Source: Rhodospirillales bacterium
GTDB taxonomy: Bacteria > Pseudomonadota > Alphaproteobacteria > UBA828
Length of the DNA: 64,000 nt
Assembly: GCA_028818855.1 (NCBI GenBank)
Contig: JAPPMY010000056.1
Coordinates: 62,001 to 126,000, forward strand
Direction of reading: 5' to 3'
This document shows positions 1 through 64,000 of this stretch, piece by piece; the first letter of the stretch is position 1, and each line of letters begins with the position of its first letter. The notes beneath the pieces were generated by a model, which searched no databases, was not told where the DNA came from, and worked only from the letters and a program-made list of their open reading frames with translations. Made by a program: the position numbers and the translations under genes.

Positions 1-1140
1 GTCGGTATCATCGAGGAGCGGCCCGAACTCGGGCTCGTGAAGTACGCGAAGCCGGTGGGCGTGGTCGGTGCGGTGACGCCTTCCACCAATCCCTCCGCGA
101 CTCCGGTGAACAAGGCGATGATGGCGCTCAAGGGCCGCAATGCCATCGTCATCGCGCCATCGCCCGCCGGCCTCGCGACGACCACGCGAACGGTCGAGCT
201 GATGCGGGCGGAGCTGCGGAAGATCGGCGCGCCGGCGGACCTGGTGCAGGTGCTCCCGGCCCCGGTGGACAAGGCGCTCACCCACGCGCTGATGGAAGCC
301 TGCGACCTCGTGGTCGTCACCGGCTCGCAGAGCAACGTGCGCGCCGCCTACCGGAGCGGCACGCCCGCAATCGGCGTGGGCGCGGGCAACGTGCCGGTCA
401 TCGTCGATTCCAGCGCCAGGCTGGACGAAGCGGCGGCGAAGATCGCCGCGTCCAAGTGCTTCGACAACGCCACCTCGTGCTCGTCGGAGAACGCGGCGAT
501 CGTCCTGGACGATGTCTACGAGGATGCGCTGGCCGCGCTCCAGCGCGCCGGCGGCTACCTGGCGGACGCGGCGGAGAAGGAGGCGATCCACAATACCCTC
601 TGGGTGGACGGCAGGCTCAACCGCCGGGTCATCGCCAAGGATTTTGGGGTGTTCGCGGCGGCATGCGGCCTCGGCGACAAGGCGCAGGGGGCACGGTTCT
701 TCATGGTCGAGGAGACCGGCGCCGGCCCGGACCATCCGTTCTCCGACGAGAAGCTCGCCCTGGTGCTGACCGTCTATCGCGCGCGGGACTTCGACGACGC
801 CATGGACAGGGTCCGCGCAATCATGGCGGTGAAGGGGCGCGGCCATTCCGTCGGCATTCACACGCAGGAGATGGCGCACGCGCGCAGGCTCGCGGAAGAA
901 CTCGACACCGCCCGCGTCCTGGTGAACATGGCCCACACCTTCGGCAACGGCGGCGGCTTCGACAGCGGGCTCAACTTCACGCTCTCCATGGGCTGCGGCA
1001 CCTGGCAGGGCAACAGCATCAGCGAGAACCTGAACTACCGGCACTTCCTCAACATCACCCACCTCGCGGTGCCGATCCCCGAGGACAGGCCCAGCGAGGA
1101 GGCGCTGTTCGGGGCCTACTGGGCGAAGTACGGCAAGTAG
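1..1140 (+). CDS. sauS: Acylating sulfoacetaldehyde dehydrogenase (SauS-like), 5' end cut off
   Basis: CoA-acylating aldehyde dehydrogenase, predicted to interconvert sulfoacetyl-CoA and sulfoacetaldehyde with NAD(P)H in the cytoplasm. The frame is open to the first base of the window, so the start lies outside; the family is about 450-470 residues, so roughly 80-90 are missing. The catalytic cysteine lies in FDNATSCSSEN (codon 478-480). The C-terminal signature NLNYRHFLNITHL is, from memory, shared with SauS. The stop at 1138-1140 is 34 bases before a CoA ligase gene on the same strand, and xsc lies 4 kb away, which points to sulfoacetaldehyde rather than succinate semialdehyde or acetaldehyde. 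Family membership is secure; the sulfonate substrate is inferred from context. Confidence 0.82.
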   Translation, partial: VGIIEERPELGLVKYAKPVGVVGAVTPSTNPSATPVNKAMMALKGRNAIVIAPSPAGLATTTRTVELMRAELRKIGAPADLVQVLPAPVDKALTHALMEACDLVVVTGSQSNVRAAYRSGTPAIGVGAGNVPVIVDSSARLDEAAAKIAASKCFDNATSCSSENAAIVLDDVYEDALAALQRAGGYLADAAEKEAIHNTLWVDGRLNRRVIAKDFGVFAAACGLGDKAQGARFFMVEETGAGPDHPFSDEKLALVLTVYRARDFDDAMDRVRAIMAVKGRGHSVGIHTQEMAHARRLAEELDTARVLVNMAHTFGNGGGFDSGLNFTLSMGCGTWQGNSISENLNYRHFLNITHLAVPIPEDRPSEEALFGAYWAKYGK

Positions 1141-1174
1141 GCGCGAGCCGGAGCGCCGTTCGGAACCAGGCATC

Positions 1175-2320
1175 GTGAACTTCGAGGAGCACGCGGCGAA
1201 GCCGCTGCTGCAGGCGGCGGGGATCGCGGTCCCGCGCGGTCGGCGCGCCCGGAGCGCAGGCGAGGCCGAGGCGGTAGCGGCGGCGCTCGGGGTGCCGGTA
1301 GTGGTCAAGGCCCAGGTGCCGGCGGGCAAGCGCGGCAAGGCCGGCGGCATCCGCGCGGCGGACGATCCTCGCGCCGCGCACGACGCGGCCAGCGCGATGC
1401 TCGGCATGGAGATCGCGGGGCACCGGGTGGCCTCGGTGCTCGTCGAGGAACGGGCGGAGATCGCGGCGGAGTACTACGCAGCGGTGCTGAATGACGCGGC
1501 TTCCAAGGGGCCGCTCGTGATGTTCGCGCCCGAAGGCGGCATGGACGTCGAGGAGATCGCGGCCTCGATGCCGCATCGGCTGCGGCGGGCGCGGGTGGAC
1601 ATCCTGCGGGGGTTCGATCTCGAGGCTGCGCGCACGATGCTGGGCGGCCTCGGTCTCGGCGACGCGGAGGGACCCATCGCCGAAGCCCTCGTCGCGCTCT
1701 ACCGCGCCTGGCGCGAGAACGACGCCGAACTGCTCGAAGTGAATCCGCTGGCCCGGCTCGCGGACGGGCGGCTTGTGGCGCTCGACTGCAAGTTCACCCT
1801 CGACGATTCCGGCGTCCAGCGCAGGCAGGAACTCGCGCGCGCGGGGAGCCCGGAGCCGCTCACCGCACTGGAGGCGCGCGGTCAGGCGCTGGGACTGCGA
1901 TACATCGAGCTGGATGGCGACATCGGCGTGCTCGCCAACGGCGCCGGCCTCACCATGACCACCATGGACGTGATCGCGCACCTGGGCGGACGGCCCGCGA
2001 ACTTCCTGGAGATCGGCGGGGCCGCGTACACGAAGGCGAGGCCGGCGCTGGAGCTGGTGCTCGACAATCCGAGGGTGAGCTGCCTGCTGGTCAACTTCTG
2101 CGGCGCCTTCGCACGCACCGACGTGATGATCGAAGGCATGCTCGACGCCTGGGAAGCGCTGGAGCCCTCCATCCCGGTCTTCTTCAGCGTGCACGGCACG
2201 GGCTCGGCCGAAGCGCGGGCCATGCTCCACGCGCGCCTCGGCGTGCGGCCGTACGGGACCATGGACGAGGCCATCGTCGCCGCCATCGCCGCGGCGCGAG
2301 ACGCGGGCGGCGCTCCATGA
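1175..2320 (+). CDS. NDP-forming acyl-CoA ligase beta subunit (SucC-like, putative SauC)
   Basis: ATP-grasp beta subunit of a succinyl-CoA synthetase-type ligase, 381 residues. It begins with GTG and the typical N-terminus NFEEHAAKPLLQAAGI. ATP-grasp landmarks are KRGKAGGI near residue 50, EVNPLARLADGRLVALDCK near residue 190, and the C-terminal ligase segment from DIGVLANGAGLTMTTMD onward. Where true SucC has an Arg-Leu-x-Gly stretch this protein has SVHGTGS, which argues against succinate. It overlaps the alpha-subunit gene by four bases (ATGA), so the two are translationally coupled. A two-subunit NDP-forming sulfoacetate-CoA ligase (SauCD) has been described in Bilophila. Its position next to sauS suggests the same reaction here, but malate or another acid cannot be excluded. 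Confidence 0.78.
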   Translation: MNFEEHAAKPLLQAAGIAVPRGRRARSAGEAEAVAAALGVPVVVKAQVPAGKRGKAGGIRAADDPRAAHDAASAMLGMEIAGHRVASVLVEERAEIAAEYYAAVLNDAASKGPLVMFAPEGGMDVEEIAASMPHRLRRARVDILRGFDLEAARTMLGGLGLGDAEGPIAEALVALYRAWRENDAELLEVNPLARLADGRLVALDCKFTLDDSGVQRRQELARAGSPEPLTALEARGQALGLRYIELDGDIGVLANGAGLTMTTMDVIAHLGGRPANFLEIGGAAYTKARPALELVLDNPRVSCLLVNFCGAFARTDVMIEGMLDAWEALEPSIPVFFSVHGTGSAEARAMLHARLGVRPYGTMDEAIVAAIAAARDAGGAP

Positions 2321-3186
2321 TCGTGCGGGGGGAGGAGCGCGTGCTCGTCCAGGGGATCACGGGCAGGCAGGGCACCTACTGGACCGGGCGCATGCAGGCC
2401 TACGGCACCCGCGTCGTGGCCGGCGTCAACCCGAAGAAGGCCGGCACCCGGCATTGCAGCGTGCCGGTCCACGCCAGCGCGGGCGAGGCGATGCGCGAGA
2501 CGGGCTTCGACCTGGCGGTTCAGTTCATCCCGCCGCTTGGTGTGAGGGCGGCGGCGCAGGACGCGATCGAGGCGGGCTGCCGGCGTCTCGTCATCCTGAC
2601 CGAGCATGTGCCGGTGCAGGACGTGATGGAGGTTCTGGCGATGGCGCGGGCGAACGGTGCCGCCGTCGTCGGCCCCAACACCGCCGGCCTGGTCACGCCC
2701 GGCGCGTGCTTCGTCGGCTTCATGCCGGCGTCCGAGGCGGATGTCTTTCGGCCCGGCCGCGTGGGCGTGATTTCCCGCAGCGGCAGCCTCGGCAGCCTGA
2801 TCTGCCTCAACCTCGTGCAGGCGGGCTTCGGGCAGTCCGCCTTCATCGGCATCGGCGGCGATCCGATCGTCGGCACGACCAGCCGCGACGCGCTGGAGCA
2901 GCTCGACGCCGACGAGGGCACCGATGCGGTCGTGATCGTCGGCGAGATCGGCGGCGCGATGGAGGAGGACGCGGCAGAGTACGCGCAGGGGATGCGCAAG
3001 CCGGTCGTCGCCTTCATCGCGGGCAGCGCCTCGCCCGCCGGCAAGAAGATGGGACACGCCGGCGCCATCGTGATGGGCGACCGGGGCACCTATGCGTCGA
3101 AACGCGCGGCGCTGGAGGCGGCGGGGGTGACGGTGCTCGACACCCCGTCCGGAGTCGGGCCTGCGCTTCGGGCGGCGCTCGGCTGA
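2317..3186 (+). CDS. NDP-forming acyl-CoA ligase alpha subunit (SucD-like, putative SauD)
   Basis: CoA-binding alpha subunit, 289 residues, the normal size for SucD. The phosphohistidine is in KKMGHAGAIV near residue 248 and a Ser-Arg-Ser-Gly loop is at about residue 150. Two motifs differ from SucD: the GTFH of the N-terminal CoA-binding loop is GTYW, and GGVTPGKGG is AGVNPKKAG. These changes lie near the CoA and substrate site and suggest an acid other than succinate. It starts inside the stop codon of the beta-subunit gene. With that subunit it should form acyl-CoA at the cost of one NTP to NDP plus phosphate, less costly than the AMP-forming SauT of Cupriavidus. Confidence 0.78.
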   Translation: MIVRGEERVLVQGITGRQGTYWTGRMQAYGTRVVAGVNPKKAGTRHCSVPVHASAGEAMRETGFDLAVQFIPPLGVRAAAQDAIEAGCRRLVILTEHVPVQDVMEVLAMARANGAAVVGPNTAGLVTPGACFVGFMPASEADVFRPGRVGVISRSGSLGSLICLNLVQAGFGQSAFIGIGGDPIVGTTSRDALEQLDADEGTDAVVIVGEIGGAMEEDAAEYAQGMRKPVVAFIAGSASPAGKKMGHAGAIVMGDRGTYASKRAALEAAGVTVLDTPSGVGPALRAALG

Positions 3187-3255
3187 ACACACGATTGCGC
3201 GGTCGGCCCCGCGGACTAGCATTGGGATTGCCGTGAGGCGGGAGGGGAGACGGTG

Positions 3256-4398
3256 ATGACGGATGGTAACCAGCCCGAGGTGCATCGCGGCCTGAAGGAC
3301 CTCTGCTTCGACCGCTCGCCCACCACGCTCATCGACGGCCGGGCCGGGGAACTCCGCTACCGCGGCTACTCCATTCACGATCTCGCGGAGCACGCGTCCT
3401 TCGAGGAGACCGGCTACCTCCTGCTCCACGGCGCGCTTCCGACGCGGCCCCAGCTCGACGCCTTCGATGACGCGTTGAAGGAAGCCCGCACGCTGCCCGG
3501 CGCGATCTACGACGTCATCGGCGCGGTGAAGGACTCGCACCCGATGGACGTGCTGCGGACCGCCGTGTCGGCGCTTGCAGCCTTCGATCCCGAAACGGGC
3601 GACAACTCATTGGAGGCAACCCGGCGCAAGGGCATCCGGCTCACCTCGCAGGTGCCGATGATCGTGACCGCGCACCACCACATCCGCCAGGGCCGGGAGC
3701 CGGTGCCGGCGCGCGCGGACCTCGGCCATGCCGCCAACTTCCTCTACATGCTGAAGGGTGAGGCGCCGAGCGAGGACGCCTGCGCGCTGATGGACACCGA
3801 CATGGTGCTGCACGCCGAGCACGGCTCCAACGCGTCGTCGTTTACCGCGCGGGTCGTGGTCAGCACCGATGCCAACCTGCATGCGGGCATCACCGCGGCG
3901 GTGGCCGCGCTCTCCGGCCCGGCCCACGGCGGCGCGGCCGAGAACGTGATGCGCATGGCCAAGGAGATCGGCGATCCGGCCGAGGCGGCGGCCTACGTCA
4001 AGGCCAAGCGGAAGGCGCGCCAGCCGATCATGGGCTTCGGCCACCGGGTCTACCGGGCCGAGGACCCCAGAGCCAGGCACATGCGCGAGGGGGTGAGACG
4101 GCTCTCCGAGGAGATGGGAGAGCCCCACTGGCACGCGATCCTCGAAGCGCTGGTCGAGGCGATGCGCCCCTACGCCCGGCACGGCGTCAACGTGAACGTC
4201 GATTTCTACGCGGGCGTCGTCTACTACCTGCACGGGATCCCGGAGGACCTGTTCGTGCCGATCTTCGCCATCGGCCGCATACCGGGCTGGACCGTGCAGG
4301 CGATGGAGCAGCTGGAGAACAACATTCTCATCCGCCCGCGCCTGCTCTACATCGGGCCTGAGGCCCGCGACTACGTCCCCATCGAGGAGCGCGGCTAA
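3256..4398 (+). CDS. Citrate synthase family protein
   Basis: Citrate (or 2-methylcitrate) synthase of the short bacterial type, 380 residues. Catalytic landmarks are the histidine in HAEHGSNASS (about 190), GFGHRVYRAEDPRA with its GHRVY box (about 258), and NVNVDFYAGVVY (about 315). The ATG at 3256 is preceded by a strong Shine-Dalgarno (GGAGGGGAG) six bases upstream; a GTG at 3253 is too close to it. It is 66 bases downstream of the ligase and converges with pta, the two stops being only four bases apart. In this setting it would condense the acetyl-CoA produced by Xsc and Pta with oxaloacetate. Methylcitrate synthase activity cannot be excluded by sequence. Confidence 0.88.
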   Translation: MTDGNQPEVHRGLKDLCFDRSPTTLIDGRAGELRYRGYSIHDLAEHASFEETGYLLLHGALPTRPQLDAFDDALKEARTLPGAIYDVIGAVKDSHPMDVLRTAVSALAAFDPETGDNSLEATRRKGIRLTSQVPMIVTAHHHIRQGREPVPARADLGHAANFLYMLKGEAPSEDACALMDTDMVLHAEHGSNASSFTARVVVSTDANLHAGITAAVAALSGPAHGGAAENVMRMAKEIGDPAEAAAYVKAKRKARQPIMGFGHRVYRAEDPRARHMREGVRRLSEEMGEPHWHAILEALVEAMRPYARHGVNVNVDFYAGVVYYLHGIPEDLFVPIFAIGRIPGWTVQAMEQLENNILIRPRLLYIGPEARDYVPIEERG

Positions 4399-4402
4399 GC
4401 GC

Positions 4403-5377
4403 TCAGGCCATCGCCGCGGTGATGGCTGCGGCGGCCACGATGTCGTCCACGGTGGCACCCCGGGAGAGATCGCAGAGCGGCCTGGCAAAGCCTTGCAGGA
4501 AGGGGCCGATCGCGCGCATGCGGCCTGCGTGCTCGCAGAGCTTGTAGCCGATGTTGCCGGCGTCGAGGTCGGGGAAGACGAGCACGTTGGCCCGGCCCGC
4601 CACGTCGCTCGGCGCCCTGGTCTTGAGCGCGGCAACTCGCGGCACCAGCGCGGCATCGGCCTGAAGCTCGCCGTCGATGGCGATCGCCGGCGCCTTCGCC
4701 CGGACGATCTCCGCCGCGCGGCGGACCTTCTCGACCCTCTCGTGCGTCGCGCTGCCGTGGGTCGAGAACGAGAGCATCGCCACCCGCGCCGGCGCCCCGA
4801 GCAGGCGCTCGGCGCTGGCGGCCGACGCGATGGCGATGTCCGCGAGCGCGTCCGCATCCGGCTCGACGTTGACGGCGCAGTCGGCGAAGACGAGCGGCTC
4901 GCCGTCCCCGCGCGGGACCATGATGAAGAAGCTCGAGGGCGTCGCGATGCCCTGGGCCAGTCCCACGGACATCAGCCCGGCCTCGATCACCCGCGCGGTG
5001 GGCTGGCTGGCGCCGGCCACCAGCGCATCGGCGTCGCCCGCCTTCACCGCCATCGCCGCGTAGAAGAGCGGCTTCCCCAGCAGCCGCTTCGCCACCCGTT
5101 CGTTCGCCCTGGGCCGGCCTTCGACGTAGAGCGCAGCGTAGGCGTTGAGCGCGCCGCCTTCCGCCGGTGCCACGCTCTCGATCGCATCGAGCGAAACACC
5201 CGCCGCTGCGGCGGTCTCTTCCAGTGTACTGCGCGCGCCGACCAGGACGGGCCGGGCGATGCCCTCGTCCTGCAGGCGCCGCGCCGCCTGCAGGACGCGC
5301 GCGTCGTCGCCCTCCGGCAGAACGATGGCGCGGCGACGCTCCTTCGCTCGCGCGATGAGGCGCGCGACGACGTCCAC
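4403..5377 (-). CDS. pta: Phosphate acetyltransferase
   Basis: Converts the acetyl phosphate made by Xsc into acetyl-CoA. It is 324 residues, the size of a single-domain Pta, with family segments [43 protein letters not shown] and [14 protein letters not shown]. The start is a GTG whose first base is the last base of the xsc TAG stop (TAGTG), giving a one-base overlap and translational coupling. The same frame stays open far upstream through xsc, but that part has no similarity to Pta and is not coding. Xsc-Pta pairs are standard in taurine, isethionate and sulfoacetate degraders. Confidence 0.92.
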
Positions 5378-7143
5378 TACTGCGGGTGCATGTCGGCGCC
5401 GTCGATGCCCGCCACGACGTTGGGCGCCTTCATCGCGTCGCGCCGGAAGGGCTCGCCCAGCTCCTGGTTGAGGATGACCTCGATGACGGTGGTGACGCCG
5501 TCGGCCTGCGCGTCGCAGGAGTCCCGCAGCGCCGCGGTCAACTCCTCCATCGTGCTCACCGCGACGCCCTTTAGCCCACAGGCGTCCGCGACCCTGGCGT
5601 AGCTCAGGTCGGGGTTCAGCTCGGTGCCGACGAAGTTGTTGTCGTACCAGAGGATCGAGTTCCGCTTCTCCGCTCCCCACTGGTAGTTGCGGAAGACCAC
5701 CATCGTGATCGCGGGCCACCCCTCGCGCCCGACCGAGACCATCTCGTTCATGGAGATGCCGAAGGCGCCGTCGCCGGCGAAGCCCACAACCGGCACGCCG
5801 GGGCAGCCGATCTTGGCGCCGAGGATCGCGGGGAAGCCGTAGCCGCAGGGGCCGAAGAGGCCTGGCGCGAGGTACTTCCGCCCTTCCTCGAAGGTCGGGT
5901 AGGCGTTGCCGATGGCGCAGTTGTTGCCGATGTCGGACGAGATGATGGCGTCCTTGGGCAGGCCGTCCTGGATCGCGCGCCACGCCATCCGCGCCGACAT
6001 GCGGTCGGGCTCGCGCGTCCGCGCGTCCACGTTCCACGTGGTTCCGGGATCGTCGTCCTCGTGGTCCATGCTGGCGAGGGTCTGGAGCCAGGCGGAGCGG
6101 GTCTGGTGGATCGCCGCCCGGCGCTCCTCGCGTCCCGTGTCGCCCGCGGTGGCAGAGAGCTGCTCGCGGAGTTGCCGCGCCACCTTCTTCGCATCGCCGC
6201 AGATCCCGACCGTGACCTTCTTGGTGAGCCCGATACGGTCCGGGTTCAGCTCCACCTGAATGATCGCCGCGTCCTTGGGCCAGTAGTCGATGCCGTAGCC
6301 CGGCAGCGTCGAGAACGGGTTGAGCCGGGTGCCGAGCGCCAGCACCACGTCGGCCTGCGCGATCAGCTCCATCGCGGCCTTGGAGCCGTTGTAGCCGAGG
6401 GGGCCGACGGCAAGCGGGTGCGAGCCGGGGAAGCTGTCGTTGTGCTGGTAGCCGGAGCAGACCGGCGCGTCGAGGCGCTCGGCCAGCGCCCGGCACTCGT
6501 CGATGGCGTTCCCGATCACCACGCCGCCGCCCGCGAGGATCACCGGGAAGCGCGCTTCGGACAGCAGCCTTGCCGCTTCCGCGACCGAGCCCTCGCCGCC
6601 TGCGGCACGCTCCAGATGCACGACCGGCGGTAGCTCGATGTCGACCTCCTGGGTCCAGAGATCGCGCGGCACGTTGATCTGCGCCGGCGCCGACTGGCGG
6701 ATCGCGTTCTCGATCACCCGGTTGAGGACCTCGGCCATGCGCGAGGCGTCGCGCACCTCCTCCTGGTAGCAGACCATCTCCTCGAATAGCGCCATCTGCG
6801 GCACTTCCTGGAAGCCGCCCTGGCCGATGGTCTTGTTGGCCGCCTGGGGCGTCACCAGCAGCAGCGGGGTGTGATTCCAGTAGGCCGTCTTCACCGGCGT
6901 CACGAGGTTGGTGATGCCGGGGCCGTTCTGGCCGATGCACATGGCGATCTTGCCGGTGGCGCGGGTGTAGCCGTCGCACATGAAGCCGGCGTTGCTCTCG
7001 TGGGCCACGTCCCAGAAGGTGATCCCGGCCTTCGGGAAGAGGTCGGAGATCGGCATGAAGGCGGAGCCGATGATACCGAACACATGCTCGATCCCGTGCC
7101 GCTGCAGCACCTTCACGAAGGCCTCTTCGGTCGTCATTCTCAT
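5377..7143 (-). CDS. xsc: Sulfoacetaldehyde acetyltransferase
   Basis: Thiamine-diphosphate enzyme that cleaves sulfoacetaldehyde with phosphate into acetyl phosphate and sulfite, the C-S bond-breaking step of C2-sulfonate catabolism. It is 588 residues, typical for Xsc. The N-terminus [20 protein letters not shown] and the following [18 protein letters not shown] stretch are characteristic. The thiamine diphosphate-binding [12 protein letters not shown] is near residue 442, and the C-terminal block with [18 protein letters not shown] follows. The first ATG is at 7143 with a second two codons later, both behind AGGA-type ribosome sites. It lies 67 bases after the permease gene, so it is probably the fourth gene of a five-gene operon with the importer and pta. 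Confidence 0.95.
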
Positions 7144-7210
7144 GGCGTTACGTTCCTGTTCCTTTCATTTACGCGCTGCGGCCGCACACAGTGGGACGCG
7201 TTCCCGGCCA

Positions 7211-8128
7211 TCAACCCTTCCCCTTCCAGGGGATCAGCCATCGCTCGAGCAGACGCATCAACATCTCGATGGCGAAGCCGATCGCGCCGATGATGATAAT
7301 GCCGATCACCACCACGTCGGTCTGAAGGAAGTTCTTGGCGATCATCATCATGGAGCCGACGCCCTGGTCCGCCGCCACCAGCTCGGCGGCGACCAGAGTG
7401 CCCCAGCAGACGCCCATGGAGGTCCTGAGCCCCGTGAAGATCTCGGGCAGCGCGTTCGGCAGGATGACGTAGCGCAGCACCTGGAACTTCGACGCGCCCA
7501 GCGAATAGGCCGCGTGGACCTTGGAGATCTGCACCGAGCTGACGCCGGCGCGGGCCGCGATCAGCATGATGAAGAGCGCCGCCAGGAAGAGCAGGAAGAT
7601 CTTGGCGACCTCGTCGATCCCCAGCCACAGGATCACCAGCGGGATGAGCGCCAGCGGCGGGATCGGGCGGATGAACTCGACGATGGGGTCGAAGAGCCCG
7701 CGCGCGACCGAGTTGAGCCCCATGGCGAAGCCGAGCGGAATGCCTACCAGCGCGCCGATGATGACGCCGAGAAGCACGCGCTTGACCGAGGTGCCGACGT
7801 GCTCCCAGAGCGAGATGTTGCGGTAGCCGTCGACGAGGAGGCCGACGAAGCGGTCGACGACGCCGGGGCGGGCGCGGTCGGGATTGTCCCAGGGGTAGAG
7901 GCTGCCCTCGAGCGGCGGCCAGAAGAGGGGATCGATGATCCCGCTGATGGTCGCGATCCACCAGGCGAGGATCAGCACGATGAGCGTGAGCACCGACCAC
8001 AGGCGGCCGGAGTTCACCGCGGAGGCGTCGCCGAACTTGACCGTCTTCTGGCGGGTGAACGAGTTGTCGGCGATGCCGAGCCAGATGCTCCAAGGCGGGG
8101 GCTGCCTGTCTTGCCTGCGCTTTGCCAC
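7211..8128 (-). CDS. ABC transporter permease, TauC/SsuC type
   Basis: Inner-membrane permease of the nitrate/sulfonate/taurine importer family, 305 residues. A hydrophilic N-terminus of about 45 residues precedes six predicted membrane segments. The EAA loop that contacts the ATPase is in AAYSLGASKFQVLRYVILP near residue 210. It lies 10 bases downstream of the ATPase gene and 67 bases upstream of xsc. The family includes taurine, alkanesulfonate, nitrate and thiamine-precursor importers; linkage to xsc and the acylating dehydrogenase favours a C2 sulfonate. Sulfoacetate systems described elsewhere use MFS or TRAP transporters, so an ABC importer would be a variation. Confidence 0.85.
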   Translation of the reverse strand: MAKRRQDRQPPPWSIWLGIADNSFTRQKTVKFGDASAVNSGRLWSVLTLIVLILAWWIATISGIIDPLFWPPLEGSLYPWDNPDRARPGVVDRFVGLLVDGYRNISLWEHVGTSVKRVLLGVIIGALVGIPLGFAMGLNSVARGLFDPIVEFIRPIPPLALIPLVILWLGIDEVAKIFLLFLAALFIMLIAARAGVSSVQISKVHAAYSLGASKFQVLRYVILPNALPEIFTGLRTSMGVCWGTLVAAELVAADQGVGSMMMIAKNFLQTDVVVIGIIIIGAIGFAIEMLMRLLERWLIPWKGKG

Positions 8129-8138
8129 GGCCCGCTCG

Positions 8139-8942
8139 TCAGTGCGTGTCCACGCCGCCCATGATCTCCTCCTCCATCTCCCAGATCATGGAGAGGATCT
8201 CCTCGCGGGCGGTGATGAACTCCGGCTGGGCCTTGATTTCGCGCGCATCTCCCACCACGCCCTGCTCGGCGAAGGGGAGCGCGTACTCCTTGTGTATCCG
8301 GCCGGGGCGGGGGGCCATCACCACCAGGCGTTCACCGAGGAAGAGCGCTTCCTCGACCGAATGGGTGATGAGGATGATGGTCTTGCCGGTCTCCTTCCAG
8401 AGCTTGAGCACGAGACCCTGCATCTTCTCGCGGGTCAGCGCGTCGAGCGCGCCCAGCGGCTCGTCCATCAGGATCACGTCCGGGTCGTTCGCGAGGCAGC
8501 GCGCCAGCGCCACGCGCTGCTGCATGCCGCCGGAGAGCTGATAGACCGGCTTGTCGGCGAAGTTCTTCAGCGCCACGGTGTCGAGCAGGCGGCTCACGAT
8601 CCTCCTGGTCTCGGCGCGGGGCACGCCGCACATGCGCGGGCCGAAGCTCACGTTCTGGGCGACCGTCATCCATTCGAAGAGCGCGCCCTGCTGGAACACC
8701 ACGCCGCGCTCCTTGTGGGGGCCGGTCACCTCATGGCCGTTGAGGAGCGCCTGGCCAGCGGTTGGCGCGAGGAAGCCGCCGACGATGTTGAGCAGCGTGG
8801 TCTTGCCGCAGCCCGAGGGGCCGAGCACGGCCATCAGCTCGCCCGGCTTGAGGTGCAGCGAAATGTCCTCGAGGGCGTGGACCTCGCCGCCGTTCGGCAA
8901 GGTGAAGACCATCGAGACGTTGTCGATGACGAGACCGTCCAA
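8139..8942 (-). CDS. ABC transporter ATP-binding protein, TauB/SsuB type
   Basis: Cytoplasmic ATPase of the importer, 267 residues. Walker A is GPSGCGKTTL near residue 40, the Q-loop follows at VVFQQGALFEW, the signature is LSGGMQQR near residue 137, Walker B is VILMDEPLGALD, and the switch histidine is in ILITHSVEEA. It is read first after the binding-protein gene but separated from it by 160 bases that contain a perfect 13-bp hairpin. The downstream permease starts 10 bases later. An unusual C-terminal stretch rich in Glu and Met (EEILSMIWEMEEEIMGG) follows the domain, as in several NitT/TauT ATPases. Confidence 0.88.
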   Translation of the reverse strand: MDGLVIDNVSMVFTLPNGGEVHALEDISLHLKPGELMAVLGPSGCGKTTLLNIVGGFLAPTAGQALLNGHEVTGPHKERGVVFQQGALFEWMTVAQNVSFGPRMCGVPRAETRRIVSRLLDTVALKNFADKPVYQLSGGMQQRVALARCLANDPDVILMDEPLGALDALTREKMQGLVLKLWKETGKTIILITHSVEEALFLGERLVVMAPRPGRIHKEYALPFAEQGVVGDAREIKAQPEFITAREEILSMIWEMEEEIMGGVDTH

Positions 8943-9025
8943 CGCGCCTTCCCCGATCCCTGTCCGGAATGACCGGACCCTAACAGCCGCACGCCGCCTG
9001 TGCCACGGGCGCCGGTAGCGCGGTG

Positions 9026-9061
9026 CTCCCTGCCTCCCGGGCGGCTAGGGGAGGCAGGGAG
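9026..9061 (-). terminator. Perfect 13-bp hairpin between binding-protein and ATPase genes
   Basis: CTCCCTGCCTCCC (9026-9038) and GGGAGGCAGGGAG (9049-9061) form a perfect stem with a 10-base loop, 41 bases after the binding-protein stop. No T-run follows on either strand, so this is more likely an RNA-stabilising or partial-termination hairpin that lets the binding protein be made in excess of the ATPase and permease. That role is known for other ABC operons and is inferred here. Confidence 0.55.
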
Positions 9062-9102
9062 TAATCGCGCGGCCGCGGCTCTAAGGCCGGAGTCCGTTGG
9101 AC

Positions 9103-10077
9103 CTACAGGTAGCTGTCGTCGATGGCGAAGTCGTAGCTGTCCAGCGCATTCTCGAGCTGGCCCTGCTGCACGAAGAAGTCCGCCACCTCCTTGGTGAAGG
9201 CCTGCACGGTGCCGCCCATCCAGGCCTCGGACTTCTGGTCCGCCGCAGACGGGAACGAGAACATGCCGAGCATGTTTTCCGTAGCGTCAAGGTCCATGCC
9301 GGCGGCCGTGGAGATCGTCTCCACGAACGGGGCCGAGTCCGCGTTGTAGGCCGCGTTCGCCTGATCGGTCACCTCCATGAACTTCCGCAGAAGCTCGGGA
9401 TGGTCGTTGGCGAAGTCCTCGGTGACCGAGACCACGTCGAAGACGCGGATGCCGATCGCTTCCTGCTCGGCCGGAGTCATCAGCTCGTCGCCGTACTCCT
9501 TCATGCGCTGGAGCGGGCCGCCGAAGGCGCAGGCCGCGGCGACGTCGCCGCGCGCGAGCGCGACGGACGCATCGGCGCCGTTCATCTGCACCATGTCGAC
9601 CTTGGAGGCGTCGACGCCGAGATGATCGAGCGTGCGCAGCAGCTTGTAGTGGGTGACGTTGCCGATGGGCGTCGCGATCTGCTTGCCCTCCAGCTCGGTC
9701 GCGTTCGCCTGCGTGATGCCGGTGTCGGCATGGACGACGCAGTTGTCGGCCTCGGCGTAGCTCACCGCGACGCCGACCAGCTTGAGCGGCAGCCCGTTGG
9801 TGACGGCGACCACCCACGGGACCAGCCCCTGGGAATAGGCGATCTGCACATCGCCGGAGACCATCGCCTGGCTCATCTCGTTGCCGTTGCCGAAGGCGCG
9901 CCATTCCACCTCGACGCCCATCGCCTCGTCATAGGTCTTCTCGAGCTGCGCGACCTGGTTGGCGGTCGGCCATTCGAGGAAGTAAGCCACCGTGATCTTG
10001 TCGAGGGCGGATGCCGACGAAGCGAACAGCATCGCCACACCCGCCGCGACGACTGCCATAAAGCCGGTGCGTTTCAT
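9103..10077 (-). CDS. ABC transporter substrate-binding protein, TauA/SsuA type
   Basis: Periplasmic binding protein, 324 residues, with a cleavable Sec signal peptide (basic MKRTGF, hydrophobic core, ASSASA then LDKITVAYF). It belongs to the NMT1/TauA-like group: the lobe begins with the family motif VAYFLEWPTANQVAQ, followed by a region with FGNGNEMSQAMVSGDVQIAYSQG. The start is the ATG at 10077, preceded on the minus strand by an AAAGGAGTG ribosome site. It is the first gene of the importer-xsc-pta operon and faces the LacI gene. The ligand is predicted to be sulfoacetate, but taurine or isethionate would fit the fold equally well. Confidence 0.85.
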   Translation of the reverse strand: MKRTGFMAVVAAGVAMLFASSASALDKITVAYFLEWPTANQVAQLEKTYDEAMGVEVEWRAFGNGNEMSQAMVSGDVQIAYSQGLVPWVVAVTNGLPLKLVGVAVSYAEADNCVVHADTGITQANATELEGKQIATPIGNVTHYKLLRTLDHLGVDASKVDMVQMNGADASVALARGDVAAACAFGGPLQRMKEYGDELMTPAEQEAIGIRVFDVVSVTEDFANDHPELLRKFMEVTDQANAAYNADSAPFVETISTAAGMDLDATENMLGMFSFPSAADQKSEAWMGGTVQAFTKEVADFFVQQGQLENALDSYDFAIDDSYL

Positions 10078-10214
10078 GTCGAGCACTCCTTTCGGTAAGG
10101 GGTAGGTGAGTTTCAGGTCTCGGCAACGGGTCCGCAGTTGTCCAGTCGTGCAGCCATGGCGACGTCTCGCCTTCGACCAATCGTCCCGCTCGGGAGCGCA
10201 CGCAGACGGCCCCA

Positions 10215-10244
10215 TTGACACGAGTAACCGATTCGACGTACTGC
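10215..10244 (+). promoter_or_regulatory. Candidate promoter for the LacI-family gene
   Basis: A perfect -35 TTGACA (10215-10220) is followed after 18 bases by TACTGC (10239-10244), a weak -10. A degenerate operator copy lies in the spacer (10223-10236) and the second operator overlaps the -10. That arrangement would allow autorepression. It lies about 290 bases from the proposed LacI start, so the leader would be long. Confidence 0.35.
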
Positions 10245-10255
10245 AACCGGTTACA
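10242..10255. promoter_or_regulatory. LacI-type operator O2
   Basis: TGCAACCGGTTACA differs by one base from the core of the perfect palindrome at 10274-10287. The centres are 32 bp apart, about three helical turns, so a LacI-family tetramer or two dimers could bind on the same DNA face. It lies between the divergent importer operon and the regulator gene. Confidence 0.7.
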
Positions 10256-10262
10256 CGGACCC

Positions 10263-10289
10263 AACATAGCATCTGTAACCGGTTACAGA
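10263..10289 (-). promoter_or_regulatory. LacI-type operator O1 with candidate importer/xsc promoter
   Basis: TCTGTAACCGGTTACAGA (10272-10289) is a perfect 18-bp palindrome with the central CG typical of LacI-family sites. On the minus strand it sits immediately upstream of TATGTT (10268-10263), a possible -10 for the importer-xsc-pta operon; the matching -35 (TTTCTG, 17 bases upstream) is poor. A bound repressor would block polymerase here. Operator confidence is high, promoter confidence low. Confidence 0.72.
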
Positions 10290-10537
10290 AAGGCTTGATG
10301 CGGGCCATACGGCGCAGAATGCTTGGGGGGCTGCTCGTGATCTCGCGTTTCCGTTCTGCGCGCCGCGTCTTGACCGGACGATCGCCGGGAGACAGCATTT
10401 CGCGAATCCGGGATACTCTTCCCGCGCATGAACGGCTCAGCGAGGCTCGCTGAAGCCTGGGCCGTGCGGCCCTCGGCAGAGTGCCCGAGCCGGAGGAGCG
10501 AACGGCGCCCGCAGCCGAGGGCGCCCCGAAAGCCGCG

Positions 10538-11569
10538 ATGCCCGAACGCACATCACTGCAGAGCAAGCAATCCGCGCGACGGGTCACCCTGCGGGACGTT
10601 GCGCGCGAGGCGGGGGTCTCGGTCGCCACCGCATCGCGGGTGCTGAACGGCTCGCCGTCGGTCTCGCCGGCGACAAGGGAGGACGTGCTGCGCGTCTTCG
10701 CCAAGCTCGAATTCGCGCCGGATCCGCTCGCGCGGGCGCTCAACGCAGGCGGCACCAACACCGTCGGCGCCGTGATCCCCACCATCAACCACGCGATCTT
10801 CGCCGCGTTCCTGGAAGCGCTGGAAGCCCGGCTGGACACCAATGGCTATTGCCTGCTCATGGCCACGACCGGCATGGACCAGCGCGTGGAACTCGAGCGC
10901 GCCCGGTCGCTGCTCGAAATGGGCGCGCGGGCGCTGATCGTCACCGGGCTGGATCACGAACCCGAGCTTACCGCCATGGCCAAGCGGTTCGGCGCGCCCG
11001 TGGTCGCAACGTCGATCTACGAGGCCTCCGCCGCGATGCCGACCATCGGCTACGACAACATCGAGCTTGGGCGCCAGGCCATGCGGCATCTCATCGACCT
11101 CGGGCACAGGGATGTCGCCCTGATTTCCGGGCCCACGGCGAAGAACGACCGGGCGCGCTTCAGGATTCGCGGCGCGCAATCCGTGGGCGGCGTGCGCTCG
11201 CTGCGCACCATAGAGACGGAGCTGAGCGTGGGCGGCGGCGTCGTGGCCGCGAAGCAGGCGCTGGCGTGGGACCGGCGGCCGACGGCGCTGCTTTGCGTCA
11301 CCGACCTCGTGGCGCTCGGCGCGATGTTCGAGCTTCAGCGGAGCGGCCTCCGCCTGCCTGGGGACATGTCGGTCATGGGGTTCGATCACATTTCCTGGTC
11401 CGAGCACAGCCACCCGCGCCTGACCTGCATCAGCCTCCCCGTCGCCGCGATGGGCGAGGAGAGCGCGCAGGCGATCTGCGACTTCCTCACCGACGGCACG
11501 CCGATCCCCTCGGTTCGCCTGCAGGGCGAGATCAAGATACGCGGCTCGACCTGCCCGCCATCTCGGTGA
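10538..11569 (+). CDS. LacI-family transcriptional regulator
   Basis: Repressor or dual regulator, 343 residues from the ATG at 10538. The N-terminal helix-turn-helix is VTLRDVAREAGVSVATASRVLNG with the hinge region following, and the rest is a periplasmic-binding-protein-like effector domain (GAVIPTINHAIFAAFLEALE through SVMGFDHISWSEHSHPRLT). A GTG at 10481 would add 19 unconserved residues; neither start has a clear ribosome site. It is divergent from the importer-xsc-pta operon, and two AACCGGTT-core palindromes lie between them, so it most likely controls that operon and itself. The effector is probably the sulfonate or a pathway intermediate. Its 3' end overlaps the opposing ABC membrane gene by 38 bases. 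Confidence 0.88.
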   Translation: MPERTSLQSKQSARRVTLRDVAREAGVSVATASRVLNGSPSVSPATREDVLRVFAKLEFAPDPLARALNAGGTNTVGAVIPTINHAIFAAFLEALEARLDTNGYCLLMATTGMDQRVELERARSLLEMGARALIVTGLDHEPELTAMAKRFGAPVVATSIYEASAAMPTIGYDNIELGRQAMRHLIDLGHRDVALISGPTAKNDRARFRIRGAQSVGGVRSLRTIETELSVGGGVVAAKQALAWDRRPTALLCVTDLVALGAMFELQRSGLRLPGDMSVMGFDHISWSEHSHPRLTCISLPVAAMGEESAQAICDFLTDGTPIPSVRLQGEIKIRGSTCPPSR

Positions 11570-12377
11570 GACGCCCCGAAATCTCGCGCAGGCGGAGCCA
11601 CTGCTGGTAGTAGAGGGGGAGCGACATCACGGCTTCCATGAACTGGAAGACGTACATGACGATGGCGAAGACCTTGCCGTACTCGACGATGTCGCCCGCT
11701 GCCGCGCCGATCGAGAAGACGAGCAGGGCGATCATGAACAGCCAGACGATCCCGAAGTTGGCGGCTTCCAGGTCGGACAGCTTGATGTTCCAGCGCATCA
11801 TATCGCGGATGTGGCGGCCGACACGCGCGGCATCGCCGCTTTCGACGGCGTCGACCTGCTGCTCGTACTGATCGTTGTAGCTTCGGTTGAAGCGCGTGGT
11901 CAGCCGTCCGGTCAGCACGTAGATCGCCACCGTCACGCCGATGACGACGATGCAACCGCCGAAAATCGGCAGATTCAGTGTCGACAGGATGAGAATTACG
12001 CCAGCGAGCTGGAGGACGCTGGTGATCAGCTCGGGAAGGGAGTTCTCGAGAAACTCGACGATCTCACGGAGCATTCCGAGGCGCGCCGTCTTGGTCGACG
12101 TGCTGCTCTCGGACTGACCGGCCACCAGCTCCTCGCCGAGCTTCGCGTAGATCCGGGCGTAAGCCCGGCTGTCCACGATCCGCCGGAGGATGGCGATCGC
12201 CATGGCGGCAATGCCGAGAACGGCCAACTCGTAGAGCCCGTGCCAGGAGTCCGCGAGAACGCCGTCGATGGCGCGGCCGATGACCAGCGGAAAGAGGATC
12301 CAGCCTGCGGACTCCAGCACGATCAGAAAGAGTGTCAGTGCAATGCGGCCGGCGAAGCGCTTGAGCAGCACGCTCAT
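11532..12377 (-). CDS. Stand-alone ABC transporter six-helix membrane protein
   Basis: Integral membrane protein of 281 residues that resembles only the transmembrane half of an ABC exporter (of the ABC_membrane_3 type). Six hydrophobic segments are visible, from LFLIVLESAGWILFPLVIG through IVMYVFQFMEAVMSLP, with the long cytoplasmic loops expected of an exporter fold. No Walker motifs follow; the frame stops right after the last helix, and no partner ATPase gene lies within several kilobases. Such ATPase-less proteins occur in other proteobacteria, so it is probably intact rather than truncated. The gene ends inside the LacI gene on the other strand. Substrate and partner are unknown. Confidence 0.72.
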   Translation of the reverse strand: MSVLLKRFAGRIALTLFLIVLESAGWILFPLVIGRAIDGVLADSWHGLYELAVLGIAAMAIAILRRIVDSRAYARIYAKLGEELVAGQSESSTSTKTARLGMLREIVEFLENSLPELITSVLQLAGVILILSTLNLPIFGGCIVVIGVTVAIYVLTGRLTTRFNRSYNDQYEQQVDAVESGDAARVGRHIRDMMRWNIKLSDLEAANFGIVWLFMIALLVFSIGAAAGDIVEYGKVFAIVMYVFQFMEAVMSLPLYYQQWLRLREISGRLTEMAGRSSRVS

Positions 12378-12434
12378 CTCACGAACCTCGGACTGTGGAT
12401 CGCGGTGATTGGAGGCGAACGAGCGGAGCGGGGC

Positions 12435-14378
12435 CTACTTGATGGCCGGAAGCCGGGCGAGGAGCCGGGCGATCTCGGCGTCGCTCACGTGCGCCGGGCG
12501 GTACCAGGAGCGCTCCGCGGCGCTCACGATGCGCTGACGGTCCGCCGGCACATCGGGAACGAAGCCGATCCAGAGCTCGCTCATCTCGTCGGTGGTCTCC
12601 CAGCCCCAGGTCACGGTCTCGGGCTCCACCGCCGGGTTCTGCGGATTGTCCGCCGTGTTGTCGTAGCTGACCCAGACGTCGATGCGGCTGCCGGCCGGCA
12701 GGTGGACCGGATCGCGGTAGGTAAAGGTGTTCTGCCAGCGGAAGTCCCAGTCGGCGATGCGGATGAGGGGCCGCTCGCTGCCGTCGGGCAGCGTCGCCAG
12801 CGCGATGAACGCGCGGCCGAGAAAGTGCACGTGCGGGGTCACGTCGGTGAGCGTCATGCCGGACGGGACGTCCATCGAGAAGTGCCGCCAGTAGCTCTCC
12901 TCGCCCGGCGGAATGCGCAGGTCCTGCGTGCCGATGACCACGCCGTCGACGTAGCGGCTGACCGGCTCCGTGGCGAAGTAGAGGCCCACTTCGCTCCGGT
13001 CGGTGGTGGCCTTGCCGTTCAGGTGGTAGTGCACCTCCAGCACCAGGTCGCCGCCCTTGGGCAGCCACATGCCGAGGCCCTTGTCGAGCACGTAGGGGTC
13101 CACGCCGGGCGCCCAGCCGCCGATGCCCCAGGCGTTGTAGTCGAGGAACGCGCCGGTGCCGAAGACCGAGAACCCGGGCGCGGCGTCCTTCGCATCCTCG
13201 GCCCGTGCGGCCCCGCTGTAGTCCATGAGGTAGTTGGCGTGGTGCACCACCTTCGGATCGCCGGGGCTGAAGTCGAGGGCCGCCACCACCTTGTCTTCGA
13301 CGAAGCCGGTGGGGATGACGAAGTAGCGATAGATGTCCTCGCCGTCCGCCGGCACTGCGAAGGGCTCGGGCATGCTGAGCACCAGGTCGGGCTCGCCGAG
13401 GCGCCACTTCGAGGCGGAGCGGGCGGAGGCCGGCATGGTGTCCCCGGCATCGCCCCGTGGGGCGCCGTTTTCCGACCACGACGCGAGCAGCGCGATCTGG
13501 TGGTCGCTCAGGCGGCGTGCGTCGCGGAAGGCGCCGAAGCCGGACACCGCCCTCCAGGGGGGCATCAGGCGTTCGCCGGTCATGAAGGAGACCATGCGGT
13601 GCCAGCGCTTCGCGTCGTCGTAGCCTGCGAGGGAGAAGGGGGCGATGCCGCCGTGGCGGTGGCATTCGACGCAGTTGGCTTCGAGCAGCGGCGCGATGTG
13701 GCGGTTGTAGGTGACGGCTTCGAGCCCTGAGCCGCTCGCGCCGGGCCGCTCCCAGTCGTGGTGGAAGCAGCCGACGGCGTCGGTGGCGTAGGGCTCTGGC
13801 CGGCTGCCCTCGGCCACCGCGTCGATGACCGTGCGCAGATCGTGCGAGGATATCCGCGCCCTGAGCTTGCCCACGGCGGCGAAGCGATCGTCGATCCGGC
13901 CCCGGTAGACGATGCGGTCGGCGGTCGAGATCACGAAGGCTTCCGACATCACGCGCGGGCCGAGGCGGAGCGCCAGATCGCCGGCGCTGTCCAGGATGAC
14001 CGGGAACGTGACCGCGTAGTCGTCCACGAACTGCGCACTCGCCCGCCAGGTGATGGCGGGGTTCGAGAGGACTCCGTAGAGCGCGACGCCATTCGCCTGC
14101 GCCTCAGCGTAGAGCGCGTTGAGCGTGGGCACGTAGCGCGTGGCGACGGGGCAGGCGGTATCGAGAAACACCAGGACCGCGGACTGCACCTCGCCCGCGG
14201 TGACGCCGATCCGGTGGTGGTGCCCCTTCACGTCGACGACGCGAACGCCGATCAGGTCGACCGCGTCGCCCGGTCCCGGCGCTGCTGCGGCGGCGAGCGT
14301 GGGCGCCGCCGCCACGAGACAGACGAGGACGATCAGGGCGCGAAGTCTCTTCGCGACGGCGGTCATCGTGGTTCTCAT
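12435..14378 (-). CDS. Secreted redoxin / c-type heme / PHM-like copper monooxygenase fusion
   Basis: Protein of 647 residues with a signal peptide (about 1-32), so periplasmic or exported. Domain 1 (about 35-190) is a redoxin/AhpC-TSA fold with a single peroxidatic-type cysteine in DTACPVATRY (C76). Domain 2 has one c-type heme motif, CVECH (236-240), followed by a possible axial Met in LMPPW. Domain 3 (from about 330) resembles peptidylglycine hydroxylating monooxygenase. HH at 379-380 and H450 in LEVHYH match its CuH ligands; HVH at 516-518 and M599 in TTDEMSELW match its CuM ligands. The ATG overlaps the upstream TetR stop (ATGA), so the regulator and this enzyme are co-translated. The substrate is unknown; the heme may supply electrons in place of ascorbate. 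Confidence 0.8.
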   Translation of the reverse strand: MRTTMTAVAKRLRALIVLVCLVAAAPTLAAAAAPGPGDAVDLIGVRVVDVKGHHHRIGVTAGEVQSAVLVFLDTACPVATRYVPTLNALYAEAQANGVALYGVLSNPAITWRASAQFVDDYAVTFPVILDSAGDLALRLGPRVMSEAFVISTADRIVYRGRIDDRFAAVGKLRARISSHDLRTVIDAVAEGSRPEPYATDAVGCFHHDWERPGASGSGLEAVTYNRHIAPLLEANCVECHRHGGIAPFSLAGYDDAKRWHRMVSFMTGERLMPPWRAVSGFGAFRDARRLSDHQIALLASWSENGAPRGDAGDTMPASARSASKWRLGEPDLVLSMPEPFAVPADGEDIYRYFVIPTGFVEDKVVAALDFSPGDPKVVHHANYLMDYSGAARAEDAKDAAPGFSVFGTGAFLDYNAWGIGGWAPGVDPYVLDKGLGMWLPKGGDLVLEVHYHLNGKATTDRSEVGLYFATEPVSRYVDGVVIGTQDLRIPPGEESYWRHFSMDVPSGMTLTDVTPHVHFLGRAFIALATLPDGSERPLIRIADWDFRWQNTFTYRDPVHLPAGSRIDVWVSYDNTADNPQNPAVEPETVTWGWETTDEMSELWIGFVPDVPADRQRIVSAAERSWYRPAHVSDAEIARLLARLPAIK

Positions 14379-14926
14379 GGGCTCAATCCTTCGAGCAACG
14401 TGCGCAGCGCCAGGTCGGCCGCGTGCGCGGGCGCCAGGTTTCCCGCCGCGATCTCGGACCAGGCGAGCCAGACCTGCGCGTCGATGTTCGCCACCGCCCA
14501 GGAGCGCGGCAGGTCCGCTGCGATCGCGCCTTCCGCCTTGAGGTCGTCCACCAGGCGCCCGAGCCAGTCGAGTTCTTCGGCGTAGCGCTGGCGCACGCTC
14601 TCGTCGTCGACGGTCTCGGACACCAGGAAGTGATAGCGGTCGCCGAGCGGCACCACCGCGTCCAGCATGCGCGAGAGGCGCTCGCGCGCCGTCCGCGCGT
14701 CTACGAGCGCCGCGGTGGTCGCGGCGTCGATCTCGTCCATGCACTGCCTGGAGGCGGCTGCGATGAGGTCGGCGCGGGACGGGAAGTGGCGGTGCAGGCT
14801 CGCGCGGCCTGCGCCGGCGCGGGCCGCGATCTCGGAGAGGGACGCGCCCGGATTGCGCGCGAGCGTGTCGATGGCCGCATCGAGAATGGCCTGGCGCATC
14901 GGTGGGCGGAGGGGTCGTTCGGTCAT
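14375..14926 (-). CDS. TetR-family transcriptional regulator
   Basis: Repressor of 183 residues. The N-terminal helix-turn-helix is RQAILDAAIDTLARNPGASLSEIAARAGAGRASLHRHFPSRADLI (contiguous, residues about 11-55); the variable C-terminal domain would bind the inducer. The ATG at 14926 is preferred over an in-frame TTG at 14932. A well-formed promoter with an inverted repeat in its spacer lies directly upstream, and its predicted start point is only about five bases before the ATG, so the message would be nearly leaderless. The stop overlaps the start of the copper monooxygenase fusion gene, which makes that gene the obvious target of its control. Confidence 0.85.
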   Translation of the reverse strand: MTERPLRPPMRQAILDAAIDTLARNPGASLSEIAARAGAGRASLHRHFPSRADLIAAASRQCMDEIDAATTAALVDARTARERLSRMLDAVVPLGDRYHFLVSETVDDESVRQRYAEELDWLGRLVDDLKAEGAIAADLPRSWAVANIDAQVWLAWSEIAAGNLAPAHAADLALRTLLEGLSP

Positions 14927-14937
14927 GGTCAAATGAT

Positions 14938-14966
14938 ATAATAATGTCTCATACGAGACATTACAA
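14938..14966 (-). promoter_or_regulatory. TetR promoter with operator in the spacer
   Basis: On the minus strand TTGTAA (14966-14961), a 17-base spacer and TATTAT (14943-14938) form a good sigma-70-type promoter. The inverted repeat TAATGTCTC (14942-14950) and GAGACATTA (14955-14963), arms perfect with a 4-base centre, fills the spacer and touches both boxes. This is the classic layout for TetR autorepression. The region is also AT-rich against a GC-rich background. Confidence 0.7.
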
Positions 14967-15433
14967 GTCTAAACGTGCCCGCAGGCTCTCCTGCCCATCC
15001 GCCCCGGAACAAGGTGCGGTGCACGGTGCGGGGCGGTGGCGGCACCATCGCGCCATGCAGAGCAAGGCGGAGAGACCCGCGGCCGGTGCGGTCCCGAGAC
15101 TCGGGGGTGCGCCCGATGGGCAGTTGCCGGCCGCGGACTGCGCCGCCATCGCCGGCGGTGCCGGAAGGAAGGAGGGCGCCTGGGCCGGTTCGGACCGTTT
15201 TGGGCCACTACGTGCCGCTTCAGTTGGGCCACTTTGGGCCATTATGTGCCATTTTGTGCCATTATGTGCCGGAATAGGCCGCTATAGGCCGGTAAATTCC
15301 GGACACAATGCCTTCGCGCCGCCCGCTTCGCGTGCCGGGCGCGGGCGGGCGACACGGCCCGTGTCCCGGACGGGAAACCGGGCTAGGATCGCGCGCTTCT
15401 CCGACAGCCACGACGATGCCGGGTGACTGCCCC
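14967..15433. other. Intergenic region of about 470 bases without a supported gene
   Basis: Several short open frames exist on both strands but none shows a recognisable domain, a ribosome site or normal composition. The right half contains the 10-bp tandem repeat described separately. The leader and promoter of the aminotransferase gene must lie here, but I cannot identify them with confidence. Confidence 0.6.
15225..15294. repeat. Seven-copy 10-bp tandem repeat
   Basis: Seven consecutive 10-base units follow the pattern TGKGCC plus four AT-rich or variable bases: TGGGCCACTT, TGGGCCATTA, TGTGCCATTT, TGTGCCATTA, TGTGCCGGAA, TAGGCCGCTA, TAGGCCGGTA. Two related units (15201-15220) precede them with a 4-base interruption. 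GCC is kept in every copy and the left half is the most uniform. The period is close to one DNA helical turn. It lies 140 bases before the aminotransferase start. Confidence 0.75.
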
Positions 15434-16771
<1,338 letters not shown>

Positions 16772-16802
16772 GGGCGCGGGCGGATCGCGCGGGGGGAGCA
16801 GG

Positions 16803-18002
16803 ATGGCACGGGCCTATATCGTCGGCACCCTGGATACCAAGGGCGAGGAGCTTCTCTACATCCGCGATCTGCTGGCGGCGGCAGGGGTGCAGGCGTGCGT
16901 CGTGGATGTCGGCACCGGCTCTGGAGAGCGGCCCGCCGGGATCGACGTGAGCGCAGCCGAGGTCGCGGCCCACCATGCCGACGGCGCCGATGCGGTGCTC
17001 GCCCTTGAGGACCGCGGGCAGGCGGTGGCAGCCATGGGGGCCGCGCTGGCGAACTTCCTGCCGACGCGCGATGACATCGGCGGCGTGATCGGGGCAGGGG
17101 GCTCCGGCAACACCGCGCTGGTCTCCATCGGGATGCAGGCGCTCCCCATCGGCGTGCCCAGGGTGCTGGTCTCCACTGTGGCCTCTGGCAACGTCGCGCC
17201 CTACGTCGGCCCCAACGACATCACCATGATGTACTCGGTGGTGGACGTGGCCGGGCTCAACCGCATCTCCCGCGTGGTGCTCGCCAACGCCGCGCACGCG
17301 CTCGCCGGCATGATGCGGGGCGAGGCGCCGGCGGCCGAGGACAAGCCCGCCATCGGCCTCACCATGTTCGGCGTCACCACGCCCTGCGTCGATCAGGTCC
17401 GCGCGGCGCTGGAGGCGCGCTACGACTGCCTGGTGTTCCACGCGACCGGGACCGGCGGGCGCTCCATGGAGAAGCTGGTCGATTCCGGGCTCGTGCTGGG
17501 CTGCATCGACAGCACCACCACCGAGGTCTGCGACCACCTGATGGGCGGCGTCTTCAGCGCGGGCGAGGACCGGCTCGGCGCCTTCGCGCGCACCGGCCTG
17601 CCCTACGTCGGCTCCTGCGGGGCGCTCGACATGGTGAACTTCGGCGCCCGCGAGACCGTGCCGGCGCAGTACGAGGGCCGCACCTTCCACATCCACAATC
17701 CCAACGTCACGCTCATGCGCACGACGCCGGACGAGAACCGGGCCATGGGCGAATGGATCGGGGCCAGGCTCAACGCCTGCGAGGGGCCGGTGCGGTTCCT
17801 GGTGCCGGAGAAGGGGGTCTCGCTCATCGACGCGCCGGGGATGCCCTTCCACGACCCGGACGCCGATGCGGCGCTCTTCGAGGCGCTGGACCGCACCGTC
17901 GTTGAGACCCACGCAAGGCGCCTGATCCGCCTGCCGCTCCACATCAACGACGCCGATTTCGCCCAGGCTCTCGTGGAGAGCTGGACCGAGATCGCCGCCT
18001 GA
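16803..18002 (+). CDS. UPF0261 / Tm-1-like ATP-binding protein
   Basis: 399 residues, matching the N-terminal half of plant Tm-1 proteins. Typical segments are [20 protein letters not shown] at the N-terminus, [15 protein letters not shown] near residue 98, and [23 protein letters not shown] near residue 124. The fold has an ATP-binding lobe; the bacterial function is not established. A GGGGAG ribosome site precedes the ATG. It is 31 bases downstream of the aminotransferase and 22 bases upstream of the TIM-barrel partner, and the three are likely one operon. In plants the two domains are fused in one protein that binds a viral replication protein. Confidence 0.85.
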
Positions 18003-18024
18003 CCCGAACGCCAGGAGACCGCCA

Positions 18025-18855
18025 GTGCCGGGCATGGATCGCCGCAGCCTCCTCGACACGTTCCACGGCATGGTCGCCCGCCGCGAGCCGATCATCGGCG
18101 GCGGCGCGGGCACCGGGCTCTCTGCCAAGTGCGAGGAGGCGGGCGGCATCGACCTCATCGTGATCTACAACTCCGGGCGCTACCGCATGGCGGGGCGGGG
18201 CTCGCTCGCCGGCCTGCTGGCTTACGGCAACGCCAACGAGATCGTGAAGGAGATGGCGCACGAGGTGATCCCCGTGGTGAGCCGCACGCCGGTGCTGGCC
18301 GGCGTCAACGGCACCGACCCATTCATGGTGCTCGACCGCTTCCTGGACGAGTTGAAGGGACTGGGCTTCGCGGGCGTGCAGAACTTCCCGACCGTCGGCC
18401 TCATCGACGGCGTCTTCCGCGCCAACCTGGAGGAGACGGGCATGGGCTACGGCCTGGAGGTGGACATGATCCGCGCGGCCTGCGAGGCCGATCTGCTGAC
18501 CACGCCCTACGTCTTCTCCGAGGACGACGCGGTGGCCATGACGGAGGCCGGCGCCGACATCATCGTCTGCCACATGGGGCTCACCACCAGCGGCAGCATC
18601 GGCGCGCAGACCGCGAAGTCGCTGGAGGAGTGCGTGGGGCTGATCGATGCGTGGGCGCTGGCGGCAAAGGCCGTGCGCGAGGACGTCATCGTGCTCTGCC
18701 ACGGCGGGCCCATCGCCTCGCCCGAGGACGCGACGTTCGTGCTGCAGAACGCAGAGCACGTGCACGGCTTCTACGGCGCCAGCAGCATGGAGCGCCTGCC
18801 CACCGAGGTCGCCATGACCGCGCAGACCAGGGCCTTCAAGGAGATCAGTTTCTGA
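18025..18855 (+). CDS. TIM-barrel protein of the PEP-hydrolase-like family
   Basis: 276 residues, equivalent to the C-terminal half of plant Tm-1 and annotated elsewhere as a phosphoenolpyruvate hydrolase family protein. The barrel runs from [15 protein letters not shown] through [30 protein letters not shown] and [16 protein letters not shown] to [16 protein letters not shown]. Related barrels are PEP mutase and isocitrate lyase-like, but the exact reaction is unknown. The GTG start at 18025 is preferred because AGGAG lies seven bases upstream; an ATG nine bases later is too far from it. Partner of the preceding UPF0261 gene. Confidence 0.83.
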
Positions 18856-18876
18856 ATGGCCCGAGGGGCGAGGGCT

Positions 18877-19566
18877 TCACACGCCCAGGTATCGATTCGT
18901 GAGGTCGGGCGTGAGGTCGGCGCTCGCGCCGGACCAGCAGGTGGTTCCTTTCTCCAGGATGACGCAGTGCTCGGCCACGGCCGTGAGTTCCTTGAGAGAC
19001 TTGTCGACGACGAGGATGGAGAGGCCGGCTTCCTTGAGCCTGGCGATCACCGACCAGATCTCCCGGCGGATGAGGGGGCCGAGCCCTTCCGTCGCCTCGT
19101 CCAGGATGAGCAGCCGGGGGTTGGTCATCAGCGCCCGGCCGATGGCGAGCATCTGCTGCTCGCCGCCGGACAGCGTGTTGGCCTTCTGGTGGCGGCGCTC
19201 CGCAAGCTGGGGGAAGAGTGCCACCACCCGCTCCTCGCTCCAGTGGCCGGGGCGGGCGGCGGCGGTCAGGTTCTCGCGCACCGTCAGCGTCGGGAAGCAG
19301 CGCCGGCCCTCCGGCACCAGCCCGAGCCCGAGCCACGCCGCCTTGTGAGAGGGCAGCCTGGCGAGGTCGCGGCCGGCGAAGGCGATGCGCCCCTCGCGGT
19401 GCGGCATCATGCGGCAGATCGTCCTGATGGTCGTCGTCTTGCCCATGCCGTTCCGGCCCATGAGCGCCACCACCTCGCCTTCGCCGACGGCGAGGTCCAC
19501 GCCGAAGAGCGCCTGCGAGGTGCCGTAGAAGGCGGTGATGCCCGCGACCTCAAGCAGCGCCGTCAT
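18877..19566 (-). CDS. livF: Branched-chain amino acid-type ABC transporter ATPase (LivF)
   Basis: Second ATPase of a Liv-type importer, 229 residues. Walker A is GRNGMGKTTT, the signature is LSGGEQQM near residue 132, and Walker B is LLILDEATEGLGP. It overlaps the LivG gene by 17 bases and is the last gene of the unit; it converges with the PEP-hydrolase-like gene, 21 bases apart. The linked amidase and hydantoinase suggest the transported substrate is an amide, hydantoin or related compound, or its amino acid product, rather than simply leucine. Confidence 0.88.
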   Translation of the reverse strand: MTALLEVAGITAFYGTSQALFGVDLAVGEGEVVALMGRNGMGKTTTIRTICRMMPHREGRIAFAGRDLARLPSHKAAWLGLGLVPEGRRCFPTLTVRENLTAAARPGHWSEERVVALFPQLAERRHQKANTLSGGEQQMLAIGRALMTNPRLLILDEATEGLGPLIRREIWSVIARLKEAGLSILVVDKSLKELTAVAEHCVILEKGTTCWSGASADLTPDLTNRYLGV

Positions 19567-20317
19567 GTCCCTCGTCCCCGCCCAGGTAGGCGCGCTGCAC
19601 CTCCTCGTTGGCGCGAATCTGCTGGGGCGTCCCGCTCGCGATGATGCGGCCGTAGACGATGACGGAGATGCGGTCCGCCAGCGCGAACACCGCGTCCATG
19701 TCGTGCTCCACGAGCAGGATCGGCGCTTCCGCCCGCAGCCCGTCGAGGATCTCGACCAGCTTCGCCGTGTTCTCGGGCCCCATGCCGGCCATGGGCTCGT
19801 CGAGCAGGAATGCCTTGGGCTTGAGCGCGAGCGCGATGGCGATCTCCAGCGCGCGGCGCTCGCCGTGCGAGAGATCGCCCGCGCGCACTTGCGCTCTGTC
19901 GTCGAGCAGCAGGCGCACGAGATAGGACATCGCGGGCTCGGTCAGCGATGCCTCGCGGAGCGCCGGCCTGAAGAAGCGATAGGTCTTCCGCTCCACCGAC
20001 TGCACTGCCAGCATGACGTTCTGCAGCGCCGAGAACTCCGGTGCGACCGACGAGACCTGAAACGTCCGCGCGAGCCCGAGCCTCGCGCGCGCCACCATGT
20101 CGAGGCGGTCGATGTCGCGGCCGGCGAAGCGGATGGCGCCGCTGTCCTGCCGGATCTCTCCCGCGATCTGCTTGATGACCGTGGACTTGCCCGCGCCGTT
20201 CGGCCCGATCAGCGCGTGGATCTCGCCGGCTCGCAAGTCGAGCGTGACGTCGTCGCTCGCGACCACCGCGCCGAAGCGCTTGCAAAGTCCCTCAAGCTGC
20301 AGGATCGGCTCAGGCAT
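19550..20317 (-). CDS. livG: Branched-chain amino acid-type ABC transporter ATPase (LivG)
   Basis: First ATPase of the Liv-type importer, 255 residues. Walker A is GPNGAGKST near residue 37, the signature region is DLSHGERRALEIA (Ser-His-Gly rather than Ser-Gly-Gly, as often in LivG), Walker B is AFLLDEPMAGMGPE, and the switch histidine is in LLVEHDMD. The C-terminal tail AYLGGDEGHD is the usual LivG extension. It overlaps livM by eight bases upstream and livF by 17 bases downstream, so the permease and ATPase genes are translationally linked. Confidence 0.88.
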   Translation of the reverse strand: MPEPILQLEGLCKRFGAVVASDDVTLDLRAGEIHALIGPNGAGKSTVIKQIAGEIRQDSGAIRFAGRDIDRLDMVARARLGLARTFQVSSVAPEFSALQNVMLAVQSVERKTYRFFRPALREASLTEPAMSYLVRLLLDDRAQVRAGDLSHGERRALEIAIALALKPKAFLLDEPMAGMGPENTAKLVEILDGLRAEAPILLVEHDMDAVFALADRISVIVYGRIIASGTPQQIRANEEVQRAYLGGDEGHDGAA

Positions 20318-21290
20318 GGCGGGGCTGCCCTGCGAGGATCCCGATGACGCCGCCGCGCGCGAACAGCACGAGCCCCACCAGCAGCGCGCCCAGGAGCAGC
20401 AGCCAGTGCTCGCTCACGTCGCCCAGCGTGTGCTCGAGGACGATGTAGAGCGCGGCCCCTGCGGCCGGGCCGAAGAGGCGCCGCGTGCCGCCCAGGATCA
20501 CGAACACCATGATCTCGCCGGACGTGTGCCACGACAGCATGGACGGGCTCACGAAGCGGTTGAGGTCGGCGTAGAGCGCGCCCGCGAGCCCCGCCATCAT
20601 CCCTGAGATCACGAAGGCCGTGAGCTTCACGCGGAAGGGGCTGATGCCGACCGTGGCGAGGCGCTGCGCGTTCTGCCGCGCGCCGTTCAGCGCGAGCCCG
20701 AAGCGCGCGTGCGAGAGCAGGAAGGAGAAGCCGATCGCGAGGCCCAGGAGCACGTAGCAGATGGCGAAGAAGTGCAGCGGATCCAGCGTGTTGAGCCCGG
20801 GAAACTCGTTCCTGACGTAGATCGAGAGCCCGTCCTCGCCGCCGTATGCCGGCCACGAGATCGCGAAGTAGTAGACCATCTGCGCGAAGGCCAGCGTGAT
20901 CATGATGAAGAAGACGCCGGTGGTCCGCAGCGAGAGCGCGCCGATCACCAGCGCCGCGATCCCGCTCACCGCGATGGCGACGGGCCAGATGATCAGCATC
21001 TGCGTCGTGCCTTCGATCAGCAGCGGCGCGGTGAAGAGCGGCTCGTAGTTGAGGGCGTGGCTCGCGAGGATGCCGGCGACGTAACCCCCGATGCCGAAGA
21101 ACGCCGCGTGCCCCAGCGAGACCATGCCGCCGTAGCCGAGCGCGAGGTTGAGCCCGGTGCCGGCGAGCCCCAGGATCGCCACCTTCGTCGCCAGCGTGAT
21201 GACGAAGGGCTCGTCGAAGGCGTGGCCGAGCAGCGGCGCGGCGAGCAGCCCTGCCGCGATCAGGAGACTGATGGCCGCCTCCCGCTTCAT
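20310..21290 (-). CDS. livM: Branched-chain amino acid-type ABC permease (LivM)
   Basis: Inner-membrane permease of 326 residues with about nine to ten hydrophobic segments. The LivM signature is LALGYGGMVSLGHAAFFGIGG near the N-terminus (split: LALGYGGM and VSLGHAAFFGIG). The cytoplasmic coupling loop NAQRLATVGISPFRVKLTAF is at about 218-237. The ATG shares one base with the livH stop (TGATG), and the 3' end overlaps livG by eight bases. Confidence 0.88.
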   Translation of the reverse strand: MKREAAISLLIAAGLLAAPLLGHAFDEPFVITLATKVAILGLAGTGLNLALGYGGMVSLGHAAFFGIGGYVAGILASHALNYEPLFTAPLLIEGTTQMLIIWPVAIAVSGIAALVIGALSLRTTGVFFIMITLAFAQMVYYFAISWPAYGGEDGLSIYVRNEFPGLNTLDPLHFFAICYVLLGLAIGFSFLLSHARFGLALNGARQNAQRLATVGISPFRVKLTAFVISGMMAGLAGALYADLNRFVSPSMLSWHTSGEIMVFVILGGTRRLFGPAAGAALYIVLEHTLGDVSEHWLLLLGALLVGLVLFARGGVIGILAGQPRHA

Positions 21291-22213
21291 CAGTGCGCCC
21301 TGGTGCCGAAGAGGCCGGTCGGGCGCAGGAAGAGCACCAGCGCCATCAGGATGTAGATGAGCATGGAGGCGATCGCCGAGCCGACGCTGTTGGCGCTGGA
21401 AGAATCCATGAACGTGTCGAAGAGCACCGGCAGCAGGAAGCGCCCGAGCGTGTCGGTGAGGCCCACCAGGATAGCCCCCAGCAGCGCGCCGCCGATGGAG
21501 CCGAGCCCGCCGATGATGATGACGACGAAGGCGAGGATCAGCACGGGCTCGCCCATACCCACCTGTACCGACTGGATCGTGCCCACGAGCGCGCCCGCGA
21601 AGCCCGCCAGCGCCGCGCCCAGCGCAAACACCGTGGTGTAGAGCTTGCGGATGTCGACGCCGAGGGCGGCGATCATCTCCCGGTCGGATTCGCCGGCCCG
21701 GATGCGGATGCCGAGGCGCGTCCGCGCGATCAGGAGAAAGAGCCCGCCCGCGATCACGACCCCGACCAGGATGATGGCAAGGCGGAAGAGCGGGTAGTCG
21801 ATCCCGCCCGGCAACGTGACCGGGCCCGACAGGAAATCGGGGACGGTGAGATAGAGCGGAAAGGAACCGAACACCCAGCGGGTGCCCTCGGAGAACACCA
21901 GGATCAGGGCGAAGGTCGCGAGTACCTGATCCAGATGGTCGCGGCGATAGAGCCGCCTGATGACGGCGACTTCGACGAGGGCGCCCGCTGCGGCCGCCGC
22001 AGCCAGGCTCGCCGCGAGCCCGACCCAGTAGGAGCCGGTCGCCGCCGCCACGGCCGCGCAGGCGAACGCGCCGATCATGTAGAACGAGCCGTGGGCGAGG
22101 TTGATGAGGCCCATGACGCCGAAGATCAGCGTCAGCCCGGCCGCCATCAGGAAGAGCATGACGCCGAACTGCAGGCCGTTCAGCAGTTGCTCGACGATGA
22201 GCGAGGCGGTCAA
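21290..22213 (-). CDS. livH: Branched-chain amino acid-type ABC permease (LivH)
   Basis: Permease partner of 307 residues. It begins with LIVEQLLNGLQFGVMLFLMA and the LivH hallmark FGVMGLINLAHGSFYMIG, followed by about eight membrane segments; GGLGSIGGALLGAILVG near residue 236 is the conserved C-terminal loop. It is the first gene of livHMGF. Upstream, where the binding-protein gene would normally lie, a toxin-antitoxin pair sits on the opposite strand before the binding-protein gene resumes at 24322, so livHMGF may need its own promoter in the 22214-22409 region. Confidence 0.88.
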   Translation of the reverse strand: MTASLIVEQLLNGLQFGVMLFLMAAGLTLIFGVMGLINLAHGSFYMIGAFACAAVAAATGSYWVGLAASLAAAAAAGALVEVAVIRRLYRRDHLDQVLATFALILVFSEGTRWVFGSFPLYLTVPDFLSGPVTLPGGIDYPLFRLAIILVGVVIAGGLFLLIARTRLGIRIRAGESDREMIAALGVDIRKLYTTVFALGAALAGFAGALVGTIQSVQVGMGEPVLILAFVVIIIGGLGSIGGALLGAILVGLTDTLGRFLLPVLFDTFMDSSSANSVGSAIASMLIYILMALVLFLRPTGLFGTRAH

Positions 22214-22372
22214 GTCGTCGACCCGGTCATGCGATGGCCCCGGCGGTTGGCGATGCGGTGGGAGTTTCGCGCGCGGCCTTCCATGCCCATGCTTTCGACG
22301 TCAGGCGCTCGTGGTCCACTTAGCATCTTGAGCGCCGGGCACGATAGAGCTTGCTTTGAATGCGCCGGTTCT

Positions 22373-22395
22373 TGACTATCTGGTCAGACTAGTCA
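22373..22395. promoter_or_regulatory. Candidate toxin-antitoxin operator
   Basis: TGACTA (22373-22378) and TAGTCA (22390-22395) form an inverted repeat with an 11-base centre, 14 bases before the antitoxin ATG. Such palindromes typically bind the antitoxin or the toxin-antitoxin complex. A weak TTGCTT and GACTAT promoter pair overlaps it. No footprint or family motif supports it directly. Confidence 0.4.
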
Positions 22396-22409
22396 GGGGA
22401 GAGAGTGTC

Positions 22410-22658
22410 ATGTCTCAGTGGCAGGTGCAGGAGGCGAAGGCGCGCTTCAGCGAATTGATGCGCGGCGCCGACGAGGCGGGTCCCCAGACGATTACCGTCC
22501 GGGGACGCCGTGCGGCCGTGCTCTTGTCCGCGAAGGACTACGACCGTCTCAGTGGCCGCAAGCCGTCGTTGGCCGCGTTCATGCGTGCGTCGCCACTGGC
22601 GGATATCGATCTCATGATCGAGCGCGACCGTTCGCCGGGACGCGATGTCGAGCTGTGA
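22410..22658 (+). CDS. Antitoxin, Phd/YefM type
   Basis: 82-residue antitoxin. The N-terminal SQWQVQEAKARFSELMRGA is the Phd/YefM DNA-binding and dimerisation motif, followed by TITVRGRRAAVLLSAKDYDRL. The charged C-terminal tail would wrap and inactivate the toxin. The ATG at 22410 lies behind GGGGAGAGAG; an in-frame upstream ATG at 22356 would add unconserved residues. It overlaps the toxin gene by four bases (GTGA), the usual coupling in such operons, and probably represses its own promoter. Confidence 0.85.
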   Translation: MSQWQVQEAKARFSELMRGADEAGPQTITVRGRRAAVLLSAKDYDRLSGRKPSLAAFMRASPLADIDLMIERDRSPGRDVEL

Positions 22659-23068
22659 GCTTCCTTGTCGATACCTGCGCGCTCTCAGAACTGGTCAAGC
22701 CAAACCCGTCCGGTGACGTCAGCGAGTGGTTCGATGCCGCACCGCCGGAAACGCTGTACGTGAGTGTCCTAACGCTCGGCGAGATTCGGAAGGGCGTGGA
22801 GAAGCTGAAGGGGGGACGCCGGCGCTCCAGAATTGCGACATGGCTGGAGACGGAGTTGCCGGCCTGGTTCGAAGACCGGGTTCTGCCGGTCGACGCTCCC
22901 GTTGCCGACGAGTGGGGTCGCATGATGGCCCGCATTCCCAGGCCGATACCTGCGATCGACAGCCTGATCGCCGCGACCGCCATCCGGCACCGCCTCGCGA
23001 TCGTCACGCGCAACGAGTCCGACTTCGCGAGCACGGGCGTGGAGATCATGAACCCGTGGAAGGATTGA
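22655..23068 (+). CDS. PIN-domain toxin (VapC family)
   Basis: 137-residue PIN-domain ribonuclease. Acidic metal-binding residues are the Asp of SFLVDTCALSE (residue 6), the Glu of TLGEIRKG, the Asp of PAIDSLIAATA and the Asp of TRNESDFA near the C-terminus. The start is the GTG overlapping the antitoxin stop. Predicted to cleave RNA, often tRNA in this family, when not bound by the antitoxin. The pair interrupts an otherwise minus-strand transport operon, which suggests it was inserted there. Confidence 0.87.
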   Translation: MSFLVDTCALSELVKPNPSGDVSEWFDAAPPETLYVSVLTLGEIRKGVEKLKGGRRRSRIATWLETELPAWFEDRVLPVDAPVADEWGRMMARIPRPIPAIDSLIAATAIRHRLAIVTRNESDFASTGVEIMNPWKD

Positions 23069-23136
23069 GCGGCGCGGCGTGAGCGACGGGGACGACGGCT
23101 GCAGATCCCCCTTCGAGCGGTGGGCTGACACGAGCA

Positions 23137-23169
23137 CCGGAACGGGCCGCGCCGGGTGGCCCGTTCCGG
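23137..23169. terminator. Bidirectional hairpin between convergent toxin and binding-protein genes
   Basis: CCGGAACGGGCC (23137-23148) and GGCCCGTTCCGG (23158-23169) make a perfect 12-bp stem with a nine-base loop. It lies 68 bases after the toxin stop and 13 bases after the binding-protein stop on the other strand. No strong T-run follows on either side. Its place between convergent stops supports a terminator or message-end role. Confidence 0.6.
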
Positions 23170-23182
23170 GTTTGCGTGGCGG

Positions 23183-24322
23183 CTACATCTGGCAGTCGTC
23201 GATATAGGCGTTGGCGTGGTCGGTCATGGCAGTGGCGACGATCTTGTTGGTGTAGACGTCGCCTTCCTTGATGACTTCGCGGACGTAGATGTCCTGGATG
23301 GGATGGTGGTTCGGCGCGAACGCGAAGTCGCCGCGGGTGGACGCGAAGTCCGCCTCCCGGAGCGCGTCGCGGAAGGCGTCTATATCCTTCACGCTGGCCT
23401 TGCCCATGGCCGAGATCAGCAGGTTCGCCGTGTCGAAGCCCTGGCTCGCATAGAGCGAAGGCAGCCGGCCGTACGCGGCCTGGAAGCTCTCGACGAAGGC
23501 CTTGTTGGTCGGATTGTCGATGTCCTTGTTCCACTGCGAGGTGTTCTTCACGCCCATCGCGGCCTCGCCCACCGCCTGCAGGATCCCCTGATCGAAGGAG
23601 AAGGCAGGGCCCACGAGCGGGATGTCGACGCCCGCCTGCGCGTACTGCTTCAGGAAGGCGATCCCCATGCCGCCGGGCAGGAAGAAGTACACGCTGTCGG
23701 CGCCGGAGGCCCGGATCTGCGCGATCTCGGCGGCGTACTCGTTTGCGCCGAGCTTGGTGTAGACCTCGTCGGCGACGGCGCCCGTGTAGAAGCGCTTGTA
23801 GCCCGTGAGCATGTCCCGGCCGGCGGGGTAGTTGGGCGCCAGCAGGAAGCTGTTGGCGTAGCCCGCGTCATTTGCGTAGCCGCCTGCGGCCTCGGCCAGA
23901 TTGTCGTTCTGCCAGGCGACGTTGAAGTAGTTCTCGTGGCAGCGTTCGCCGGCAAGCAGTGACGGCCCCGCGTTGGGCGAGAGGTAGAACTTGCCCTGCT
24001 GCACCACCGCAGGCACCACCGCGATCGCGAGGTTCGACCAGATGATTCCGGTCAGCACGTCCACCTTGTCGCTCTGCACCAGCCTGTCGGCGAGCTGCAC
24101 GGCGATGTCCGGCTTGCGCTGATCGTCGACCACGATCAGCTCGATGTCGGCGCCGGCCTGATTGACGGCCAGCATGAAGGCGTCCCGCACGTCGATGCCA
24201 AGCGCGGCGCCGCCGCCGGAGAGGGTGGTGATCATGCCGACCTTGAGGGTCTCCGCATGGGCCGCCGTCGCGAGCGCGATCGTCGCAACCGCCGCCGTCA
24301 AGAGGCTGAGTGGCTTTCTCAT
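23183..24322 (-). CDS. Liv-type ABC substrate-binding protein
   Basis: Periplasmic binding protein of 379 residues with a Sec signal peptide (MRKPLSLLTAAVATIALATAAHAE). The mature part begins TLKVGMITTLSGGGAALGID, the typical start of Peripla_BP_6 (LivK-like) proteins, and continues with LADRLVQSDKVDVLTGIIWSN in the first lobe. The ATG at 24322 has AGGAGA upstream. It is 50 bases downstream of the amidase gene. The ligand is likely an amide, urea or hydantoin derivative given its neighbours, but LivK-like proteins bind many compounds. Confidence 0.85.
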   Translation of the reverse strand: MRKPLSLLTAAVATIALATAAHAETLKVGMITTLSGGGAALGIDVRDAFMLAVNQAGADIELIVVDDQRKPDIAVQLADRLVQSDKVDVLTGIIWSNLAIAVVPAVVQQGKFYLSPNAGPSLLAGERCHENYFNVAWQNDNLAEAAGGYANDAGYANSFLLAPNYPAGRDMLTGYKRFYTGAVADEVYTKLGANEYAAEIAQIRASGADSVYFFLPGGMGIAFLKQYAQAGVDIPLVGPAFSFDQGILQAVGEAAMGVKNTSQWNKDIDNPTNKAFVESFQAAYGRLPSLYASQGFDTANLLISAMGKASVKDIDAFRDALREADFASTRGDFAFAPNHHPIQDIYVREVIKEGDVYTNKIVATAMTDHANAYIDDCQM

Positions 24323-24372
24323 GGGTCTTGGTCTCCTGTGGTGTCTCGGTGTCGTCACGCGCTTGTCGGCAA

Positions 24373-25821
24373 TCACGCACCCGCGTTGACCGGCGGGACG
24401 CGGTCGGCCCAGGGTTTCGCCCGCTCCAACTGGCCGGCGAGGCGGAAGAGCAGCGCCTCGTCGAGGTCGCGCCCGACCAGTTGCGAGCCCACCGGCACGC
24501 CGCCCGCCGTCCAGTGCAGCGGCAGCGAGATGCCCGGCAGCCCCGTCGCGTTGAAGGGCTGGGTGAAGGCGCAGTCCGGCCCCATGATGTTCGCGTTGTA
24601 GTCGTCGCAATCGCGCGACATGTCGTAGTAGCCGATCTTGCGCGCGACCATCGGCACCACCGGGCAGAGCCAGGCGTCGTAGGCGGCCATGCGGCCCACG
24701 ATGTCGCGGCACATGGCGCGGAGCTGCGCGATGTCGTTGTGATGCTCGACCGCCGAGATGGCGCGGCCGCGCTGGATCGTCGTCCAGTAGAGGTTCTCGG
24801 TCTCGTCCTGCCTCAGCTCGTGACCGACGAGCGCGGCCGAGCCGTCGAACCAGGCGGCGGTGACCACCGCGCCGATCCGCATGTAGCAGTCGTAGAGCGG
24901 CCAGAAGTCGTAGGGCGCGGTCTCCGGCGTGATGCGGTGGCCCAGGCTCTCCAGCAGCTTGCCGGTGTTCTCGATGCCCTCGCGCACCTCCGGGTCCACC
25001 GGGGTGCAGCCGTCGGGCGAGCCCGTGACCATGGCGATGGAGAGGCTGCCCGGGTCCTTGCCGATCTCGTCGAGGTAGGGGGTGTCCGGCATGACCGCGT
25101 AGTAGGGATCGCCCGGCATGGGGCCGCCGACCGTATCGAAGAAGGCGGCGGTATCGCGTACGCTCCGCGAGACGCAGAGGAAGGTGACGCCGCCGTACCA
25201 GAAGTCGGCACCCGGCGCCATGGTGATGCGGCCGCGCGCGGGCTTGAGGCCGACGAGGCCGGAGTGGCAGGCCGGCGTGCGGATGGAGCCGCCGCCGTCG
25301 CTCGCTTCTGCCAGCGGCAGGACGCGGGCCGCGACCGCCGCCGCCGAGCCGCCGGACGAGCCGCCCGGCGTGCGCGTCGTATCCCAGGGGTTGACGGTCG
25401 GCCCGTACATCTTGGGCTCGGTGGAGAGCGCCCAGCCGGCCTCCGGCGAGTTGGACTTGCCCAGCAGCACGAAGCCCGCCTGCTTCACGCGCCGCACCTG
25501 CTCGTTGTCGCTCGTCGAGACGACGTCCTTGAAGTAGGGGCAGGCATTGGTGTTCTGCAAGCCCGTCCAGTCGGTCGCGATCTCCTTCACGAGCCAGGGC
25601 ACGCCCCTGAATGGGCCGTCGGGGAGCGCCGGGTCGGCCGCCATCTTGCGGCCTTCCTCATAGGCCTTGTAGGTGAGGAAGTTGAGCGTTCCGTTGACCG
25701 CCTCGGCGCGGCGGATCGCCTCCTCGATCACCTCGCCGGGCGAGACCTCGCCTTGCCTTATGAGGGCGGCGAGCCCCATTCCGTCGAGTGAGCCATAAGC
25801 CTCGGAAATCCCGCCCGTCAT
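24373..25821 (-). CDS. Amidase-signature family amidohydrolase
   Basis: Cytoplasmic amidase of 482 residues. The Ser-cisSer-Lys triad is visible: Lys in GVPWLVKEIATD (about 80), the cis-serine in TPGGSSGGSAAA (about 156) and the nucleophile in ASDGGGSIRTPA (about 179). The remainder covers the usual amidase C-terminal region ending NATGLPGISLPLHW and GVPVGSQLVGRD. It lies between the fused hydantoinase and the binding-protein gene on the same strand, with 109- and 50-base gaps. Substrate is unknown; N-carbamoyl or aliphatic amides are plausible. Confidence 0.88.
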   Translation of the reverse strand: MTGGISEAYGSLDGMGLAALIRQGEVSPGEVIEEAIRRAEAVNGTLNFLTYKAYEEGRKMAADPALPDGPFRGVPWLVKEIATDWTGLQNTNACPYFKDVVSTSDNEQVRRVKQAGFVLLGKSNSPEAGWALSTEPKMYGPTVNPWDTTRTPGGSSGGSAAAVAARVLPLAEASDGGGSIRTPACHSGLVGLKPARGRITMAPGADFWYGGVTFLCVSRSVRDTAAFFDTVGGPMPGDPYYAVMPDTPYLDEIGKDPGSLSIAMVTGSPDGCTPVDPEVREGIENTGKLLESLGHRITPETAPYDFWPLYDCYMRIGAVVTAAWFDGSAALVGHELRQDETENLYWTTIQRGRAISAVEHHNDIAQLRAMCRDIVGRMAAYDAWLCPVVPMVARKIGYYDMSRDCDDYNANIMGPDCAFTQPFNATGLPGISLPLHWTAGGVPVGSQLVGRDLDEALLFRLAGQLERAKPWADRVPPVNAGA

Positions 25822-25930
25822 GCGTCCTCTCCCTGCGTCATCGGATGGCGTGAAGCGCTCGGCCCCTTATCGCACGGCCACCGCGGCCAAGACACCCTCA
25901 CCTTGGCGGGGAAAACCGCCGAAGGCTGCT

Positions 25931-28900
25931 TCAGGCCGGCGCGGGTTCGCGCGTCGTGCCCGAGCGCTCGGCGCGCAGCCTCCCGGTGGCTGCCTCGTCG
26001 AGCCGCAGGGGCTCCGGCTCGATCACCACGCCGTAGTCGTCGCGCGCGCGCTCGATGGTGGTGAAGCCGTCGAACACGTCCGCCAGCACGAGAGCCGGGT
26101 CGCGCTCCAGCGGGTCGCCGTAGCCGCCCGAGTTCGGCACCGTGATCTCGATGCTGTCGCCGGCGGCGAGGCGGAAGCCGGTGAACTTGGAGGGCCACGC
26201 CTCTTCGTCCGCGCCGCCGCGGTTGCGCACCACCGAGGCGTTCAGGCCCGCCATGCCGCCGAAGATCCCCCAGGGCTCGTCGGATTCGTGGCGCTCGCCC
26301 TCGCAGGTGACGATGGTCTCCACCAGCATCTTGTTGACCCGCACCATGCCGATGCCGCCCCGCCACTTGCCGGCGGCGCAGGGCTCGTTGCGCAGCTCGT
26401 AGCGCTCGGTGCGGATCGGGAAGCGCCACTCCAGCTCCTCGATCGGGTTGTTGCGGGTGTTGGCGATGAGGCAGTCCACGGCGTCGAGCCCGTCGCGGTC
26501 CGGCCGGCCGCCGTAGGAGCCCTCGTCGACTTCGAGATAGACCCAGTACTCGCCCTGCTCGGTGTCGAAGCCGGAATACGAGATGAAGTGCAGATGCGCG
26601 GAGTTGCCCGCGGTCACACGCTCCGGCACCACCGGCGCGAGCGCGCGCAGCACCAGGTCGACGGCGCGCTGCACCTGGCAGAAGCGGGCGAAGCAGGAGC
26701 GCGGGAAGTTGGGGTTGAAGATCGAGCCCTTGGGCGCGATCACGTTTATCGGCCGCGTCATGCCCTCGTTCTGCGGCACGTAGACCGGGTGCGTCACGGT
26801 ATCGAGGAAGATCATCCGCGTGATGAAGGACATGGCCGAGCACGTCGTGCCCTCGAAGGGGACGTTGTAGCCGGTCGGCACCTCCTCGCTGGAGCCGGTG
26901 AGGTCGTAGGTGATCTCGTCGCCCTCGATGATGACCTTGACCTTGACCGGCAGCTTGCGGCCGCGGTTGACCCCGTCGTCGTCGAGGTAGCCCATAGCCG
27001 TTTCGTATTCGCCGTCGGGAATCTTCGCTATTTCCCGCCGGAGCATCTGCTCTGAGTAGGTCATCCAGTGCTGGCCGGCGTCCTCAACGGCGGCGAGCCC
27101 GTAGCGCCCGATGAGGTCGAGGTAGCGCCGCTTGGCCAGTTCGCAGGCTGCGATCATCGCCTGGATGTCGCCCTCGTTGGGCGTGGGCGTGCGCATGTTC
27201 TCCAGGATGTGCTTCCAGAGCCCGTCCTGGCGCACGCCTTTGATCGCGAGCTTCACGGCGCGGTAGATGTTGCCCTCCGCGTAGATGTCGACGGCGTTGA
27301 TGTTGAGCCCCGGGTAGGCGCCGCCGATGTCCAGCAGGTGGGCGGATGCGCCCGCGAACCCCACAAGCTCCCCTTGGTGGTAGATCGGCATCACGATGGC
27401 GCAGTCCGGCGAGTGGGTGGCGCCATAGTAGGGGTCGTTGTGGAAGATGATGTCGCCTTCGTGGATGTCGCCGTCGAGCAGCTCGATGACGTTCTGTACG
27501 ATGCGCGGCATCGCGCCCATGAACATCGGCGTCGATTCCGATTCCGCCAGCATCAGGCCGTCGCGGTCGAAGATGCCGGCGCCGAGGTCCTCCGATTCGC
27601 GGATGATCGAGGAATAGGACATGCGGTAGAGCACGCCCGCCATCTCCTGCGCGATGGCGGTGAAGGCGCCGCCGATGACGCGCTGCATGATCGGCGTCGC
27701 CAGGTCGTGCCCGTGCTGCGCCGCCGCGCCGGCGCAGTCGATCACGATGTTGCCGCGCGCATCGATCGCCGCCTCGCAGCGGGGCGGGATCACGATGGTC
27801 GTGTCGTACTGCTCGACGATGGCGGGGCCTGAAATCCGGTCGCCCGCACGGAGCGCGGCGCGGTCGTAGAACGGGGTCTCGTGGGTCTCGCCCTTGCCCT
27901 CGACCTCGAAGACGACCGGCTGGCGCAAGAGCGGCGTGGCCTCGCCGCCGCCGCCTTCGATCTCCGGCCAGTCGAGGTCGGGGATGCGGCCGATGGCGAT
28001 GGCGCGGATGTTGATGATCTCGACGGGCGCGTCGAAGCGGTGCCCGTACTCGGCCTCGTGCGCGCGGTGGAAGCGGTCGGCCAGCTCGTCGATCCAGGCG
28101 TCGTCGATCTCGCCTGCCGGTGCGTCGAAGCGCACCTCGTAGCCCTGCCCGGCGTAGCGGCAGTCCGCGAGGCGGCGGATCAGGCGGTCGCCCTCCGGCA
28201 CGCCGTCCGCCTCCAGCCGCGTCAGCGCCTGGTCCGTCAGCTCCTCGAAGCGCGCCGCCAGATGGGCGCGGTCGAGGGTGGCGAGCGGCTGGCGCTCGGT
28301 GGTGACGAACTCGTGCTGCATGTCGGTCGCGAGCAGCCCGGTGGCGGAGAGAATTCCGGGATGCGGCGGCACCAGCACGCGGGGTATCTCAAGCTCCACC
28401 GCGATGTCGCAGGCGAAGAGCGGGCCGGCGCCGCCGGCTGCGACCAGGGTGAAGTCGCGCGGATCGTAGCCCCGCCGCACGCTGTTAAGCTCGATCGCCT
28501 GCACCATGCTGAACTTCTGGATCTGCAACGCGCCGAGCGCGGCCTCCTCCAGCGGCAGCCCGAGCGTGCCGGCGAGCCCCTGCAGCGCATCGCGGGCGCG
28601 CTCCGCATGGAGCGTCATCTGCCCGCCGACGAGGCCGCGGTCGGTGCGCAGCCGGCCGAGCACCACCTGCGCGTCCGTCGAGGTGGGCTCGGCGCCGCCG
28701 CGGCCGTAGCAGGCGGGGCCGGGCTCGGCGCCGGCGGACTGCGGACCGACGCGGTAGATGCCGCCCTCGTCGACATAGGCGATGGAGCCGCCGCCCGCGC
28801 CGATGGTGTCGATATCGACCATCGGGATCATGGCCTGGTAGTCGCCGACCTTGGTGTCGAGCAGGTGGCGCATCCTGAGCGCGCCGCCGGCGGCCACGCC

Positions 28901-29794
28901 GATGTCGGCCGACGTGCCGCCGATATCGAGCGTGAACACGTTGTCGTAGCCGGCCATCCTGCCGGCCCAGATGCCGCCGATCAGGCCTGCGACCGGCCCA
29001 GACATCATCAGGTTGACCGGGCCGCCGGTCGCGCTGTCGGCGGTCGTCATGCCGCCGGAGGACTGCATCAGCCGCACGCCGCGCGCGAGCCCCGCATCCT
29101 TCAGGCCGGACTCCAGCCGGCCGACGTAACTTCCGACCCGCGGGCCCACGTAGGCGTTCAGGCACGTCGTCGAGAAGCGCTCGAACTCACGGTAGAGCGG
29201 CAGCACCTCGCTCGAGACCGAGAGGTAGGCGTCGGGGCACTCCTCCTGCAGGATTTCCTTGATGCGCTGCTCGTGCGCCGGGTTGAGGTAGGCGTGCAGC
29301 AGGCAGACGGCGATCGCATCCACGCCTGCCTTGCGCAGCGCTCGCGCGCGCTCCCGCACCTCCGCCTCGTCCAGCGGCTCGATGATCTCGCCCTTGGGCG
29401 CGGTGACCCGTTCGCGCACCGTGAGCCGGTGGCGCCGCCGCACCAGCGGGCGCGACTGCCACGGCAGCTCCTGCTGGAGCGAGAAGTTGTGCGGCTTCTT
29501 GTGGCGCGCGATGTGCAGGATGTCCCGAAAACCCTCGGTCGTGATCAGGCCGACCTCGGCGCCCTTGTGCTCGATGGCGATGTTGGTCGCCACGGTGGTG
29601 CCGTGCAGCAGCAGGTCCACGGCCTCGAGGCTGACCCCGGCCTTGCCGCAGAGCGCGTCCACGCCCGTCATCACCGCCCGCGCCGGATCGTCCGGCGTGG
29701 ACGGCACCTTGTCGACCGTGATCGCGCCCGCCGCCTCGTCGACCAGAATCAGGTCCGTGAACGTACCGCCGACATCCACCCCGATGCGCCGCAT
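25931..29794 (-). CDS. Fused hydantoinase A/B (5-oxoprolinase-type) protein
   Basis: Protein of 1287 residues that joins HyuA (about 1-690) and HyuB (about 715-1270), the size of eukaryotic-type 5-oxoprolinase. The A part starts MRRIGVDVGGTFTDLILVDE with the actin-like ATP-binding motif, and has GGTSADIGV and GAGGGSIAYVDEGG later. The B part starts ATPIMQRVIGGAFTAIAQEM and has HNDPYYGATHSPDCAIV and PNSGGYGDPLERDP. Such enzymes open cyclic amides such as hydantoins or 5-oxoproline using ATP. The frame extends upstream without similarity; the ATG at 29794 is the conserved start. First gene of a likely hydantoinase-amidase-importer unit. Confidence 0.88.
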   Translation of the reverse strand: MRRIGVDVGGTFTDLILVDEAAGAITVDKVPSTPDDPARAVMTGVDALCGKAGVSLEAVDLLLHGTTVATNIAIEHKGAEVGLITTEGFRDILHIARHKKPHNFSLQQELPWQSRPLVRRRHRLTVRERVTAPKGEIIEPLDEAEVRERARALRKAGVDAIAVCLLHAYLNPAHEQRIKEILQEECPDAYLSVSSEVLPLYREFERFSTTCLNAYVGPRVGSYVGRLESGLKDAGLARGVRLMQSSGGMTTADSATGGPVNLMMSGPVAGLIGGIWAGRMAGYDNVFTLDIGGTSADIGVAAGGALRMRHLLDTKVGDYQAMIPMVDIDTIGAGGGSIAYVDEGGIYRVGPQSAGAEPGPACYGRGGAEPTSTDAQVVLGRLRTDRGLVGGQMTLHAERARDALQGLAGTLGLPLEEAALGALQIQKFSMVQAIELNSVRRGYDPRDFTLVAAGGAGPLFACDIAVELEIPRVLVPPHPGILSATGLLATDMQHEFVTTERQPLATLDRAHLAARFEELTDQALTRLEADGVPEGDRLIRRLADCRYAGQGYEVRFDAPAGEIDDAWIDELADRFHRAHEAEYGHRFDAPVEIINIRAIAIGRIPDLDWPEIEGGGGEATPLLRQPVVFEVEGKGETHETPFYDRAALRAGDRISGPAIVEQYDTTIVIPPRCEAAIDARGNIVIDCAGAAAQHGHDLATPIMQRVIGGAFTAIAQEMAGVLYRMSYSSIIRESEDLGAGIFDRDGLMLAESESTPMFMGAMPRIVQNVIELLDGDIHEGDIIFHNDPYYGATHSPDCAIVMPIYHQGELVGFAGASAHLLDIGGAYPGLNINAVDIYAEGNIYRAVKLAIKGVRQDGLWKHILENMRTPTPNEGDIQAMIAACELAKRRYLDLIGRYGLAAVEDAGQHWMTYSEQMLRREIAKIPDGEYETAMGYLDDDGVNRGRKLPVKVKVIIEGDEITYDLTGSSEEVPTGYNVPFEGTTCSAMSFITRMIFLDTVTHPVYVPQNEGMTRPINVIAPKGSIFNPNFPRSCFARFCQVQRAVDLVLRALAPVVPERVTAGNSAHLHFISYSGFDTEQGEYWVYLEVDEGSYGGRPDRDGLDAVDCLIANTRNNPIEELEWRFPIRTERYELRNEPCAAGKWRGGIGMVRVNKMLVETIVTCEGERHESDEPWGIFGGMAGLNASVVRNRGGADEEAWPSKFTGFRLAAGDSIEITVPNSGGYGDPLERDPALVLADVFDGFTTIERARDDYGVVIEPEPLRLDEAATGRLRAERSGTTREPAPA

Positions 29795-30011
29795 GGCTCC
29801 TCTCCTTCGCACGCCGGAATGCCTCATCTTCGCCGAGGCTTGGCTGCGCGACAATCGCCTTGCGGCGTCATGACCTATGCGGAAACGAGGGGCCGCGCAT
29901 GTGCGACCGTCACGAAACGGCGCCTTGCAAGCTGCCTGCATCGTCGCTACCTGACGGGTGAGGGTCGCCTTCAAGCCAGCGGGGCCTGGCCAATCGCGGA
30001 GCATCGATGCG

Positions 30012-31412
30012 ATGTTCCTGAGCGTCTTCGATATCTTCAAGGTCGGCATCGGCCCGTCCTCGTCCCACACCATGGGGCCGATGGCGGCGGCCGAAGCCTT
30101 CCTCGCGCTGCTGGCGGAGCGGGTCGCGACGGCCCCGCCGCCCGATTCGTGGCTGCGCATTCACGTCTCGCTGCATGGCTCCCTGGCCTTCACCGGCCGG
30201 GGCCACGCGACGGACCGGGCGATCGTGTTCGGACTGCTCGGCCATCGCGCCGGCGACATCGATATCGACAAGGCCGAGGCCGAGGTGGCGATGCTCAGGG
30301 GGAGCAGGCACCTGCCTGCGCTCGGCGGCGTCACGATCGTGTTCGATCCGCATCACCACATCTTCTTCGACTATGGCGCCCCGCTGCCGGGCCATCCCAA
30401 CGGCATGGAATTCCATGCCATCGACGCCGAGGGGGTGGGCTACCTGAGCCAGATCTACTATTCGATCGGCGGCGGCTTCATCGTGACGGCGGAGGAGCTT
30501 GAGGGCGGCGGGGGCGGCGGTGGCGACGATAGGGGCGCGCAGGTCCCGTTCCCGTTCGAGAGTGCCGCCTCCATGCTGCGCATGGCGGATGAGAGCGGGA
30601 ACTCCATCGCCCAGATGATGCTGGCGAACGAGCGCACCGCCCGCTCCGACGCCGAGGTCGACGCCGGGCTCGCCACGCTCTGGGGCGCCATGAACGCCTG
30701 CATCGATCGCGGCCTTGCGTGCCACGGCGAACTCCCCGGCGGGCTCCGCGTCAAGCGCCGGGCCGGCAAGCTCTTCGAGCAGCTCTGCGACGAAGAAGGC
30801 TCCAACAGCGCGCAGCCGCACGTCTTTTCCGACTGGCTGACGGTCTACGCCATGGCGGTCAACGAGGAGAACGCCGGCGGGGGCAAGGTGGTGACGGCGC
30901 CGACCAACGGCGCGGCCGGCGTGATTCCGGCCGTGCTGCGCTACTACCTCGACCATTGCTTCGGCGCCGAGAGGGAGCGGATCGGGGAGTTCCTGCTCAC
31001 CGCCGCGGCCATCGGCGGCCTCATCAAGGCTAACGCGTCGATCTCCGGCGCCGACGCCGGCTGCCAGGCGGAGGTGGGCTCGGCTGCCGCCATGGCTGCC
31101 GCCGGTCTCTGCGCGGTCCTCGACGGCACCCCGGCGCAGGTGGAGAACGCCGCCGAGATTGCGCTGGAGCACCATCTCGGCATGACCTGCGACCCGGTGG
31201 GCGGCCTCGTGCAGGTGCCCTGCATCGAGCGCAACGGCATCGGCGCGACCAAGGCCGTAGCCGCCGCCTCCCTCGCACTCAGGGGCGACGGCACCCACTT
31301 CATGCCGCTCGACAACTGCATCGAGGCGATGCGCGAGACCGGGCGCGAGATGAGCGTCAAGTTCAAGGAGACCAGCCTGGGCGGCCTCGCGGTGAACATG
31401 CCGGAGTGCTGA
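30012..31412 (+). CDS. sdaA: L-serine ammonia-lyase, iron-sulfur dependent
   Basis: Single-chain L-serine dehydratase of 466 residues that deaminates serine to pyruvate. The N-terminal beta domain begins [23 protein letters not shown]. The alpha domain carries the cluster cysteines in [13 protein letters not shown] and [18 protein letters not shown], as in SdaA/SdaB. The start is the ATG at 30012; an earlier GTG at 29958 would add 18 unconserved residues. It is divergent from the fused hydantoinase gene by 217 bases and is followed by the CitE-like lyase 128 bases later. Confidence 0.93.
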
Positions 31413-31540
31413 CGCACCGGCCCCGCGCGCGAGGCCCCGGAGCGCACCAGGTAGCGGTCGTCGGTCGGGCCGATCGATTGACAATCCGGTCAGGGTCAGG
31501 CGAACACACCGTCGCGCTGGCGAACAGCAAGGGCCTCCTC

Positions 31541-32401
31541 ATGTCCGAAACACGGATCCGACCCCGCCGCTCGTTCATCTTCACGCCGGGACTGCGGCCC
31601 GAGATGTTTCCGAAAGCCCTGGCGAGCGGGGCGGACATCGTCTGCGTCGAGCTGGAGGACGGGATCGCGCCCAAGGACAAGCCGGCTGCGCGTGCTCGCG
31701 CCATCAAGCTCTTCGAGAGCCCGCAGGCCGACGACGGGGTCGAGCGGATCGTCCGCATCAACTCGCTGCGCGAGGGTTTCGGCATGGCCGACGTGCGGGC
31801 GGTGCTCGCCAGCGACTCGCCGCCGCCTGCGCTGATGATGCCCAAGGTGCGCAACCCCGACGAGGTGGTGCTGCTCGACGACCTGCTGAGCGAGCGCGGC
31901 CACGCCACGCGCCTCCACGTGATCATCGAGACCAATGCCGGGCTCGAGGCGGCCCATGACATCGCCCGTTGCAGCCCGCGCATCGACGCGATGTTCTTCG
32001 GCGGCGTCGATATGGCTGCCGAGCTGCGCTGCGAGAACGCCTGGGAGCCGCTGCTCTATGCCCGCTCCCGCGTCGTCCACGCCGCCGCCGGCGCCGGCCT
32101 GGATGTGATCGACGTGCCCTACCTCGATCTCGAGGATGCGGACGGCATGGAGCGCGCGGCGATCCGGGCGCGGGACCTGGGATTCTGCGGCAAGGGCGCC
32201 GTGCACCCCAAGCAGATCGCGGCGCTCAACGCGGTGTTCACGCCGTCGGCCGAGCGGATCGCCCAGGCCCGCCGCATCATCGCCGAGTTCGAGGCGGCCG
32301 ATACCGGATTGGTGGTGATCGACGGCAAGCTCATCGAGAGGCCGGTGCTGCGCGAGATGCACCGGATCGTCGCCATCGCCGACCGCGTCGGCGCCGGGTA
32401 G
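31541..32401 (+). CDS. HpcH/HpaI-family CoA ester lyase (CitE-like)
   Basis: 286-residue TIM-barrel lyase related to citrate lyase beta subunit and malyl-CoA lyase. Markers are RRSFIFTPGLRPEMFPKAL, the metal-binding Glu in CVELEDGIAPKDK (about 42), the RINSLREGFG strand, IIETNAGLEAA (about 128) and GFCGKGAVHPKQIAALN (about 219). Likely substrates are malyl-CoA or methylmalyl-CoA, or citramalyl-CoA. It starts at the ATG at 31541. The upstream region has TTGACA (31478) without an obvious -10. It converges with typA, 46 bases apart. Confidence 0.83.
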   Translation: MSETRIRPRRSFIFTPGLRPEMFPKALASGADIVCVELEDGIAPKDKPAARARAIKLFESPQADDGVERIVRINSLREGFGMADVRAVLASDSPPPALMMPKVRNPDEVVLLDDLLSERGHATRLHVIIETNAGLEAAHDIARCSPRIDAMFFGGVDMAAELRCENAWEPLLYARSRVVHAAAGAGLDVIDVPYLDLEDADGMERAAIRARDLGFCGKGAVHPKQIAALNAVFTPSAERIAQARRIIAEFEAADTGLVVIDGKLIERPVLREMHRIVAIADRVGAG

Positions 32402-32447
32402 GGGAGAGCGCGGCGCGCGCAGGGGCGCGCCTTCCTGCCGCCGACGA

Positions 32448-34274
32448 TCAGGACGCCCGCGCGAGCGCCCGCGCGGCGCGGCGGCGGGCATGCGGGTCGA
32501 GCAGCCGCTTGCGCAGGCGGATCGAGGCCGGCGTCACCTCGAGCAGCTCGTCGTCTGCGATATAGGCCAGCGCAATCTCCAGCGGCATCGGCCGGGGCGG
32601 GCTCAGGCGCACGGCGTTGTCCTTGCCGGCGGCCCGTATGTTGGTGAGCTGCTTGCTCTTCAACGGGTTGACGTCGAGGTCCTGCGGCCGCGTGTGCTCG
32701 CCGACGATCATGCCGCCGTAGACCGGCATTCCCGGCTCGACGAAGAGCGTGCCGCGCTGCTCCAGGTTCCAGAGGGCGTAGGCGACCGCTCTGCCCTCGG
32801 CACTGGAGACGAGCACGCCATTCCGCCGCACCGGCAACGGACCCTTGAAGGGCGCATAGCCGTGGAAGACCCGGTGCATGATCGCCGTGCCCCGCGTCAC
32901 GGTGAGCAGCTCGCCGTTGAAGCCGATCAGGCCGCGCGAGGGGCCGAGAAACAGCGCGCGGGTCTTGTCCCGCCCCGAGGGCCTCAGCTCGACCAGCTCC
33001 GCGCGCCGCTCGGCCAGCGCGTTGACCACATCGCCGACGAAGGCTTCGTCCACGTCGATCTGGATTTCCTCGATGGGCTCCAGCGGCGGGCCGCCCTTCG
33101 GGTCCTCGCGCATCAGCACCCGCGGGCGGCTGATCGAAAGCTCGAAACCCTCGCGCCGCATCGTCTCGATCAGCACCGCGAGTTGCAGCTCGCCGCGGCC
33201 TGCGACCTCGAAGGCGCCTTCCTCGGCGCCGTCGGTCACCCGAATCGCGACGTTGCCCTCGGTCTCGCGCGCAAGCCGCGCGCCGATCACGCGCGACGTG
33301 AGCTGCGTGCCCTCGCAGCCGGCGAGTGGCGAGTCGTTGATCGAGAACACCATCGCGATGGTCGGCGGATCGATCGGCTCGGCCGGGATCGGGGCGCAAT
33401 TCTTGGAGGCGGCGACGGTGTCCGCCACCGAGGCCGTCTTGAGGCCGGCGAGCGTCACGATCTCGCCGGCCCCGGCACTCTCGACCGCGATCCGTTCCAG
33501 CCCCCGCGCGCGCAGGAGCTTGGTGAGGCGCGCGACCTCGACCACGGCGCCGTCGGCACCCAGCACCGTCACGGTCTGGTTCGCCGCCACGCGGCCGGAG
33601 AGCACCCGCCCGCTCACCAGCCTGCCGAGAAAGGGATCGGCCTCCAGCAGACTGATCGACATGCGAAACGGCCCCGTCCCATCCGTTGCGGGCGCGGGCA
33701 CGTGCGCGATGACGGTCTCGAAGAGCGGGGTCATGTCGCTCCCGGCGGCGTCGGGGCCGAGCGCCGCCCAGCCGTCCCGCGCCGAGGTGCAGACCAGCGG
33801 AAAGTCGAGCTGGGCGTCGGTCGCCCCCAGGGCATCGAACAGGTCGAAGACCGCTTCGTGCACCGCCTGGGGCCGGGCGTCTGCGCGGTCCATCTTGCTG
33901 ATCGCGACGATGGGCCTGAGCCCGAGCCGAAGCGCCTTGTCCACGACGAACTTGGTCTGCGGCATCGGGCCCTCGGCCGCGTCCACCAGCACGAGCACGC
34001 CGTCGACCATGCCGAGCACGCGCTCAACCTCGCCGCCGAAGTCCGCGTGGCCGGGGGTGTCGACGATGTTGATGCGCACGCCCCGCCAGTCGATCGCGGT
34101 GCACTTGGCGAGGATCGTGATGCCGCGCTCGCGTTCCAGCTCGCCGCTATCGAGCGCGCGCTCCTGCATCGGCTGGTTCGCCCGCACCGTGCCGCTTTGG
34201 CGCAGCAGCGCGTCGACCAGGGTCGTCTTGCCGTGATCGACGTGGGCGATGATGGCGATGTTGCGCAGGTCCAT
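32448..34274 (-). CDS. typA: Ribosome-associated GTPase TypA/BipA
   Basis: Translational GTPase of 608 residues, normal length, that acts on 50S ribosome assembly and stress adaptation. G1 is [10 protein letters not shown]2 is GITILAK, G3 is [14 protein letters not shown]. The G4 motif, normally NKxD (NKIDR in most TypA), reads SKMDR here (codon AGC for the first residue), which is an unusual change in the guanine-recognition loop. Domains II, III and V follow ([35 protein letters not shown]). It is read toward the CitE-like gene and is preceded by rmuC on the same strand. Confidence 0.96.
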
Positions 34275-34311
34275 GGCCGCGCGGCGCTCCTTCCAGGGGT
34301 GGCGGTGAGCA

Positions 34312-34343
34312 GGGAGGCGGGCCGGTCCCGACCGACGCCTCTC
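34312..34343. terminator. Hairpin downstream of rmuC
   Basis: GAGGCG (34314-34319) pairs with CGCCTC (34336-34341), and CGGTC (34323-34327) pairs with GACCG (34330-34334) inside it; a G-T and a G-C pair extend the outer stem. The hairpin lies 25 bases after the rmuC stop on the minus strand and just before typA. There is no T-run, so termination is only possible, not shown. Confidence 0.4.
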
Positions 34344-34367
34344 GCTGGATCGGTGCCGGTTCCGCTG

Positions 34368-35750
34368 TTACTCCGCAGCTTCTTCCGGCCGGCGCTCGAT
34401 CAGCTCCTCGGCCTGGGCCGCGCGGGGGTCTAGCTCGACCGGCTCCAGCGGCGGGATTGAGGATCCGGCAGGGGTGACGCCGAGGGATTCGAACTTGCGG
34501 GCCGCAGGCAGCACGCGGCGCTCCAGCGAGCCCACGCCCCTGTTGTAGCGCTCCACCGTCTGCTGCAGCGAGCGCCCGATGTCGCCCATGTGCCCGCCGA
34601 AGGTCTTGATGCGCTCGTAGAGGTCGCGGCCCTGCGAGGCCACGGCCTGCGCGTTCTCCGCCAGCTTCTCCTGTTGCCAGCCGTAGGCGATGGTCTTGAC
34701 CAGGGCGATCAGCGTGGTCGGCGTGCTGATGAGCACCCGCTGGCGCGCCGCGCTCTCGAACAGCGCCGGATCGCTCTCGATGGCCGCGGCGAAGAACGAT
34801 TCGCCGGGAACGAACATCACGACGAACTCGGGCGTCTCGGGCAGGGCCTTCCAGTAGTCCCGAGAGGAGAGCGTCCGCACGTGGTCCCGGACCTGCCGCG
34901 CGTGGTCGGCAACGAAGCGCTCGCGCGTCTCTTCCTCGGGCGCCTCCACCGCGTTGAGGTAGGCGTCGAGCGGCGTCTTGGCGTCGACGATGATCGACTT
35001 GCCGCCGGGGACGCGGATGACCACGTCGGGCCGCAGCCGGCCTTCGTCGCCCTCCAGGGTCGTCTGCTCCACGAAGTCCACGTGCTCCGTCATGCCGGCC
35101 ATGTCGAGCACGTTGCGGAGCTGATACTCGCCCCAGCGGCCGCGCGTCTGGGGCCGGCGAAGAGCCTGAACGAGGCGGTTCGTCTCCGAGCGAAGGCCAG
35201 TCTGGCCCTCGGCCAGGCTCTTGACCTGCTCCGAGATCGCCCGGTAGGCGCCTTCGCGCGCCTTCTCGATCGCGTCCACCTTGCTCTCGAACTTGGTGAG
35301 GCTCTCGCCGAGCGGCTTCACCAGCGTCTCGATGGCCGTCCGCCGCTTCTCCAGGTCCTCCTTGGCGCTCTGGCTGTGCTTCTCGAAGCGCTCGCTCACG
35401 AGCTTGAGAAAGCTCTCGCTGTTCTTGCCGAGCACCTCCGATGCGAGGCCCACGAACTTCTTCTCGAGTTCGGCGCCCATGCGGGTCAGCTCCCGGACGC
35501 GCTCCTCGTGGTTCTTCCGCTCCTGTTCGTGCGCCGCTTCCGACGCTGCGGTCTTCGTCTCGGCCGCCTGCAACCGCTCGCGCAGAGCGGCGTTCTTCTC
35601 TTCAAGCTTGGGCACGCGTCCGGCATCCGCGGCGAGGCGCGCGGTCTCGCCCGCTTTCCGTGCCGCCCGGAGCGCGAGGACGGCGTACATGACGGCCGCG
35701 CCCGCGAGCGCCGCCAGCACGATGACGATGATGGTGAGCCCGATGCCCAT
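34368..35750 (-). CDS. rmuC: DNA recombination protein RmuC
   Basis: 460-residue RmuC homologue, thought to limit inversions at short repeats. An N-terminal membrane segment (IGLTIIVIVLAALAGAAVMYAVLAL) is followed by a long coiled coil rich in Glu, Lys and Ala (about 45-170) and the PD-(D/E)xK nuclease-like domain: RWGEYQLRNVLDMAGM, RPDVVIRVPGGKSIIVDAKTP and EFVVMFVPGESFFAAA. It is 15 bases downstream of serA, so it may share that message. Confidence 0.93.
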   Translation of the reverse strand: MGIGLTIIVIVLAALAGAAVMYAVLALRAARKAGETARLAADAGRVPKLEEKNAALRERLQAAETKTAASEAAHEQERKNHEERVRELTRMGAELEKKFVGLASEVLGKNSESFLKLVSERFEKHSQSAKEDLEKRRTAIETLVKPLGESLTKFESKVDAIEKAREGAYRAISEQVKSLAEGQTGLRSETNRLVQALRRPQTRGRWGEYQLRNVLDMAGMTEHVDFVEQTTLEGDEGRLRPDVVIRVPGGKSIIVDAKTPLDAYLNAVEAPEEETRERFVADHARQVRDHVRTLSSRDYWKALPETPEFVVMFVPGESFFAAAIESDPALFESAARQRVLISTPTTLIALVKTIAYGWQQEKLAENAQAVASQGRDLYERIKTFGGHMGDIGRSLQQTVERYNRGVGSLERRVLPAARKFESLGVTPAGSSIPPLEPVELDPRAAQAEELIERRPEEAAE

Positions 35751-35765
35751 GCCGCAGGTCCGACG

Positions 35766-37343
35766 TCAGAAGCTCAGGCGCTTGACGTCGATAACGGAGG
35801 CGCATGCGCGCAGCCGCGCGAGCACGTCGTCGGGCACTGCCGAATCCACGCCCATGAGGCCGATCGCGTCGCCGCCCGGCTCCCGGCGCCCCAGGTTGAA
35901 GGTGGCGATGTTGATGTCGGCCTCGCCGAGGACCGTGGCAACCGAGCCGATCAGGCCCGGCTTGTCCTCGTTGGTAAAGTAGAGCATGTGCGGGCCGAGC
36001 TCGGCCTCGACCTCGATGCCCTCGACCTCCACGATCCGCTGCCCGCCGCGGCCGATGAGCGTGCCGGCGACGGCCTGCGCGGCGTCCTGCGACAGCACTT
36101 CGACCCGCATGAGGGTCTGGTAGTCCGCCGTCGTCGCGCTCTTGACCTCGCGCACCGCGATGCCGCGCTCACGCGCGATGAAGGGGGCGTTGACGATGTT
36201 CACGTCGTCGAGGCGGGGGCCCAGCAGGCCCTGTAGCGCCGCCGCCGTGAGCAGCCGCGAATCGAGCGCGCTGGCCTGGCCCTCGTAGGCGACGGTGACG
36301 CCCCGGATGCGGCCTTCCGCGATCTGGCCGGCGAAGCTCCCGATCTGCTGGGCGAGGGTCAGGTAGGGGCCGAGCTTGGCCATGTCCTCCGGTGAGACCG
36401 AGGGCGCGTTGAGGGCGTTCAGCACGGTGCCGGTGAGCAGGTACTCCGCCATCTGCTGCGCGATCTGAAGCGCGACGTTCTCCTGCGCCTCGACCGTCGA
36501 CGCCCCGAGGTGAGGCGTCGCGATGACCTCGTCCAGCGCGAAGAGGGGGTTGTCCCGCGCCGGCTCCTCCTCGAAGACGTCGAGCGCGGCGCCGGCCACG
36601 TGGCCGCTCTCGATGGCGCTCTTGAGGTCGGCCTCAACGATCAGGCCGCCGCGCGCGCAGTTCACGATGCGCACGCCCGCCCTGGTCTTGGCCAGCGCTT
36701 CGGCGTCGATGGTTCCGCGCGTCTCGTCCGTGAGCGGCACGTGCAGGGTGATGACATCGGCGTCGGCCAGCAGCTCGTCCATCGTCACCAGCGCCACGCC
36801 GAGTGAGGACGCGCGCTCGGGCGAGAGGTACGGATCGTAGGCGACGACCCGCATCCGGAGCCCCTGTGCCAGGGTGGCGACGATGGCGCCGATGGTGCCG
36901 CAGCCGATGACGCCGAGGGTCTTGTCGCGAAGCTCGACGCCCATGAAGCGGCCGCGCTCCCAACCGCCCTTGCGGGTGGACCGGTCGGCCTGTGGAATCC
37001 GCCGCGCGAGCGCGCACATCATGGCGATGGTGTGCTCGGCCGCGGTCACGGAGTTGCCGTGAGGCGTGTTCATGACCACGATGCCACGCTTCGTCGCCGC
37101 GTCCATGTCGACGTTGTCGACGCCGGTTCCGGCCCGGCCCACGACCTTGAGCCGTGTTGCCCGTTCCAGCAGCTCCGCGCTCACACGGGTCGCGGAGCGG
37201 ACGACGAGCCCTTCGTAGTCGCCGACGATCTCCGCCAGTGCCTCGGGTGCGAGCCCCGCATGGCTGCCGACCTCGATGCCGCGCTCGGCAAATGCCTGCA
37301 CGGCCACCTCGCTTATCTCGTCCGCGATCAGGACACTCGGCAT
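35766..37343 (-). CDS. serA: D-3-phosphoglycerate dehydrogenase
   Basis: First enzyme of serine biosynthesis, 525 residues, the long type with an extra domain and a C-terminal ACT domain. The NAD-binding motif is GVIGCGTIGAIVA near residue 145, the substrate Arg is in VNCARGGLI (about 232), and HLGAS (about 282) has the catalytic His. The ASB and ACT domains follow, ending in the ACT domain from NEDKPGLIGSVATVLG, where serine may inhibit. It is 27 bases downstream of serC, so serine synthesis genes are in one unit. Confidence 0.96.
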   Translation of the reverse strand: MPSVLIADEISEVAVQAFAERGIEVGSHAGLAPEALAEIVGDYEGLVVRSATRVSAELLERATRLKVVGRAGTGVDNVDMDAATKRGIVVMNTPHGNSVTAAEHTIAMMCALARRIPQADRSTRKGGWERGRFMGVELRDKTLGVIGCGTIGAIVATLAQGLRMRVVAYDPYLSPERASSLGVALVTMDELLADADVITLHVPLTDETRGTIDAEALAKTRAGVRIVNCARGGLIVEADLKSAIESGHVAGAALDVFEEEPARDNPLFALDEVIATPHLGASTVEAQENVALQIAQQMAEYLLTGTVLNALNAPSVSPEDMAKLGPYLTLAQQIGSFAGQIAEGRIRGVTVAYEGQASALDSRLLTAAALQGLLGPRLDDVNIVNAPFIARERGIAVREVKSATTADYQTLMRVEVLSQDAAQAVAGTLIGRGGQRIVEVEGIEVEAELGPHMLYFTNEDKPGLIGSVATVLGEADINIATFNLGRREPGGDAIGLMGVDSAVPDDVLARLRACASVIDVKRLSF

Positions 37344-37370
37344 CGGACCCGCCCCCGGCGGCTGGCGCGC

Positions 37371-38531
37371 TCAGCCGGCCCCGTGCCGGCGCGCGTCCTC
37401 CCAGGCCCAGTCGAGCCAGGGAGTCAGCGCTTCGAGATCGCCGCGCTCCACCGTGCCGCCGCACCAGATGCGAAGCCCCGGCGGGGCGGCTCGGTGCGTC
37501 TTGATATCATATGCGGCGTCCTCCGCCTCCAGCAGGGCGGTCATGCGCTTGATCACGGCCCATTGGTCGTCCGTCTCGAGCGCGCTGAACCAGGGATCGA
37601 CGACGCTGAGGCACACCGACGTGCGTGAGCGCGTCTCCGGCACTTCCGCCAGGAAGTCGACCCATTCGCGCGCCGCGACCCACGACTCGATCGCCTCGAA
37701 ATTGGCCCGTGTCCGGGCGATCATCCCCGCCTGCCCGCCAATCGATTCGATCCAGCGGAGCGCGTCGAGCGTGTCCTCCACCGCCATCATGGAGACCGTG
37801 TTGATGGTCTCGCCGCGGAAGATGCCCTCGTTGAGCCTGCCGTCGCCGGTGGTGAGGCGGAAGACTCGCGGTACCGGCCAGGGCGGCGCCTCGCTCTCCA
37901 GCCGTTCCGCCGCGCGCGGACCCAGGATCAGCATGCCGAACCCGGCCTCCCCGCCCAGCGCCTTCTGCCAGGAGTAGGTGGTCGTATCGAGCCTGGTCCA
38001 GTCCATCGGGTAGGCGAGGACGGCGGACGTGGCATCGCAGAGCGTGAGCCCGGCGCGGTCGGTCGCGATCCACTCGGCGTCGGGGACCCGCACGCCCGAG
38101 GTGGTGCCGTTCCACACGAACACCGTATCGCGCGAAGGGTCGACCTGCGCGAGGTCGGGCAGATGGCCGTAGGGCGCCTGGAGCACGCGCGCATCCAGGG
38201 GGCGCAGCTCGCGCGCGCCGTCGTGTGCCCAGAGCGCGCCGAAATTGTCCCAGCTCAGGAAGTCGACTCCGCGCGGGCCGAGCAGCGACCACATGGCCAT
38301 CTCGATCGCGCCGGTGTCGGATCCCGGCACGATGCCGAGGCGCCATTCGTCGGGCAGCCCGAGGAGCGCACGCGAGCGCTCCAGAAGCTCCTGGATCCGC
38401 GCCAGCGGCACTCTCGCGCGGTGCGACCGGCCGAGCAGCGCGCCCGACAGGACATCGACCGACCATCCGGGACGCTTGGGACAGGGCCCCGAGGAGAAGA
38501 GGGGGGTGTTCGGGCGGACGCTGGGTTTCAT
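37371..38531 (-). CDS. serC: Phosphoserine aminotransferase
   Basis: Converts 3-phosphohydroxypyruvate to phosphoserine, 386 residues, the alpha-proteobacterial type. Markers are MKPSVRPNTPLFSSGPCPKRPGW at the start (as in the family), the GSDTGAIEMAMW segment, the PLP Lys in TTYSWQKALGG (about 193), and SVCLSVVD near the C-terminus. The ATG at 38531 gives the conserved N-terminus; the frame continues upstream without similarity. Next on the strand is serA. Confidence 0.94.
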   Translation of the reverse strand: MKPSVRPNTPLFSSGPCPKRPGWSVDVLSGALLGRSHRARVPLARIQELLERSRALLGLPDEWRLGIVPGSDTGAIEMAMWSLLGPRGVDFLSWDNFGALWAHDGARELRPLDARVLQAPYGHLPDLAQVDPSRDTVFVWNGTTSGVRVPDAEWIATDRAGLTLCDATSAVLAYPMDWTRLDTTTYSWQKALGGEAGFGMLILGPRAAERLESEAPPWPVPRVFRLTTGDGRLNEGIFRGETINTVSMMAVEDTLDALRWIESIGGQAGMIARTRANFEAIESWVAAREWVDFLAEVPETRSRTSVCLSVVDPWFSALETDDQWAVIKRMTALLEAEDAAYDIKTHRAAPPGLRIWCGGTVERGDLEALTPWLDWAWEDARRHGAG

Positions 38532-38562
38532 GCGCGGCACGGCCGGTCCTGGCGCTTTCGGC

Positions 38563-39348
38563 TCAGACCGTGATCGTCCCTTCGAAGTACTGCACGGCAC
38601 TGCCGGTCAGCCGCACGCGTTCGCCCGCGACCGTGCAGTGCACCGTGCCGCCCCGCGCCGAGGCCTGGTAGGCGCGCAGGGTGGTCTTGCCGAGTCGCTC
38701 GGCCCAGAAGGGCGCCAGCATGCAGTGCGCGGACCCGGTGACCGGGTCTTCGGGCACGCCCATTCGGGGCGAAAAGAACCGTGAGACAAAGTCCGCGCTC
38801 TCACCCGGCGCGGTGACGATGATGCCGCGCCGCTCGTCGAGTCGCGCGAGCGCCGTCATGTCGGGCTCGATCGCCCTGACCTGCGCTTCGGTCTCCAGAA
38901 GCGCTAGGTAGTCCATGTCCCCGAACGCAGCGATGGGCTCCAGCCCGAGCCCTGCGGCGAGATCGGCCGGCGGCGGGTCCAGCGGGTGCGCGGCGAGCGC
39001 CGGGAAGTCCATGGTGAGGCCATCGTCCCCGCGAACCACGTCGAGGCGGCCGCTCCTGGTGTCGAACGCCACCGCATCCGCGTCCGGCAGCACGTGGTGG
39101 AACACGACGTGCGCGCTGGCCAGTGTCGCGTGGCCGCAGAGATCGACCTCCGCCAGCGGGGTGAACCAGCGCAGCGCGTAGGCGCCCTTTGCCGGCACGA
39201 AGAACGCGGTTTCAGACAGATTGTTCTCGTACGCGATGGCCTGCATCGTGGCGTCGTCGAGCCACGAATCCAGCGGGCAGACCGCGGCGGGATTGCCGCC
39301 GAACACTCTGTCGGTGAAGGCATCGACCTGGAATATTCTCAGTCTCAT
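38563..39348 (-). CDS. PhzF-family isomerase-like protein
   Basis: 261-residue protein of the PhzF/diaminopimelate epimerase fold. The N-terminus RIFQVDAFTDRVFGGNPAAVCPL is diagnostic, and the catalytic Glu is in NNLSETAFF (about 46). EDPVTGSAHCMLAPFW (about 202) closes the second half. These proteins isomerise small cyclic or amino acid derivatives; most are of unknown substrate, and there are no phenazine genes here. It is 31 bases upstream of serC on the same strand and may be read with it. Confidence 0.87.
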   Translation of the reverse strand: MRLRIFQVDAFTDRVFGGNPAAVCPLDSWLDDATMQAIAYENNLSETAFFVPAKGAYALRWFTPLAEVDLCGHATLASAHVVFHHVLPDADAVAFDTRSGRLDVVRGDDGLTMDFPALAAHPLDPPPADLAAGLGLEPIAAFGDMDYLALLETEAQVRAIEPDMTALARLDERRGIIVTAPGESADFVSRFFSPRMGVPEDPVTGSAHCMLAPFWAERLGKTTLRAYQASARGGTVHCTVAGERVRLTGSAVQYFEGTITV

Positions 39349-39384
39349 GCAACAGTTTATTGACGATCATGCAAAGCCATGCAA
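39346..39384. repeat. Three CATGCAA copies in a divergent promoter region
   Basis: CATGCAA occurs at 39346-39352 (over the PhzF start), 39368-39374 and 39378-39384. Spacings are 22 and 10 bases, near two and one helical turns. TTGACG (39360-39365) lies between the first two. This could be a binding site for a regulator of either divergent gene. Chance cannot be excluded for a 7-base word. Confidence 0.35.
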
Positions 39385-39444
39385 GGTGAGGCAGGGGCTG
39401 CGGCGCAGCGCGCCGCTCTGCAACGATCGGGTTCCGCCAACGGC

Positions 39445-40863
39445 ATGGACCGCGGCACCTTGCGAAGAGTCCGGGCGAAGGCGCTGGCTGCCGCCGCGGG
39501 TGCGGCAGCGCTCGGCGCAGTGCTGCTTGCTGCGCCGCAGGCGAGGGCCGCGGACTTCTTCGAGGCCTACGAGGCGTTCCAGCGCGGTGACTATGAAGAG
39601 GCGCACGCCGCCTGGTCCACGTTCGCTCGTGCCGGTGACGTCGACGCACAGTTCAATCTCGGCGCGCTCTACGAGAACGGACTGGGCGTAGCGGAGGACG
39701 CCGAGAAGGCCGCCCGCTGGTACCGCGCCGCGGCGGACCGCCGGCTCGACCTCGCCCGGCTCGCGCTGGCCCGGTTGCTGCGCACCGGTGCGCTTGAGCC
39801 CGAGCCCGACGAAAGCCAGATCAAGCTGCTTGAAACGGCTGCCCGCCGCGGGCTGGCGGAAGCCCAGTTCGAGCTCGGCGTGGCCTACGATCAGGGCCTC
39901 GGCGTCACCCAGAACCACGCGACGGCGGCGGGTTGGTATCACCGCGCGGCCGAGCAGGGACTGACCGACGCCCAGTACAATCTGGCGACGCTCTACGACG
40001 AAGGACTGGGAACCCCGCGCGATCTCGAGCGGGCAAGAGACTGGTACATGCGCGCTGCCGATGCCGGCGAACCCCGGGCCATGAACAACCTCGGATATAT
40101 CTACGAGAAGGGCTTGGCCGGGGCGAGGGACTACAGCGAGGCGGTCGTCTGGTACCGCCGCGCGGCGCGCAAGGGCCTGGCCATCGCGCAGAGCAATCTG
40201 GCGGCGCTTCACTATCTCGGCCGTGGCGTGGCGCGTGACTACGAGCAGTCCCATCGCTGGTACAAGGCGGCCGCCGAGCAGGGCGATGCGGTGGGCCGCA
40301 GCGGCCTCGGCCTGCTCTACGCGAACGGCCTCGGCGTGGAGCGCGATCTCGTGCGGGCGATGGCCTGGTTCAGTCTCGCCGCCCATGCCAAGGGCTCGGC
40401 CGGCACGGACGCGATCAAGTACCGCGACCAGCTCTCGCGTCTCCTGTCGCCCGCAGAGCGCGCCGAGGCGCAAGCGCTCAGCCTCGAGTTCGCGAACCGG
40501 GTTGACGACGGAGAGGAACCGGAGAGGCCTACCCTCCGAGTGGCCTTGCCCCGGCCCGCCAACGACTTCCGCGATTCCGCCATCTACGCGCAGCGCCTTC
40601 TCAAGTCGCTGGGATACTATGATGCGGCGGTGGACGGAGTCGCCGGAGAGCTGACCATCGAGGCCGCGCGACGGTTCCTGCGGGAGAATGGGCTGCGCTT
40701 GGCCCCGCAGGTCACCCGGGACCTCGTGAAGGCGCTGGAGGAGGAACGGGCAGAGCGTATCGCGGCAGCCGCAGCCGCCGCTGCCGAAGAGGCCGCGCAG
40801 CGGGAACGCGCGGGGGAGTTCTATGATCCGGCGGCGGAGACAAACGGGCAGGACCGGTCATGA
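39445..40863 (+). CDS. Sel1-repeat protein with C-terminal peptidoglycan-binding-like domain
   Basis: 472 residues with a signal peptide (ALAAAAGAAALGAVLLAAPQ, then ARAADFFEAYEAF). About eight Sel1/TPR-like repeats run from residue 45 to 320, each with the pattern AQFNLGALYENGLGVxxDxxKAxxWYRxAA. A C-terminal domain (about 375-430) with AQRLLKSLGYYDAAVDGVAGELTIEAARRF matches the PG_binding_1 fold. Probably periplasmic and an adaptor near the cell wall. The ATG at 39445 is preferred; upstream residues are not conserved. Its stop overlaps the bamD start (ATGA). Confidence 0.85.
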   Translation: MDRGTLRRVRAKALAAAAGAAALGAVLLAAPQARAADFFEAYEAFQRGDYEEAHAAWSTFARAGDVDAQFNLGALYENGLGVAEDAEKAARWYRAAADRRLDLARLALARLLRTGALEPEPDESQIKLLETAARRGLAEAQFELGVAYDQGLGVTQNHATAAGWYHRAAEQGLTDAQYNLATLYDEGLGTPRDLERARDWYMRAADAGEPRAMNNLGYIYEKGLAGARDYSEAVVWYRRAARKGLAIAQSNLAALHYLGRGVARDYEQSHRWYKAAAEQGDAVGRSGLGLLYANGLGVERDLVRAMAWFSLAAHAKGSAGTDAIKYRDQLSRLLSPAERAEAQALSLEFANRVDDGEEPERPTLRVALPRPANDFRDSAIYAQRLLKSLGYYDAAVDGVAGELTIEAARRFLRENGLRLAPQVTRDLVKALEEERAERIAAAAAAAAEEAAQRERAGEFYDPAAETNGQDRS

Positions 40864-41693
40864 CGCGTAGGCTAGCGACAATTCCCAAAGCGCCGGCCGT
40901 GCTGGCCGCGACGGTCGGGCTGGTGATGGCGCTGCTCGTCGGATGCGCGCCCGGCGAGGAGCCTTACGTCGAGCGCCCGGTCGAGGAGCTCTACAACGAG
41001 GCGATGGACAGCCTGCTGGGCGAGGACTTCGACGCGGCCGTGGCGGGCTTCGCGGAGGTGGAGCGTCAGCATCCCTACTCGGTGTGGGCGACGCGGGCGC
41101 AGCTCATGCTGGCGTTCGTCTATTACCAGGGCAACCGCTATGACGACGCCATCGCTGCCGCGGGCCGCTTCATCGAGCTGCATCCCGGCAATCGCGATGC
41201 CGCATACGCCTATTACCTGATTGCCATGTCCCATTACGAGCAGATTTCCAGCGTGGACCGCGACCAGAAGACGACCGAGTTCGCGTTGCAGGCTCTGGAG
41301 GAAGTGGTGCGCCGCTTCCCCGACAGCACCTATGCGCGCGATGCCCGCATCAAGATCGACCTGGCGCGGGATCATCTTGCGGGAAAGGAGATGACCGTCG
41401 GGCGCTACTACTTGAACCGCGGAAACCCGATTGCCGCAATCGGCCGCTTCCGCAAGGTCGTCGAGCTTTACCAGACCACGAGTCATGCGCCGGAGGCGCT
41501 GCACCGGCTCACCGAGGCGTACCTGGCGCTGGGGGTACCCGGAGAAGCGCAGACCGCGGCGGCGGTTCTCGGCCACAACTATCCGGGCAGCCAGTGGTAT
41601 CAGCACAGCTACGCCCTGCTCACCGACTCGGACCTGCAGCCCGAGGCGGACGAGGGGTCCTGGATCAGCCGCGTCTTCGGCGACCTGCTCTGA
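40860..41693 (+). CDS. bamD: Outer membrane assembly lipoprotein BamD
   Basis: 277-residue lipoprotein component of the BAM complex that inserts beta-barrel proteins. The lipobox is ALLVGCA (Cys 29 or so), followed by TPR helices: EELYNEAMDSLLGEDFDAAVAGF, MLAFVYYQGNRYDDAIAA and YYLIAMSHYEQISSVDRDQKTT, the last being a family hallmark. GRYYLNRGNPIAAIGRFRKVVELY is the C-terminal repeat. It overlaps the preceding Sel1 gene by four bases and precedes recN, the order seen in many Alphaproteobacteria. Confidence 0.95.
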   Translation: MTRRLATIPKAPAVLAATVGLVMALLVGCAPGEEPYVERPVEELYNEAMDSLLGEDFDAAVAGFAEVERQHPYSVWATRAQLMLAFVYYQGNRYDDAIAAAGRFIELHPGNRDAAYAYYLIAMSHYEQISSVDRDQKTTEFALQALEEVVRRFPDSTYARDARIKIDLARDHLAGKEMTVGRYYLNRGNPIAAIGRFRKVVELYQTTSHAPEALHRLTEAYLALGVPGEAQTAAAVLGHNYPGSQWYQHSYALLTDSDLQPEADEGSWISRVFGDLL

Positions 41694-41703
41694 CACGGGG
41701 CAA

Positions 41704-45536
<3,833 letters not shown>

Positions 45537-45540
45537 GCCC

Positions 45541-46224
45541 GTGCACGACAGTTCTGCAGCCACCAGCCGTGCGATCGAGTGGTCGGTCGCGTCGGAACCG
45601 GTGCCTTATCCCGATGCCGTCGCCGCGATGGAGGAGCGGATTGCCGCGATCCTCGCGCGCCGGGCGCCGGAGCAGGTGTGGCTGCTGGAGCACCCGCCGC
45701 TCTATACCGCCGGCACCAGCGCGCAAGCGGACGACCTGCTCGATCCCCAGGGCTTGCCCGTCTACCGCTCGGGCCGGGGCGGCCAGTACACCTACCACGG
45801 CCCCGGCCAGCGGGTGGCCTACGTCATGCTCGATCTCGCGTCGCGGGGGCGCATGGACCTCCGCTGCTTCGTCCGTGATCTCGAGAACTGGCTGATCGAC
45901 ACGCTGGACGCGTTCGGCGTGGCGGGCATGCGCCGCGAAGGCCGCGTCGGCATCTGGGTCGAGACCGCGGAAGGCGAGGCCAAGATCGCGGCGATCGGCG
46001 TGCGGGTCCGCCGCTGGGTGACCTTCCACGGCGTCTCGCTCAATGTCGCCCCGGACCTCTCCCACTACCGGGGCATCGTCGCCTGCGGCATCCGCGAGCA
46101 CGGCGTCACCTCGCTCGCGGCCCTCGGGGTCGACGCCACGATGGCCGACGTCGACGGCGCCCTGCGGCGCAGCTTCGAGGCGGTGTTCGGCGGCTCGGCT
46201 AGTGAGCGCCGCGCGACAGGTTGA
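45541..46224 (+). CDS. lipB: Octanoyl-(acyl carrier protein):protein octanoyltransferase LipB
   Basis: 227-residue enzyme that starts lipoate assembly by moving octanoyl groups to lipoyl domains; one such domain is in the acetoin dehydrogenase E2 of this window. The conserved segments are [32 protein letters not shown], the catalytic Lys in [13 protein letters not shown] (about 142) and Cys in [17 protein letters not shown] (about 181). The GTG start at 45541 follows ligA after four bases. The 3' end overlaps the opposing SMR gene by 26 bases. Confidence 0.94.
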
Positions 46225-46522
46225 GGCCGACCACACCGATGATGATGAGGACGATGGAGCCGATTCTCAGCGGCCCCATGGGCTCCTTGAACCACATGTA
46301 GCCGATGATGGCGATCGCCGCCGTCCCGATACCGGCCCATATGGCGTAGGACAGGCCGAGATCGAGCTTCTTCAGCGCAAGCGCGAACAGCACAAAGCTG
46401 ACCCCGTAGAGAACGAAGATCATGGCGGTGAAGACCGGCTTGGTCAGCCCCTCGCTCAGCTTCATGGAGGTGGTGCCGCCGACCTCGAAGATGATGGCGA
46501 GAGAGAGATAGACCCAGTGCAT
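46199..46522 (-). CDS. Small multidrug resistance (SMR) family transporter, EmrE-like
   Basis: 107-residue four-helix membrane protein. The first helix carries the essential Glu in [19 protein letters not shown], more like EmrE/Qac than the guanidinium-exporting SugE/Gdx branch. [19 protein letters not shown] and [13 protein letters not shown] are helices 3 and 4. Predicted to export cationic compounds in exchange for protons. Start is the ATG at 46522. An 8-bp inverted repeat (46528-46535 and 46576-46583) encloses its leader. Confidence 0.9.
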
Positions 46523-46527
46523 GGCGC

Positions 46528-46583
46528 GACTCCGGACGGACAGACATTGAGCCGCGTCCATCTTTGATGCGCTCCCCGGAGTC
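46528..46583 (-). other. Inverted repeat enclosing the SMR leader
   Basis: On the minus strand GACTCCGG (46583-46576) and CCGGAGTC (46535-46528) are perfect complements across 40 bases, ending six bases before the start codon. An inner GGACG/CGTCC pairing would compete with the outer stem. It may be a structured leader or a chance match in GC-rich DNA. It does not match the guanidine riboswitch features I know. Confidence 0.3.
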
Positions 46584-46789
46584 AAGGCACAGGGGGTGCA
46601 ACGCGGGGCAAAGCAGCTGTCGGCGGAGAGGTCCGCTACGGCCAGGGCCGAGCGCGCGCGGTTGCCTCGGGTCCGCTCTCCCCATAACATCCTGCCGCCC
46701 GGAGTCATCGGGAGGCCGGGCCGCAATCGAATGGGCGTACCGCCGGGTCCGCAAGGCTGGCGCGCGCCTTAACGCGTGGGAGAGTGGCG

Positions 46790-48832
46790 TTGGCAGATTA
46801 TCTGGTCGGTATCGATGTCGGAGGGACGTTCACGGATTTCGTGAGCTACAATTCGGAGACCAGGGCGGTCGACGTGTGGAAGATCCTGTCGACGCCCCAC
46901 GATCCCAACGAGGGCATTCTGGGCGGGCTCGGGCGCTTCGACGCGCCGTCGGACATCCGCAACATCAGGCTCGGCACCACGGTCGCGACCAACGCGATCC
47001 TGGAGCGCAAGGGCGCCAGGGTGGCTTACGTGACAACCGAGGGCTTTCGCGACATCCCCTTCATCCAGCGGGGCAACCGGCGCAGCCACTACGACATCAC
47101 CTGGATCAAGCCGAAGCCGCTGGTCAAGCGCCGCCACTGCTACGAGGTCAACGAGCGGATCATGTCCGACGGCACGGTCCATGTGCCGCTCGACGAGGAC
47201 GGCGTCCGCGCCATCGCGCGAGAGATCAGGGAGGACGGCTCCATCGAGGCGGTGGCGCTCAACTTCCTGTTTTCGTACGTGACGCCCGACCACGAACGGC
47301 GCGCCAAGGAGATCCTGGAGGAGGAGCTGCCGGACATTCCGGTCTCCATCTCCTACGACGTGCTGCCGAAGTGGAAGGAGTACGAGCGCGCATCGACCAC
47401 CATCGCCGACGCCTACGTGAAGCCGGTGGTGAACCGGCAGGTCGCCAACCTGCGCGAGCGGTTCGGCGCGAGCGGCGTCACCGACCAGGCCGTCGTCATC
47501 AAGTCCAACGGCGGCGAGATGACCCTGGAGGCGGCGCAGCGCACGCCGATCCAGATGACGGTCTCCGGCCCCACCGGCGGGGTGATCGCGGGCAAGCATG
47601 TCGCCAAGCTGAGCGGCATCAGCCATCTCGTCACCCTCGACATGGGCGGCACGTCGACCGACACGTCCACCATCGTGGGCGGGCAGGAGAACTTCACCAC
47701 CGACTACGAGGTGGAGTTCGGCGTCCCCATCCAGATCCCCATGATCGACATCCGCACCATCGGCGCGGGCGGCGGCTCCATCGCCTGGATCGACAAGGGC
47801 GGCATGCTGCGCGTCGGGCCGGAGAGCGCGGGCGCGAACCCGGGCCCGGCCTGCTACGGCAGCGGCGGCGAACGGCCGGCGGTCACCGACGCCAATCTGC
47901 TGCTCGGCCGGATCAACCCCGAGAACTTCCTCGGCGGCGAGATGGCCCTCGACATGGCCGCAGCCGAGAAGGCGATTGCGAGCGTTGCCGAGCCGCTCGG
48001 GCGCACCGCGGAGGAGACGGCGCTCGCCATCGTGCAGATCGCCAACAACAACATGGTGGGCGCGCTGCGCTCGGTGCTGATCGAGCGCGGCCTCGACCCG
48101 CGCGACTTCGCGCTGCTCGCCTTCGGCGGCGCAGGCCCCCTGCACGCGGCCGACCTGATGAACGACGCCGGCATCCCGTCGGGCGTCATCCCGAACTACC
48201 CCGGCCAGTTCTCTGCCTTCGGCTTCATTCTCACCGACGCCCGCGTCGACGTGCAGCGCACGGTGCAGATGACGTCCAAGCGCTTCGACCAGGCGCGAGC
48301 GTCCGAGGTGATGAGCGCGCTCATCGAAACCGGGATCGCCGAGCTGAAGGCGCAGGGCTACGTCAAGAACATCGAGATCTACCGCTCGCTGGAGATGCGC
48401 TATCTCGGCCAGAACTACGAGCTGGAGATCCCGGTCGCCTTCGATTCCTTCACCGACGAGACGACGCCCAAGGTCTGGCAGGCCTTCCACGACATGCATC
48501 TCGCGCGCTTCGGCTTCAACATCCCGCGCGAGGTGATCGAGGTCATCACCGTCAAGGCCACCGTCGTCTCGCTCACCGAGAAGCCCGATCTCGCCACTAT
48601 TGGCAAGGCGGACGGCGGGCCGGAGCCCGTGGCAACCCGCTCGGTCGTGTTCGACGACGGCCGCCACGACACGCCGATCTACGACCGCGGGGCCTTGCGC
48701 GACGGCCACGCGATCACCGGCCCGGCAGTCATCGAGGAGCCCGTCTCGGTGACCGTGCTGCGCCCCGGCCAACCCATGAAGGTGGATCAGTACGGCAATC
48801 TTCTGATCGGCCGCATCGCCGAGGAGTCCTGA
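46790..48832 (+). CDS. Hydantoinase A / oxoprolinase subunit
   Basis: 680-residue ATP-dependent subunit of a split hydantoinase/oxoprolinase. It has DYLVGIDVGGTFTDFV at the N-terminus, TTVATNAILERKGARVAYVTTEGFRD (positions about 60-85), MGGTSTDTSTIVGG and GAGGGSIAWIDKGGMLRVGPESAGANPGPACYG (about 325-360). The TTG at 46790 has GGGAG seven bases upstream; a GTG at 46784 overlaps the ribosome site and is less likely. The partner HyuB gene follows after two bases. A distinct, fused version of the same enzyme type is at 25931-29794, so the window holds two members of the family. Confidence 0.87.
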   Translation: MADYLVGIDVGGTFTDFVSYNSETRAVDVWKILSTPHDPNEGILGGLGRFDAPSDIRNIRLGTTVATNAILERKGARVAYVTTEGFRDIPFIQRGNRRSHYDITWIKPKPLVKRRHCYEVNERIMSDGTVHVPLDEDGVRAIAREIREDGSIEAVALNFLFSYVTPDHERRAKEILEEELPDIPVSISYDVLPKWKEYERASTTIADAYVKPVVNRQVANLRERFGASGVTDQAVVIKSNGGEMTLEAAQRTPIQMTVSGPTGGVIAGKHVAKLSGISHLVTLDMGGTSTDTSTIVGGQENFTTDYEVEFGVPIQIPMIDIRTIGAGGGSIAWIDKGGMLRVGPESAGANPGPACYGSGGERPAVTDANLLLGRINPENFLGGEMALDMAAAEKAIASVAEPLGRTAEETALAIVQIANNNMVGALRSVLIERGLDPRDFALLAFGGAGPLHAADLMNDAGIPSGVIPNYPGQFSAFGFILTDARVDVQRTVQMTSKRFDQARASEVMSALIETGIAELKAQGYVKNIEIYRSLEMRYLGQNYELEIPVAFDSFTDETTPKVWQAFHDMHLARFGFNIPREVIEVITVKATVVSLTEKPDLATIGKADGGPEPVATRSVVFDDGRHDTPIYDRGALRDGHAITGPAVIEEPVSVTVLRPGQPMKVDQYGNLLIGRIAEES

Positions 48833-48834
48833 TC

Positions 48835-50562
48835 ATGACCCAGAAGCCCGACGTCGACATGGTCGCCATGTCGATCATCGATTCCACCATGACAGCGGTC
48901 TGCCGCGAGATGGGCATCGTGCTGATGAAGACGTCGTACTCGACGATCTTCAACGAGGCGCTGGACTTCACCTGCGCGCTCGCGAGCCCCCAAGGCGAGA
49001 TGATCGCGCAGGCCGAATACTGCCCATCGATGATCGGCGGCGTGCCGCTGCTGGTGCGCAGCTGCGTCAAGGAGATCCCGCTGGAGACCCTCGAGCCCGG
49101 CGACGTGATCTGCCACAACGACCCCTACCGCGGCGGCCTGCACTGCCCCGAGCACACGCTGATCAAGCCGGTCTTCGTCGATGACGAACTGATGGGCTTC
49201 GCCATGACCATCGGCCATCTGCAGGAGATCGGCGGCATGGTGCCGGGCGCATTCGCGGGCGAGGCGACCGAGATCTTCCACGAGGGCATCCGCGTGCCGC
49301 CGGTCAAGATCAAGAGCGCCGGCGAGGACGTGGAGGAGGTGTGGAAGCTGCTCCTCGCGAACGTCCGCACCCCCCGCTACAACTACGGCGACCTGCGCGC
49401 GCTCATCGCGGGCGTGGACGTGGGCGAGCGCGGGCTGGCCAAGCTCATCCGCAAGTACGGCAAGGAGCAGTTCCGCCGCAACGTGCTCGACCTGATGGAC
49501 TACTCCGAGAGCCGCATGCGCGCGGAGATCGGCGCGATCGAGGACGGCGTCTACCGCTTCCAGGACCAGGTCGAGGACGACGGCATCGAGAGCAAGCCCT
49601 ACGACATCAAGGTGGCGGTCCACATCCAGGGCGACGAGGTGGTGATCGACTATTCCGGCACCTCGCCCCAGGCGCTGGGCCCGATCAACGCAACCCTCGG
49701 GGTTTCCTATTCAGCCGCCTACAACGGCATCCTGCAGGTCACCGACGAGACGATCCCGAAGAACTCGGGCTGCTTCCGTCCGATCCGCGTGGTCTCGCCG
49801 CCCGGCACTTTGCTCAACGTCGACTATCCCGGGCCCGAGGTCGGCGGCAACACCGAGACCCACTGCAAGATCGCGGGCGCCGTGATCGGCGCGCTGGCGC
49901 CGGCGCTTCCGGATCGCACGATGGCGGCCGAGGGCGCGACGCATACCAACTTCGTCTTCGGCGGCACCGATGAGGAGACCGGCGAGGCGTTCGTCTGCTA
50001 CGCCATCGAGCTTTCGGGCTGGGGCGGGCGCAGCTTCGCCGACGGCAACGACGCCACCGATTCCATCAACGGCAACTGCCGCGTCGTGCCGGTCGAGGTG
50101 TTCGAGACGCGCTTCCCGTTCCGCACTGAGTCCTACATCCTGGTGCAGGATTCGGGCGGCGCCGGCCTGAACCGCGGCGGGCTCAGCACGCAGCGCACGC
50201 TCAAGAGCCTGGATACGGAGATCATGGGCAGCCAGATGTCGGACCGCCACCGCAACCGGCCCTGGGGGCTCTACGGCGGCCAGCCCGGCGGGCTCGCAGG
50301 CACGTGGCACCAGCCGGCCAACACCACCTCCTGGCACATGATCGACGAGGCCTTCGGCAAGGCCAGCCCCAGCAAGTGGAGCAACGTCCGCATTCGGCCG
50401 GGCGATTCGATCCGCTTCCAGACACCCGGCGGCGGCGGCTGGGGCGACCCCCGCGAGCGCTCGCGCGAACAGGTGCTCGAGGACGTCGCCGAGGGCTACA
50501 TCTCCGCCGACTCGGCGCGGGAGAACTACGGCCTGGACGGCGCGGCAGAAGCGGCGGAGTAG
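48835..50562 (+). CDS. Hydantoinase B / oxoprolinase subunit
   Basis: 575-residue partner of the preceding subunit. The N-terminus DVDMVAMSIIDSTMTAVCREMGIVLMKTSYS is standard for HyuB, followed by CHNDPYRGGLHCPEHTLIKP (about 97-115) and the C-terminal GDSIRFQTPGGGGWGDPRER. Predicted to open a cyclic amide with ATP and the A subunit. No transporter or regulator is adjacent, so the substrate is unknown. It converges with the CCA-adding enzyme gene, 45 bases apart. Confidence 0.88.
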   Translation: MTQKPDVDMVAMSIIDSTMTAVCREMGIVLMKTSYSTIFNEALDFTCALASPQGEMIAQAEYCPSMIGGVPLLVRSCVKEIPLETLEPGDVICHNDPYRGGLHCPEHTLIKPVFVDDELMGFAMTIGHLQEIGGMVPGAFAGEATEIFHEGIRVPPVKIKSAGEDVEEVWKLLLANVRTPRYNYGDLRALIAGVDVGERGLAKLIRKYGKEQFRRNVLDLMDYSESRMRAEIGAIEDGVYRFQDQVEDDGIESKPYDIKVAVHIQGDEVVIDYSGTSPQALGPINATLGVSYSAAYNGILQVTDETIPKNSGCFRPIRVVSPPGTLLNVDYPGPEVGGNTETHCKIAGAVIGALAPALPDRTMAAEGATHTNFVFGGTDEETGEAFVCYAIELSGWGGRSFADGNDATDSINGNCRVVPVEVFETRFPFRTESYILVQDSGGAGLNRGGLSTQRTLKSLDTEIMGSQMSDRHRNRPWGLYGGQPGGLAGTWHQPANTTSWHMIDEAFGKASPSKWSNVRIRPGDSIRFQTPGGGGWGDPRERSREQVLEDVAEGYISADSARENYGLDGAAEAAE

Positions 50563-50607
50563 CGGGCTTCCTGCGACCGCCGCCGACCGCGGCTGGCCGG
50601 CGGGGGG

Positions 50608-51846
50608 CTATTCCGGCCTGCCGGCGGCGGCAAGCTCCTTGAGCTTTGCCAGCGCGTCCGCGCGGTCGGGCGCGAAGTCGCGGTCCTTCCACCAGGCTTC
50701 GACGGCGAACAGCAGGCGGCCCACCGCTGGGCCCGCCTCGACGCCGCACGCCAGGACGTCCGCCCCGGTGACGGGCAGGGCGGGCTCTTCCCAGGCCGCT
50801 GCCGTCTCCAGCATCGCCCGCCAGGCTGTCTCGTTCTCGCCCTGCGCTTCCTTCGCCCAGGCGAGCAGCACCAGGTCGCGAAACAGCGCGGGTCCCAGTC
50901 GGTAGAGCCTGCGCCGCTGGCCAGGGCGGTCGAGATCGGGCGAGACAGGGGCCGGCGGCGCACAGAGGTCCGCGAGGCGGGTAGCGTCTGCGCTTGCGAG
51001 CCGCCAGCGGGTGGCGACATCGTGTGCGCCTGCGGCATCGGCGAGGAGAACGGCGAGCCTCCGTATCGAATCCGCTTCGCCGACATCGCCCTCGATGGCG
51101 ATCAGGCGGGCGAGGTGGTCCGTTCTCGGCGTATCCGGCAGTAGCTGGGCGAGCACGCTGGTCTCCCGCATCGTCTCGATGGCAGGCAGGGGATCGGGTG
51201 CCGCCAGGAGCTTCAGCATCTCGGCTTGGACCCGCTCGCCCGAAAGCGTGGGGATCGTGTGCGCCGCTGCGTTGCAAGCCGCGAGCGCCTCCGCGTCCGG
51301 CTCGCCCTTGCCGTACCAGGCGTGGAAGCGGAAGAAGCGGAGGATGCGCAGATGGTCCTCAGCGATGCGCGTCGTGGGGTCGCCGACGAAGCGGACGCGG
51401 CCGGCTCCCAGATCGGCTTGCCCGCCGAAATAGTCGTAGAGCGTACCGTCCGGCGCCGCACTCATGGCGTTGCTGGTGAAGTCGCGGCGCGCGGCGTCCT
51501 CCCGCCAGTCGTCGGTGAACGCGACCTCGGCGTGGCGGCCGTCGGTGCGCTCGTCGCGCCGCAGCGTGGTGATCTCGAAGCGGTCGCTGCCTGCGAGCGC
51601 CGTGACGGTGCCGTGCGCGATCCCGCGCGGCACGGTGCGGGTTTCGATGCTTGCGTCCTTCAGCAGGGCCAGCACGCGCCCCGGCGGGTCGGGGGTGCCG
51701 ATGTCGATGTCGCGGCTTTCCCACCCAAGCAGCGCGTCGCGCACGCAGCCGCCGACGAAGCGGACGTCGGCGCCATTAGCGGTGAGGGCGTCTATCACCG
51801 CGCGGGTGCCCGGCGCCGCCATCCAGGGGGCGTGGACCGTGCCCAC
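50608..51846 (-). CDS. CCA tRNA nucleotidyltransferase
   Basis: 412-residue enzyme that adds or repairs tRNA 3'-CCA ends. The nucleotidyltransferase head has FVGGCVRDALLGWESRDIDIGT with the GG and DxD motifs, then RRDFTSNAM, and RIAEDHLRILRFFRFHAWYG marks the neck domain. Its C-terminal half is the alpha-helical body. The GTG at 51846 is chosen because upstream HAPW matches the family's usual leader; an ATG at 51822 would shorten it by eight residues, and neither has a clear ribosome site. DUF6111 and a NUDIX gene precede it on the strand, the usual alphaproteobacterial order. Confidence 0.9.
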   Translation of the reverse strand: MGTVHAPWMAAPGTRAVIDALTANGADVRFVGGCVRDALLGWESRDIDIGTPDPPGRVLALLKDASIETRTVPRGIAHGTVTALAGSDRFEITTLRRDERTDGRHAEVAFTDDWREDAARRDFTSNAMSAAPDGTLYDYFGGQADLGAGRVRFVGDPTTRIAEDHLRILRFFRFHAWYGKGEPDAEALAACNAAAHTIPTLSGERVQAEMLKLLAAPDPLPAIETMRETSVLAQLLPDTPRTDHLARLIAIEGDVGEADSIRRLAVLLADAAGAHDVATRWRLASADATRLADLCAPPAPVSPDLDRPGQRRRLYRLGPALFRDLVLLAWAKEAQGENETAWRAMLETAAAWEEPALPVTGADVLACGVEAGPAVGRLLFAVEAWWKDRDFAPDRADALAKLKELAAAGRPE

Positions 51847-51857
51847 CCGGCGCGTGC

Positions 51858-52136
51858 TCAGTCGATGACCTCGCCCGGCACGATCTCGCCGTCGACGATG
51901 CGCGCCGGGACGTAGGTGCCTTCGGGATCGCCGCCGGCAGTCATCGCCCATACCACCAGGCTCGCCGCGGCCAGCACGAGGCCGCTGCCGAGCAGCCTGA
52001 CCCACGGCATCTTGCGCAGTTGCGCCGCCGCGCTGCTGCGACTCAACTGAACCCGCCGCGACAGGAGGAGAAACGCGAAGTACAGGATCGTCGGCGCGAG
52101 CAGGATCAGGATGTGGATAAGGGTGGTTCTCAGCAT
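51858..52136 (-). CDS. DUF6111-family small membrane protein
   Basis: 92-residue protein with two hydrophobic segments: LRTTLIHILILLAPTILYFAFLLL (1-24 or so) and LLGSGLVLAAASLVVWAMTA near residue 55. The C-terminal EGTYVPARIVDGEIVPGEV is the conserved end of DUF6111 proteins, usually found between CCA-adding and NUDIX genes in Alphaproteobacteria. Function unknown. It overlaps the NUDIX gene by seven bases. Confidence 0.8.
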   Translation of the reverse strand: MLRTTLIHILILLAPTILYFAFLLLSRRVQLSRSSAAAQLRKMPWVRLLGSGLVLAAASLVVWAMTAGGDPEGTYVPARIVDGEIVPGEVID

Positions 52137-52792
52137 GTTGCGCGCACCACATCCCGGAAGTTGACGAGGATCGCCGCCGTAGCGCCCCAGATATGATACG
52201 CGCCATAGGGCATGACGTAAAAACGTCGCTCCACGCCGCCCACCGTCAGCTTGTCGCGCGCGTAGTTGGCGGGCTCCAGGACGAAGGGCAGCGGCACCTC
52301 GAACACCTCGGCGACCTCTTGCGTGTCCGGCTCGAATTCCGGCGGCGCCGCGACGAAGCCCACGACCGGCGTGATGCGGTAGCCGGTTCCCACCAGGTAG
52401 TCGTCCAGGCGGCCGATGACCTCGACGCTGGCACGGGGCAGCCCGATCTCCTCCTCGGCTTCCCGCAGCGCCGTCTTCTGTGGCGTTCCGTCTTCAGGGT
52501 CGGCGCGGCCGCCGGGAAAGCTGATCTGGCCCGCGTGGCGCGCGAGCTGCTCGGCCCGCCGCGTGAGCAGCACCGAGAGCGCCCCCTCGCGCTCGATGAC
52601 GGCGACGAGCACGGCGGCAGGCGCGATCGGCTCCGATGCCGGCAGGCGGCCCCAGGACTCCTCGCTGTGCCGCAGCGAGCCCGGCACGCGGGCGGCCGGC
52701 GCCCGCTCGGCCTGAGCGATGACCGCGTCCCACGGCTCATCCGGTGCGCCCGGCGCCTGCTGCGCCACGCCGCGCAGAATGTCGGCATTCAT
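52130..52792 (-). CDS. NUDIX hydrolase, CoA pyrophosphatase type
   Basis: 220-residue NUDIX enzyme of the NudL/CoAse family that hydrolyses CoA or its derivatives. The family's extended box is FPGGRADPEDGTPQKTALREAEEEIGL (in two parts: FPGGRADPEDG and ALREAEEEIGL), preceded by VLLTRRAEQLARHAGQIS, which is the CoA-type signature. The gene starts at 52792, 10 bases after a DUF1285 gene, and overlaps DUF6111 downstream by seven bases. Specificity for CoA rests on the upstream UPF0035-like segment. Confidence 0.9.
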   Translation of the reverse strand: MNADILRGVAQQAPGAPDEPWDAVIAQAERAPAARVPGSLRHSEESWGRLPASEPIAPAAVLVAVIEREGALSVLLTRRAEQLARHAGQISFPGGRADPEDGTPQKTALREAEEEIGLPRASVEVIGRLDDYLVGTGYRITPVVGFVAAPPEFEPDTQEVAEVFEVPLPFVLEPANYARDKLTVGGVERRFYVMPYGAYHIWGATAAILVNFRDVVRATC

Positions 52793-52802
52793 GTGTCGTG
52801 AC

Positions 52803-53321
52803 TTACGCGGTGCCGTCGAAGGGGAAGAACACGCCGCCGCTCCAGACGCCGAGCACCGGGCGACCCTCGATCTCCCGCTCGACGCAGAGCTCCACCAGCG
52901 GATAGAAGGCCGAGCGGGCCACCCTGGCCTCGAGTCCGTCGCGAACGGTGAGGTAGGGCGCCTTCTCGTCAGATGCCGGCAGGGAGCGGAAGGCGAGGGG
53001 GTGGGCCGGGCCGGCGCTCACCCACTCGTCCAGGTTGGTGCGGAACCGGAGGGACTGCGCCTCGCCGTCGCCTTCGGCCTCCATCTCGACCGCTATGAAG
53101 GGCACGTCGTCCACGACGATCCGTGCCTTCTCCACCGGGGTGACGAGCCAGTAGTCGCCGTCCTCGCGCCGCAGCACGCTGGCGAAGAGCTTGACCAACG
53201 GCAGTCGGCCGATGGGGCAACCCTCGTGGAACCACGTGCCGTCGCCCGCGATGCGGATGTCGATGTCGCCGCAGAAGAGCTGCGGTGGCCGCCCGGCGGC
53301 CGGTGCCTGCGATTCGCCCAT
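52803..53321 (-). CDS. DUF1285 domain protein
   Basis: 172-residue protein of the DUF1285 family, two similar beta-rich lobes. Recognisable segments are CGDIDIRIAGDGTWFHEGCPIGR near the N-terminus and DYWLVTPVEKARIVVDDVPF in the middle, ending GRPVLGVWSGGVFFPF. The function is not established. It lies 10 bases upstream of the NUDIX gene, the usual neighbourhood in Alphaproteobacteria. Confidence 0.87.
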   Translation of the reverse strand: MGESQAPAAGRPPQLFCGDIDIRIAGDGTWFHEGCPIGRLPLVKLFASVLRREDGDYWLVTPVEKARIVVDDVPFIAVEMEAEGDGEAQSLRFRTNLDEWVSAGPAHPLAFRSLPASDEKAPYLTVRDGLEARVARSAFYPLVELCVEREIEGRPVLGVWSGGVFFPFDGTA

Positions 53322-53433
53322 GGGCGCAGTATAGCCATGCGGCCGGCCTTGGCCTCATCTCCGATGCGCAGGGAACGGGCCGCGCCCGCTTGTACGGACG
53401 CGGCCTGCGAGCCGAACCGATTGCTGCGAGGCG

Positions 53434-54543
53434 TCAGCCGACGTGTTCGTCGATCAGGCGGTTCACCTCGGTGGCGGCTTCCATCTGCACCATGTGGCCC
53501 TGGCCGTCCATTACCGTGCAGCTCACGCCGTCCGGCAGACCCTCGGCATGGGAGGCAGGAATGATCTGATCGCCTGCGCCCCAGATGACCAGCGTCGGCA
53601 CGCTGCCGGCCACATCGCGCATCACCTCCGCCTGCGCGCCGCCCGGCGCAAAGGCGTCCCTGACGGTGCCGAGCGCGGCGGTGACGCCGTCGATCCGCTT
53701 GAAGGCGAGCAGGTCGTTGATGAGCTGGCGGGTGACCAGCGCCGGATCGCTGAACAGCTTCTCGACGTGGGGCTTGAGGTCCTTCCGGCGCTCGGCCGAG
53801 ATGAAGCCCTCCAGGTAGTCGCCGTCGATCTCGCTCCCCAGGCCCGCGCTGCCGATCAGGGTGATGGAGGCGACGCGCGCCGGCGCCGCCTTCGCCACGG
53901 CAAGCGAAATGGCGCCGCCCATGGAGTGGCCCACGAGATGCGCCTGCTCGATCCCCAGCGCATCGGCGAAGGCCGTGACGACGCCGGCGAAGAAGCCGAT
54001 CGAGCCGTCGCCCGCATCCTTGCTGGAGCTGCCGTGCCCCGGCAGGTCGAGGGCATAGACCGTCCGCGTCGCCGCGAGCGCTTCGTGGTTGAACAGCCAG
54101 TTGTTGAGGTCGCCGCCGAAGCCGTGGATGAGAATGACCGGCGTGCCGCCTTCGCCCCGCGGGAGGTAGCGGATCTGCCGCCCGTCGATCTCCACCGTCT
54201 CGGTGGCGGGGCCGGCGTCCTCGTCGTCGTCCTCCGGCGGCACGAAGTTGGCCTGGAAGTCGGTGACGAAGGCGTCGATGTCGCCGTCGGCGACGCTCTC
54301 GTCGGCGACGATTCCGAGCAGGCCGCCCACCGGCAGCACGTCGCCTTCCTGCGCCACGCACCGCCTGAGCACGCCCGCATCCGCCGCCTCGACCGCGCTC
54401 GAGATCTTCTCGGTCTCGATATCGATGATCTCATCGCCCGGCGTGATCGAATCGCCTTCGTCCACAAGCCAGCCGGCGACCTTCCCCTCCTTCATGGAGA
54501 GGCCCCACTTGGGCATGCAAATGGTGCGAATGCCTTCGCTCAT
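53434..54543 (-). CDS. acoC: Acetoin dehydrogenase E2 component, lipoyl domain plus alpha/beta hydrolase
   Basis: 369 residues. The N-terminal lipoyl domain has the modified Lys in IETEKISS (about 45). The C-terminal part is an alpha/beta hydrolase: oxyanion region HGFGGDLNNW, nucleophile in GHSMGGAIS (about 212), Asp in WGAGDQIIPASH and His in GQGHMVQME. This is the AcoC form of E2, which lacks the usual HxxxDG acyltransferase domain. It overlaps acoB by four bases. With E1 alpha and beta it would cleave acetoin to acetaldehyde and acetyl-CoA; E3 is not in the window. Confidence 0.88.
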   Translation of the reverse strand: MSEGIRTICMPKWGLSMKEGKVAGWLVDEGDSITPGDEIIDIETEKISSAVEAADAGVLRRCVAQEGDVLPVGGLLGIVADESVADGDIDAFVTDFQANFVPPEDDDEDAGPATETVEIDGRQIRYLPRGEGGTPVILIHGFGGDLNNWLFNHEALAATRTVYALDLPGHGSSSKDAGDGSIGFFAGVVTAFADALGIEQAHLVGHSMGGAISLAVAKAAPARVASITLIGSAGLGSEIDGDYLEGFISAERRKDLKPHVEKLFSDPALVTRQLINDLLAFKRIDGVTAALGTVRDAFAPGGAQAEVMRDVAGSVPTLVIWGAGDQIIPASHAEGLPDGVSCTVMDGQGHMVQMEAATEVNRLIDEHVG

Positions 54544-55553
54544 TTGCTGGACTCCATCACTGCCTTCACGGCCTTCTGCACCGCGGCTGCGTCGGGGATG
54601 TAGAGATCCTCGAGCGTGTCCGCGAACGGCACCGGCGTGTGCGGCGCGGTGACCTGCTTGATCGGCCCCTTGAGCGAATCGAAGGCCTTCTCGCAGACCA
54701 TCGCCGCGATGTCGGTGGCCATGTTGCAGCGCGGGTGCGCTTCGTCCAGCACCACCAGGCGGCCGGTGTTCTCCACCGTCTCGATCACGGTGTCCTCATC
54801 CAGCGGCGAGGTGGTGCGCAGGTCCACGATCTCGCACTCGATGCCGTCGCCCGCGAGCGCATTCGCCGCCTCGGTCGCGACATGGACCATGCGGCCCAGA
54901 GTCACGATGGAGACGTCGTCGCCCTCGCGCACGATGTTGGCCTCGCCGAAGGGGAGCGCGTAGGGCTCCTCCGGCACGTCGCCTTCGAGGGTGTAGAGCG
55001 CCTTGTGCTCGCAGAAGATCACCGGGTCGTTGTCGCGGATCGACTGGATGAGCAGCCCCTTGGCGTCGTAGGGCGTGGCCGGGGTCACGACCTTGAGGCC
55101 GGGGATGTGGGTGAACACCGGATAGAGGCACTGCGAGTGCTGGGCGGCCGCGCGCAAGCCCGCGCCGTACATGGTGCGGATCACCACCGGCGTCTCCGCC
55201 TTGCCGCCGAACATGTAACGGAACTTCGCCGCCTGGTTGAAGATCTGGTCGAAGCAGACGCCCATGAAGTCGATGAACATCAGCTCTGCCACCGGGCGGA
55301 GGCCCGATGTGGCGGCGCCGACGGCGGCGCCGATGAAGGCGGATTCGGTGATGGGTGTGTCCATGACCCGATCGCCGAACTTGCCGTAAAGCCCCTTGGT
55401 GATGCCGAGCGGTCCGCCCCAGGCGTCGCGCTCGCCATCGGTGCCGAGGCCGCCGGCCACGTCCTCGCCCATGATGACGACGGTCTCGTCGCGCTCCATC
55501 TCCTGCGCGAGGGCTTCGTTGATTGCCTGTTGATAGGTGACTGTGCGTGCCAT
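54540..55553 (-). CDS. acoB: Acetoin/2-oxoacid dehydrogenase E1 beta subunit
   Basis: 337-residue transketolase-like beta subunit. The start MARTVTYQQAINEALAQEMERDETVV, then GEDVAGGLGTDGERDAWGGPLGITKGLYGKFG and MDTPITESAFIGAAVG, are the E1-beta hallmarks. VDLRTTSPLDEDTVIETVENTGRLVV marks the C-terminal domain. It lies 15 bases after acoA and overlaps acoC by four bases. Assignment to acetoin rather than pyruvate dehydrogenase follows from the adjacent AcoC-type E2. Confidence 0.88.
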   Translation of the reverse strand: MARTVTYQQAINEALAQEMERDETVVIMGEDVAGGLGTDGERDAWGGPLGITKGLYGKFGDRVMDTPITESAFIGAAVGAATSGLRPVAELMFIDFMGVCFDQIFNQAAKFRYMFGGKAETPVVIRTMYGAGLRAAAQHSQCLYPVFTHIPGLKVVTPATPYDAKGLLIQSIRDNDPVIFCEHKALYTLEGDVPEEPYALPFGEANIVREGDDVSIVTLGRMVHVATEAANALAGDGIECEIVDLRTTSPLDEDTVIETVENTGRLVVLDEAHPRCNMATDIAAMVCEKAFDSLKGPIKQVTAPHTPVPFADTLEDLYIPDAAAVQKAVKAVMESSK

Positions 55554-55568
55554 GAGAGCCTCCCTCGC

Positions 55569-56537
55569 TCAGTAAGAAACGTAGACGTCGGTGAGAAGAT
55601 CGGCGGCGGTCGGCGCCGGCGCCACCTTGGCCTTGGCGACTGCGCCGTCGATCTTGGCCTCGGCCTCCGCGTCGATCGCGTCGAGCGCGGCGGCGTCCAG
55701 CAGCCCGGCCTCCGTCACCTTTTCGCGGAAGAGCGCGAGGCAGTCCCGCGTCTCGCGCAGCTTCTTCACCTCGTCCGGGCCGCGGTAGGTCTGCGCGTCG
55801 CCCTCGAAGTGCCCGTAGTAGCGATTGAGCTTGCATTCCAGCAGGCTCGGGCCGCCACCATCGCGAGCCCGCTTGATGGCCTCGCCGGCCGCTTCGTGGA
55901 CGGCGAAGAAGTCGTGACCGTCGACCACGACGCCCGGCATGTTGAAGCCGCTCGCACGGTCAGCAGCATCGTCGCAGGCGATCGACCACTTGGACGAGGT
56001 CGATTCCGCGTAGCCGTTGTTCTCGACCACGAAGATGCAGGGCAGGTTCCAGACCGAGGCGAGGTTGAGGCTTTCGAAGGTCGTGCCCTGGTTCGAGCCG
56101 CCGTCGCCGACGAAGGCGATGGCGACGCCGCCGGTCCCGAGCTGCTTCGCCGCCAGGCCGGCGCCGCAGATGAGCGGCGGGCCGCCGCCGACGATGCCGT
56201 TTGCGCCCATCATGCCCTTGTCCAGGTCGGCGATGTGCATCGAGCCGCCCTTGCCGGCGCAGAGCCCGTCCTTGCGGCCGTAGATCTCCGCCATCATGCC
56301 GTCCACGTCGCATCCCTTGGCGATGCAGTGGCCGTGGCCGCGATGGGTGCTGGCGATGCGGTCGCGGTCGTCGAGGTGCATGCAGACGCCGACGCCGCTT
56401 GCTTCCTCACCGGCATAGAGGTGCACGAACCCCGGGATGTCGCCGGTCGCGAACTCGACGTGAAGGCGTTCCTCGAACTCGCGGATCGTCCGCATGGTTC
56501 GATAGGCGGTCAACAGGTCGTCTTTGCTGAGCTGCAT
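55569..56537 (-). CDS. acoA: Acetoin/2-oxoacid dehydrogenase E1 alpha subunit
   Basis: 322-residue thiamine-diphosphate subunit. STHRGHGHCIAKGCD near residue 63 and the thiamine diphosphate motif GDGGSNQGTTFESLNLASVW ending in VVENN (about 145-175) are diagnostic. The start MQLSKDDLLTAYRTMRTIREFEERL is typical of AcoA/PdhA. It lies 40 bases downstream of the ABC ATPase start on the same strand, so the E1-E2 genes may be read after the importer or from a local promoter. Confidence 0.88.
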   Translation of the reverse strand: MQLSKDDLLTAYRTMRTIREFEERLHVEFATGDIPGFVHLYAGEEASGVGVCMHLDDRDRIASTHRGHGHCIAKGCDVDGMMAEIYGRKDGLCAGKGGSMHIADLDKGMMGANGIVGGGPPLICGAGLAAKQLGTGGVAIAFVGDGGSNQGTTFESLNLASVWNLPCIFVVENNGYAESTSSKWSIACDDAADRASGFNMPGVVVDGHDFFAVHEAAGEAIKRARDGGGPSLLECKLNRYYGHFEGDAQTYRGPDEVKKLRETRDCLALFREKVTEAGLLDAAALDAIDAEAEAKIDGAVAKAKVAPAPTAADLLTDVYVSY

Positions 56538-56577
56538 GCGTCGTAACTCCTCTTTGCCTGGGTGGTGGCGCCTGGCC

Positions 56578-57672
<1,095 letters not shown>

Positions 57673-57709
57673 CAGTACCCCCAGACAGGCATTCGCCCGG
57701 CTCTCATGC

Positions 57710-58588
57710 CTATTCCCTGACCGCGCCCATGGTGAGCCCCGCGACGAGATAGCGCCGGATCAGAAGGCCCAGGAACATCATCGGCACGGTCGTGACCACG
57801 CCGGCGGCCATGATCATGCCCCACTGAATCTTGACGGGCTGAACCAGCTCGGCGGTCGCGACCGGCAGGGTCTTGGCGCCGCCCGAGCCGATGATCGAGG
57901 CGAACAGGAAGTCGTTCCAGCCGAAGAGCACGCAGAGCACGATGAAGGCGCCGATCCCCGGCGCCACCAGCGGAATGATCAGCCTGAACGCTTGCCAGCG
58001 GGTGCAGCCGTCGCACTGCGCCGCCTCTTCGATCGCGTAGGGAACGTTGTCGAAGAAGCCCTTCAGAATCCAGATCGCGAAGGGAAGGTTGAAGGTCGTA
58101 TAGGCGAGGATCAGGCCGGGCAGGGTGCCGACCAGCCCGGACGAGCGGAAGATGACATAGAGCGGCACCATCACCGCCACCACCGGCGCCATGCGGGTCG
58201 AGATGATCCAGAAGAGCAGGTCTCGCTTGCCTCGGAATTCCGCTCGCGAGAGCGCGTACGCTGCCATCGAGCCGAGCGAAACCGAGACCGCCGCAGAGCC
58301 CAGCGAGGCGATCAGGCTGTTGCGCAGATACGTGCCGAAGTGCTTCTCGGTAAAGAGCTCGACGTAGTGCGTGCCGGTCGGCTTGAAGTCGAACATGACG
58401 CCGACCCCGCCCCAGTCGCCGACCTCCGGAAGCTGAAACGCATCCAGCAGGTCCTTGAAGGACGAGACCACCATGATCAGCAGCGGCAGCACGGTCCAGA
58501 CGAAGAAGAAGATCAGGAACAGGATCGAGAGCCCCTGAAGCGCGCTGCGCAGCGGCGAGCGATAGCGGACGATCTCGCGCGACGCCAT
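57710..58588 (-). CDS. ABC importer permease, MalG/UgpE family
   Basis: 292-residue permease with about six membrane segments. The EAA loop is EEAAQCDGCTRWQAFRLIIPLVAPG (split at EEAAQCDGCTRW and QAFRLIIP), near residue 195. An N-terminal helix and large periplasmic segment (DFKPTGTHYVELFTEKHFG) are usual. It is three bases downstream of the other permease gene and 37 bases upstream of the ATPase gene. Confidence 0.88.
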   Translation of the reverse strand: MASREIVRYRSPLRSALQGLSILFLIFFFVWTVLPLLIMVVSSFKDLLDAFQLPEVGDWGGVGVMFDFKPTGTHYVELFTEKHFGTYLRNSLIASLGSAAVSVSLGSMAAYALSRAEFRGKRDLLFWIISTRMAPVVAVMVPLYVIFRSSGLVGTLPGLILAYTTFNLPFAIWILKGFFDNVPYAIEEAAQCDGCTRWQAFRLIIPLVAPGIGAFIVLCVLFGWNDFLFASIIGSGGAKTLPVATAELVQPVKIQWGMIMAAGVVTTVPMMFLGLLIRRYLVAGLTMGAVRE

Positions 58589-58591
58589 CGT

Positions 58592-59569
58592 CTAGTCCTC
58601 CCGCTGTGTCCTGAGCTTGCGGGTCGGGTCCTCGAACACGATGGTCAGCACGAGGCCCAGCAGGATCGTCAGCAGGAGCAGCGTGAACGCGATCGCCGCG
58701 CCCCGGCCCAGCTCGAAGAACTTGAACGAGACGTCGAAAAGATAGGTCGGCAGGATCTTGGTGGCGTTAGCGGGGCCGCCGCCGGTCATGATCAGGATGT
58801 GGTCGATGAACCTGAAATTGTCCATGAAGCGGAGCAGGATCGCGATCAGCAGGAAGGGGTAGAGGTTCGGCAGCGCCACGCTGAAGAAGTTGCGGAAGGG
58901 TCCCGCGCCATCGACCATATGAGCTTCGAGCTGTTCCTGCGGCACGCGCTTGAGGCCGGCGAGCGTGATGAGGGCGATGAGCGGCGTCCACTGCCAGACG
59001 TCGGTCGCGACGATCGCGAACATTGCCCAGAACTTGTTGCCGAGGATCGAGCCGCTCTCCAGCAGGCCAATGCTCTGCAACAGCCAGAAGTACCAGCCGA
59101 AGGTCCCGTTATAGAGAAACATGTAAAGGAAGCCGGCGATGACGGGCGCCATCATCATCGGCATCAGGAAAATGGTGACGAGAATCTTCTCGAAGCGGTT
59201 GTTGTTGAGAATGACCGCGACCAGGACACCGAGGCCGATCTCGACCGAGAGGCAGAGCGCGCTGTACTTGAAAAGCGTGAGCCAGCCCCTGGCAAACTTC
59301 TTGTCGCTCGCGAGCCGCGAGAAATTGTCGATGCCAGCCCACACATCCGATTTGCCCGGCGCGAGCTGCACCTCGTGCAGGGTCATGTAGATGAGCCAGA
59401 TGAGGGGGTAGAGCGAGATCGCCGCCAGCAGCAGGATCGCCGGCAGCATCAGCCATAGCAGATAGTAGCGCGGCGGCCGGTGGTTGAAGCTCTCCGGGTG
59501 ATGGTCGATGGTGCGTACACCGCGCACGGCTTCGCTCGCGACACCGATATCCGCGATGTTGGCCGCCAT
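58592..59569 (-). CDS. ABC importer permease, MalF/UgpA family
   Basis: 325-residue permease. Membrane segments start at LLWLMLPAILLLAAISLYPLIWLIYMTL; the EAA-type loop is EAHMVDGAGPFRNFFSVALPNLYP near residue 223. It lies 130 bases after the binding-protein gene, whose stop is at 59700; that gap contains only short GC-rich palindromes such as CCGCTCGAGCGG at 59667. Confidence 0.88.
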   Translation of the reverse strand: MAANIADIGVASEAVRGVRTIDHHPESFNHRPPRYYLLWLMLPAILLLAAISLYPLIWLIYMTLHEVQLAPGKSDVWAGIDNFSRLASDKKFARGWLTLFKYSALCLSVEIGLGVLVAVILNNNRFEKILVTIFLMPMMMAPVIAGFLYMFLYNGTFGWYFWLLQSIGLLESGSILGNKFWAMFAIVATDVWQWTPLIALITLAGLKRVPQEQLEAHMVDGAGPFRNFFSVALPNLYPFLLIAILLRFMDNFRFIDHILIMTGGGPANATKILPTYLFDVSFKFFELGRGAAIAFTLLLLTILLGLVLTIVFEDPTRKLRTQRED

Positions 59570-59699
59570 GCGCTGGGTCTCCGCGCCGTTTCTCCGTCTG
59601 CGGCCGGCCGCCGCCCGTACCGGTCAGAAACCGCGACCGCCCGAGAGACGCCGGGGCTGCCGGCGCCGCTCGAGCGGAGCGGTAAAGCCTGATTGGAAC

Positions 59700-61229
59700 C
59701 TAGATGTCGTGGATGGCGTTCAGCTCGTCCTTGATGGAGTCGCACGCCTCCTGAGCCGAAAGCTCGCCGGCGATGCACTGCTGCGTGCCGACGCGAACGA
59801 TCTCGTGATACTCGTTCGACTTCGGCAGCTTCGGCCCGAGCACCATGTTGGGCGAGCGGATGCCCTTGTCGTAGACCGCCTCGAAGGTGAGCGCGTTCGG
59901 CATGGTGGTGGGCCGGTTGCGCGCCTCCTTGACCTCCGGCACCTCGAGCACCGACTTCCGCGTGGGCGTACCGCCGACGCCCTGCAGCACCATGAGCTGC
60001 GTCTCGTGGCTGCAGGCCCAGCTCGCGAAGATGAACGCCGCGCGCTGCAGGTCCATCGACGCACCGGCGTTGATGCCGATGCCGCCGATGCCGCAGTTGG
60101 TGGCGTTGACGACGTTGTCGCCGCCGTCGGTGTTCCACTCCACGGCGCCCTTCGGCCCCATGGCGTAGGCCGTCTTGCCGCCCGCCGCGACCGACTGCTC
60201 GGCATCCTCAACCGAGGCCGCGAACTCGTGGTACTGGATTTGCATGGCGACGCCGCCGGCGGCGTAGACCGTGTTCAGCTCCAGCGTCCCGTTGGTCAGG
60301 TTGTCGGGGTGGCTGACGTCGGCGAGAGCCTTGTAGCCCTCCATAGCCTTGACCGACTGCGCATCGCCCCAGTTGGTCGGGCCGGGGTTCTTCGAGCCGA
60401 GCGTGTCGTCGACCGCGAAGTCGAGCCACTGGTTCTGCGCGTACATGTGCCGCTGGATGTCGAGCTGCGTGGTCCAGCCGAACGAGCCGTGATGCTGCGC
60501 GTAGCCGTAGGGGATGGACGAATCGCGCTCGTGCATCTTGCCGAAGAACTCGGTGATATCGACCATGTCCTTGTAGGTCGTCTCGTCGGTGAACTCGAGG
60601 CGGTAGCCGTAATCGGCCTCGAAGTCCTTGGTCAGCTGCTCGAACAGGTCCTGCCGGTAGAAGGTGCAGGAGACCGCGCAGTCATAGGGGAAGGCGCGGA
60701 TCGGGCCGCGCTCGTAGTAGACGCCGCAGGCGTCCAGGTAATTCTCGAACCAGACGTCGCTGCCGTAGCCCTGCGGATCGAGCGGAAGCGTGTCGTCGAC
60801 CGAGAACTCGTTGAGGTCGGCGTAGAAGTCGGCGAAGGGCGAGCCGATCGGCTTGTCCTGCACGTAATTGAGGTGATAGTCGGCCTGGCCGCTCCGCAGG
60901 TCGATGCCGACCTTCTGCTGCACGGTCGGCAGGCCGTCGGTCAGGATCTCCACCTCGATGCCGGTGAGATCGTAGAACGCCTGGATGTTGTCCCGGATCG
61001 CGAAGGAAGGCGGCGTGTTCTCGGACATGAACACGAGCTTGGAGCCCTCGTACTGGCGCCACTTGGCTTCATCGGACGAATAGGCATAGACCGGCCGGCG
61101 CGTGATCACCGAGTTCATGCCGACCGCGATCGAGCCGGCGCCGAGCACGGTTGCGACGCCGCCTCCAAGCTCAAGGAACTTGCGGCGGCTGATCGGCTTG
61201 TAGAGTGCCTTCTTGGGCATAGAGAACAT
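59700..61229 (-). CDS. Tat-exported extracellular solute-binding protein
   Basis: 509-residue binding protein of the MalE-like group. The N-terminus has ISRRKFLELGGGVATVLG, a twin-arginine signal with hydrophobic core, so it is exported folded; the mature protein begins near SSDEAKWRQYEG. The lobe segment LVFMSENTPPSFAIRDNIQAFYDLTGIEVEI is typical of sugar or polyol binders. The gene starts at 61229 with AAGGGAG upstream. It is the first gene of the four-gene importer. The ligand is not evident from sequence; length and family suit a glycoside, polyol or glycerophosphate-like substrate. Confidence 0.82.
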   Translation of the reverse strand: MFSMPKKALYKPISRRKFLELGGGVATVLGAGSIAVGMNSVITRRPVYAYSSDEAKWRQYEGSKLVFMSENTPPSFAIRDNIQAFYDLTGIEVEILTDGLPTVQQKVGIDLRSGQADYHLNYVQDKPIGSPFADFYADLNEFSVDDTLPLDPQGYGSDVWFENYLDACGVYYERGPIRAFPYDCAVSCTFYRQDLFEQLTKDFEADYGYRLEFTDETTYKDMVDITEFFGKMHERDSSIPYGYAQHHGSFGWTTQLDIQRHMYAQNQWLDFAVDDTLGSKNPGPTNWGDAQSVKAMEGYKALADVSHPDNLTNGTLELNTVYAAGGVAMQIQYHEFAASVEDAEQSVAAGGKTAYAMGPKGAVEWNTDGGDNVVNATNCGIGGIGINAGASMDLQRAAFIFASWACSHETQLMVLQGVGGTPTRKSVLEVPEVKEARNRPTTMPNALTFEAVYDKGIRSPNMVLGPKLPKSNEYHEIVRVGTQQCIAGELSAQEACDSIKDELNAIHDI

Positions 61230-61324
61230 GCTGCTTCTCCCTTGCGGATGTCGAAGAATGGCGGTGCATCGACGGGATTGAAGGGCAGGACGGCGGCGCA
61301 GCGAATTACTGCCGCGGCGGCCTC

Positions 61325-61356
61325 CCCCCGCCGGCTGGGGGCAAACTGGACGTTTG
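61325..61356 (-). terminator. Two adjacent hairpins between acetoacetyl-CoA synthetase and importer genes
   Basis: CCCCC (61325-61329)/GGGGG (61337-61341) and CAAAC (61342-61346)/GTTTG (61352-61356) form two small stems within the 191-base gap after the acetoacetyl-CoA synthetase gene. They are weak and may act as a terminator or leader structure for the binding-protein gene. No other feature is visible in the gap apart from TTGACT on the minus strand at 61371-61366. Confidence 0.3.
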
Positions 61357-61420
61357 TTTTCCGGGAGTCAATGGTCGAGCCGAAGGGGCGCGCGTGCCGC
61401 TGCTACCGCCCGATTCAGCG

Positions 61421-63373
<1,953 letters not shown>

Positions 63374-63466
63374 GGCTCCTCCGCTGCTGCCGCGCCCTCA
63401 ATAGCAGGCTCCCGCGCGGAACGGGAGACCCGCCACCTTTGATTGACACTTCAACGAGATTCCCTA

Positions 63467-63495
63467 TTGAAATCGGACTGAATTCGTCCTATATG
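63467..63495 (+). promoter_or_regulatory. Candidate promoter of the Rrf2/SUF regulator gene
   Basis: TTGAAA (63467-63472), a 17-base spacer and TATATG (63490-63495) form a sigma-70-like promoter that points to the regulator gene, with a leader of about 45 bases. A second TTGACA (63443-63448) lies 24 bases upstream and may be an alternative -35. Such genes are normally autoregulated by their own Fe-S protein, but I could not assign an operator. Confidence 0.5.
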
Positions 63496-63548
63496 CCCGT
63501 CACGCACATGCCCGGGCGCGGGCGAGGCGATTGCGAGGGGGTACGAAC

Positions 63549-64000
63549 ATGATCCGCGTCAGCCGCATGGCCGACTATGGCGTCGTGGCCATGACCCACA
63601 TCGCGCGCGATCCCCGCGCGAGGCACACCGCGGCAAGCATCGCAGCGCAGACGGGCGTGCCCCAGCCGAGCGCGAGCAAGCTCCTGAAACTGCTGGCGAG
63701 GGCCGGCATCGTGACGTCCCACCGGGGGGCCAAGGGCGGCTACGTGCTAGCGCATGCGCCCGATCAGGTCTCGGTCGCAGATCTTGTCGCGGCCGTGGAC
63801 GGGCCGATTTCGCTGGCCGACTGCCTAGACGGCCCCTCCGGCATCTGCGAGCTGGAGAGCTTCTGTTCGGTGCGAGGACCCTGGCAGAAGATCAGCGACG
63901 CGATCCGCGTCGCGCTGGAGGAAGTGACTCTGGCCGACATGGCCCAGGCGGCGGCGGGTGCGGGCTCCACACCCGCGCAAGCGCAGACCGCGGGCCGGGA
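63549..64000 (+). CDS. Rrf2-family Fe-S cluster regulator of the SUF system, 3' end cut off
   Basis: Open from the ATG at 63549 to the window end without a stop, 150 residues seen; such proteins are usually about 150-160 long. The N-terminal winged helix has MADYGVVAMTHIA, TAASIAAQTGVPQPSASKLLKLLARAGIV and SHRGAKGGYVLA. Three cysteines, in ADCLDG, GICELES and SFCSVRG, match the Fe-S ligand arrangement of IscR-like proteins (spacing of 7 and 5 residues). This type normally precedes sufBCDS, so a SUF operon is expected just beyond the window. Partial: the end and stop are outside. Confidence 0.85.
   Translation, partial: MIRVSRMADYGVVAMTHIARDPRARHTAASIAAQTGVPQPSASKLLKLLARAGIVTSHRGAKGGYVLAHAPDQVSVADLVAAVDGPISLADCLDGPSGICELESFCSVRGPWQKISDAIRVALEEVTLADMAQAAAGAGSTPAQAQTAGR

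Follow-up and report, generated by a model that had tools for sequence, protein, structure and literature searches.

A putative exported PHM/DBH-superfamily copper monooxygenase with attached cytochrome c and redoxin domains in a Rhodospirillales bacterium

The dicopper monooxygenase PHM is usually regarded as an enzyme of eukaryotes. In a paper on its fold it is described as widespread in eukaryotes, as opposed to PNGase F in bacteria (PMC8812541). DBH and PHM have their coppers reduced by electrons from ascorbate; one copper (CuM) binds O2, and an electron crosses from the other (CuH). There is still debate on how the two coppers, which lie far apart, receive electrons and how electrons cross between them (PMC4846438). 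The DOMON domain of DBH contains no heme ligands in the crystal structure (PMC4846438). In vitro, a bacterial c-type cytochrome was reported to reduce a copper monooxygenase of another class, and to do so with less H2O2 than ascorbate (PMC8981238).

We analysed a stretch of DNA of 64,000 nucleotides from a Rhodospirillales bacterium (hereafter, the window), in which a single reverse-strand gene encodes a redoxin domain, a predicted c-type cytochrome and a PHM-like dicopper core, in that order (Table 1). The gene product is probably a PHM/DBH-superfamily copper monooxygenase that is exported and has its own electron entry domain built in. An earlier note, made from the sequence of this DNA alone, had named candidate copper ligands and a heme motif (H379-H380, H450, H516, H518, M599 and CVECH at residues 236-240) and had described the protein as secreted. 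All of these residues were found where the note had placed them, and the N-terminus, judged by eye, carries an apparent export signal.

Table 1. Features of the enzyme gene and of the adjoining regulator gene, in window coordinates
Feature	Position	Strand	Basis or remark
Whole gene: redoxin, cytochrome c and PHM-like dicopper core	12435..14378	-	647 aa + stop
Probable Sec signal peptide, residues ~1-33	14280..14378	-	by eye: basic N-terminus, hydrophobic run, AxA
Redoxin domain, thioredoxin fold, residues ~35-211	13746..14276	-	Pfam AhpC-TSA; profile and fold matches
C76, first conserved redoxin Cys (CPVA)	14151..14153	-	kept in 48/49
C204, second conserved redoxin Cys (VGC)	13767..13769	-	kept in 49/50
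Predicted mono-heme c-type cytochrome domain, residues ~222-305	13464..13715	-	Pfam Cytochrome_CBB3 (E 0.0017) and conserved motifs
CVECH heme attachment motif, residues 236-240	13659..13673	-	sequence; family conservation
M272 of MPPW, candidate distal heme ligand	13563..13565	-	50/50; 36 residues after first Cys
PHM/DBH-type two-domain copper core, residues ~325-620	12519..13406	-	profile and predicted fold
H379-H380, predicted CuH ligands (PHM H107-H108)	13239..13244	-	register and conservation
H450, predicted CuH ligand (PHM H172)	13029..13031	-	register and conservation
H516, predicted CuM ligand (PHM H242)	12831..12833	-	register and conservation
H518, predicted CuM ligand (PHM H244)	12825..12827	-	register and conservation
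M599, predicted CuM ligand (PHM M314)	12582..12584	-	register and conservation
TetR-family regulator	14375..14926	-	Pfam TetR_N, 36.6 bits (cut-off 24); ATGA overlap with enzyme gene

The proposal of a PHM-like dicopper core was borne out by profile matches, predicted fold and ligand conservation, all of which agree. In a single-sequence Pfam scan, the window protein scored 11.9 bits against PF03712, below the cut-off of 23, which for a single protein is a test of sensitivity and not a defining trait of the superfamily. Relatives at 28-29% identity match both PF03712 (4e-14) and PF01082 (2e-7), and a core-only profile of 33 family sequences reached PHM in the PDB at about 8e-14 (DBH, 1e-9). 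A profile built from nine relatives similarly gave matches to DBH (1.1e-10) and PHM (3.6e-10). In the core-profile alignment, H379-H380, H450, H516, H518 and M599 fall in register with H107-H108, H172, H242, H244 and M314, which we take to be the numbering of the PHM ligands (chain offset 44), and the six ligands were identical in 50/50 representatives clustered at <80% identity. Structure prediction, which had been proposed as a check, gave the two-domain PHM core fold. The AlphaFold2 model, made from an alignment of 14 sequences, had a moderate mean pLDDT of 70, with the heme loop and residues 582-597 below 50; the first 31 Foldseek matches with this model were all PHM or DBH, and VIA-align against PHM gave a Z of 20.9 and 3.6 A over 276 residues. 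Alignment and model together indicate that the core has a CuH ligand set (H379, H380 and H450) and a CuM ligand set (H516, H518 and M599). The window protein shares with PHM (PDB 1phm, 1opm and 3mib) the two-domain jelly-roll core, the six copper ligands and a DEM motif around the CuM methionine, although identity is only ~18% and PHM has neither cytochrome nor redoxin. DBH (PDB 4zel) has the same core and ligand pattern, and it too carries an extra domain N-terminal to the core; however, this extra domain of DBH is a DOMON domain, and a dimerization domain is present at the C-terminus, whereas the N-terminal part of the window protein consists of cytochrome c and redoxin.

The substrate pocket appears to differ from that of PHM. 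In the core-profile alignment, R240, N316 and Y318 of PHM, which we take to hold the peptide carboxylate, are matched by T514, E601 and W603 of the window protein. Because these residues are replaced, peptidylglycine is unlikely as a substrate, and the enzyme is probably not peptide-amidating. That the protein is a true bacterial peptidylglycine-hydroxylating enzyme, as the same fold and copper ligands might suggest, is hence extremely unlikely; in addition to the three replacements, no gene for an amide lyase was noticed in the neighbourhood of the enzyme. Disappearance of the carboxylate-binding residues of the eukaryotic enzyme would also fit a non-catalytic copper- and heme-binding protein, an electron carrier or sensor that merely retained the PHM fold. 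However, two unlike copper sites, the CuM methionine included, stay unchanged throughout a family that is very diverse, and the predicted fold spans the full two-domain catalytic core, so that we regard a non-catalytic role as very unlikely and continue to favor a monooxygenase.

Upstream of the core, the CVECH motif that had been suggested to attach a c-type heme was found to be conserved and to be accompanied by a conserved candidate distal ligand, M272. The window protein scored 19.1 bits against Cytochrome_CBB3 (cut-off 27, E 0.0017), and 7/9 relatives matched this family at E 0.01 or better. CxxCH was present in 49/49 representative rows that reach the motif, and M272 in 50/50 (<80% identity set). 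The queries behind these 50 representatives had covered the heme region, and a core-only query was then run as a check on 398 genomes from the phylum of the window and 119 genomes from that of an Acidobacteria record (L010). CxxCH lay upstream of the core in 35 of the 36 match rows read, some of which duplicate loci already in the family set, and MPP always followed 36 residues after the first Cys; the sole row without CxxCH was cut by a stop codon. The core-only profile was itself built from heme-bearing members, and a divergent heme-free bacterial group could escape it. To lessen this bias, PF03712 was used to search two phyla, that of the window and that of an Isosphaeraceae record (L012), and CxxCH was found in 32/32 ORFs read, with the exact 36-residue Met spacing in 31; the search misses much of the family, because PF03712 fails to find the window protein itself. 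The cytochrome was thus attached in every intact bacterial family member examined. We suggest that the domain is a mono-heme c-type cytochrome with predicted covalent heme attachment and M272 as candidate distal ligand. CcmE is encoded in the source genome, which makes heme c maturation plausible.

Retention of the heme at fixed spacing across the bacterial family makes heme-to-copper electron transfer within the chain more plausible, and we favor such a transfer on these sequence grounds. The core could instead be a monooxygenase whose heme is an additional site for catalysis or sensing, acting like a peroxidase or binding O2 or NO, with no relay to copper, and redoxin and heme could then form a peroxide-handling unit. 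This arrangement seems unlikely. A methionine at a fixed spacing after CxxCH is a feature of six-coordinate electron-transfer cytochromes, and it was found in 50/50 sequences; moreover, the heme is retained where the redoxin is absent.

The redoxin domain matched AhpC-TSA with 40.8 bits (cut-off 26). Its closest solved relatives by profile are 2cvb, 3u5r and 2ywi, with which both Cys columns (CPxx and IGC) are common, and its predicted fold gave a Z of 18.1 to 2cvb and 15.2 to 4nmu (ResA-like). The proteins 2cvb/2ywo (Thermus), 3u5r (Sinorhizobium) and 2ywi (Geobacillus) share the fold and both Cys columns of the domain, but these thioredoxin-like proteins are free-standing. As judged from sequence and model, the domain is ResA/TlpA-like. 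The earlier note had called it a one-Cys redoxin that could handle peroxide, and neither part of this description was supported. Two cysteines, C76 and C204, are conserved, and the sole sequence without C204 (L017) is also without C76, which suggests that they act as a pair. In the sequence and the family columns, the peroxiredoxin motif PxxxT/SxxC was not found: V69 and D73 occupy positions -7 and -3 from C76. The missing PxxxTxxC motif, the two conserved cysteines and the thioredoxin-like nearest structures all argue against peroxide handling as the likely role, and a peroxiredoxin identity was ruled out on the active-site motif. A CxxC active site was likewise not found in the window redoxin, which has CPVA and, as its second conserved cysteine, C204; CPxC occurs in some relatives only.

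As a fused domain, the redoxin precedes the core in many members of the phylum of L012 and follows it in one ORF of L075; in several genomes (e.g., G514, G516, G555, G568 and G456) it is instead encoded by a same-strand neighbour of the core gene. Fusion in either order, together with adjacency, speaks for a functional link between redoxin and core. The redoxin is absent from most core proteins read in the phylum of L010 (Acidobacteriota), and hence does not appear essential to the core. These associations, and the joint loss of both cysteines in L017, would also suit a copper chaperone-like or maturation module that supplies the core with Cu(I), rather than one that handles oxidants or maintains thiols. 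We consider Cu(I) loading possible but doubtful, given that the domain is without the CxxxC of SCO proteins, its closest structures are thioredoxin-like, and most sampled Acidobacteriota-group core proteins do without a redoxin. L015 and L017, both from genome G259, are paralogues with EF-hand segments C-terminal to the copper core; L017, with its cysteine-free redoxin site, has kept the heme and copper ligands.

We infer a scheme in which the cytochrome would be heme-loaded and reduced by an external donor, and the heme would in turn reduce CuH, replacing the ascorbate of the animal enzymes. CuM would bind O2 and substrate, and one oxygen atom would be inserted into a small substrate, not peptidylglycine. 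The redoxin, in what is the weakest part of the scheme, would most likely support the core by thiol-disulfide chemistry, either keeping it metallated or reduced or handling oxidants from uncoupled turnover, and the product of the overlapping TetR gene would probably adjust expression to a small ligand. A comparable use of a small c-type cytochrome to feed an exported copper monooxygenase is that of the Cbp2D cytochrome CjX183 with bacterial lytic polysaccharide monooxygenases (LPMOs); however, LPMOs are unrelated mononuclear copper enzymes, and the cytochrome was not fused to the monooxygenase tested (PMC8981238).

With the core profile, the family was rare in the window's phylum (3/398 sampled genomes) and was detected in 22/119 genomes of the phylum of L010; with PF03712, it was detected in 31/118 genomes of the phylum of L012. 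Within the window's own genus, 7/8 genomes have it. In the tree, the window protein falls together with records from Gammaproteobacteria, Kiloniellaceae and Gemmatimonadota, within a set in which the phylum of L012 is strongly represented, and this mixed grouping suggests transfer between phyla. In the phylum of L010, genomes G585, G653, G665, G683, G691 and G692 had 18-23 core-profile matches each, with scoring limited to 20 candidates per genome and a few of the matches being pieces of one gene; this is an unusually large expansion of predicted exported copper enzymes. A broader reading, to which we give about even chances, is that these proteins form a large bacterial branch of the PHM/DBH superfamily, with obligate electron entry through cytochrome c, that functions as an ascorbate-free heme-dicopper monooxygenase, has expanded to ~20 paralogues in some Acidobacteriota and, in the one sub-branch to which the window protein belongs, has recruited a two-Cys redox domain. 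The Acidobacteria relative (L010, 7842-10337) carries a C-terminal extension of ~190 residues that, judged by eye, seems helical and repeat-like.

A search of the open-access literature turned up no publication on a bacterial PHM-like enzyme with a fused heme domain, which is weak evidence of absence; the bacterial heme-PHM family is apparently large and unstudied, and domain databases may already list the architecture. What is new is thus an uncharacterised variant, in which a cytochrome and a redoxin, absent from PHM and DBH, are placed on a known superfamily core. A family with the heme attached would offer studies of copper electron transfer an internal donor as well as a spectroscopic probe, and would add a large set of exported oxygenases.

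The coupling of the enzyme to a TetR regulator, also proposed earlier, is supported by gene arrangement. The TGA stop codon of the TetR gene overlaps the ATG of the enzyme gene (ATGA) in the window and in 8/8 near loci that hold the junction. A TetR gene lies upstream of the enzyme in 9 loci; in the Acidobacteria locus L010, the regulator has 42% identity and lies six bases upstream. Gene overlap and co-conservation suggest that the regulator may control the enzyme. A conserved biosynthetic neighbourhood was not found across the loci compared, in which the recurring genes are those for TetR and, at a subset of loci, for an ABC-type transmembrane protein; other neighbours of the enzyme were not conserved across genera. 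Divergent genes at 15308-18855 (+) of the window encode proteins of 487 aa (aminotransferase-like by eye), 399 aa and 276 aa, and adjoin the TetR-enzyme pair in the same-genus loci L001, L002, L003 and L005, but not beyond the genus. Fifty-seven bases downstream of the enzyme gene, at 11532-12377 (-), lies a gene for a protein of 281 aa that consists only of an ABC transporter transmembrane region (PF13748, 148 bits), without an ATPase domain. L002 encodes a relative of this protein next to the enzyme (92%), L011 has one in the vicinity of the enzyme (37%), and a short remnant is present in L005.
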